DNA of 35,320 nucleotides from Bacteroidota bacterium (GTDB lineage: Bacteria; Bacteroidota; Bacteroidia; Flavobacteriales_D; Sanyastnellaceae): positions 1 to 35,320 of the forward strand of contig JAQBTQ010000024.1 in NCBI GenBank assembly GCA_027624855.1, read 5' to 3'. A model generated the notes under the pieces. It was not told the DNA's origin. It did no database searches and saw only the letters and a list, made by a program, of their open reading frames with translations. How positions within the stretch are numbered: the stretch's first letter is position 1; each line of letters starts with the position of its first letter. This document shows, in pieces, positions 1 through 35,320 of the stretch. Made by a program: the position numbers and the translations under genes.

Positions 1-1496
1 CTGCACAAACCGAAGGCAACAACGTGTTTGGTCCAGACCACATCCTTCAAGTAGACATCAATTTTTACAGTGAAACTTATTGGAACGAGTTGCTTGCAGA
101 ATATGAAGGTGAGCAAAATTACTCGCCCGCATCCATCACCATTGCTACCCCAATTGATACGACCACACTGGATTCCATAGGGGTCCGACTCAAGGGGAAT
201 TCAAGCATGAATCACCCAGGAAACAAAAAGCCTTTTAAAGTCGATTTCAACCGATACATCCCAGATCAAGCCTACGACCTGCTCAAAAAACTCAATTTCA
301 ATAACGGATTCAAGGACCCTACGTTTGCCCGGGAAAAAATGTTTTTAGACGTGTGCGAAGACGCCGGTATCCTAGCGCCTCGCGCCACATTTGCTGAAGT
401 GCGCTTCAATGGGGAAGCATGGGGGTTTTATACCGTCGTAGAGCAAATTGATGACCAGTTCCTCGACAGGAGCATTGGAGATGACGATGGGATGTTATTT
501 AAGGCAGGCTCCAATTTTGGTGCGGGCGATGATGAGGCGAGCCTCGTGTATTACGGTCCAGATCAAGCCAACTATGAAAACGCCTATGAATTAAAAACGA
601 ACGATGCAACCGACTGGTCAGACTTCATCGCGTTCATCGAATTCGTCAATAACGCTTCAGACGACCAATTCGAAAATGAGCTAGAAAACTACCTCGACTT
701 GCAGCCTTATTTGCGCTCCGCAGCACTTGATAATCTTTTTGCGAACCTCGATAGCTACACCCTTTCGGCGCGCAATTACTACCTCTATCAAAATATCCAG
801 CTTGGACGTTGGCAGTGGATTAAATGGGATTGCAACGAAACCTTTGGAAGCTACGCCATGGGCGTTCCGGGCGACATGACCGAGCTGGATGTTGCCTTTG
901 ATGGCGGAAATTTCGAAAGGCCATTGCTCGAACGGATCTTGGCAAATGACAATCTGAGGAATGATTATTTCGCGGCTATGTGTGACTTGCGCGAAGCCTT
1001 CTTCAATTCAACCTACCTCGACCCACGGCTGGAGGCAATCAAAACCCTCATTCAAGAAGCGGTTTACAATGACTCAAACAAGATGTATTCCAATGCAGAT
1101 TTTGATTTCAACTTTGAAAACAACCTGAGCATGGGAGGGCCGGGGGGAGGCGGTCCAGGGGGAACCCTCTATGGCTTGCACCCATTCATCTCGGACCGAG
1201 GGGCTTTCATCGATGCTCAAATCGATTGTTCAGCATTGGAAATTGGGTATTTCGAAAATGACCGCCCCTTCGAATTGTTTCCCAATCCCACAAATGGACG
1301 CCTTTCTGTAAAGTGGAATCCTTCATGCCCGATTGCCAACCTTCAAGTGTACAATCACCTCGGCCAGCTTGTTGCCGCATTGCCCATCAGCGCTTTGCAG
1401 TCTGAACATACGCTGGACCTCCCTTCTGGGCTTTATTTCCTGACAACCGGTGAGAACATGGCGTCACGTGCCACCAAACTTCAGGTCATTCGATGA
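1..1496 (+). CDS. CotH kinase family protein with T9SS sorting domain, 5' end missing
   Basis: The reading frame is already open at the first bases of the window (reading Ala-Gln-Thr-Glu-Gly from base 3), so the gene begins outside. The GTG at 24 is unlikely to be the true start. The body matches CotH-type atypical kinases: an early segment with RLKGNSS, then YLYQ followed by WQWIKWDCNETFGS (about 790-855), resembling the family's metal-binding Asp region. A glycine-proline loop (GGPGGGGPGG, about 1135-1165) is common in secreted CotH proteins. The last ~75 residues form a type A T9SS sorting domain (FELFPNPTNGRLSV, then GLYFLTT), so the product is probably exported to the cell surface or medium. 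Substrate unknown. Confident family call; function in this organism is inferred. Confidence 0.88.
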   Translation, partial: AQTEGNNVFGPDHILQVDINFYSETYWNELLAEYEGEQNYSPASITIATPIDTTTLDSIGVRLKGNSSMNHPGNKKPFKVDFNRYIPDQAYDLLKKLNFNNGFKDPTFAREKMFLDVCEDAGILAPRATFAEVRFNGEAWGFYTVVEQIDDQFLDRSIGDDDGMLFKAGSNFGAGDDEASLVYYGPDQANYENAYELKTNDATDWSDFIAFIEFVNNASDDQFENELENYLDLQPYLRSAALDNLFANLDSYTLSARNYYLYQNIQLGRWQWIKWDCNETFGSYAMGVPGDMTELDVAFDGGNFERPLLERILANDNLRNDYFAAMCDLREAFFNSTYLDPRLEAIKTLIQEAVYNDSNKMYSNADFDFNFENNLSMGGPGGGGPGGTLYGLHPFISDRGAFIDAQIDCSALEIGYFENDRPFELFPNPTNGRLSVKWNPSCPIANLQVYNHLGQLVAALPISALQSEHTLDLPSGLYFLTTGENMASRATKLQVIR

Positions 1497-1601
1497 CCCG
1501 TAACTTGGAAATTCCATTCCAAAAGGGTCAAATCGGGCGTATTATCACCGACCTTTGCGGCACGATTCGGGCGAATCTGCTCGCTTCGCGATTTATTTCT
1601 T

Positions 1602-3041
1602 TTGAGTTCATTTAACGACTTAGGCCTTTGTGATCCCGTTTTGCAAGCGATCAAGGCCATGGGGTATGAGACCCCAACCCCCATTCAAGCACAAGCCATT
1701 CCAAAGGTTCTCGCCGGACATGATGTCCTTGGCGTAGCGCAAACCGGCACAGGAAAAACTGCCGCCTTTAGCTTGCCCATGATCCACAAGCTTCATCTCG
1801 AGCGGTATGGTGGTCAGTTTCGCCCAATCCGTGTGCTTATCCTGACACCCACTCGAGAATTGGCTACACAGATTGAGGAAAATATCCTGGATTACACCCA
1901 AAACATCAAACTTTTTTCTGCTACGCTTTTTGGAGGTGTAAGTCAGCAAAGGCAAGTTCAAAAACTACGCAGAGGTGTTGACATTGTTGTTGCTACTCCC
2001 GGTCGACTCTTGGATTTGCAAGATCAGGGATTCGTGAACCTCAAACACCTCGAATACTTCGTGCTCGATGAAGCCGATACCATGATGGACATGGGGTTCA
2101 TTCATGACCTTCGACGCATCATTAAGCACTTACCCAAGGAGCGGCAATCCCTCTTCTTCTCGGCCACAATGCCGCCAAATATCTTGCAATTCGCAAGCAC
2201 CATGCTTCGCGACCCAGAACGCATTGAAGTTGCACCTGAAAGCAGCGCAGCAGAGACCGTTGACCAGCGCCTGATGTTTGTGAACCAAGGGGATAAAAAA
2301 GATCTCCTCGTTCACTTACTCAAGAAAGAAGAGGTGGAAACCGCTCTCGTGTTTACCCGCACTAAATACGGTGCTGACAAGGTTGTCCGATTCCTCAATC
2401 GCAACAAAATCAAATCCGAAGCCATTCATGGCAACAAAACCCAGCCCCAACGCGATCGTGCCATGAAAGCCTTCCGTAAAGGAGACTTGAATATTTTGGT
2501 CGCTACCGATATCGCGGCACGGGGTATCGACGTGACTGGAGTTAGCCACGTCATCAACTACGAAATACCGAACATTTCTGAAACGTATGTCCACAGGATT
2601 GGGCGTACGGGAAGGGCTGGAGCTTCCGGTGTCGCATGGTCATTGGTCAACGAATCCGATGAGCGTAAGTACATGATGGAAATTCAACGATTGATGGATC
2701 TTGAAGTCCCTGTTATTGAGGACCATCCGTGGCACAATGACATGGACAGTATTCCGTTAAAGCCGGAACGCGGTTCTCGAGGCGAATCAAATGATGGAAG
2801 TCAACGCCGAAAAGACTCAAAAAAGAGTTCCGATCGCAATCGAAGTAATCACTCCCGTAAACCAGCTCAACACAAAAATTCGCACACCAATCAGAGGCAA
2901 CGAAATGATGACGGCAGCGAGAAACCCGCCAAAGCAGGATCATTCAATCGCAATAAGTTTCGAAAGAAGAAAAAGAACACTTTCGGAAGTAGCGGGCGGA
3001 AATTGAAGCCAGACGGAAACACGTCTTCGCGACAGTCATAA
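1602..3041 (+). CDS. DEAD-box ATP-dependent RNA helicase, RhlE-like
   Basis: 479-residue cytoplasmic RNA helicase that unwinds structured RNA using ATP. All core motifs are present: Q motif GYETPTPIQAQAIP (21-34), Walker A AQTGTGKT (46-53), PTRELA (83-88), DEAD (156-159), SAT (187-189), ARGID (306-310) and HRIGRTGR (331-338). After about residue 390 comes a low-complexity tail rich in Lys, Arg, Ser and Asn, typical of RhlE-group proteins and likely to bind RNA non-specifically. The start is a TTG; it gives the usual MSSFNDLGL opening just ahead of the Q motif, and no in-frame ATG fits better. It stands alone, 105 bases after the CotH gene. RhlE is the closest group, but paralogues cannot be separated by eye. 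Confidence 0.95.
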   Translation: MSSFNDLGLCDPVLQAIKAMGYETPTPIQAQAIPKVLAGHDVLGVAQTGTGKTAAFSLPMIHKLHLERYGGQFRPIRVLILTPTRELATQIEENILDYTQNIKLFSATLFGGVSQQRQVQKLRRGVDIVVATPGRLLDLQDQGFVNLKHLEYFVLDEADTMMDMGFIHDLRRIIKHLPKERQSLFFSATMPPNILQFASTMLRDPERIEVAPESSAAETVDQRLMFVNQGDKKDLLVHLLKKEEVETALVFTRTKYGADKVVRFLNRNKIKSEAIHGNKTQPQRDRAMKAFRKGDLNILVATDIAARGIDVTGVSHVINYEIPNISETYVHRIGRTGRAGASGVAWSLVNESDERKYMMEIQRLMDLEVPVIEDHPWHNDMDSIPLKPERGSRGESNDGSQRRKDSKKSSDRNRSNHSRKPAQHKNSHTNQRQRNDDGSEKPAKAGSFNRNKFRKKKKNTFGSSGRKLKPDGNTSSRQS

Positions 3042-3153
3042 CAAGCTCAAGCACATTCAAGGCCCTTGGTGACAACTGTGGGCGCATCCGTGAACCTGAT
3101 TAGACTTTGAGGGTTCTCACTTTACGGAATCGTTTACGAATCGAACCATTTCG

Positions 3154-4332
3154 ATGAAGTCGCCTCAACAATTGTGCTTTGATGATGCCCGTTCTTTTTT
3201 CGAAGAATGGCAACGACACCCAGAGTCTTCCCCGCTGGATTCATCCTCTATTCTGAAGAGGCTCCAGGAAATCGAGATGGAGATTCAAGCCACAGGAAGT
3301 TACACTCATAGATTTGAGGAACTCGTCTTTGGTGCGCGGCTAGCTTGGAAAAACAGCAACCGCTGCATCGGTCGTCACCTGTGGCGTTCTCTCGAAGTTC
3401 GTGATCATCGAACCCTTCATCAACACCCCAATCGCGAAGCGCAAATCATCCAAGCTTTGCAAACCCATCTCAAAGACGCATTTAGAGGGGGTAAAATCCG
3501 AAGCGTTGTCAGCATTTTCGCTCCGAGAATACCAAACCAACCCGATGAAGTGCGGATGGCTAATCATCAATTGATCCGGTACGCGGGATTCGAAGCTCCA
3601 TCAGGAATCACAGGCGACCCCCATTCTGTCAAGCAAACACAGCATTTCGAGAATGTCGGATGGAGCCCTACAAACCGAGGGCACTTCACTCCCTTGCCTT
3701 GGCAATTTTATTTCAAAGAATTGCCGAGCCAGCCTCATGATTTCTTCGCTTCTCACCCTGAATTACTTCATGAAGTGAGCATTTCGCATCCTACATGCGA
3801 AGCAATTGAATCTTTGGGATTAAAATGGTACGCGCTCCCCGTCCTCGCCGATATGGCATTGAAAATTGGTGGCGTGGTTTATCCATTTGCCCCATTCAAT
3901 GGGTTCTATATGGGGACAGAAATCGGGGCCCGAAACTTCGGTGATGAAAACCGTTACAATTTGTTGCCTGCAATTGCAGCTTGCTTTGATTTAGATAGGA
4001 GTTCCGATCGGTCACTATGGAAGGATCAGGCATTGGTTGAGCTCAATCGCGCTATACTCCACAGTTTTGATCAAGCGGGAATCACCATTGGCGATCACCA
4101 CAATCTTGGAGCTCAATTCGAAGCCTTTTGCGTGCACGAATCCAATCAAAATCGAGAAATCCATGGCGATTGGACCTGGCTCAACCCTCCCCTTTCGGCT
4201 TCACAAACTCCGCAATTTCATAGAGACTACGACAACACCGTTTGCTCTCATACCAATTTCTTCTACCAGCCCCCGATTTGGAAGAAACTCCAGCTTCATC
4301 GCGCGAGTTCAGGATGTCCATTTCACCTTTGA
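3154..4332 (+). CDS. nos: Nitric oxide synthase oxygenase (bacterial NOS)
   Basis: 392-residue haem-thiolate enzyme that oxidises L-arginine to citrulline and nitric oxide. The signature AWKNSNRCIGR holds the haem-ligating Cys71, with Trp65 six residues earlier in the position that stacks on the haem. The substrate site reads PFNGFYMGTEIGARNF (247-262), with Glu256 placed to bind the guanidinium group; the family usually has GWYM, here GFYM. It ends with NFFYQPPIW and a short Cys-containing tail. There is no flavin reductase domain, as in Bacillus and Deinococcus NOS, so a cellular flavodoxin or ferredoxin system must supply electrons. The protein is somewhat longer than the Bacillus enzymes. 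It converges on the DUF389 gene with 22 bases between stops. No biopterin or reductase gene is adjacent. Confidence 0.95.
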   Translation: MKSPQQLCFDDARSFFEEWQRHPESSPLDSSSILKRLQEIEMEIQATGSYTHRFEELVFGARLAWKNSNRCIGRHLWRSLEVRDHRTLHQHPNREAQIIQALQTHLKDAFRGGKIRSVVSIFAPRIPNQPDEVRMANHQLIRYAGFEAPSGITGDPHSVKQTQHFENVGWSPTNRGHFTPLPWQFYFKELPSQPHDFFASHPELLHEVSISHPTCEAIESLGLKWYALPVLADMALKIGGVVYPFAPFNGFYMGTEIGARNFGDENRYNLLPAIAACFDLDRSSDRSLWKDQALVELNRAILHSFDQAGITIGDHHNLGAQFEAFCVHESNQNREIHGDWTWLNPPLSASQTPQFHRDYDNTVCSHTNFFYQPPIWKKLQLHRASSGCPFHL

Positions 4333-4354
4333 AAATCGCAATCCACCAAACCGC

Positions 4355-5770
4355 TTACAACGGAGCTTTCGTTGTATCGGCAACTTGCATGTGTGAAATC
4401 TCAGCCCCCGTATCATTCAAACGAAGCCGCAACCAAGCCTCGATGCGTTGCTGATCCGCCGCCGTCCAACTCAGCGTGTCCAGCGAGTCCCCCCAAAGAA
4501 TCTCCACATGGGGAGTTGGAGCCAACCCCGAACTCGACTGCATGATTCCCATTCTGGCACTCTGAATCGCACCGTGCTGCATTTCGATTTCGGCACCCAA
4601 TGAAGATGGCAATTGCAGCCGGTCAAGCAAAGTCGTTTTTTGGAGCAGTTCGGTTCGCAGCTCCTTGATCTCTGTATCTTTTGAACTGAGGGATTCTTGC
4701 CCTTCACTGTATAGGCTTATCAGCCTCGTCATCTCCTCCAAGCCTTGGGCGCCCTTTGTATTCTGTACGACCATCAACTCCGCGCCTTGGACCTCCCTTT
4801 CCAGTCCATCTGCCCATTGTTTGACAAGGTCATCGGGAACCGATTCTCCAAGCAATACCAAATGCACTTGAGGATATCCCGAAGACCAGTCAATTTCAGA
4901 TTTTACTACTTCTGTGCCGGGATATTGTGCGTGTTCTATGATGTACGCGTTGATGGATGAAGTTGTCAATGTTTCGCTTACCGTCTTATAAAAAATCCAG
5001 CCAGAGGGAATCACCAAGGCCAACAAAGCAATTCCAAAGTACCGCTTGTACTTCTTCTCCAAAGCCGGGTCCACAAAGGACTTTTGAGGAAAATTCAAGT
5101 AACGCACCACCAACGTGGTGGAAGTAGCAATCAAGATGGCATTGATTAGAAACAGATAAAACGCACCGAAAAAGTATTCCCACATTCCATGCGCCAAGCC
5201 AAATCCTGCTGTGCACAAAGGAGGCATCAGTGCAGTAGCAATTGCCACACCCGGAATCACATTGCTTTTTTCTTTTCGCGAACCAGCGAGAATTCCCGTC
5301 AATCCCCCAAACAAGGCAACCAACACATCAAGAAATGTTGGATTCGTGCGAGCAAATAGTTCACTCCCCGCTTCATCAATTGGTGAAATCAAGAAGTACA
5401 GTGCAGACGAAATGACCGCGATCCCTGAAGCCACTCCGAGGTTGACCAACGACTTGCGAACGGTATCAGAGTCATTGATGCCAATCCCCAGACCAAAGCC
5501 CATAATCGGGCCCATCAAAGGCGAAATCAACATTGCCCCAATAACCACTGCCGTCGAGTCCACATTTAGGCCAATGCTGGCAATCACAATGGAAAACACC
5601 AGAATCCAAAGGTTAAAGCCCCTGAACTCTATGTCCTTTTTAATTCCTTCAATGGTCGCTTCTGGATTGGATAAGTCGCGTATTTGTAGCCGATCAATGA
5701 CCAATGGCCGAACGATGTCTATCACCTTTTGCCATGGTGATTTCGAAGTGGATTGCTCGCTGTTTTCCAT
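4355..5770 (-). CDS. DUF389 family integral membrane protein
   Basis: 471-residue inner-membrane protein of the DUF389 family (TIGR00341-type), function not established. A short cytoplasmic N-terminus precedes about seven hydrophobic segments between residues 50 and 265, including the conserved VVIGAMLISPLMGPIMGFG and GVAIATALMPPLCTAGFGLA. The remaining ~200 residues are soluble and partly coiled-coil (around ELRTELLQKTTLLDRL), with charged stretches. The ATG at 5768-5770 is preferred over an in-frame TTG one codon upstream. An intrinsic terminator of the preceding gene ends only about 15 bases before this start, so expression may depend on read-through or on a promoter inside the upstream gene's end. 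It converges with nos. Confidence 0.88.
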   Translation of the reverse strand: MENSEQSTSKSPWQKVIDIVRPLVIDRLQIRDLSNPEATIEGIKKDIEFRGFNLWILVFSIVIASIGLNVDSTAVVIGAMLISPLMGPIMGFGLGIGINDSDTVRKSLVNLGVASGIAVISSALYFLISPIDEAGSELFARTNPTFLDVLVALFGGLTGILAGSRKEKSNVIPGVAIATALMPPLCTAGFGLAHGMWEYFFGAFYLFLINAILIATSTTLVVRYLNFPQKSFVDPALEKKYKRYFGIALLALVIPSGWIFYKTVSETLTTSSINAYIIEHAQYPGTEVVKSEIDWSSGYPQVHLVLLGESVPDDLVKQWADGLEREVQGAELMVVQNTKGAQGLEEMTRLISLYSEGQESLSSKDTEIKELRTELLQKTTLLDRLQLPSSLGAEIEMQHGAIQSARMGIMQSSSGLAPTPHVEILWGDSLDTLSWTAADQQRIEAWLRLRLNDTGAEISHMQVADTTKAPL

Positions 5771-5784
5771 CAATTATTACGCTT

Positions 5785-5813
5785 AAAAACCCCGAACGCT
5801 CGCGCATTCGGGG
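5785..5813 (-). terminator. Rho-independent terminator of the alpha/beta hydrolase gene
   Basis: On the minus strand a 7-bp perfect stem (CCCCGAA, 5790-5796, pairing with TTCGGGG, 5807-5813) closes a 10-base loop and is followed by five T residues (5789 to 5785). It lies about 24 bases after the hydrolase stop codon. Confidence 0.85.
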
Positions 5814-5836
5814 CTCTTCTCTAAATCAAATCAATA

Positions 5837-7399
5837 TTATTTCGATATCGAAATCAATTCTGAATTCGAACCGATTTGAATGACATACGTCCCAGCCGAA
5901 AGGTTGCTTAAGTCGACCGTAAAGTTTTTCTCCACCCCAATCAAAGGCCACTGCCGCACCATACGACCGTCCAGGCTGTACAACGAACAATGTGAAGCCG
6001 CTTGTTCAAATACAATGGTCGTCACGCCATTCGTTGGATTCGGATAAATCTGGAAGCCTGCATTTTGTTCAGCTTCATCCACTTGATTCACCGGTTCCGT
6101 TAAGCCCAAGGCTGCTGCCATACGTGGTGCAGTATATCCTTGGATAATGTCAATCCATGGTAAGGCTTCGTCGGCTCCCATCGTTGGGTTCATCATCAAC
6201 CCATTGGCAGCAATGTTCGACCCGTTGGCAGAATCAACTGCTTGGGTAACTGCAACATCCCACCACTGCCAAGGAGAACTATCGAATGGCTCTGTTGGAG
6301 CGCCGTCCACGTAGTTATTTAATACTGGATACAGGCCATCCATGCCATCGTTGAGCGCGTTTGCTGCTAGCGAAATGTCATCCGATAAATTCAAACTTTG
6401 GAAAACATCGTTGTTATTCGGAGCCGCCTGTGAATTGATCAACGTATGGAAATCATATGCACCGGTTGCTTCAATGACAGGCTCATTCGTTGTTGGCACC
6501 ACGACCACACCCGTGGTATAAGGCGCAAATTGATCATGCGGACAATGGAAACTCACCATTGGCACGTCTCCCGAATCCAACCATTCAGCAGAACCGAGCG
6601 CTCCACCTGTATTCATTTGAAAGTTGAAGTCTGAGCTGTAATCTGGGTAGTGCCCGATGCACAATTGGGTGCCGTCGGGTGCAAATCCATCTTGCTTGGC
6701 TTCAGGATCACCATTGATCGCCTCGATGACCATTGGAATAAAGGACCCGTCTCCTGGATCATACCAAAAGCTTGTAATGGCTTCACCAGCGTTGTTCAAA
6801 ATGATGTCATTGTAATCTTGCAGGGTTGCTGAAGCGAGCGTTACATAACCTCCTGTTCCATCCCCGAACATCGCAATCTTATCAGGATCAATTCCGTAGG
6901 TGTTCCCCATTTCAGCTGCATCCATCCTAAAATAGCGAACTGCCGTTCTCGCATCCTGCACGCCTCGATAAGCTGCATTGATCAATTGATACGTTCGTTC
7001 AACTTGAGTGCCTGCCAATGGGTTCCAGCCCAAACGATAATCAACCGAAGCAGTCACATAGCCCATGCGAGCAAATCGATTGCATAATTCCACAATTGAA
7101 CTGTCTTTGCGAGTGCCCAATGCAGAACCATTGAGGTATTGAGGCAAAAAGTTTCCTGTATGAAACAAGAGAACGAGTGGTCGATTTGTGAGGGTGTCGC
7201 CTACGGGTTCATACACGTCCATAAATTGTGGCAAGGCCGCAGGCGGCATCCCTTGCAATGCAGTAATCACCGTTACATTGGTCGCGTAAATGACATCTTC
7301 CGTGACCGAGACCTCGTCAAAAACCTCATCGAGGTAACGTTCTTGAGCGTTCAAGCCGAATACGGCTAACATCATTGAAATCGTAAAAATTCTTTTCAT
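5837..7399 (-). CDS. Secreted alpha/beta-hydrolase-fold protein with T9SS domain, nucleophile elbow altered
   Basis: 520-residue exported protein. The ATG at 7397-7399 is chosen because it gives a clean signal peptide (MKRIFTISMMLAVFGLNAQ); longer in-frame starts add a non-hydrophobic lead. The N-terminal ~430 residues resemble esterase/PHB-depolymerase-like alpha/beta hydrolases: RPLVLLFHTGNF (73-84), a segment ending SVDYRLGW (118-125), and IDPDKIAMFGDGTGGY (170-185). In this family the elbow is normally G-x-S-x-G, but here it reads G-D-G-T-G (179-183), so the usual serine is replaced by Gly181. The C-terminus is a type A T9SS sorting domain (FQIYPNPTNG to the end). It is transcribed alone and ends in a strong terminator. 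It could be a non-catalytic surface protein or use an unusual nucleophile; substrate unknown. Confidence 0.82.
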   Translation of the reverse strand: MKRIFTISMMLAVFGLNAQERYLDEVFDEVSVTEDVIYATNVTVITALQGMPPAALPQFMDVYEPVGDTLTNRPLVLLFHTGNFLPQYLNGSALGTRKDSSIVELCNRFARMGYVTASVDYRLGWNPLAGTQVERTYQLINAAYRGVQDARTAVRYFRMDAAEMGNTYGIDPDKIAMFGDGTGGYVTLASATLQDYNDIILNNAGEAITSFWYDPGDGSFIPMVIEAINGDPEAKQDGFAPDGTQLCIGHYPDYSSDFNFQMNTGGALGSAEWLDSGDVPMVSFHCPHDQFAPYTTGVVVVPTTNEPVIEATGAYDFHTLINSQAAPNNNDVFQSLNLSDDISLAANALNDGMDGLYPVLNNYVDGAPTEPFDSSPWQWWDVAVTQAVDSANGSNIAANGLMMNPTMGADEALPWIDIIQGYTAPRMAAALGLTEPVNQVDEAEQNAGFQIYPNPTNGVTTIVFEQAASHCSLYSLDGRMVRQWPLIGVEKNFTVDLSNLSAGTYVIQIGSNSELISISK

Positions 7400-7637
7400 G
7401 TGGTTGATAGTTTCGTTTCTTGGCAAATTAGCTTCGGAAGCTGCGCTGCCAACCATTCGTTTCAAAAGCTATGAACGATGGTTATCAACAATTTGAGTGA
7501 TGCAACTGCCTGGTTGCGCCATCACAACTGTTGCGTTTGGCCATCTTCTCAGTCCAGTTCGAACAGTCTGTAAAACTAAATTCACCCCCGATCCCTGAAC
7601 TGACGGATGATGGTTCAATTAATCATTACTTTAGGGC

Positions 7638-8087
7638 ATGCAGAAAATCCTCACTCCTCACTTTTCGCAGTTGGCGCCTTTGGTTTTGATGATCATCATG
7701 GGCGGCTTATGGAATAATTCCGCGGCACAAGATGCTTCAAAAACTCAACCTGAGATCATGCCCGTTTTGAACACTTGTGCCATCATCGAAGATCGGACGG
7801 AGCGTGAAACATGCTCCAACCAGGCCATCATGGAGCACATCATGAAAAAATTGATCTATCCAGAAGACGCGAAAAACGCTGGAATCGAAGGCACGGTGAT
7901 GGTCAAATTCGTAGTTGACACCAAAGGCCAAGTGACCGGAACTAAGGTGATGAAAGGCCCGAAAGAACTCTCGAAGGCAGCCATACAGGTCGTTCAAGAA
8001 TTACCCGGATTTGTGCCCGGAACCCAAAACGGAAAGCCTGTTGACACAGAGTTTGTGCTCCCCATTCGATTCGCATTGAGCAATTGA
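7638..8087 (+). CDS. Small energy-transducer TonB-family protein
   Basis: 149-residue protein with an N-terminal hydrophobic segment ending in a plausible signal-peptidase site (SAAQDA) and a C-terminal TonB domain over roughly residues 68-147. The domain shows the typical pattern YPEDAKNAGIEGTVMVKFVV, then DTKGQVTGTKVM and LPGFVPGTQNGKPVD. TonB domains contact outer-membrane receptors, but this protein lacks the Pro-rich periplasmic spacer, so a free periplasmic or weakly anchored role is likely. The 238-base divergent space to the hydrolase gene (7400-7637) holds no other gene, and I see no convincing promoter there. The precise function is inferred from the domain only. Confidence 0.85.
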   Translation: MQKILTPHFSQLAPLVLMIIMGGLWNNSAAQDASKTQPEIMPVLNTCAIIEDRTERETCSNQAIMEHIMKKLIYPEDAKNAGIEGTVMVKFVVDTKGQVTGTKVMKGPKELSKAAIQVVQELPGFVPGTQNGKPVDTEFVLPIRFALSN

Positions 8088-8154
8088 ATGCGCCGATACA
8101 GCGTTTAACTGAAGCACCGACTTACTCTTGAACGAGAACTGAAATTGCCCTTTC

Positions 8155-9024
8155 ATGGAATTACGACGAATACTCATCATTGTCTCCATCATCCTCACTG
8201 GGATTTGTCTTTATCTCGGGTTGCAGTTGCGGCAACAATCCGAAACCATCACGTCCGTCGAGTCCAGTAACACCTCCCTGACGTTGGAGCGTGATCAAGT
8301 TTTACTCGACTTAGAAAAATTGCGGTTTAGCTATGATACGTTGAGTACTGAAAATGCTATCATGCTCGCAGAAATTGCGGACCAACGCACACGCATAGAT
8401 CAGCTTGTTACGAAAGTGAAAAATGGTTCTTGGGAATTGAGTAAAGCAAAAAAAGAAGCCGAAACGCTTCGGTCAATTATGAAAGGTTACATCGTAACCA
8501 TCGATTCCTTGAATCAACTCAATCTGGCATTGATAGATGAAAATGACCAGATGAAAGCCCGCGTGGAAGAGGTTCAAGAGCGCAATGCAAACTTGGTCGA
8601 ACGCCAACAGAATATGGAAGAAATCATCGTCGCAGGACAAACCCTCCAAGCGGCAGAGATCAGTGCAGTAGGCATTCGAGTCCTTTCAAATGGTCGACAG
8701 CGGGAAACCATGCGAGCAGCAAGGAGCAGTATGGTAAAAGTTTGCTTCGCCATTTTGGAAAATCGAATTGCCGAAGCGGGTCCCAAAACCCTCCATCTTC
8801 AATTCGTAAACGAACAAAATCAAGTCCTGCCAGGAGAACAATCCGAAGCGGTCAATTCGATGGGAACAACCATCAGTGCTACCCGTGAAATCGATTACAA
8901 CAAAGAAAGGGTAGAAGCCTGTATCTTCTATATCCCCGTAGGCGAGCTCCCTGCCGGAGCTTATGTCATCAATGTACTTGAAGGAAATGAAAAGATTGGA
9001 TCAACGCAGCTTGTGCTGAATTGA
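8155..9024 (+). CDS. Membrane-anchored coiled-coil protein, function unknown
   Basis: 289-residue protein I cannot assign to a named family. Residues 6-25 form one transmembrane helix (ILIIVSIILTGICLYLGLQL). About residues 27-165 are strongly heptad-like with many Leu, Glu, Gln and Lys, indicating a long coiled coil. The last ~120 residues form a compact, probably beta-rich domain (from AVGIRVLSNGRQRE onward) ending in GSTQLVLN. Similar architectures occur in Bacteroidota proteins annotated only as hypothetical. It follows the TonB-like gene by 67 bases and may be co-transcribed with it. It converges with the next gene with two bases between stops. Confidence 0.75.
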   Translation: MELRRILIIVSIILTGICLYLGLQLRQQSETITSVESSNTSLTLERDQVLLDLEKLRFSYDTLSTENAIMLAEIADQRTRIDQLVTKVKNGSWELSKAKKEAETLRSIMKGYIVTIDSLNQLNLALIDENDQMKARVEEVQERNANLVERQQNMEEIIVAGQTLQAAEISAVGIRVLSNGRQRETMRAARSSMVKVCFAILENRIAEAGPKTLHLQFVNEQNQVLPGEQSEAVNSMGTTISATREIDYNKERVEACIFYIPVGELPAGAYVINVLEGNEKIGSTQLVLN

Positions 9025-9026
9025 TT

Positions 9027-9893
9027 TCAGTTTGATCCGCCTCTAATCATCCCATTTCCTAAAATGTAGCCTACGGCAAAAGACCATTCAACGTAGCGTA
9101 TTCCCTGTTCAGCTCCGGCCTCTGTAGGACCTTGAATTCGAATCCATGGAAGCGTCATCGCCCCAGCATGACCGGTTGTCTGAATGAAAAAGCGGCGGTG
9201 AACCTTGGCCCTTAAACCAAGGTGAGCCCCGACACCCAATCCACTGATATGTTGCGCGTTTTTCTGGCGCTCTCCAGCCCACGTAAAATCCGTACTACAA
9301 ACCACAAACCCAGCGCCAGCTGCTGCAAATGAACTCAGCGCCATGTTGCCCGAATGTCCCGTCCAGAGCGGATGGACATTTTCCAAACTGAACCGGACAA
9401 AGTTCAAGCCATCGCTATGCTCCAAATTGAATTGAGGTCCCCACCACAATGAATCCCCCTGCCAATTCATCTTTTGACCATTGGGTTCATCCAAAAAATC
9501 AGCGGAGGAAGCAAAACCATCTGCTACTACCCATTGCTTTTTCAATTTGTACTTCATGTGATCCCAACCCGCCGAAAACCACCAATTGGAATTGATCTGT
9601 TTTCCAAATCTCGCATTGAACTGAGGAATGGTGAATAAGCCAGGATGAAAATACACCTTCGCCTGAAACCGTTCGGGCATGTCGTTGGCCTCTGCATCAT
9701 GCAACACCACATCAAAGGCTTCTCCAGATCCATTCAATCCCCAAACGTGCACATCGGAAGGAGCATAGGCCGAGCGGTTGTAGCCCCAAGAGATATACCA
9801 TTCCGAATTTTCCGAATATTGCCCGCTTTGTGTCCAACCCTGGGAACCCACACCCATCCAAATACACAGCACCAATCCCCATCGAAAAATCAT
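9027..9893 (-). CDS. Secreted or outer-membrane protein of unknown function
   Basis: 288-residue product. The ATG at 9891-9893 is chosen because it opens a signal peptide (MIFRWGLVLCIWMGVGSQGW, cut near WTQS) and keeps the gene clear of the divergent yraN. The mature part is rich in Trp, Tyr, Phe and Gly in short alternating stretches (EWYISWGYNRSAY, NWWFSAGWDHMKYK, GLNFVRFSLENVHPLW). It ends with an aromatic strand (VRYVEWSFAVGYILGN-like) near the C-terminus. This pattern suggests a small outer-membrane beta-barrel. No named family recognised. Confidence 0.7.
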   Translation of the reverse strand: MIFRWGLVLCIWMGVGSQGWTQSGQYSENSEWYISWGYNRSAYAPSDVHVWGLNGSGEAFDVVLHDAEANDMPERFQAKVYFHPGLFTIPQFNARFGKQINSNWWFSAGWDHMKYKLKKQWVVADGFASSADFLDEPNGQKMNWQGDSLWWGPQFNLEHSDGLNFVRFSLENVHPLWTGHSGNMALSSFAAAGAGFVVCSTDFTWAGERQKNAQHISGLGVGAHLGLRAKVHRRFFIQTTGHAGAMTLPWIRIQGPTEAGAEQGIRYVEWSFAVGYILGNGMIRGGSN

Positions 9894-9930
9894 GGCGCGA
9901 ATGTAGGCCTTTTCTTCCCTCCATTTGTTC

Positions 9931-10296
9931 ATGACTAACACAGAACGAGGTAGGTGGGGCGAATGCCTTGCTGCCAATTACCTCATCAGCAAAAACATCA
10001 AAATTCACTCGAGAAATTGGCGGTGGAATAAGTTTGAGGTTGACCTCATCGGACAGACCAAAAACACGTGGGTATTTGTCGAAGTGAAGGTGCGGAAATG
10101 GGGATTCTACCAATCCGCCATTGATTCAGTTTCATTGCAAAAGCAAATTCGAGTCTCCAGTGCCGCACATCACTTCATTCAACAAAATCTGGTTCCCTTA
10201 CGTTCCGTGCGATTTGACATCATTTGTGTGGAATACGGTCGGCAATCCCATCGCATTCATCACATCGAAGATGCCTTCGTTTGCCTACCGAGATGA
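9931..10296 (+). CDS. YraN / UPF0102 family nuclease-fold protein
   Basis: 121-residue member of the YraN (UPF0102) family, which has a restriction-endonuclease-like fold and no settled function. The conserved core is visible: RGRWGECLAANYL (6-18), RNWRWNKFEVDLI (28-40) with Glu36 and Asp38, and VFVEVKVRK (48-56) with Glu51 and Lys53 in the PD-(D/E)xK arrangement. The ATG at 9931 is preferred over a TTG two codons upstream. It opens a plus-strand operon, with rluB starting 14 bases after its stop. Confidence 0.88.
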   Translation: MTNTERGRWGECLAANYLISKNIKIHSRNWRWNKFEVDLIGQTKNTWVFVEVKVRKWGFYQSAIDSVSLQKQIRVSSAAHHFIQQNLVPLRSVRFDIICVEYGRQSHRIHHIEDAFVCLPR

Positions 10297-10310
10297 GGTA
10301 TCTTTGTTCC

Positions 10311-11192
10311 ATGAAAAAACCCTCTTCCTCAAGGCCATCAGGTTCAAAAGCTGGCCAGTCTGGACGAAAATCCAATCCAGATTCAAGAAAGGATTTTCGC
10401 CCAGGTTCGGCAGGAAATAAGCGGTATGCTGGCCGTAGTGCGGGGGGAGGAAAACCGAAACATAAACCTTTGGGAGTTGCTGGCGGACCCTTGCGACTCA
10501 ATCGGTACATCGCAAATTCAGGTGTGTGCTCACGTAGAGAAGCCGACGCGTTGATTGAATCTGGTGTTGTTGAAGTCAATGGCGAAATCATTACCCAAAT
10601 GGGGCATAAAGTGAACCCCACTGACACCGTACATGTCGGAGGCACAGCGATTCGACCTGAAACAAAGCGCTATGTCCTATTGAATAAGCCAAAGGGGTTT
10701 GGCACATCTCCGGGTGACGCAAAAGCAAGGCGAGGCGTTATGGAATTGGTGCAAAAAGCTTGTCGAGAACACATTCGTTCCATCGATAAACTGGATCGAG
10801 AAAGCACCGGCCTGATGCTTTTTACCAATGATGAAGAACTGATGGTTCGCATGAACCACCCTCAATCCGGGGCAGCCAGGCTGTATCATATTGTTCTAAA
10901 AGAAAAGGTTCAGCAGGATCATCTTGACGCTTTGAAGAAAGGGTTCGTTGTCGATCAGGGGTTCGTTCGTGCAGAAGAGGCCGAATTTGCAAATGACGAG
11001 CATACACAAATTGGGTTAAGAATTACCTCGAGTAGAAGCCGCATCGCTCGACGCATGCTCGAGCAATTAGGATATCACGTCGTTAAAGTAGATCGAGTGA
11101 CTTTGGGGCCACTGACCAAAAAAGACGTACCACGGGGGAGCTTCCGTCATTTGACCCAATCAGAAATCAATCTATTGAGAATGAGTTGTTGA
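10311..11192 (+). CDS. rluB: 23S rRNA pseudouridine synthase, RluB/RsuA family
   Basis: 293-residue RNA-modifying enzyme converting uridine to pseudouridine, probably in 23S rRNA. The first ~58 residues are a basic Ser/Gly/Lys-rich extension, common in Bacteroidota members. An S4 RNA-binding domain follows (LRLNRYIANSGVCSRREADA, 61-80, to about 110), then the catalytic domain with SIDKLDRESTGLML, where Asp162 is the expected catalytic aspartate. The ATG at 10311 lies just past the yraN stop; an earlier in-frame start would overlap yraN widely. RluB is the likeliest member, but RluE/RsuA-type specificity cannot be excluded from sequence alone. Confidence 0.9.
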   Translation: MKKPSSSRPSGSKAGQSGRKSNPDSRKDFRPGSAGNKRYAGRSAGGGKPKHKPLGVAGGPLRLNRYIANSGVCSRREADALIESGVVEVNGEIITQMGHKVNPTDTVHVGGTAIRPETKRYVLLNKPKGFGTSPGDAKARRGVMELVQKACREHIRSIDKLDRESTGLMLFTNDEELMVRMNHPQSGAARLYHIVLKEKVQQDHLDALKKGFVVDQGFVRAEEAEFANDEHTQIGLRITSSRSRIARRMLEQLGYHVVKVDRVTLGPLTKKDVPRGSFRHLTQSEINLLRMSC

Positions 11193-11194
11193 GC

Positions 11195-11929
11195 ATGTCG
11201 GATAGCCTTGTCATCATCCCAACCTACAACGAAATCGAGAATGTCGAACGGATGCTCCATACCGTTCTTCAGCTTGACCCCGCTTTCCACGTCCTCGTAG
11301 TTGATGATGGATCTCCTGACGGAACTGCTCAAAAGGTGCAAGCCATTCAAGCCTCTTACCCTGACGCCATTCATTTACTTGAAAGGTCAGGAAAGCTCGG
11401 GCTAGGAACGGCCTACATTGCTGGTTTTCGTTGGGGGTTAGAAAAGGGCTACGACTACATTTTCGAAATGGACTGTGATTTTTCGCATAATCCACAGGAT
11501 TTGGTGCGACTTCGACAAGCTTGCGTCGACGGCGCAGATGTCGCTGTTGGTTCACGGTACACACGCGGCGGCCGCGTTAGCAACTGGCCTCTGGGGCGCA
11601 TCCTCATGAGTTTCTTCGCCTCTATCTATGTCAATGCAGTTTTATGGCTTGGCGTAAGAGACAGTACCGCCGGGTTCAAGTGTTACCGCAATCAAGTGTT
11701 GGACACGATTGATTTGGATCATATTCGGTTCATCGGATACGCGTTCCAAATTGAAATGAAGTACAACGCTCGAAGGCTGGGATTCAGGATTCAAGAAGTC
11801 CCCATCACATTCGTCGATCGTGAATTTGGAACAAGTAAAATGAGCATGGGCATTTTTAGAGAAGCTTTTTTGGGCGTTCTCAAAATGCGATTTACTCCTG
11901 TAAAACCCAGTAAAAACGAGAATTTATGA
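11195..11929 (+). CDS. Glycosyltransferase family 2, polyprenol-phosphate mannose synthase-like
   Basis: 244-residue GT2 enzyme resembling dolichol/polyprenol-phosphate mannosyltransferase (Dpm1 type), which loads a sugar from a nucleotide donor onto a lipid-phosphate carrier. Visible motifs are IIPTYNEIENV (7-17), VVDDGSPDGTA (35-45), the metal-binding EMDCDFSHNPQDL (91-103), and the acceptor-side block STAGFKCYR with EVPITFVDREFGTSKMS. There is no C-terminal membrane domain, as in short bacterial and yeast-type enzymes. It starts two bases after the rluB stop and shares an ATGA overlap with dihydroorotase, so it is translationally coupled. The actual sugar is not predictable. Confidence 0.9.
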   Translation: MSDSLVIIPTYNEIENVERMLHTVLQLDPAFHVLVVDDGSPDGTAQKVQAIQASYPDAIHLLERSGKLGLGTAYIAGFRWGLEKGYDYIFEMDCDFSHNPQDLVRLRQACVDGADVAVGSRYTRGGRVSNWPLGRILMSFFASIYVNAVLWLGVRDSTAGFKCYRNQVLDTIDLDHIRFIGYAFQIEMKYNARRLGFRIQEVPITFVDREFGTSKMSMGIFREAFLGVLKMRFTPVKPSKNENL

Positions 11930-13293
11930 CCTCCTCGCCCACCCTTTTTGTTGGACCATTGGTGGTCAACGAAGGCCAAGTTGAACGAAAGGATGTTTTG
12001 ATTGCTCGTGATGGGACCATTGGTGCGATTGGAAATGCTTGCCACCAGCATCCTGAATTATCTGAAGCCATTCAAATAGATTCAGAGGGTCTTTGGCTCA
12101 TGCCAGGGGCCATTGACGATCAAGTACATTTCAGAGAACCCGGTTTGACCCACAAAGCCGAAATCTCTACCGAATCAGCCGCCGCCGCCGCCGGAGGTAT
12201 TACCTCATTCATGGAAATGCCAAACACGGTGCCGCAAGCTTTAACACAGCAACTCCTGCAGGATAAGTACGATCGTGCAGCCGAAGTGAGCGCTGTGAAT
12301 TACTCTTTCTTCATGGGGGCGTCCAATGACAATTTGGATGAAGTTTTAAAAACAGATCCTCGTCGGGTTTGTGGTGTAAAAGTTTTCATGGGGTCTTCTA
12401 CCGGAAACATGTTGGTCGATAACCGATCTGTTTTGGAAGGAGTCTTCAAAGAAAGTCCAACGCTCGTGGCCACACATTGTGAAGATGAGGCCACCATTCG
12501 CCGCAACACCGAAGCTGCGAAACAGCGTTTTGGCGCCTTCGTGCCCATTGATCAACATCCGCTGATTCGCAGTGCCGAGGCCTGTTACCGATCGTCTTCC
12601 ATGGCCGTGGAACTCGCTGAAAAATCGAATACCCGGCTTCACATTCTTCACATCTCAACAGCAAAAGAGGTGGGGCTTTTCAGAAATGATATCCCCACCA
12701 CTGAGAAACGAATTACCGCAGAAGCCTGCATTCACCATCTGTGGTTCACTGATGCAGATTATGCTGCGAAAGGAACGCACATCAAATGGAATCCTGCCGT
12801 CAAAACTTTTGAAGATCGAGAAGCCATTCGGGCCGGAATCTTGAACGGCCGCATCGACGTCGTTGCTACCGATCATGCTCCACATACGTTGGAAGAAAAA
12901 AGTAGTTCATACTTTCAAGCTCCCTCTGGCGGGCCGCTCGTGCAGCACGCGCTGCCGGCCATGCTAGAAATGGTTCATCAAGGCGTATTACCTGTCGAAG
13001 AAGTTGTCAATTTGATGGCGCACCGAGTGGCCGATTTATTCCAAATTGAAGGAAGGGGATTCATTCGAGAAGGGTATCAGGCTGACTTAGTTTTGGTCGA
13101 CCCAAACGACCCTTGGTCCGTCAAAAAGTCGAACATTTTGTACAAATGTGGTTGGTCACCTTTTGAAGGAAACACGTTCAAATCGCGCATTCGAGGAACC
13201 TGGGTCAATGGTGTGCAGGTATATGATGGAGAACGTGTATTAACTCAAAATGGAAACCACGCTGGTCAACGATTGGCCTTTAACCGTTCATGA
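11926..13293 (+). CDS. pyrC: Dihydroorotase
   Basis: 455-residue amidohydrolase of pyrimidine synthesis, cyclising N-carbamoyl-aspartate to dihydroorotate. The N-terminal metal motif reads GAIDDQVHFREPG (61-73), where the usual H-x-H is Q66-x-H68. My recollection is that this variant is common in the Bacteroidota group. Further ligands are present: Lys in VKVFMGSSTG (the position carbamylated in class I enzymes), THCEDE, HILHIST and the catalytic VATDHAPH. Length fits class I. It overlaps the preceding glycosyltransferase by 4 bases and the DUF4296 gene by 4 bases. An allantoinase-like activity is an alternative, but the operon and motifs favour dihydroorotase. Confidence 0.92.
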   Translation: MTSSPTLFVGPLVVNEGQVERKDVLIARDGTIGAIGNACHQHPELSEAIQIDSEGLWLMPGAIDDQVHFREPGLTHKAEISTESAAAAAGGITSFMEMPNTVPQALTQQLLQDKYDRAAEVSAVNYSFFMGASNDNLDEVLKTDPRRVCGVKVFMGSSTGNMLVDNRSVLEGVFKESPTLVATHCEDEATIRRNTEAAKQRFGAFVPIDQHPLIRSAEACYRSSSMAVELAEKSNTRLHILHISTAKEVGLFRNDIPTTEKRITAEACIHHLWFTDADYAAKGTHIKWNPAVKTFEDREAIRAGILNGRIDVVATDHAPHTLEEKSSSYFQAPSGGPLVQHALPAMLEMVHQGVLPVEEVVNLMAHRVADLFQIEGRGFIREGYQADLVLVDPNDPWSVKKSNILYKCGWSPFEGNTFKSRIRGTWVNGVQVYDGERVLTQNGNHAGQRLAFNRS

Positions 13294-13718
13294 TGAAGTC
13301 GCTTCATAATTGGAAATGGTTATTCGTGCTTTCGCTTCTTTGGGCATGCGGATCACCAACTGAATTTGATGAACCTGAAGCCCCAGCCAATGTCATTGCA
13401 CGGGACACCTTCATTCAAATCCTAACCGAAGTGCACCTCATCGAAGGGGCAATGAAACAGCGCGTTTTCAGAAATGATGACCAAAAGACCATCATCGCAA
13501 AACACTATGCAGAGTTGTTCGATCGAAAAGGGGTCACAGAAGAACGCTTTCTAGCTACGTACAACTGGTGGTACGCTCGACCCGAAGCGCTGGATGCTGT
13601 GTTGGAAGAAGTCGCGGAAAATTTGACTGAACTCGAGCGGGATATCAATGCCGAAGACGCCAAGATCAACGCTTCGGAGGGCCAAGGGCCTCCAACACAA
13701 ATGGAACCGTCGCCTTAA
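13290..13718 (+). CDS. DUF4296 domain lipoprotein
   Basis: 142-residue lipoprotein. The N-terminus is a lipoprotein signal (WLFVLSLLWACGS) with Cys20 as the lipidation site. The domain that follows (TFIQILTEVHLIEGAM, then HYAELFDRKGVTEERFLATYNWW) matches DUF4296, a Bacteroidota family of unknown function often found next to dihydroorotase. ATG codons at 13290 and 13293 are both possible, the first giving an ATGA overlap with pyrC. The 3' end overlaps the convergent SDR gene by 53 bases. Confidence 0.88.
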   Translation: MMKSLHNWKWLFVLSLLWACGSPTEFDEPEAPANVIARDTFIQILTEVHLIEGAMKQRVFRNDDQKTIIAKHYAELFDRKGVTEERFLATYNWWYARPEALDAVLEEVAENLTELERDINAEDAKINASEGQGPPTQMEPSP

Positions 13719-14688
13719 TGGTAGCCTCTACCTTTTCGTAGCGCCACTCGACACCTTTAGATTTCAACGTTCGCTCCAATTTGTCTGTACGGTATGCATG
13801 ATGCAAGCTCGTATTTCGAACGCTTTCCCTTGAAATTGGAGCTCTTCTTCCTGAAACCAATTCCCACAGCACCCCCAATCGCCAGGCCAATCCCAGCATC
13901 CAAGACCTCAAAGGACGACTTGGAGCCCTCACCTCCATTTCCTGAGCCATCCAAATCATCAATTGTTGATAGGTGCAATTTTCAGCACATAAAACAAACC
14001 GCTCTCCCCAACAACCTGTTTCAGCAAGCAATTGACACGCCTTCGCTACATCGCGAGCTGAAACAAATCCATTGGAGCCCTCTGGATACAATTTTAATCC
14101 CTTGTGCACCAGCGTGAACAGCATAGACGAACTGCGATCAAAATCCCCTGCTCCCAGCACAATCACCGGGTTCACAGCCAATACCTGCAAGCCCTCCTCT
14201 TGTCCTCTCCAAACTTCCAATTCAGCTTCAAATTTTGACCTTGCATAATGGCTGACATCGCTGCCGTCTTCGAATGGTACGTCTTCATGCACCGGCTCAC
14301 CTTCCTTCCGGCCCAACGCTGCGACGCTGCTCACATGAATCAATTTGCTTACCCCTGTTTGCAGCATCGCATTCACGAGAGTACGCGTGCCATCTCGGTT
14401 GATCTGTGTGAGAGCAGCGGCGTCCTTACGATGAAATGAAACCAGCGCTGCACAATGAAAAACCCGCTCGCAATTGACCAGTGCATCTTCTAAAAAAAAC
14501 ACGTCCTCCAAAGACCCTTCAATCCACTCCAATCCAGCTTGGTCAGTACCGCAATGAACGAGAAATTTCTCAAGGGTTGTTCTCTTTGTTTCAGGCCGAC
14601 AAAGCACCCGAACTTGACGACCAGAACGCAGCAATTCATCGACCACATGCCGCCCAACCAAACCCGTTCCTCCGGTGACAAAATCCAT
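13666..14688 (-). CDS. NAD(P)-dependent epimerase/dehydratase family protein (extended SDR)
   Basis: 340-residue extended short-chain dehydrogenase/reductase. The nucleotide-binding loop is TGGTGLVG (5-12) and the catalytic tetrad pieces are VSS (119-121) and Y148-x-x-x-K152 (HYARSK). This subgroup acts on sugar nucleotides, flavonoid-like ketones or steroid-like substrates, so the substrate is open; the sequence looks closer to dihydroflavonol-reductase-like members than to sugar epimerases. The C-terminal half holds the family's variable substrate domain. Its 3' end overlaps the DUF4296 gene, and its start is divergent from uvrC with only 38 bases between. Confidence 0.88.
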   Translation of the reverse strand: MDFVTGGTGLVGRHVVDELLRSGRQVRVLCRPETKRTTLEKFLVHCGTDQAGLEWIEGSLEDVFFLEDALVNCERVFHCAALVSFHRKDAAALTQINRDGTRTLVNAMLQTGVSKLIHVSSVAALGRKEGEPVHEDVPFEDGSDVSHYARSKFEAELEVWRGQEEGLQVLAVNPVIVLGAGDFDRSSSMLFTLVHKGLKLYPEGSNGFVSARDVAKACQLLAETGCWGERFVLCAENCTYQQLMIWMAQEMEVRAPSRPLRSWMLGLAWRLGVLWELVSGRRAPISRESVRNTSLHHAYRTDKLERTLKSKGVEWRYEKVEATIKATVPFVLEALGPPKR

Positions 14689-14726
14689 GCTTCGAAGTTA
14701 GTTGGAGAATCCGCCCGAAATTCGCA

Positions 14727-16547
14727 ATGGAAATGGCAAAATCCGAACACATCGAAAACACCCTAGCAAGGCTTCCGCAACAACCGGGGGTGTACCAATA
14801 TTTTGATGATTCTGGTCGGTTGCTCTATGTCGGAAAAGCCAAGAATCTCAAGAAACGCGTTTCGAGTTATTTCACCAAGCAACAACAGCACGGTAAAACC
14901 CGTCTGTTGGTGAACAAAATTGCAGATATTCAATGGATTATTGCCCCTTCAGAAGCCGACGCATTGCTCCTGGAAAATAGCCTGATCAAGGAGCATAAAC
15001 CGCTTTACAATATTCAACTCAAAGACGATAAGACCTATCCATTCATCGTCATCAAAAATGAGCGTTTCCCTCGAATCTTTGCCACGCGCCAATTCATCAA
15101 GGACGGCAGCGAATATTTTGGCCCCTTTCCAAGCGTCAAGGTCATGCATACCGTGCTGGACCTCTGCCGCAAATTGTATCCGATTCGCACTTGCTCCTTG
15201 GCATTGACCGAGGACAATATTGCCAACGAAAAATTCCGTGTCTGCCTTGAATACCATATCGGTAATTGCAAAGGCCCCTGCGTTGGCAAACAAAGCGAAG
15301 CCGACTACTCCAACAGCATTGCTGCCATTCGCCACTTGCTTCGCGGGCATCTCGGCGAGGTGGTTCAAGCATTAGAATCACAGATGAAATCTGCCGCTGA
15401 ATCGTTTCATTTCGAAGAGGCCGAGCAATTCAAGCGAAAGCTTGCCGCGGTTCAGAAATTTCAATCGAAAAACACCATTGTCCACACGGGCATCACCGAT
15501 GTCGAAGTTTATACCATCGCCCAAGATGCCCGATGTGCCTATGTGAACTTTCTCAAAATACAGAACGGCACCATCATCAAAGGCCATACTTCAGAAGTCC
15601 GGCGAAAACTGGGCGAGTCTCAAAAAGAAATTCTCGAAGCCGCCATTGTGCAGATGCGAGATAAATTTGGTGGGGACGCACGCATTATTTACACCCCATT
15701 TGAGATTGAGCTTCCTCTGGAAGGCATTCAGCTGCATGTTCCACAGCGAGGGGACAAATTAAGATTGGTCGAAATGTCCGAGCGCAATGCGAAGTTTTTC
15801 ATGCGCGATCGGCAAAAGCAACTCGAACAAACACATCCAGAAGCCGCCGCCTCGCGCATTTTGGAAACCGCAAAAGAAGACTTACGCCTATCGGAACTCC
15901 CGGTGCACATCGAATGTTTCGACAATTCCAATATTCAGGGAACCAATCCGGCATCGGCCTGTGTCGTTTTCAAGAATGGCAAACCCTCCAAAGCCGATTA
16001 CCGCAAATTCAATATCAAAACCGTAGACGGCCCAGACGACTTTGCATCCATGACCGAAGTCGTTCATCGGCGTTACCACCGTTTGATACAAGAAGAGCAA
16101 CCCTTGCCACAGCTCATCGTCATCGACGGGGGCAAAGGGCAACTTTCACATGCGCTCGAAGCGCTTGAAGTGCTGGGGCTTCGCGGAAAAATTGCCATCA
16201 TCGGCATTGCGAAAAGGTTGGAAGAAATCTATTACCCCGGAGACCAGCATCCGCTTTATCTGGACAAGCGATCATCCACGTTGAAACTGATTCAGCAGTT
16301 GCGAAATGAAGCGCATCGATTTTCACTTGAGCATCACAGGAAACGTCGAAGTAAGGCTGCGCTTCGATCTGAACTCGACGAAATCAAAGGCGTTGGTGCC
16401 AAAACCCGGCATGCTTTATTGGCTCATTTCAAAACCGTCGATGCCATTCGGAAAGCTGACGAAAAGAGTCTATTGGCTATTGTCAATTTGAAGGTGGCTC
16501 AGTCCATTTTAGGACACTTCAAAGACACGTCAAGGAAGCATTCTTGA
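14727..16547 (+). CDS. uvrC: Excinuclease ABC subunit C
   Basis: 606-residue nucleotide-excision-repair endonuclease that cuts the damaged strand on both sides of a lesion in the UvrABC system. Domains in order: N-terminal GIY-YIG nuclease (QPGVYQYFDDSGRLLYVGKA, about 18-95), a Cys cluster region (RTCSLA, YHIGNCKGPC), UVR domain binding UvrB (FHFEEAEQFKRKL), RNase-H-like second nuclease (ECFDNSNIQGTNPASACVVF), and C-terminal helix-hairpin-helix (IKGVGAKTRHALLAHF). Length is normal for the family. The 3' end overlaps the convergent DCC gene by 18 bases. Confidence 0.97.
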   Translation: MEMAKSEHIENTLARLPQQPGVYQYFDDSGRLLYVGKAKNLKKRVSSYFTKQQQHGKTRLLVNKIADIQWIIAPSEADALLLENSLIKEHKPLYNIQLKDDKTYPFIVIKNERFPRIFATRQFIKDGSEYFGPFPSVKVMHTVLDLCRKLYPIRTCSLALTEDNIANEKFRVCLEYHIGNCKGPCVGKQSEADYSNSIAAIRHLLRGHLGEVVQALESQMKSAAESFHFEEAEQFKRKLAAVQKFQSKNTIVHTGITDVEVYTIAQDARCAYVNFLKIQNGTIIKGHTSEVRRKLGESQKEILEAAIVQMRDKFGGDARIIYTPFEIELPLEGIQLHVPQRGDKLRLVEMSERNAKFFMRDRQKQLEQTHPEAAASRILETAKEDLRLSELPVHIECFDNSNIQGTNPASACVVFKNGKPSKADYRKFNIKTVDGPDDFASMTEVVHRRYHRLIQEEQPLPQLIVIDGGKGQLSHALEALEVLGLRGKIAIIGIAKRLEEIYYPGDQHPLYLDKRSSTLKLIQQLRNEAHRFSLEHHRKRRSKAALRSELDEIKGVGAKTRHALLAHFKTVDAIRKADEKSLLAIVNLKVAQSILGHFKDTSRKHS

Positions 16548-16907
16548 ACAATCGATCGAAAGCGAGCAAGCATCGCCAGGCCAATGAGTCCGGTAGCGCG
16601 AAATCAGTCGATAAGTCATGTTGGAGAAAGGGAGAATCACAGGAAACGTCGCCACCTTCATCAATGCACGCCAAGGAAATGGAAGCTCGTCAGCTAACGC
16701 CCCCAATCCGTTCATTTCAATCAATGTTTCGTTGCCATCCCAAACAACCAAGCTTTTGAGTGGAGCCTTTCGATGGTGCTCAGGCACCTGTTTTTCCGAC
16801 GTGATTCCCTGTAAAGGCGCAAAAGCCACCGATTGCCCTGTGCGTTTCCACAACCACCTTACGGCACGGTTACACAAACCGCATGATCCGTCAAAGAAAA
16901 CGATCAT
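16530..16907 (-). CDS. DCC family thiol-disulfide oxidoreductase-like protein (DUF393)
   Basis: 125-residue protein with the family-defining DGSCGLC (Asp6, Cys9, Cys12) near the N-terminus, followed by RAVRWLWKR and a hydrophobic C-terminal half ending SIDCSRMLP. DCC proteins are predicted thiol-disulfide oxidoreductases with few characterised members. The ATG at 16905-16907 overlaps the stop of the upstream gene by one base (TGATG); an in-frame GTG one codon earlier is less likely. It is the last gene of the minus-strand thiL-asnB-GT4-oxidoreductase run. Confidence 0.88.
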   Translation of the reverse strand: MIVFFDGSCGLCNRAVRWLWKRTGQSVAFAPLQGITSEKQVPEHHRKAPLKSLVVWDGNETLIEMNGLGALADELPFPWRALMKVATFPVILPFSNMTYRLISRYRTHWPGDACSLSIDCSRMLP

Positions 16908-17857
16908 CACCAGTGAAATCTCGGGTCCTCTGCGCCCCGCGTCAGTTCCAAGTATCCTTCAACCAATTCAGCAACCACCGCTGCAGCAGGTTTGACCTCC
17001 TTTATTTGACTGCTTACTTGGCCAATTTCCAACTCCCCTTCTTGGAGATCTCCTTCAAACATCCCCCGTTTTGCGCGACCTCGACCAAGTAAAGATTGCA
17101 ACTGATCAACTGTGTGGCCAGCGTCTTCCGCTGCCCTGACTTGACGCGCGAAGTTGTTGTCCAACAAGCGAACAGGGGTCAATGCCTTCAAGCTCAATCG
17201 CGTCGAACCTTCCCCTGCGCTTATGACTTCATCTTTAAACGCCTGATGAGCTGAGGATTCCGGTGTCGCTACGAAGCGGCTTCCTATTTGAACCCCTTCT
17301 GCACCCAACGCAAAAGCGGCCAATACCCCCCGTGCATTCCCAATTCCTCCGGCAGCGATTACAGGAACTTTTAGGGCATCGGCAACATCCGGCACCAAAC
17401 ACATTGTAGTCGTCTCTTCTCGGCCATTGTGGCCTCCCGCTTCAAAGCCTTCTGCCACCACAGCGTCCACTCCTGCAGCTTCAGCCTTTAGAGCGAACTT
17501 GACACTGCTCACCACATGGACCACCTTGATTCCGTTGGACTTCAAGTGTTCCGTCCAAGTAGCGGGGTTTCCGGCACTGGAGAACACAATTGGCACTTTC
17601 AATTCTAGAATGGTATGAATGTGTTCTTCAATCGATGGATAAATCAATGGCAAGTTGACTGCAAATGGTCGACTGGTGGCCGCTTTGCACTTTTGAATTT
17701 GATCCTTCAATACATCAGGATACATCGAGCCCGCGCCGATGATTCCCAATCCCCCAGCATTTGAGACAGCGCTCGCAAGTTCCCAACCGCTACACCAAAT
17801 CATCCCAGCTTGAATGATGGGGTATTGAATTCCAAAAAGTTGACAAATCCGGTTCAT
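16907..17857 (-). CDS. Nitronate monooxygenase / FabK-like FMN-dependent TIM-barrel enzyme
   Basis: 316-residue FMN enzyme. Features: YPIIQAGMIW (12-21), SNAGGLGIIGAG (32-43), EAGGHNG (139-145) with His143 as the putative active-site base, and the phosphate-binding PVIAAGGIG followed by LGAEGVQIGSRFV. Two related families share these signatures: nitronate monooxygenases (oxidising nitroalkanes) and FabK enoyl-ACP reductases (last step of fatty-acid elongation). The run around EAGGH and the GAEGVQIGSRFV block look at least as close to FabK, so the reaction is left open. It overlaps GT4 (ATGA) upstream and the DCC gene (TGATG) downstream, so it is probably co-translated with them. Confidence 0.85.
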   Translation of the reverse strand: MNRICQLFGIQYPIIQAGMIWCSGWELASAVSNAGGLGIIGAGSMYPDVLKDQIQKCKAATSRPFAVNLPLIYPSIEEHIHTILELKVPIVFSSAGNPATWTEHLKSNGIKVVHVVSSVKFALKAEAAGVDAVVAEGFEAGGHNGREETTTMCLVPDVADALKVPVIAAGGIGNARGVLAAFALGAEGVQIGSRFVATPESSAHQAFKDEVISAGEGSTRLSLKALTPVRLLDNNFARQVRAAEDAGHTVDQLQSLLGRGRAKRGMFEGDLQEGELEIGQVSSQIKEVKPAAAVVAELVEGYLELTRGAEDPRFHW

Positions 17858-18990
17858 AGCTCAAACAAGGCCAAGTTAGCCCGTTCAACCTCATCGCTTT
17901 GCACATGATCAGCAAAAAAGGCTCTCGAAGCGGCGGACTTTTCCTGCCAATCGGCATTTGATATGGAAAACGCCTCGGTCAATCCTCGAATCCAGATGGC
18001 CTCATCGAGCGGCCATTCCCATCCTATTCCCTTGTTCTCGAGTTCCTTCCACGGAGTGCGGTCACTGATCAACACCGGGCATCCATGGGCCCATGCCTCC
18101 ACAATGCTATGCCCAAAATTTTCTTGCATTGTTGATGAAAGAAGAAAATGGGCTCCTTGATAGTGCGGAGCCAATTCGGATGGAGGCATCCCACCCAATA
18201 ATCGCACTGATACTGCAGGATTTTGTTTCGACAACCCCTCCAGTTCGGCCCCATACTCCACGTCTTCCAATGGCCCGATAAAATCAACGTGAATCGGGCG
18301 GGTGCTTTTGCATTTCAATAAGGCCGACAACCCAAACATCACATTTTTCACCCGATGAATTCGCCCAACAATCAACACCCTCCAATGATCAGCGGGGCGT
18401 TCGGGGTTTTCTAGTGGGAGGGGGAGGGGAAGGTTTTGTGCGACTTTTATTGAATTCCGCGCTTTCGGAAATGACTCTAAAACCTCATCGCACTCATTCA
18501 TAGACGACGCATGCCAGAGCACATGATTCATCCCGCCTGTCATTTTCATCATTGACAAGAACAACTGCTTTTTCAGTGGTTTGATGGCAAGAGCCGATTT
18601 GCCTAGCATTCCTCGAGGAGCAAGGCAAACCTTCGTATTCAATGAAGCCCTCACCAATCGCATTGGCAAGAGTGTAAATTCAAGGGAAAACAGGCTGTTT
18701 AAATGCAAAAAGTCTGGATTTACCTCTTCTAATAGTTGTTTCCAATCTCCTCGCGACAACCGCTCGCTGTAACGTACCTGTATTGTGCCTTGTGGCACAT
18801 CAAATGGTATCCAGATGTCATGATTTGATACCAATTCTTTTGTCTCGCCTAAATCACGATTACCGGTAACCACCCAGACATCGTGATGCCGAGCGAGCAA
18901 TCCAGCTAAATTATGTGCACTTTGTATGGGACCCCCCGCTTTATACGCTGGTGGAAACCAATCAACTGAAATAAGAATGCGTTTTCTCAT
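17854..18990 (-). CDS. Glycosyltransferase family 4 protein
   Basis: 378-residue GT-B glycosyltransferase. The ATG at 18988-18990 is chosen because it opens the standard first strand (MRKRILISVDWFPPAYKAGG) and lies one base after the asnB stop; longer starts would run deep into asnB. The C-terminal nucleotide-sugar domain shows VLIVGRIHRVKN and the E-x7-E motif ENFGHSIVEAW with HGCPVLIS after it. It probably adds a hexose in surface polysaccharide or glycoprotein synthesis, in line with the neighbouring asnB of a type frequent in such loci. Donor and acceptor unknown. Confidence 0.9.
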   Translation of the reverse strand: MRKRILISVDWFPPAYKAGGPIQSAHNLAGLLARHHDVWVVTGNRDLGETKELVSNHDIWIPFDVPQGTIQVRYSERLSRGDWKQLLEEVNPDFLHLNSLFSLEFTLLPMRLVRASLNTKVCLAPRGMLGKSALAIKPLKKQLFLSMMKMTGGMNHVLWHASSMNECDEVLESFPKARNSIKVAQNLPLPLPLENPERPADHWRVLIVGRIHRVKNVMFGLSALLKCKSTRPIHVDFIGPLEDVEYGAELEGLSKQNPAVSVRLLGGMPPSELAPHYQGAHFLLSSTMQENFGHSIVEAWAHGCPVLISDRTPWKELENKGIGWEWPLDEAIWIRGLTEAFSISNADWQEKSAASRAFFADHVQSDEVERANLALFEL

Positions 18991-18991
18991 T

Positions 18992-20887
18992 TCAATGAAT
19001 GCCATTTCGTTCCATCCAATAACCAAGCACAACCAATGGCCAAATGCGTGAATAAGACCATCGGCGATCTCTAGCCAAAAATGCATTCCATATCCGATCA
19101 ATTTCATCGGATTCCATTAAGCTTGAGCCTTTGAGATGTCCCAATCCACTTTCACACAAAGCCTTTAATTCATTTCTCATCCACATCTCCCAAGGCAATG
19201 TAAAACCCATCTTGGGTCGATGAATCACCTCATCGGGAAGCAGATCTGGCAACGCCTCGGTTAATAATTGTTTTGGTGTATGTGGCCACTTTTCTTCATC
19301 TGACACACGCATAGCTGCAAGAACAACATTGTGATCTAAAAAAGGAACCCTCACTTCCAAGGCATGAGCCATGGACATTTGATCCGTATCCCTGAGAAGC
19401 GTGTGACCCATGTATGTCCACATTTCTGCCAATGACACTTTTGAAAGCCTCGGTAATTTCGAGCCAGGAGAGTTTTGGTCAAGTGTGGCATTCAGCCATT
19501 GAAATACAGCGTTGGGATAAGAAGAAGAATTCGGTGAGAGCTTTCGAATGTCTCCCTCCAAAAACACTTGTCTAGATAACGGGTAAGTATGTTGAAGATC
19601 GAAGTAATTGCCCGCTAATATTTCAGCCTTTTTTCGTGCATTGGCATCTTGGTTTCGGAGTGTATATAAGCTCCCTATTAATTTTCGCATTCCTCGAGGC
19701 CAAGATCCGAGCCACCTCCGTTCCCATAGCTCACTCGTTCGTTTGAAGACTGGGTAGCCTGCAAACAATTCATCACCGCCGAGCCCGCTGAGCGCAACCG
19801 TTATTCCAGCATTTTTGGTCGCCTGGCTTACTACATATGTGTTGGGACCATCACCACTGGGATGATCCAGCGCATCCAAAGCAGATGGAATCTCTTTTAA
19901 AAAAGCCTCTGGTGTCAACCGTATTTCATGATGATCCGTGTCAAACTTTTGTGCAATTAACCTGGAATATGGGCTCTCGTCGTAATCACCCTCATTGAAT
20001 GTCACACTAAACGTCGAAATCCTTTGCTCTGTTGCGGCGCTCATCAAGCCAACAATTGCACTGGAATCAATCCCACCGGATAAAAATGCGCCTAGCGGAA
20101 CATCTGAACGCAGTCTCAAATCCACGGATCGCTCCAGTTTCTCACGGATCATTTTTAAATGCTCTGCACGTGAAATGTTCGATCCGATTTCGTCGACTGA
20201 AAGACTTGCAACATCCCACCAGCACCCCTTTTCTGTCTCTTCACCATGCAATCGTAACCAATGCCCTGGCTCAAGAAGAAATACATCTTGAACCATCGTC
20301 AACGGCGCATGAACTGTTTGATAACGCAAGTAATCGGCTAATGCCTCTGGCGACATGTTTCGCTTCACCCAACCGGAAGCCAATAAACTTCGAATTTCAC
20401 TTGAAAAGAGAACCGCTCCTCGTGCATGGGTGTAATAAACTGGTTTAATACCGATTCGATCCCGGGCGATAAGCACTTCGCGATTGGCATGATTCCAATA
20501 AGCGAAAGCAAACATGCCATTAAATTCCTGTAAGGCGGATCTGCCCCATTGCTGCAAAGCAGCAAGAACTACTTCGGTATCACTATCCGTTTTGAAAACA
20601 TAACTCCCACTCAATTGCTCTTTGAGTTCTCGGTAGTTGTAGACTTCACCATTGAAAATCAGCACATCTCCAGTCGACGAGTCTACGAAGGGCTGATTGG
20701 CAGCGTCACGGGTGTCAATAATGCTCAAACGCCTGTGGCCAAAAATTACTTCGTCTTCTTCCATCCAGACTCCAGAAGCATCGGGTCCTCGATGGGCTAT
20801 TCTATCAACCATTCCGCTCAAAGCCGAACACGCCTCATGAAATGACGCTTTATCTCCTATCCCATATATCCCCGCTATCCCGCACAT
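18992..20887 (-). CDS. asnB: Asparagine synthase, glutamine-hydrolysing
   Basis: 631-residue amidotransferase making asparagine (or amidating another carboxylate) with glutamine nitrogen and ATP. Cys2 is the N-terminal nucleophile. The glutaminase half shows AHRGPDASG (31-39), FNGEVYNY (78-85) and DSDTEVVLAAL (101-111). The synthetase half has the PP-loop SGGIDSS (270-276) and GLGGDELFAGYP. The length and the adjacent glycosyltransferase fit the asnB paralogues found in polysaccharide loci, where the amidated substrate may be a sugar acid; free asparagine synthesis is equally possible. It starts 3 bases after thiL and ends one base before the GT4 start. Confidence 0.93.
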   Translation of the reverse strand: MCGIAGIYGIGDKASFHEACSALSGMVDRIAHRGPDASGVWMEEDEVIFGHRRLSIIDTRDAANQPFVDSSTGDVLIFNGEVYNYRELKEQLSGSYVFKTDSDTEVVLAALQQWGRSALQEFNGMFAFAYWNHANREVLIARDRIGIKPVYYTHARGAVLFSSEIRSLLASGWVKRNMSPEALADYLRYQTVHAPLTMVQDVFLLEPGHWLRLHGEETEKGCWWDVASLSVDEIGSNISRAEHLKMIREKLERSVDLRLRSDVPLGAFLSGGIDSSAIVGLMSAATEQRISTFSVTFNEGDYDESPYSRLIAQKFDTDHHEIRLTPEAFLKEIPSALDALDHPSGDGPNTYVVSQATKNAGITVALSGLGGDELFAGYPVFKRTSELWERRWLGSWPRGMRKLIGSLYTLRNQDANARKKAEILAGNYFDLQHTYPLSRQVFLEGDIRKLSPNSSSYPNAVFQWLNATLDQNSPGSKLPRLSKVSLAEMWTYMGHTLLRDTDQMSMAHALEVRVPFLDHNVVLAAMRVSDEEKWPHTPKQLLTEALPDLLPDEVIHRPKMGFTLPWEMWMRNELKALCESGLGHLKGSSLMESDEIDRIWNAFLARDRRWSYSRIWPLVVLGYWMERNGIH

Positions 20888-20890
20888 TTT

Positions 20891-21940
20891 TTACCCTTCA
20901 CCTTGGGTGTTGTTCTTGGCAACACCGTCCCACCCTTGTGCCTTCAGTGGTGTTTCCATTCCATTTTTTGTGATCAGTGTCTTTTCCTCGGTATCCCCTG
21001 TCATGTGGCCTATCACCGATAGTTTTGGGTGATTTCGAACTTTTTCATAATCCTCTTGGGCAATGGTGAACAGCAATTCATAGTCCTCTCCACCGCTTAG
21101 CATGCACAGCGTTGGGTCCAGATTGAAGTCCCGAGCGGTCTTATAGGTGTGCTGGCTAATTGGGAGTTTATCCTCATAAATTTTCACTCCCGTACCAGAA
21201 GCTGCACAAAGATGAAAGACTTCGCTCGCCAGTCCGTCACTGATGTCAATCATCGAGGTCGGCTTCAATCCCAACTCGTCAATTTCTCGAATGACATCGG
21301 TCCGGGCTTCGGGTTTGAGTTGACGTTCCAAAATCCCCTCATGACCTGATAAATCCGGTTGAGCCATTGGCGCGGACTGGAACACCACTTTTTCTCGTTC
21401 CAAAATCTGCAAGCCCATGTAAGCCCCGCCTAATTCCCCCGAAACCACCAAGAGATCGCCAGACTTGGCTCCAGCGCGCGAAGTGACTTTTGCAGAATCG
21501 ACGATTCCAAGCGCAGTTACCGTCAACATCAATCCCGAGGGAGATGTCGAGGTGTCGCCGCCAACCAAATCGACCCCATATACGGCACAAGCCTTGTGAA
21601 TCCCAGCATACAATTCATCCAATGCTTCAACAGAAAACCGATTGCTCACCGCTATCGAAACCGTAACCTGAGTAGGCAGGGCATTCATCGCGCAGATATC
21701 GGATAAATTCACCGTTATCGCCTTGTAACCCAAGTGTTTCAAAGGGGCGTATGACAGGTCAAAATGCACCCCTTCACAGAGCATGTCCGTGGAAATTACC
21801 ACTTGTTTCCCATCTGGATTTAATACTGCTGCGTCATCCCCTATTCCCATTAACGTCGAAGGCTGACGAAGCACTGTCCCTTCAGTTAGTCTCCGAATCA
21901 GCCCGAACTCACCAAGTTCTTCTATTTCCGTGCGTTGCAT
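20891..21940 (-). CDS. thiL: Thiamine-monophosphate kinase
   Basis: 349-residue enzyme phosphorylating thiamine phosphate to the active cofactor thiamine pyrophosphate. Family motifs: EFGLIRRLTE (11-20), GIGDDAAVL (32-40), STDMLCEGVHFD, LVGGDTSTSPSGLML and MIDISDGLASEVFHLC, with SGGEDYELLFT near the C-terminus. Length is normal. It heads the minus-strand run leading into asnB, three bases away, although the two have no obvious metabolic link. The FKBP gene ends 29 bases upstream on the same strand. Confidence 0.95.
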   Translation of the reverse strand: MQRTEIEELGEFGLIRRLTEGTVLRQPSTLMGIGDDAAVLNPDGKQVVISTDMLCEGVHFDLSYAPLKHLGYKAITVNLSDICAMNALPTQVTVSIAVSNRFSVEALDELYAGIHKACAVYGVDLVGGDTSTSPSGLMLTVTALGIVDSAKVTSRAGAKSGDLLVVSGELGGAYMGLQILEREKVVFQSAPMAQPDLSGHEGILERQLKPEARTDVIREIDELGLKPTSMIDISDGLASEVFHLCAASGTGVKIYEDKLPISQHTYKTARDFNLDPTLCMLSGGEDYELLFTIAQEDYEKVRNHPKLSVIGHMTGDTEEKTLITKNGMETPLKAQGWDGVAKNNTQGEG

Positions 21941-21969
21941 GCTTCAAAGGTACCGAATCTTTTTGCGAA

Positions 21970-22443
21970 TCATTGTCCAGAAGGCGCATCCGAAACAGCC
22001 AATACCTCTCCCACGAAATGCAGCGCCAACCCTGCAAAAGGGTGATTAAAATCCACCACCAGCGAATTCAACCGCACCTCCGCTACCACGCCAATGATTT
22101 CGTCACCGTCTTCTGTTTGCATGGGCACCACCTCCCCTACTTCGAACACAGATTCGTCCCATTCGCCGTCCACTAAAAATGCCGATTTAGGCACCTCGAC
22201 ATAAGCTTCCTCATCTTCCTCACCATAAGCCTCTTCTACCGTCAATTTGAAATCGAATGAATCTCCCACTTGCAATCCCATCAATGCGGATTCAAAGGCG
22301 GGCAAGACATGGCCCTCACCCATCATAAAACCAAATGGCTCATCTGCAGGGCAAATTTCAAGTTCCTCGCCTTCCGCGTTCGCCTCGCGAAGGATATAGC
22401 TTATTTCAACAAATTTTCCGAGGGCAATGATTGACTGATTCAT
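21970..22443 (-). CDS. FKBP-type peptidyl-prolyl isomerase, SlyD-like
   Basis: 157-residue isomerase/chaperone. The ATG at 22441-22443 is chosen because it starts directly at the first FKBP strand (MNQSIIALGKFVEISYILRE) and clears the divergent M1 gene. The split FKBP domain with an inserted flap is visible: FGFMMGEGHVLPAFESALMG, then LQVGDSFDFKLTVEEAYGEE, and an insert-in-flap-type segment around YVEVPKSAFLVDG. SlyD of E. coli has a His/Cys-rich metal-binding tail; this protein ends in APSGQ with no such tail, so a nickel role is unlikely. Probably cytoplasmic, since no signal peptide is present. Confidence 0.9.
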   Translation of the reverse strand: MNQSIIALGKFVEISYILREANAEGEELEICPADEPFGFMMGEGHVLPAFESALMGLQVGDSFDFKLTVEEAYGEEDEEAYVEVPKSAFLVDGEWDESVFEVGEVVPMQTEDGDEIIGVVAEVRLNSLVVDFNHPFAGLALHFVGEVLAVSDAPSGQ

Positions 22444-22478
22444 GCAACGAAAGTAGTTGCCTGATGTAAATTGCCGAC

Positions 22479-24959
22479 ATGCCACAGTCATTTCTTCGCC
22501 AATTTTTATGCTTCACCTTCGTGGTCTGCAGCATGCCTTTTGCTCAATCGCAAGAAGAAGCTCCACAACGTCAATTGAGAACACCTCGCGTGTTCAATCC
22601 CGTGCCTTGCCATCATTTCCGAGCGCAATCAAGCGACCGACAAACCGAACCTCCCTCTGCTGCGCCGCGTTGGATGATGAATTACGATATGGAGCCATCC
22701 ATTGCTCGCAGCGACTCCTTTGATGTGCACACCTATGAATTGGATCTCGACGTCACCAATTATAGTTATCAATTATTGGAGGCTCACGCGCAAATCGAGT
22801 TGAGTGTTTTAAGTGATGAGGCAACGGATTTATGGTTTGACTTGGTCGAATTGACAGTCGACAGTGTGCTCGTCAATGGCGCTGCCGTTACGTTCGATCA
22901 GAACGAATCAGAACTTCACATTTCATCTCCAGAAAATGGTTGGATCACCGATGAGCAATACAATCTCGATATCTGGTATGGAGGACCGCCTTACCAAGAC
23001 CCTTACTGGGGTGGGTTCTATTTCGTGAGCGACTACATCTACAATTTGGGTATCGGGCTGACCACCATCCCCCCGAATTTTGGAAAAGTCTGGTATCCCT
23101 GTTTTGACAATTTTGTCGAACGTGCGACCTACACCTATCACATCACCAGCGCAGGAGGTCGAAAAGCACATTGTCAAGGGCACCTCATTGGTGAACAAGT
23201 ACTAGGCGGCGATACCTTGGTTCGAAGTTTTCAGCTGGATCACCCCATTACCACCCACCAATCCGCAATTGCCGTGGCACCTTATGTGGATTCCAACTAC
23301 GTGCATACTGGAGCCTACGGCGACATCCCCGTGCGATTGACTGGAAAACAGGAGCACATTGGCCAAATGGTAAACAAATTTCAAGAACTCGGTTTCGCAA
23401 TCGATGCGCTCGAATATTGGTGGGGTCCCTATGCATGGGAACGCGTCGGTTACGTGCTCACTACAGATGGCGCATTGGAAATCCCCACAAACATTGCCTA
23501 TCCGCAGTTCATGGTAGGCGAGGGGTTGGTTGCCAATGGCGATTTATTCAGCCATGAATTGGGGCATCATTGGTGGGGCGATTTGGTCGCGCCACGCATT
23601 CACAATCACATGTGGTTGAAGGAAGGTCCTGCAGAATACAGCTCTCACTTGTTTGTGGAATGGAAAGATGGTGAAGAGGCATTCATTGATGTGGTCAAGG
23701 ACAACCAATTGTTTGTTCTCGAAGAATGCCACGTGCAAGACAACGGATTTCATCCGCTTTCACCCATGCCGGACGAAGAAATCTATGGTAGGCATACCTA
23801 CTACAAAGGAGCTTCCATTCTGCACAATCTCAGGGCCTACTTGGGCGATGAATTGTTCCGTTCTGGGATGCAATCTGTTATTGCAGCTTTATACGACAGC
23901 TTCATGGACGCAACCGACTTCGAAGAAACGCTTGAAGAAGTCACCGGCGTCGATATGACGCCATGGTTTGAAGCGCAAGTGTTGCAGCCCGGGTTCTCAA
24001 CTTGGGTGCTTGACTCCACCTCAAATGCTGGCCCTCAGCAAACCGTTCTCTACCTTCAACAGAAACTGCGGGCTTGTGAAAATTACCATATGAACGAGCC
24101 CTTGGAAGTTGCCGTATGGGACGCTAATTGGCAGCGATTTGACACTCAGATTATTGCCAATGGTCAAAGCGATGCCATTACCATTGAACACCCCGACATC
24201 GATTATCCCGCAATGATTGCCTTGAATCCAAACGGACGGCTCAATCAAGGTCGAATGGATTTCATGTACACCATCACGGAGCCTGAAGGCATCCAAAACC
24301 TGCCATGGGTCGCGATGCGAGTTGGGTGCGATGCAATTCCAGAAGGCGACTCAGCTTTGGTCCGGATTGAACACCATTGGGCCGCCCCTGACGCAGGACC
24401 CACGGAGCCCTATGTTGACGAATTAAGCACCACGCATTTTTGGGTCGTCGATGGTATCTGGCCAGCAGGCATCTTATTGGATGCCCGTCTTCAATATTAT
24501 GGAAATGATGCCAATGCATTGGATTACGAACTCTACGGCGGGACAGAAGCCGACGGGTTTTTGGCTTGGCGCCCTCATGCGGGCGCTCCTTGGCAAGAAT
24601 GTGAATCTTATGAATGGCAGCCGGGGTCATTGGCAAATGGTTCCGGGCTATTTCGCGTGTTCGACTTGAAAAAGGGACAATACGCCTTTGCTAAGGGGGA
24701 CGTTTCCATTGGTGTTGAAGAAAACCAATCGATCGATGCAATTCAGGTTTGGCCAAGCCCAGCTTCTGATCAATTGCACGTTCAGTCAAATCGTGCCATT
24801 GATCAAATCCAAGTATGGAACGGTCAAGGGGAATTGGTGACCCACGTTCGCCAGTCAAATGGCATCACGCAGTGGAGCATAGATGTGAATGACTGGAGTG
24901 CCGGTGCGTACATCGTCCGAGTCAATGGGGGCGATGCCACGACATTCTTAGTTCACTGA
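22479..24959 (+). CDS. Secreted M1-family metallopeptidase with T9SS domain
   Basis: 826-residue zinc aminopeptidase-like protein. A signal peptide occupies about residues 1-24 (FLCFTFVVCSMPFAQSQ). The N-terminal saddle domain is followed by the gluzincin motif HELGHHWWG with His359, Glu360 and His363, and the third zinc ligand Glu382 (WLKEGPAEY) at the usual spacing. The substrate-recognition motif, GAMEN in classic M1 enzymes, reads GALEI here (331-335). The C-terminal ~85 residues form a T9SS sorting domain (IQVWPSPASDQLHV, then GAYIVRV), so it acts outside the cell. It is divergent from the FKBP gene with 35 bases between starts. Confidence 0.92.
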   Translation: MPQSFLRQFLCFTFVVCSMPFAQSQEEAPQRQLRTPRVFNPVPCHHFRAQSSDRQTEPPSAAPRWMMNYDMEPSIARSDSFDVHTYELDLDVTNYSYQLLEAHAQIELSVLSDEATDLWFDLVELTVDSVLVNGAAVTFDQNESELHISSPENGWITDEQYNLDIWYGGPPYQDPYWGGFYFVSDYIYNLGIGLTTIPPNFGKVWYPCFDNFVERATYTYHITSAGGRKAHCQGHLIGEQVLGGDTLVRSFQLDHPITTHQSAIAVAPYVDSNYVHTGAYGDIPVRLTGKQEHIGQMVNKFQELGFAIDALEYWWGPYAWERVGYVLTTDGALEIPTNIAYPQFMVGEGLVANGDLFSHELGHHWWGDLVAPRIHNHMWLKEGPAEYSSHLFVEWKDGEEAFIDVVKDNQLFVLEECHVQDNGFHPLSPMPDEEIYGRHTYYKGASILHNLRAYLGDELFRSGMQSVIAALYDSFMDATDFEETLEEVTGVDMTPWFEAQVLQPGFSTWVLDSTSNAGPQQTVLYLQQKLRACENYHMNEPLEVAVWDANWQRFDTQIIANGQSDAITIEHPDIDYPAMIALNPNGRLNQGRMDFMYTITEPEGIQNLPWVAMRVGCDAIPEGDSALVRIEHHWAAPDAGPTEPYVDELSTTHFWVVDGIWPAGILLDARLQYYGNDANALDYELYGGTEADGFLAWRPHAGAPWQECESYEWQPGSLANGSGLFRVFDLKKGQYAFAKGDVSIGVEENQSIDAIQVWPSPASDQLHVQSNRAIDQIQVWNGQGELVTHVRQSNGITQWSIDVNDWSAGAYIVRVNGGDATTFLVH

Positions 24960-26023
24960 GCTGGCTTATTGACCGGTCGTAAGGCAATTTTGCCGCGGCC
25001 TGCTAACCAAGCGGTGCGGCCATCTGGAGTGAACCGCACGGTGTAAAAACTACTATCGGGTTCAGTAGACCACTGCAAGCCACCATCCCAGGATTGGCTA
25101 ATTCCAGGAATCCCCACTGCCCATATTCCCTGGCAATTACTTTGTGGGACGTATTGCACACATGAACGATACCCGGGGCCTTCGCCTGGTTGATGCAATG
25201 CCCAGCTCGCTCCACCATCCACCGTAATAACCCGATTAGCTAGATTATCCTCCATGACGTCCCAGTTACCCCCCCAACCAAGGCCGACCAGATCGTCACA
25301 ACGGTCAACACTGAACATCCCGGTCATAGCTGACCCTTGAACAATGGGCGTCTCAACCACGGACCATGTCCTTCCTCGATCCTCCGTGCGGTAAACTCGC
25401 GAGGCGATTCCTCCCGTAACCACCCATGCCTCATCCCCATGGATTGCAATGTTTCCGTTTGACGCAGCAAAGGCTGCTTCTCTTACCCCTTCTTCATTTT
25501 TAGCAATGGCTGGTAAGTCCGTACAAGGAACCGGATTCCAGGAACGGCCTCCATCTCTCGTAATTAAAAGGCTCAAACAATCCTCAACGGGATCACCCAT
25601 TGCCAACCCTTCTTGCTCATCCCAAAACGCCATGCTATCGTAAAAAACCGCACTATCGAGGTTGACATAAACCGGAGACCAAACCCCTTCGATCAAACCC
25701 CTTCGATAAAGGACGGCGGGAGACGCAATGGTCAATGCATAGGCTGCAGAATCTGTAACGGCAACCGAACGAAATGATGGCACCGTGCCATTCGGAAGGG
25801 TAAGGGTATCCACACTCCACGTTTCACCATTATCCGCACTATGACCTAGTAAGCCATTTGATCCTGCCCACCAAATGGATCCGTCTGGTGCGATTTCCAA
25901 CGCACGAATGCTGGATTCGAAACTCCACGTTTTTGGCACGATTGGCCTGTTGGTGTCCGTTATTGTCGTTTCATTGCAGGAAACCAACAAGGTCAGGACA
26001 CCTGCCATTGTGATATACCTCAT
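24953..26023 (-). CDS. Asp-box (BNR) beta-propeller lipoprotein
   Basis: 356-residue lipoprotein. The ATG at 26021-26023 gives a lipoprotein signal (MAGVLTLLVSCNE) with Cys16 lipidated. The rest carries at least five Asp-box repeats of form S/T-x-D-x-G-x-x-W: SADNGETW, TRDGGRSW, TEDRGRTW, TVDGGASW and SWDGGLQW. These mark a sialidase-like or YCF48-like propeller. No sialidase active-site Arg triad is evident, so a scaffold or binding role is likelier than hydrolysis. The start overlaps the DUF4837 stop (ATGA). The 3' end overlaps the convergent M1 gene by 7 bases. Confidence 0.85.
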   Translation of the reverse strand: MRYITMAGVLTLLVSCNETTITDTNRPIVPKTWSFESSIRALEIAPDGSIWWAGSNGLLGHSADNGETWSVDTLTLPNGTVPSFRSVAVTDSAAYALTIASPAVLYRRGLIEGVWSPVYVNLDSAVFYDSMAFWDEQEGLAMGDPVEDCLSLLITRDGGRSWNPVPCTDLPAIAKNEEGVREAAFAASNGNIAIHGDEAWVVTGGIASRVYRTEDRGRTWSVVETPIVQGSAMTGMFSVDRCDDLVGLGWGGNWDVMEDNLANRVITVDGGASWALHQPGEGPGYRSCVQYVPQSNCQGIWAVGIPGISQSWDGGLQWSTEPDSSFYTVRFTPDGRTAWLAGRGKIALRPVNKPAQ

Positions 26024-27066
26024 GGTAAATTGGGCATTGGCTGGGTCCAAGTCAAGGAGCGCACGACGGCCTCAACCTCGCGCATGTATTCCCTCTTCTC
26101 GAAGAACGGAGCATAAGCATAACCTTCCACTGTGACCAACTCCCCAGATTCTTCATGGTACAATGTGAGGCTGTAAAATGGCCCTCCCATAAAGTCCCCT
26201 TCGATGCGCCACAATCCTCTTAATTCAGATGCAAATTGGCCCTTAAAGACCCCCTCTTCATAAGTGGGTACATAGCGCATTTCTGTGGTCATATATGATT
26301 GGGGCGTCGGCCCTTCAACAAACTCCCGTAAAGCGCGATTCCGAGCTTGCAATCGCGACTGCATTGAAAACTGTTCATCACTGACGTAGGGTTCTCGATA
26401 AACAAAAAATCCTTGCTGAACATCGTGATTGTCGCCGCCCTTCATTCGCGTCAATTGGCGATCAATCCATAGAAATTGATCATTCTTCTTGGCCCAACGG
26501 GCATCGCGTGGAATCGTCAATTCTAAGCCTGCCAAATCAATCAATTCTGATCGGATCACTTCTTGATCATCCAAGGCAATCAAATCGGCAAACCGTTCGA
26601 CTTCTGCGCGATGAAACACGCTGATTAATTCTTGGGCCTGCTCGCTAATTTGCATCGCCAGCCCCTCAATCGATTTTGCCTTGGCCACGACAAAAATCTG
26701 GTCGTGGGAATACTTTTCCTTGAAGAATTGCACCGACGGGGTTTGAGTATCCACCCGATCTGCAATTTCAATGTGAATGATGTTTCGGTGTGGCTTCCAA
26801 AAACGATCAAATGATTCGGGCTCGAGGTGCACCAAATCAAACCACGGCTCATATTGTGGCAAAACGGGAAATGGTGCGTCAAAAACGGCCCTGAGCGAAT
26901 CGCCTATCATTCCGTCCCAAACCGACTGTTCAGCAACGACAACAATTTCACCAGCCGCTCCAACCTTGCCCGTCAATGGAGAACGTGCGCCCTCCTGGCT
27001 TCCACAACTTGCAAAAAAAAGCAAGCTGAGCAACCCAAACCACGTGCTAGCGACTCCCGTCCGCAT
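26020..27066 (-). CDS. DUF4837 family lipoprotein
   Basis: 348-residue member of DUF4837, a Bacteroidota family of unknown function. Lipoprotein signal LLSLLFFASCGSQ with the lipidated Cys near residue 21. The conserved start of the domain is clear: GKVGAAGEIVVVAEQSVWDG, GDSLRAVFDAPFPVLPQYEP and HRNIIHIEI. Its 5' end overlaps the lytic transglycosylase gene by 20 bases and its stop overlaps the next gene, so it sits in a coupled envelope operon. That points to a periplasmic or outer-membrane role, which is inference. Confidence 0.88.
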   Translation of the reverse strand: MRTGVASTWFGLLSLLFFASCGSQEGARSPLTGKVGAAGEIVVVAEQSVWDGMIGDSLRAVFDAPFPVLPQYEPWFDLVHLEPESFDRFWKPHRNIIHIEIADRVDTQTPSVQFFKEKYSHDQIFVVAKAKSIEGLAMQISEQAQELISVFHRAEVERFADLIALDDQEVIRSELIDLAGLELTIPRDARWAKKNDQFLWIDRQLTRMKGGDNHDVQQGFFVYREPYVSDEQFSMQSRLQARNRALREFVEGPTPQSYMTTEMRYVPTYEEGVFKGQFASELRGLWRIEGDFMGGPFYSLTLYHEESGELVTVEGYAYAPFFEKREYMREVEAVVRSLTWTQPMPNLP

Positions 27067-28309
27067 GAATGATCAATTTTTGTCCAATGTGAATCATGGA
27101 ACCCGATAAATTGTTCCACTCTTTTAATTGCCGAACGCTAACCCCGTATTTATCCGCAATTCGACCCAGCACATCTCCACTCTTGACTTTGTATGTTATG
27201 GGTTCTGGGACAAACACAATTTCTGGCGTAAGCTCAGGCTCAATGAGCGCCATGCTATCCTTTAGCGCCATAAACGCTGGAATCTTGGTTTGTGGAAGAA
27301 CAATGGGGAAGTGTTCGTTTTCGGCGGGAATGACTCCTTGTCGAAACATGGGATTCAGCCGCTCCAATTCAACTTGGTCCATGGCTAGCATGGGAGCGAT
27401 TTGATCAAAGCGCAAGGCTTGATTGACCATGACCGTATCCATAAAATTGAATGACGGCGCTTGATCAATGGGGTAAATATTGTGCTCCTCGGGGAATTCC
27501 ATGATGTAAACAACCGCCATAAACGTCGGCACGTAGTTCCGCGTCTCTCTGGGAAGGAAATAACGGATTTCCCAAAAATTTCTTTTGCCACCACTCCTTC
27601 GAATGGCCCGGTTGACATTCCCAGGGCCAGCATTGTAGGCCGCCAAGGCCATGTACCAATCCTCATAGATGCCATACAACCTAGACAGGTACTGACATGC
27701 TGCTTCTGTGCTTCGCTCAGGATCCTGACGTTCATCAACGTAAGAGTCAATGCGCAAATCAAAATGCTTGGCTGTAGCATACATGAATTGCCACAGTCCT
27801 CTTGCACCTGCCGGAGATTTTGCTGTTGGGTTGAGTGCGCTTTCGACTACAGGCAAATACTTGAATTCAAGTGGCAAACTGTACCGATCGAGGGTGGATT
27901 CAAACAGTGGGAAATAAGCTTGGGATCGGCCCAACATCTTGCCGAAGTGCCTCTTTCTTTTGCTGGCGAAATAAGCAATGCGTCCATGAACGACTGGATT
28001 CCAACTCAGATCAAGTGGCGATTGAGCATCCAACAAGGACAACCTCAATTTCAGCTCCGTCGTATCGATGGAAGGGGTTTCGCTTGAATCGAAATCGCGA
28101 ATGTTGAGCAATGTGGTGTCAGTCGAAAAACACCAGTCCTCTCCTAAAAATTCTAACCAATCTAGCTCTGAATTCAAAAGGGCGGTATCGCACATCATCT
28201 CCTCCTCATGCAGGCCTTCGAGACGGACGGCCTCACCATCGATTTGTGCGAACACAGAAATCGGCAGAAGAGTCAACGAAAAGACAAATAAAACCCGAAG
28301 CCGATTCAT
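27047..28309 (-). CDS. Membrane-bound lytic murein transglycosylase, MltD-like, with LysM
   Basis: 420-residue periplasmic enzyme that cleaves peptidoglycan between MurNAc and GlcNAc, releasing 1,6-anhydro products. Signal peptide about residues 1-22 (LFVFSLTLLPISVFAQ). The SLT domain has the catalytic glutamate in VVESALNPTAKSP (Glu156), then GARGLWQFM and ALAAYNAGPGNVNRAI. A single C-terminal LysM domain (YKVKSGDVLGRIADKYGVSV, then IHIGQKLII) binds glycan. The ATG at 28307-28309 overlaps the tatA stop by one base (TGATG), favouring it over a TTG one codon upstream. Known E. coli MltD carries two LysM domains; here one. Confidence 0.93.
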   Translation of the reverse strand: MNRLRVLFVFSLTLLPISVFAQIDGEAVRLEGLHEEEMMCDTALLNSELDWLEFLGEDWCFSTDTTLLNIRDFDSSETPSIDTTELKLRLSLLDAQSPLDLSWNPVVHGRIAYFASKRKRHFGKMLGRSQAYFPLFESTLDRYSLPLEFKYLPVVESALNPTAKSPAGARGLWQFMYATAKHFDLRIDSYVDERQDPERSTEAACQYLSRLYGIYEDWYMALAAYNAGPGNVNRAIRRSGGKRNFWEIRYFLPRETRNYVPTFMAVVYIMEFPEEHNIYPIDQAPSFNFMDTVMVNQALRFDQIAPMLAMDQVELERLNPMFRQGVIPAENEHFPIVLPQTKIPAFMALKDSMALIEPELTPEIVFVPEPITYKVKSGDVLGRIADKYGVSVRQLKEWNNLSGSMIHIGQKLIIHADGSR

Positions 28310-28470
28310 CAATCTTCTCCGTCGTCCTTGGAATCGTCCTTGTTGGTTGCGTCCTTGAATTCTTTCACTCCTTTGCCCAATCCCCGCATCAGTTCAGGGA
28401 TTTTTTTGCCACCAAATAACAAGAGCACTACGAGTGCGATGAGAACAACTTGCCAGGGACCGGTAATCAT
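28309..28470 (-). CDS. tatA: Sec-independent translocase protein TatA/TatE
   Basis: Very small gene (53 residues). The product begins [20 protein letters not shown], one transmembrane helix, followed by the hallmark [15 protein letters not shown] hinge and amphipathic helix, then an acidic-lysine tail ending KDDGED. This is the pore-forming or recruiting subunit of the twin-arginine translocase, which exports folded proteins across the inner membrane. Its stop overlaps the transglycosylase start by one base. tatC is not in this window. Short, but every family feature is present. Confidence 0.92.
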
Positions 28471-28505
28471 AATACAGATTTTTTGTCAAAGTTCGAAAGA
28501 AATTT

Positions 28506-28538
28506 CCAAAGTATTGCTTCACATGGGCTTTCAATCAA
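28506..28538 (-). promoter_or_regulatory. Possible Bacteroidota-type promoter before tatA
   Basis: On the minus strand TTG (28536-28538) is followed after 22 bases by TACTTTGG (28506-28513), one mismatch from the TAnnTTTG -7 element. It lies about 35 bases before the tatA start and at the panC stop. Read-through from panC is an alternative. Confidence 0.3.
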
Positions 28539-29383
28539 TGAATCGCACAATTATCAATCAACCTCACGCCGTCAACGTTTGCCGCAACGATGGCGTGCGA
28601 CCCTTTGGTTTTCCATTCCCCACGCCGGGTTGCGAATGTTGTAGAATCCACCACGTCTACGTATTCCAAATCGATGTTCTCAATGGCAGCTGCTTCCATT
28701 CGAATTCCTTCCAAAGCCGCATCAATATCACTTCCTTCTACTGCCGCAATCCGGAGCACCCCGAGCCATCGCGATAAATTCAAGGCCCGATTTCGACCAT
28801 TGGCATCCAATCGGATATTTCTACTGCTCATCGCCAATCCGTCCGCATCTCTCACCAATGGACATCCCACGATTTTCATGTTCGGAAACTCTTCACTGGC
28901 CAATCGACGAATGACCGCCAATTGCTGCAAGTCCTTTTCTCCGAAAAATGAGGCGTCTGAATTGACCGCTTGAAACAACTTCCTCACAATGGCAACGACA
29001 CCATCAAAATGACCCTTGCGTGTTAACCCCTCGTATTCCTTTGTGATGGATCCATAATCTACTGGGTCGACGGATAAGTTGCCTCCGTACATTTCCTGAA
29101 CATTTGGAATAAATACCAAGTCCACCCCTTCTGCTGAAGCCATGGACAAATCCTCGTCCATCGTCAAAGGATAGGATTTGAAATCTTGGGGATCATTGAA
29201 TTGTGTAGGATTAACAAAAATGCTCAAAACGACCACATCACATTGATTACGCGCAATTTGCAATAAGGATTTATGCCCATTGTGCAAGGCGCCCATGGTA
29301 GGGACAAATCCCACAGTCAACATTTGAGTTCGAAAATGCTCAATTCGCGATTGTAGCTTTTCAACACTTGCAATTGTTTCCAT
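28535..29383 (-). CDS. panC: Pantothenate synthetase (pantoate--beta-alanine ligase)
   Basis: 282-residue cytoplasmic enzyme joining pantoate and beta-alanine with ATP, the last step to pantothenate and so to coenzyme A. The HIGH-type motif is MGALHNGHKSL (30-40, His34 and His37). Other family blocks are SIFVNPTQFN, RKGHFDGVVAIVRKLF, FFGEKDLQQL and MSSRNIRL. Length is normal. It is divergent from the starch-synthase-like gene, an arrangement I recall as common in Bacteroidota. The tatA operon follows 64 bases downstream on the same strand. Confidence 0.96.
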   Translation of the reverse strand: METIASVEKLQSRIEHFRTQMLTVGFVPTMGALHNGHKSLLQIARNQCDVVVLSIFVNPTQFNDPQDFKSYPLTMDEDLSMASAEGVDLVFIPNVQEMYGGNLSVDPVDYGSITKEYEGLTRKGHFDGVVAIVRKLFQAVNSDASFFGEKDLQQLAVIRRLASEEFPNMKIVGCPLVRDADGLAMSSRNIRLDANGRNRALNLSRWLGVLRIAAVEGSDIDAALEGIRMEAAAIENIDLEYVDVVDSTTFATRRGEWKTKGSHAIVAANVDGVRLIDNCAIH

Positions 29384-29419
29384 TCGTCATGTAAAACCCT
29401 TATTTTTCAGGGCTTTTCC

Positions 29420-29450
29420 TTGGTTTTCGCCGGAAAAATACGTACTTTTG
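29420..29450 (+). promoter_or_regulatory. Bacteroidota-type promoter for the glycogen-synthase-like gene
   Basis: TTG (29420-29422), a 20-base spacer, then TACTTTTG (29443-29450), an exact match to the TAnnTTTG -7 element used by the phylum's primary sigma factor. It lies 33 bases before the ATG at 29484 in the panC intergenic space. Confidence 0.6.
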
Positions 29451-29483
29451 ATATTCGTTCGAACCAAATTTCATCCGGCCATC

Positions 29484-30311
29484 ATGGAGAAAGCAAGAAT
29501 CCTCTACATATCTCAACACATTGTACCATTCTTGCCCGCTACTCAAATGAGCTCGGTTAGCCGGAATCTGCCACAAGCGGTACACGAAAAGGGAAGAGAA
29601 ATTCGAGTTTTCACTCCTCGTTTTGGCAAAATTAACGAACGCCGTCATCAGCTTCATGAAGTCATTCGGCTTTCCGGAATGAATTTGATGATCGATGAAA
29701 CCGACCATCCCTTGGTGATCAAAGTCGCATCCATCCCTACGGCCCGAATGCAGGTTTACTTCATTGACAACGATGAGTACTTTAAGCGCAAGGCTGTATT
29801 ACGGGATGGCAGTAATAAGCTATTCCCAGATAATGATGAACGTGCTATTTTCTTTGCGCGTGGCGTATTGGAAACGGTCAAGAAATTGGGTTGGGCACCA
29901 GACATTATCCATTGCAACGGCTGGATGACAAGTGTCGTTCCGCTCTACCTAAAACAGCAATTCTCCAAAGACCCGTATTTCGCTGAAAGCAAGGTTATCT
30001 CAAGCATTTACAGTGAAGGCTTTGAAGGTTCACTCAATAGGAGAATGTCCGAGAAATTAGTCCAAGATGGAATTCAGTCCGATAGCGTATCAACCATTGA
30101 GAACCCCTCGTTTGACAACCTCAATGCCCTGGCCATCCAGCATTCAGATGGGCTCATCATTGGTTCGGAAGATCTCAATGAAGAGACCTTATCTGCTATC
30201 GAAAATTCGTCAGTTCCGGTGTTGAAATACCACGGTGAAGAGGGCTATGTGACGGACATAAACAATTTTTACGATACGATTTTGGAGGGAAAGGCTGAGG
30301 CTGTCTCGTAA
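29484..30311 (+). CDS. Starch/glycogen-synthase-like protein, N-terminal (GT5) domain only
   Basis: 275-residue protein matching only the N-terminal Rossmann domain of GT5 starch synthases. The order is ILYISQHIVPFLPATQMSSV, RNLPQAVHEKGREIRVFTPR and IHCNGWMTSVVPLYLKQQF. True glycogen synthases are about 480 residues, with a K-x-G-G-L donor motif near the N-terminus and a second domain. Here the motif position reads PATQM and the second domain is absent, so glycogen synthesis is unlikely. The ATG at 29484 is preferred to a start 12 codons earlier, which would overlap the promoter. It leads a run with the DUF4270 gene (17 bases) and glmS. I recall homologues beside panC across the phylum; function unknown. 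Confidence 0.87.
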   Translation: MEKARILYISQHIVPFLPATQMSSVSRNLPQAVHEKGREIRVFTPRFGKINERRHQLHEVIRLSGMNLMIDETDHPLVIKVASIPTARMQVYFIDNDEYFKRKAVLRDGSNKLFPDNDERAIFFARGVLETVKKLGWAPDIIHCNGWMTSVVPLYLKQQFSKDPYFAESKVISSIYSEGFEGSLNRRMSEKLVQDGIQSDSVSTIENPSFDNLNALAIQHSDGLIIGSEDLNEETLSAIENSSVPVLKYHGEEGYVTDINNFYDTILEGKAEAVS

Positions 30312-30328
30312 TTGCTGAACTTCGCGGC

Positions 30329-31672
30329 ATGATAAAGATCACCGCAGGACAGTACGGGGCAGTCTTGGCAATGATTTTGGGGATCGCCGTCCTCAATGGT
30401 TGTAAAAAGCCGGATACCGAAATAGGTTTGGACCATGCGCAAGAGGATTTGCTTGGGCTCAACCAAACAGACACCATCGCGTTGCTTTTTGAAACAGTTC
30501 GAGAGGACAGCCTAGAAACAAGCCACCTCAGCACGGCTGTTCTGGGCAACATGGAACACCCTTTTTTTGGGATACACCAAGCTGGATTTGCCGCCCAATT
30601 GCGACTGAGCACTCCTGACATCGATTTCGGCTCCAATGCAACAATCGATAGCATCTACCTCACCTTGAAGTACACTGGTGATCGCTACGGATTATTAAGC
30701 CCACAAAACATTCATGTTTGGGAGCTGCAAGATTCCCTCACACTGGATTCCGCTTATTTTTCCAACCATTCATTCCTCACCACAGAGGAAGCGCTTGAAG
30801 ACCCGGCATACCAGCCCATCATTATCAACCCCGCTGAAGAATTATTCATCGGAAACGATACTGTCGCTCCAGAAGTTCGCATCTACCTCACGAACGAACT
30901 TGGTCAACGGCTATTGGAAGCTGATCCAACGGTTTACTCATCCAATCAAGATTGGTCAGACTATTTCCAGGGAATTCTCGTAATGCCTGATCCACAAGGG
31001 CCTGGGCAGGGAGCGGTAGGAATCGACGTAACGTCGGGCGTAAGTCGAATCCGAATGCATTACCACAATGATACCGACAGTGCAGCGGTTTATGATTTCA
31101 ATATCAATGCCCTCAGTCCTCGTACAAACCTGTTCGAGCACCAATGGTATCCACCATTCCAAGCGCTTGACGAAGCGTACATTACAGCTGTTGATGGTTC
31201 GTTGCAATCCGGTGTCTTCTCCGGTGCGGGCTTAAAAACCCGAATCAAATTCCCAGATTTGGAAGAGTGGGAGGCGCAGCGCAGTCCAAATCGAGCAGTA
31301 CACAAGGCCGAACTCTGGTTACCTGTCGCTAGTGAATACAACGACCCTCGTTATCCCATTCCTACCCAGCTTTTCATACTGACCGAGAATGAAAACGGTG
31401 AGCCCATCTCTACCCCCGATCAAACATCCATTGGATTAAACATCAATGGAAATTTCGACCAGTCCAACAACGCCTATCGCTTCAACATCTCGCAAACATT
31501 CCAGCGAATGCTGAATGGCACTTTTTCCAGTGATCAACTTTATGTGGTTGCATCTCGAGCGGGAATTTCGCTTCAAGGTGTCGTATTGAATGGCCCCGAA
31601 TCAGCGCCTATTGAAGGCGATACGACCAATTGGAAGCCCAACGCACGACTCGTCCTCACGTGGAGCGAATAA
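30329..31672 (+). CDS. DUF4270 family lipoprotein
   Basis: 447-residue lipoprotein of the Bacteroidota family DUF4270 (function unknown). Signal peptide with lipobox AVLNGCKK, Cys25 lipidated. The domain shows DTIALLFETVREDSLET, then LGNMEHPFFGIHQAGFAAQL and IDSIYLTLKYTG, a beta-rich pattern typical of the family, and ends NARLVLTWSE. It lies 17 bases after the starch-synthase-like gene and 25 bases before glmS, in the same orientation, so the three are probably one transcript. Likely anchored to the outer membrane. Confidence 0.88.
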   Translation: MIKITAGQYGAVLAMILGIAVLNGCKKPDTEIGLDHAQEDLLGLNQTDTIALLFETVREDSLETSHLSTAVLGNMEHPFFGIHQAGFAAQLRLSTPDIDFGSNATIDSIYLTLKYTGDRYGLLSPQNIHVWELQDSLTLDSAYFSNHSFLTTEEALEDPAYQPIIINPAEELFIGNDTVAPEVRIYLTNELGQRLLEADPTVYSSNQDWSDYFQGILVMPDPQGPGQGAVGIDVTSGVSRIRMHYHNDTDSAAVYDFNINALSPRTNLFEHQWYPPFQALDEAYITAVDGSLQSGVFSGAGLKTRIKFPDLEEWEAQRSPNRAVHKAELWLPVASEYNDPRYPIPTQLFILTENENGEPISTPDQTSIGLNINGNFDQSNNAYRFNISQTFQRMLNGTFSSDQLYVVASRAGISLQGVVLNGPESAPIEGDTTNWKPNARLVLTWSE

Positions 31673-31697
31673 GGATTATTATTAAATTCGATACACG

Positions 31698-33545
31698 ATG
31701 TGCGGAATCATTGGATACATAGGTGAGAAAGATTGCTTCCCCATCCTTATCAAAGGATTGCAGCGACTTGAGTACCGCGGTTACGACAGCGCTGGCGTTG
31801 CCGTATTGGATAAAAACAGTGCCATTCAAATCAAAAAGAAAAAGGGGAAAGTAGATGACCTTCTCACTTTTGTAGGTGATGATATGCCGCGAGGAACGAC
31901 TGGCATCGGACATACACGTTGGGCGACCCACGGACCGCCCAATGACGTCAATGCCCATCCCCATACAGCACGATTGGGGCGGCTTGCCATGATCCACAAT
32001 GGCATCATCGAAAATTATGAATCCCTTCGCACCAGTTTGGAGGCCAATGGCCACGCATTTGTTAGCGATACCGACACGGAAGTGCTGATTCACCTCATTG
32101 ACGAAGTACAAAGTCGAACCCAGGCGCCCATTGCTGATGCCGTGCAAATGGCGTTGAAAGAAGTCGAAGGTGCCTACGCAATCGCCATCATCGATGCGAA
32201 CGAGCCTGATTTGTTAATCGCTGCAAGAAAATCCAGTCCACTCGTCATTGGTGTCGGTGAAGAAAATGAATTCTACATAGCGTCCGATGCAACCCCCATC
32301 ATCGAGCATACCCAAAACGTCATTTACCTGGATGATGAGGAGGTCGCGGTAATGAATAAACTCGAGGGATTAACCATCCGTAACCTGCAGAACATTGTGG
32401 TTACCCCGGAAATCCATGAACTTGAAATGCAAATCGAAGCCATCGAAAAGGGCGGGTTTGATCATTTCATGCTCAAAGAAATTTTTGAGCAGCCCAATTC
32501 CATTCTGGATTCTATTCGCGGACGAATGAGCATTCAGCGATCCGAGATCAAGATGTCCGGAATCGATGATCACTGGGGACGGTGGGAAAATGCCGAGCGC
32601 ATTCTGATCATTGCATGTGGGACAAGCTGGCATGCCGGCCTTGTAGCTGAATACCTGTTTGAAGATTTTGCAAGGATACCCGTCGAAGTCGAGTACGCTT
32701 CTGAATTTCGATACCGAAACCCAGTCATCAAACCAAATGACGTGGTCATTGCCATCTCACAGTCTGGCGAAACTGCCGACACCTTGGCAGCAATCCAGTT
32801 GGCAAAACAACAAGGAGCCCATGTATTTGGGGTGTGCAATGTGGTGGGTTCGAGCATCGCGCGAGAAACCGACAGCGGAGCTTACACTCACGCAGGGCCA
32901 GAAATCGGCGTGGCGTCGACCAAAGCTTTTACTGCGCAAATCACGGTATTAACACTCATTGCTATGCTGGTTGGCAAGAAGAAAGGTCAACTCTCAGCTC
33001 AGCGCTTCAACCGGTTGATGGTTGAACTCAATGCGATTCCCGAAAAAGTGCAGAAGTTGCTTGAGCAGGAGGAGCGCATTAAAGAAATTTCTCGTCACTT
33101 CGTCAACAATGAAAATGCCCTCTACCTTGGAAGAGGTGTCAATTTCCCTGTGGCACTCGAAGGCGCGCTGAAGCTGAAAGAAATCAGTTACATCCATGCA
33201 GAAGGGTATCCATCCGCTGAAATGAAGCATGGCCCGATTGCCTTAATTGATGAAGAGATGCCGGTCTTTTTCATTGCTACCGCAGACGATGTTTATGAGA
33301 AAATCGTCTCGAACATTCAAGAGGTGAAAGCACGTGGCGGGCGACTGGTTGCGCTCGTCTCAGCAGGAAATACCGATCTGAAACAGTTGGCAGAGTTCGT
33401 GATAGAAGTGCCCAAAACTGACCAGTCATTGGCCCCTTTGCTCACCGTGATTCCGCTTCAATTGTTGAGTTATCACATCGCCGTCATGCGCGGCTGCAAC
33501 GTTGATCAGCCAAGGAACCTCGCTAAGAGCGTTACGGTGGAGTAG
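31698..33545 (+). CDS. glmS: Glutamine--fructose-6-phosphate aminotransferase (isomerising)
   Basis: 615-residue enzyme making glucosamine-6-phosphate, the first step to UDP-GlcNAc for peptidoglycan and LPS. Cys2 is the glutaminase nucleophile (MCGIIGYIG). The glutaminase domain includes LEYRGYDSAG, GIGHTRWATHG and VSDTDTEVLIHLI. Two SIS sugar-phosphate domains follow, with CGTSWHAGLVAEY, SQSGETADTLAAI and EGALKLKEISYIHAEGYPSAE. The canonical C-terminus LAKSVTVE is intact, so the adjacent element has not damaged the enzyme. The last 40 bases are overlapped antisense by the recombinase reading frame. No terminator is visible after the stop. Confidence 0.97.
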   Translation: MCGIIGYIGEKDCFPILIKGLQRLEYRGYDSAGVAVLDKNSAIQIKKKKGKVDDLLTFVGDDMPRGTTGIGHTRWATHGPPNDVNAHPHTARLGRLAMIHNGIIENYESLRTSLEANGHAFVSDTDTEVLIHLIDEVQSRTQAPIADAVQMALKEVEGAYAIAIIDANEPDLLIAARKSSPLVIGVGEENEFYIASDATPIIEHTQNVIYLDDEEVAVMNKLEGLTIRNLQNIVVTPEIHELEMQIEAIEKGGFDHFMLKEIFEQPNSILDSIRGRMSIQRSEIKMSGIDDHWGRWENAERILIIACGTSWHAGLVAEYLFEDFARIPVEVEYASEFRYRNPVIKPNDVVIAISQSGETADTLAAIQLAKQQGAHVFGVCNVVGSSIARETDSGAYTHAGPEIGVASTKAFTAQITVLTLIAMLVGKKKGQLSAQRFNRLMVELNAIPEKVQKLLEQEERIKEISRHFVNNENALYLGRGVNFPVALEGALKLKEISYIHAEGYPSAEMKHGPIALIDEEMPVFFIATADDVYEKIVSNIQEVKARGGRLVALVSAGNTDLKQLAEFVIEVPKTDQSLAPLLTVIPLQLLSYHIAVMRGCNVDQPRNLAKSVTVE

Positions 33546-35182
33546 GCGGCAGATATCCGGGTTGATTTCCCCGTATTTACTGAGGTTTTCAAGTGTTTTA
33601 TCACCAAAGGTGTACTACTACAGTTCCCTGAATTTGTGGTGGAATTGTGTAGTGGAATCTTAAGGGTGGTGTTAAGGTCGTGGGTCTGATCAGTGTGATT
33701 GTAACTGAGGTCTATTCGATGTAGGATCAACTTTAGAAGTTCTCTTTTTAGATCCCCCTCCCAATTCTCAATACCACAGACATAATTCACTATCAATTTG
33801 TAGTTGTTGTACCACTTTTTGTGATCAGAATCTATTTTCTGTAGACCTTTTAAATGGTCGATTTCCACAGAGACTTCATCTAAATCATGATTCAATGACT
33901 TTTTAAGTGACTCATAAACATCAGAACCTTCGTATTCTCCATACAGTTGTCTTTTCTCTGTTTCAACAATACCATTCTTGATTTTATCTTTTCGTTGTTC
34001 CAACATTATGAGTCTATTCTCAATGTCATCGAGTTGTTGTCCAATGATGTTACGGAATTCAACTATGTCTGATTTCAACAGAGTCTTAGATTCATGTGAT
34101 AAATGTCTATTGTCTTTAAGTGTAGTGAAAATAGAGTTCCATAGGAAATCGTCTGTGGTAGGGATATTAAGACACCTTTTCATATCACAGTTCAGACTCT
34201 TCTCAACTGACATGTTAAACCTCCGTTCACTCAATGGACAGTAGTAGTGATTTACATCTTGAGTCTCTTTTATTCGACCTCCAATTGGTCGTCCACAACT
34301 ACAGAAAATATAGTCCCTAAACAAAAATGATCTTGTTGTTCTATTGAACTGACCTCTCTTTTCCAATTTGAGTTTTCGAATATCCTTTACCTCATTGAAG
34401 AGTTGTTTTGAGATCAATGGTGGACAAGTGTATTCAATGGTAAACCCACTTTTCTTGTCTGTGAAGGATTGTTTACCAATGTAACATTCATTTCGGAGGA
34501 TAACTTGTATTGATCCTAGAGACCAATGTTTGTTTCCTCTTCGTGTTTGAACTCCTTGGTGTTCTAAGTAGTTCTTAATTTCCTTAATCGAATAACTTTG
34601 ATGGTAAAGGGAGTAGATTGTCATTATGTGTTTTGATTCTTCAGGGTGTGGTTCCAATAATGAACCCTTATCCAATTTCTTTATTTGATAACCAAACGGA
34701 GGGTCTCCTCCTCTGTAGTAATTGGACTTTACTTTTTCAAGTTTACCAAGTCTACTTCTTTCTGATCGGATCTTATTATCGTATTGAGAAATTTCGGAAA
34801 GAATACCTAAGATCAGGTTTTCCATGTCTCCGGTGGTGTCATATTTACCAGTTGAAGTGTAGAGTACGACTCCTTGTTTAACCATCTTCTGTCTAATCAG
34901 AAACCAAGTAGATGTATTACGGGATAATCTATCTGTGTTCCAAACGTAAAGGTGTTTGATTTCACCTTTATCAATTCGTCTTAGTAACTGAAGTAGGACA
35001 GGACGTGTCTCTAAATTGTCAGTTGATGATGATGTACCTCCTTCGTTGTGTAACTCATATTTCATTCCAAGAGATTTGGAGAGTTCTATTCCTTTTTCTC
35101 TTTGAGTTGAAAGACTTGTTCCTCCTTTCTCTTCTGTTTGAGTAGAGGTACTTACTCTTGTTAGTATGTGTATTGTTTCCAT
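33506..35182 (-). CDS. Large serine recombinase, C-terminal tail running into glmS
   Basis: 558-residue site-specific recombinase. The catalytic resolvase domain (about 4-150) has the nucleophile Ser11 in TRVSTSTQ and the active-site arginines in DRLSRN (84-89). A 'recombinase' DNA-binding domain follows (GGDPPFGYQI, 158-167, to about 275), then a zinc-ribbon-like region (Cys294, Cys296, Cys315, Cys332/337) and a coiled coil (about 365-450). Residues 464-509 are encoded inside inverted repeat copy A. Beyond residue 509 the sequence looks non-conserved, and the final 13 residues are antisense to glmS, so the tail is probably host-derived. The gene is AT-rich (roughly 37% G+C in sampled lines) against about half in its neighbours, a sign of transfer. 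The start codon lies one base beyond repeat copy B. Confidence 0.88.
   Translation of the reverse strand: METIHILTRVSTSTQTEEKGGTSLSTQREKGIELSKSLGMKYELHNEGGTSSSTDNLETRPVLLQLLRRIDKGEIKHLYVWNTDRLSRNTSTWFLIRQKMVKQGVVLYTSTGKYDTTGDMENLILGILSEISQYDNKIRSERSRLGKLEKVKSNYYRGGDPPFGYQIKKLDKGSLLEPHPEESKHIMTIYSLYHQSYSIKEIKNYLEHQGVQTRRGNKHWSLGSIQVILRNECYIGKQSFTDKKSGFTIEYTCPPLISKQLFNEVKDIRKLKLEKRGQFNRTTRSFLFRDYIFCSCGRPIGGRIKETQDVNHYYCPLSERRFNMSVEKSLNCDMKRCLNIPTTDDFLWNSIFTTLKDNRHLSHESKTLLKSDIVEFRNIIGQQLDDIENRLIMLEQRKDKIKNGIVETEKRQLYGEYEGSDVYESLKKSLNHDLDEVSVEIDHLKGLQKIDSDHKKWYNNYKLIVNYVCGIENWEGDLKRELLKLILHRIDLSYNHTDQTHDLNTTLKIPLHNSTTNSGNCSSTPLVIKHLKTSVNTGKSTRISAAYSTVTLLARFLG
33656..33792 (-). repeat. Inverted repeat copy A, inside the recombinase coding end
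   Basis: 137-bp segment whose reverse complement occurs at 35184-35320 with 135 matching bases. Mismatches are at 33725 (silent, Ile486) and 33733 (Lys484 against Gln in the other copy). It encodes recombinase residues 464-509 on the minus strand. Its inner edge is clear at 33792; the outer edge may extend left of 33656, since the partner runs off the window. Confidence 0.95.
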
Positions 35183-35183
35183 T

Positions 35184-35320
35184 TAGTGAATTATGTCTGT
35201 GGTATTGAGAATTGGGAGGGGGATCTAAAAAGAGAACTTCTACAGTTGATTCTACATCGAATAGACCTCAGTTACAATCACACTGATCAGACCCACGACC
35301 TTAACACCACCCTTAAGATT
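35184..35320 (+). repeat. Inverted repeat copy B, just upstream of the recombinase start
   Basis: Reverse complement of copy A, two mismatches in 137 bases. The match ends abruptly at 35184, two bases before the recombinase start codon, and still continues at the last base of the window. Any promoter of the recombinase must lie within or beyond this copy. Confidence 0.95.
35186..35320 (+). pseudogene. Headless recombinase C-terminal reading frame, running off the window
   Basis: On the plus strand this segment is open in the same frame as the recombinase C-terminus (from VNYVCGIENWEGDLKR to NTTLKI) with one substitution, Lys to Gln, and one silent change. There is no catalytic domain in front of it; the preceding sequence belongs to the divergent recombinase start. 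It could be the remnant of a second recombinase copy or an alternative C-terminal exon-like tail reached after inversion. The sequence right of the window is needed to decide. Confidence 0.6.

Follow-up and report, generated by a model that had tools for sequence, protein, structure and literature searches.

The right end of the window (the whole 35,320-nucleotide stretch analyzed) is the attL, the glmS-side junction of an integrative element that carries its own large serine recombinase (LSR), and the inverted copy of recombinase-coding DNA at the edge of the window belongs to an inverted attP, of which it forms the inner arm. On balance we lean towards a reading in which the attL end of the element lies at glmS, the LSR gene overlaps attP, and a second, inverted attP would allow two integration forms, with or without a C-terminal segment designated T. 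A stand-alone shuffling cassette had been considered as well and was replaced by the attL/inverted-attP reading on the strength of the complete element of a relative, G507.

The target gene, which we take to be glmS (glucosamine-fructose-6-phosphate aminotransferase, named by its sequence), is a 615-amino-acid open reading frame on the plus strand (31698-33545). Of 22 congener genomes, 21 have a match, those of full or nearly full length being 78-92% identical. The last codons of glmS are included in the junction core, GTTACGGTGGAGTAG (33531-33545), which equals the core common to the three junctions of G507. The LSR, convergent with glmS, starts with ATG and encodes 558 amino acids in this junction (33506-35182, minus strand). 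It has the domain order of large serine recombinases, with the Resolvase catalytic domain (PF00239, E 8.7e-22) followed by the Recombinase domain (PF07508, E 8.1e-17), and the integrase family phrog_95 covers its residues 6-514. The LSR C-terminal coding DNA as far as the core constitutes copy A of the P′ arm (33531-33792, minus strand); positions 33656-33792 are seen as a repeat in the window, and the full extent comes from alignment with relatives. Past the core, the LSR frame ends in glmS antisense codons (LLARFLG and a stop; 33506-33530, minus strand) in place of T, the T side being read in relatives. The tail that an inversion would replace is therefore not a recombinase domain of its own, since 33506-33545 is antisense within glmS.

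Copy B of the P′ arm (35184-35320, plus strand) is the start of the inverted internal attP. As the sequence-only reading had recognized, upstream of the start codon it repeats the segment that codes for the C-terminal part of the recombinase: 33656-33792 and 35184-35320 form an inverted pair of 137 nt (135/137 identical) with a 1391-nt spacer, and the plus-strand translation of 35183-35320 matches LSR residues 464-509 at 96% identity. This repeat is beyond chance, because the nine other inverted repeats listed within 3.3 kb around the locus reach only 12-29 nt and both copies recur in a relative. The proposed length of 137 bp holds within the window, where copy B is truncated by the end of contig C22 at position 35320, but not in three close relatives in which both copies can be seen; there copy B is complete and the repeat measures 263 bp (G507), 267 bp (G508) and 272 bp (G510). 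Arm identity is 97.3-100% within a locus, and between loci it reaches 97.1% (window and G507) and 97.3% (G509 and G510), near the within-locus values. Among seven distant LSR loci (L010-L016, 2.7-4.4 kb in all with limited flanks, L014 and L015 being LSR loci by an earlier search only and having no tblastn LSR match in this control), none had an inverted repeat flanking the LSR; the single hit was a 34-bp self-palindrome in L010. The terminal inverted repeats of a related element on contig C24 are 24 bp only.

The sites and their orientations are seen in full in G507, an element of about 21 kb. Its attL at glmS and its attR at the far end (core1 and core3) share the core in direct orientation, and a complete attP with the same core lies between them in inverted orientation. 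In the window's own genome, attL is on contig C22 and attR at the end of contig C24, the two contigs being unjoined, and a decarboxylase homolog stands beyond attR. The same homolog follows glmS at the empty site in 15 of 21 congener loci (all 15 that were examined). The genes adjoining the junction are serine recombinases. A match was present in 127 plasmid records, always below 60% identity (22-29% among the 20 listed).

The LSR frame is open and in phase through arm, core and T at the internal attP of all three readable relatives (G507, G508 and G510), so that attP, judged by this continuity, lies within the integrase reading frame. T spans 114 codons in four of four copies, with dN/dS of 0.12-0.18 in all six pairs, and by this codon-level measure T is under purifying selection, also while detached from the LSR; we infer that T has a function and that LSR and T would form one protein. 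Because the frame runs open and in phase past copy B into such a segment, an inversion would exchange the LSR tail, and the idea of a tail swap is in this respect partly supported; the part that did not stand is the nature of the current tail, which is glmS antisense resulting from integration. Relatives of T with the YSTV core motif, open and in phase, also occur in G673 and G688. The assemblies of G673 and G691 yielded no N-terminal LSR part, a search of G560 found no T, and close to the end of the internal T copy of G507 the frame shifts by one base. No record contains LSR-T as one continuous reading frame, given that the contigs of G509 and G439 end within the LSR.

T gave no match at E 0.1 in PHROGs or NCBIfam, its best match among PDB sequences had E 0.16, and its only two Pfam matches were both below the curated cut-off, the better being Recombinase (E 0.004). 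No BLAST similarity was detected between T and the C-terminal portion of the LSR in the C24 element, and a 20-base T pattern had no match in viral contigs. The AlphaFold model of P′-T is of low quality (mean pLDDT 61), with a better, helical stretch at about residues 121-170, and a Foldseek search with it returned no match at E ≤ 0.001. A Foldseek match to DeoR (E 2.4) is a mere hint of a helix-turn-helix.

These elements can be arranged into the following model. The element is inserted in the last glmS codons, most likely by its own LSR, whose gene would overlap attP in the order body, P′ arm, core and T past the core. The second P′ arm, inverted just upstream of the LSR start codon, would make a complete inverted attP together with its core and T. 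A circular form, if any, would carry two mutually inverted attP sites, contained in roughly 1.6-kb inverted repeats, and on it the LSR would run into T in either direction. Integration via the attP at the LSR 3′ end would give the form seen in the window, in which LSR and glmS converge and T is lost, glmS-antisense codons standing in its place; integration via the other attP would give the codirectional arrangement found in G509 and G439, in which LSR-T is expected to be intact. The same arrangement would arise if the LSR segment bounded by attL and the inverted attP were inverted, a reaction for which the LSR, a small serine recombinase S or homologous recombination are candidate catalysts, and the two states may differ in activity.

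Both orientations are observed, in different genomes: the LSR is reversed at two of the ten glmS junctions found, G509 (LSR residues 1-342 being 92% identical) and G439 (N-terminus about 50% identical), although, if these are short-read assemblies, a repeat of 262 bp may have been joined wrongly. These orientations could also stem from integration via the other attP, with no inversion in place. In the self-inverting locus proposed from the sequence, copy B proved to be an arm of an inverted attP in an integrated element.

T may instead be a small protein in its own right, such as a helper or directionality factor, with its gene on the P side of attP and an incidental frame continuity with the LSR, an explanation we find rather improbable. 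On the one hand, an ATG near the start of T in G507, G673 and G688 means that T may be translated alone, four genomes have T directly 3′ of glmS and on its strand, and in the C24 element, where the LSR is broken and ends before the core, a T-like sequence forms a separate reading frame. On the other hand, the first 40 codons of T lack ATG, GTG and TTG in G508, G509 and G510, and the frame across the core is open and in phase in six of six copies examined. To a similar degree we doubt that an old rearrangement left the inverted arm behind as a by-product, with homologous recombination and gene conversion keeping the copies alike and occasionally flipping the segment, so that there is no programmed switch and the change of tail is functionless. 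The arms (263 bp) and the terminal repeats (1340 bp) are long enough for homologous recombination, and G560 combines a decayed inverted arm with a still open LSR frame; yet at about 50% divergence, in G439, the inverted C-terminal segment is again present upstream of the LSR start codon, and the selection on detached T also argues against this explanation, neither point being decisive.

The small recombinase S, encoded in both terminal repeats, may be a dedicated invertase of the LSR module or the cargo, with the LSR only integrating, which we regard as quite unlikely. S adjoins the inverted attP and its PHROGs match is closest to DNA invertases (phrog_125, E 9e-34), but the common point of the repeats is the att core, no invertase site was identified and one S copy in G507 is frameshifted. 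A search for S in viral contigs found nothing beyond the G510 record already known. The two ends of that record are identical inverted stretches of 3571 bp, probably joined in error, and the window terminates inside the repeat at a contig end, both of which would fit a fold-back or chimeric contig end. Such an artefact is rejected as the main explanation and highly improbable, G507 largely refuting it: in a relative, both arm copies lie resolved within a contig of 385,553 bp and differ at 7 of 262 positions, and three other records altogether share the layout.

Compared with known systems, the LSR shares its Resolvase and Recombinase domains with the large serine integrases of SPbeta (PDB 9dxh), TP901-1 and A118, and its best solved-structure matches are large serine integrases (9dxh, E 4e-15). 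In these enzymes attP is usually outside the coding region, whereas here the frame crosses attP and a second attP is inverted. Invertible switches and C-terminal shufflons of the Hin and Rci type likewise have inverted sites flanking a segment whose flipping would swap a coding tail, but here the element's own attP and attL supply the sites through their arms, the flanked segment includes the recombinase gene and the inversion is predicted. The yeast 2-micron plasmid has two unique regions parted by inverted repeats with recombination sites, as the predicted circle would have; the present case is an integrative element with a serine and not a tyrosine recombinase, its circle is a prediction, and there is no sign of amplification. 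The glmS end is also the target of Tn7-like elements at attTn7. According to PMC5737554, C-terminal additions in engineered integrase-RDF fusions alter which att pairs recombine; these are laboratory constructs, and T is not known to act as a directionality factor.

The closest precedent is provided by the archaeal suicidal tyrosine integrases (SSV1, pTN3 and pT26-2 types), in which, according to PMC8371274, the attachment site is inside the gene, integration disrupts the gene and such recombinases occur exclusively in archaea. The window LSR frame also holds an attachment site, but the enzyme is bacterial and a serine recombinase, outside the archaeal tyrosine recombinase superfamily; integration removes no more than a C-terminal segment and leaves the known LSR domains in place, and the second inverted attP could leave the gene intact. 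No description of this layout was recognized in the open-access PMC literature by titles and abstract beginnings.

A further-reaching version of the model, which we consider possible but somewhat doubtful, is that the duplicated inverted attP lets each integration pick a locked form (without T) or an unlocked one (LSR-T), with inversion interconverting them. The LSR would then be a bacterial serine counterpart of suicidal integrases that escapes suicide, an enzyme that rewrites its own C-terminus and thereby the mobility of a defense-gene island. The layout gives exact sites and junctions, and the model is therefore directly testable. If true, it would place a self-disrupting recombinase outside archaea and provide a natural case of DNA rearrangement adding or removing a C-terminal segment of a serine integrase, with a bearing on the control of integration and excision, on compact genetic switches and on the fixation versus mobility of defense-gene islands at glmS.

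The window makes up all 35,320 bases of contig C22, one of the 40 contigs (2.29 Mb) of its assembly. The inverted repeat noticed in the sequence-only reading is present at 33656-33792 (copy A) and 35184-35320 (copy B), as two arms of 137 nt with two mismatches and 1391 nt between them; when the assembly was queried with the repeat, only these two places matched. The ORF of the large serine recombinase (LSR), 33506-35182 (-), has Resolvase and Recombinase domains, and its 3' end overlaps that of glmS (31698-33545 (+)), so that the LSR residues following the YSTVT motif at the core are antisense to glmS. Outside 33506-35320, the same contig holds an ORF at 3154-4332 (+), which presumably resembles bacterial nitric oxide synthase oxygenase.

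Three close LSR relatives were found in a scan of species genomes, all in MAGs labelled Flavobacteriaceae: L017 in G507 (96% amino acid identity), L018 in G508 (91%) and L019 in G509 (92%, covering residues 1-342). A viral collection gave one more, L020 in G510 (89%). The paired inverted arms recur around the LSR in G507 (263 bp), G508 (267 bp) and G510 (272 bp), with 97.3-99.6% identity, and these three loci share the window's convergent arrangement of LSR and glmS. In G509, glmS is followed by one arm and then by the LSR start codon, all on one strand, which is the opposite orientation to the window; the contig stops at LSR residue 342. Contigs break at this same residue (~342) at position 1 of both G509:C38 (L038) and G691:C39 (L101), whose LSR copies are distantly related. 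The G510 record (L039, IMGVR_UViG_3300025809_001788) begins and ends with the same 3571 bp in inverted orientation, each copy including the glmS end; this is probably a mis-join, and the record looks like a mis-joined integrated element and not a virus. Within loci, arm identity is 135/137 in the window, 255/262 in G507, 261/262 in G508 and 262/262 in G510, where the assembly may have raised the value; comparisons between loci give 83.9-97.3%. Because the highest between-locus values are so high (97.1% for the window and G507, 97.3% for G509 and G510), the sequences point clearly to concerted evolution of the arms mainly in G508, and G507 is the weakest case.

The architecture of the element is complete in G507 (about C7:205504-226539). 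Its inverted terminal repeats (1340 bp, 99.0% identical, 13 differences) each carry T, the segment beyond the attP core, and S, a small serine recombinase; the left S copy is frameshifted (L035, 840-1462 (-)), which could be a sequencing error, and the right copy is intact. The arm-LSR-arm module adjoins glmS. A core of the form GTYACRGTRGARTA is common to three junctions, which read in the direction of glmS as B-core-P' at glmS (attL), P-core-B' at the far end (attR) and, where the LSR module meets the inner terminal repeat, P-core-P'; this last is a complete attP and lies in the opposite orientation to attL and attR. Of these sites, G508 and G510 show attL and the internal attP, and G509 shows attL and attR, its contig starting at the inner boundary of the terminal repeat; all three junctions were seen together in the G507 record only. 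By library annotation, relatives of DrmD, a type IIG restriction-modification enzyme and DruE are among the cargo genes of G507, and G510 has a type I methyltransferase together with a specificity part.

By this comparison, copy B in the window is the beginning of the P' arm of an inverted internal attP. At the end of C24, a separate contig of the window's genome, the core is followed by the start of T, identical to that of G507 in 16/16 residues, and this end is read as attR of the window's element. Directly beyond it lies a second, related element (L065, G000:C24:98000-109433, at 1985-11316), with an LSR homolog (33% identity) that is interrupted by a stop, an S homolog, methyltransferase genes, a T-like ORF and 24-bp terminal inverted repeats, and after this element comes a decarboxylase gene. 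A convergent homolog of that decarboxylase comes after glmS in 15/21 loci of congeners, the remaining six lacking a match to the glmS-end motif used; both elements are therefore best read as insertions between these two genes.

The sequence-only reading had also proposed that inversion would join the LSR in frame to a new tail beyond copy B. The frame in the relatives agrees with this: no internal attP copies other than those of G507, G508 and G510 extend past the core, and in all three the frame of the LSR C-terminus stays open through arm and core into T. The internal T of G507 has a frame shift close to its end, caused by a one-base difference, and the attR copy is intact. Four copies of T were compared (G507, G508, G509, G510), each of 114 codons; dN/dS is 0.12-0.18 in 6/6 pairs, with differences mostly at third positions; the same simple method gave 0.07-0.09 for the LSR body (residues 1-463) and, from few sites each, 0.12-0.21 for the coding part of the arm (464-511) and 0-0.22 for the tail before the core (512-550). 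When the bases were shuffled, the tail remained open in 11-12% and a stretch of T length in 0.2%; the open tail is weak evidence, and openness together with conservation of T is stronger. On the one hand, the first 40 codons of T contain no ATG, GTG or TTG in G508, G509 and G510. On the other hand, they contain one ATG in G507, and an ATG lies near the same position in G673 and G688, so T may be translated separately. The LSR of the C24 element ends before reaching the core, and T forms an ORF of its own there, which speaks against fusion of LSR and T as a general rule, and a single continuous LSR-T ORF was not seen in any locus found.

Few LSR relatives turned up when 114, 395, 399 and 240 genomes, in samples that overlap and with differing thresholds, were searched at the protein level. 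Convergent ones lie at glmS in G560 (48%), in G673 (37% over residues 211-558) and G691 (residues 342-558), both cut by the contig end, and as a remnant in G154. The inverted arm of G560 is decayed (138 bp, 86%, ~2.6 kb upstream of the start codon) and is as close to the G691 C-terminus (86%); T was not found in G560. In G439, an LSR of another family (~50% over the N-terminus) lies at glmS: next to glmS comes an inverted stretch of LSR C-terminal sequence, similar from about residue 388 onwards, and after it a codirectional LSR start; the contig stops before this LSR's own C-terminus, placing the counterpart of the inverted segment outside the comparison. In all, 8/10 glmS junctions (the window, G507, G508, G509, G510, G560, G673, G691, G439 and G154) are convergent and two, G509 and G439, codirectional; both of the latter rest on contigs that end within the LSR, and the arm is a repeat that may be longer than short reads and be mis-joined.

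In the most likely reading, excision through attL and attR would give a circle with two inverted attP sites inside repeats of about 1.6 kb, on which the LSR would read into T at either end. Integration through one attP would produce the window form, with T lost, and through the other the G509/G439 form, in which T should be retained; the two forms would be interconverted by inversion of the DNA that separates attL from the inverted attP. T is conserved in genomes that now have it detached, which argues for a recurring attached LSR-T state. That a C-terminal addition can alter the reaction is described for engineered fusions of integrases with directionality factors in the available text of PMC5737554. 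An attachment site inside the integrase gene is shared with archaeal suicidal tyrosine integrases, as described in the available text of PMC8371274; unlike these, the present enzyme is a bacterial serine recombinase that loses only a C-terminal segment, and its element has a second, inverted attP. No description recognised as matching this layout was found in the open-access literature, and a word search for glmS found nothing in the main text, as available, of a systematic LSR survey (PMC10083194). T-like sequences occur more widely, in 17/399 genomes of the order (including L108, L111, L112 and L113), and in four genomes (G630, G565, G609 and G548) glmS is immediately followed by T on its own strand. 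This spread of T suggests a wider set of elements that use the glmS site.
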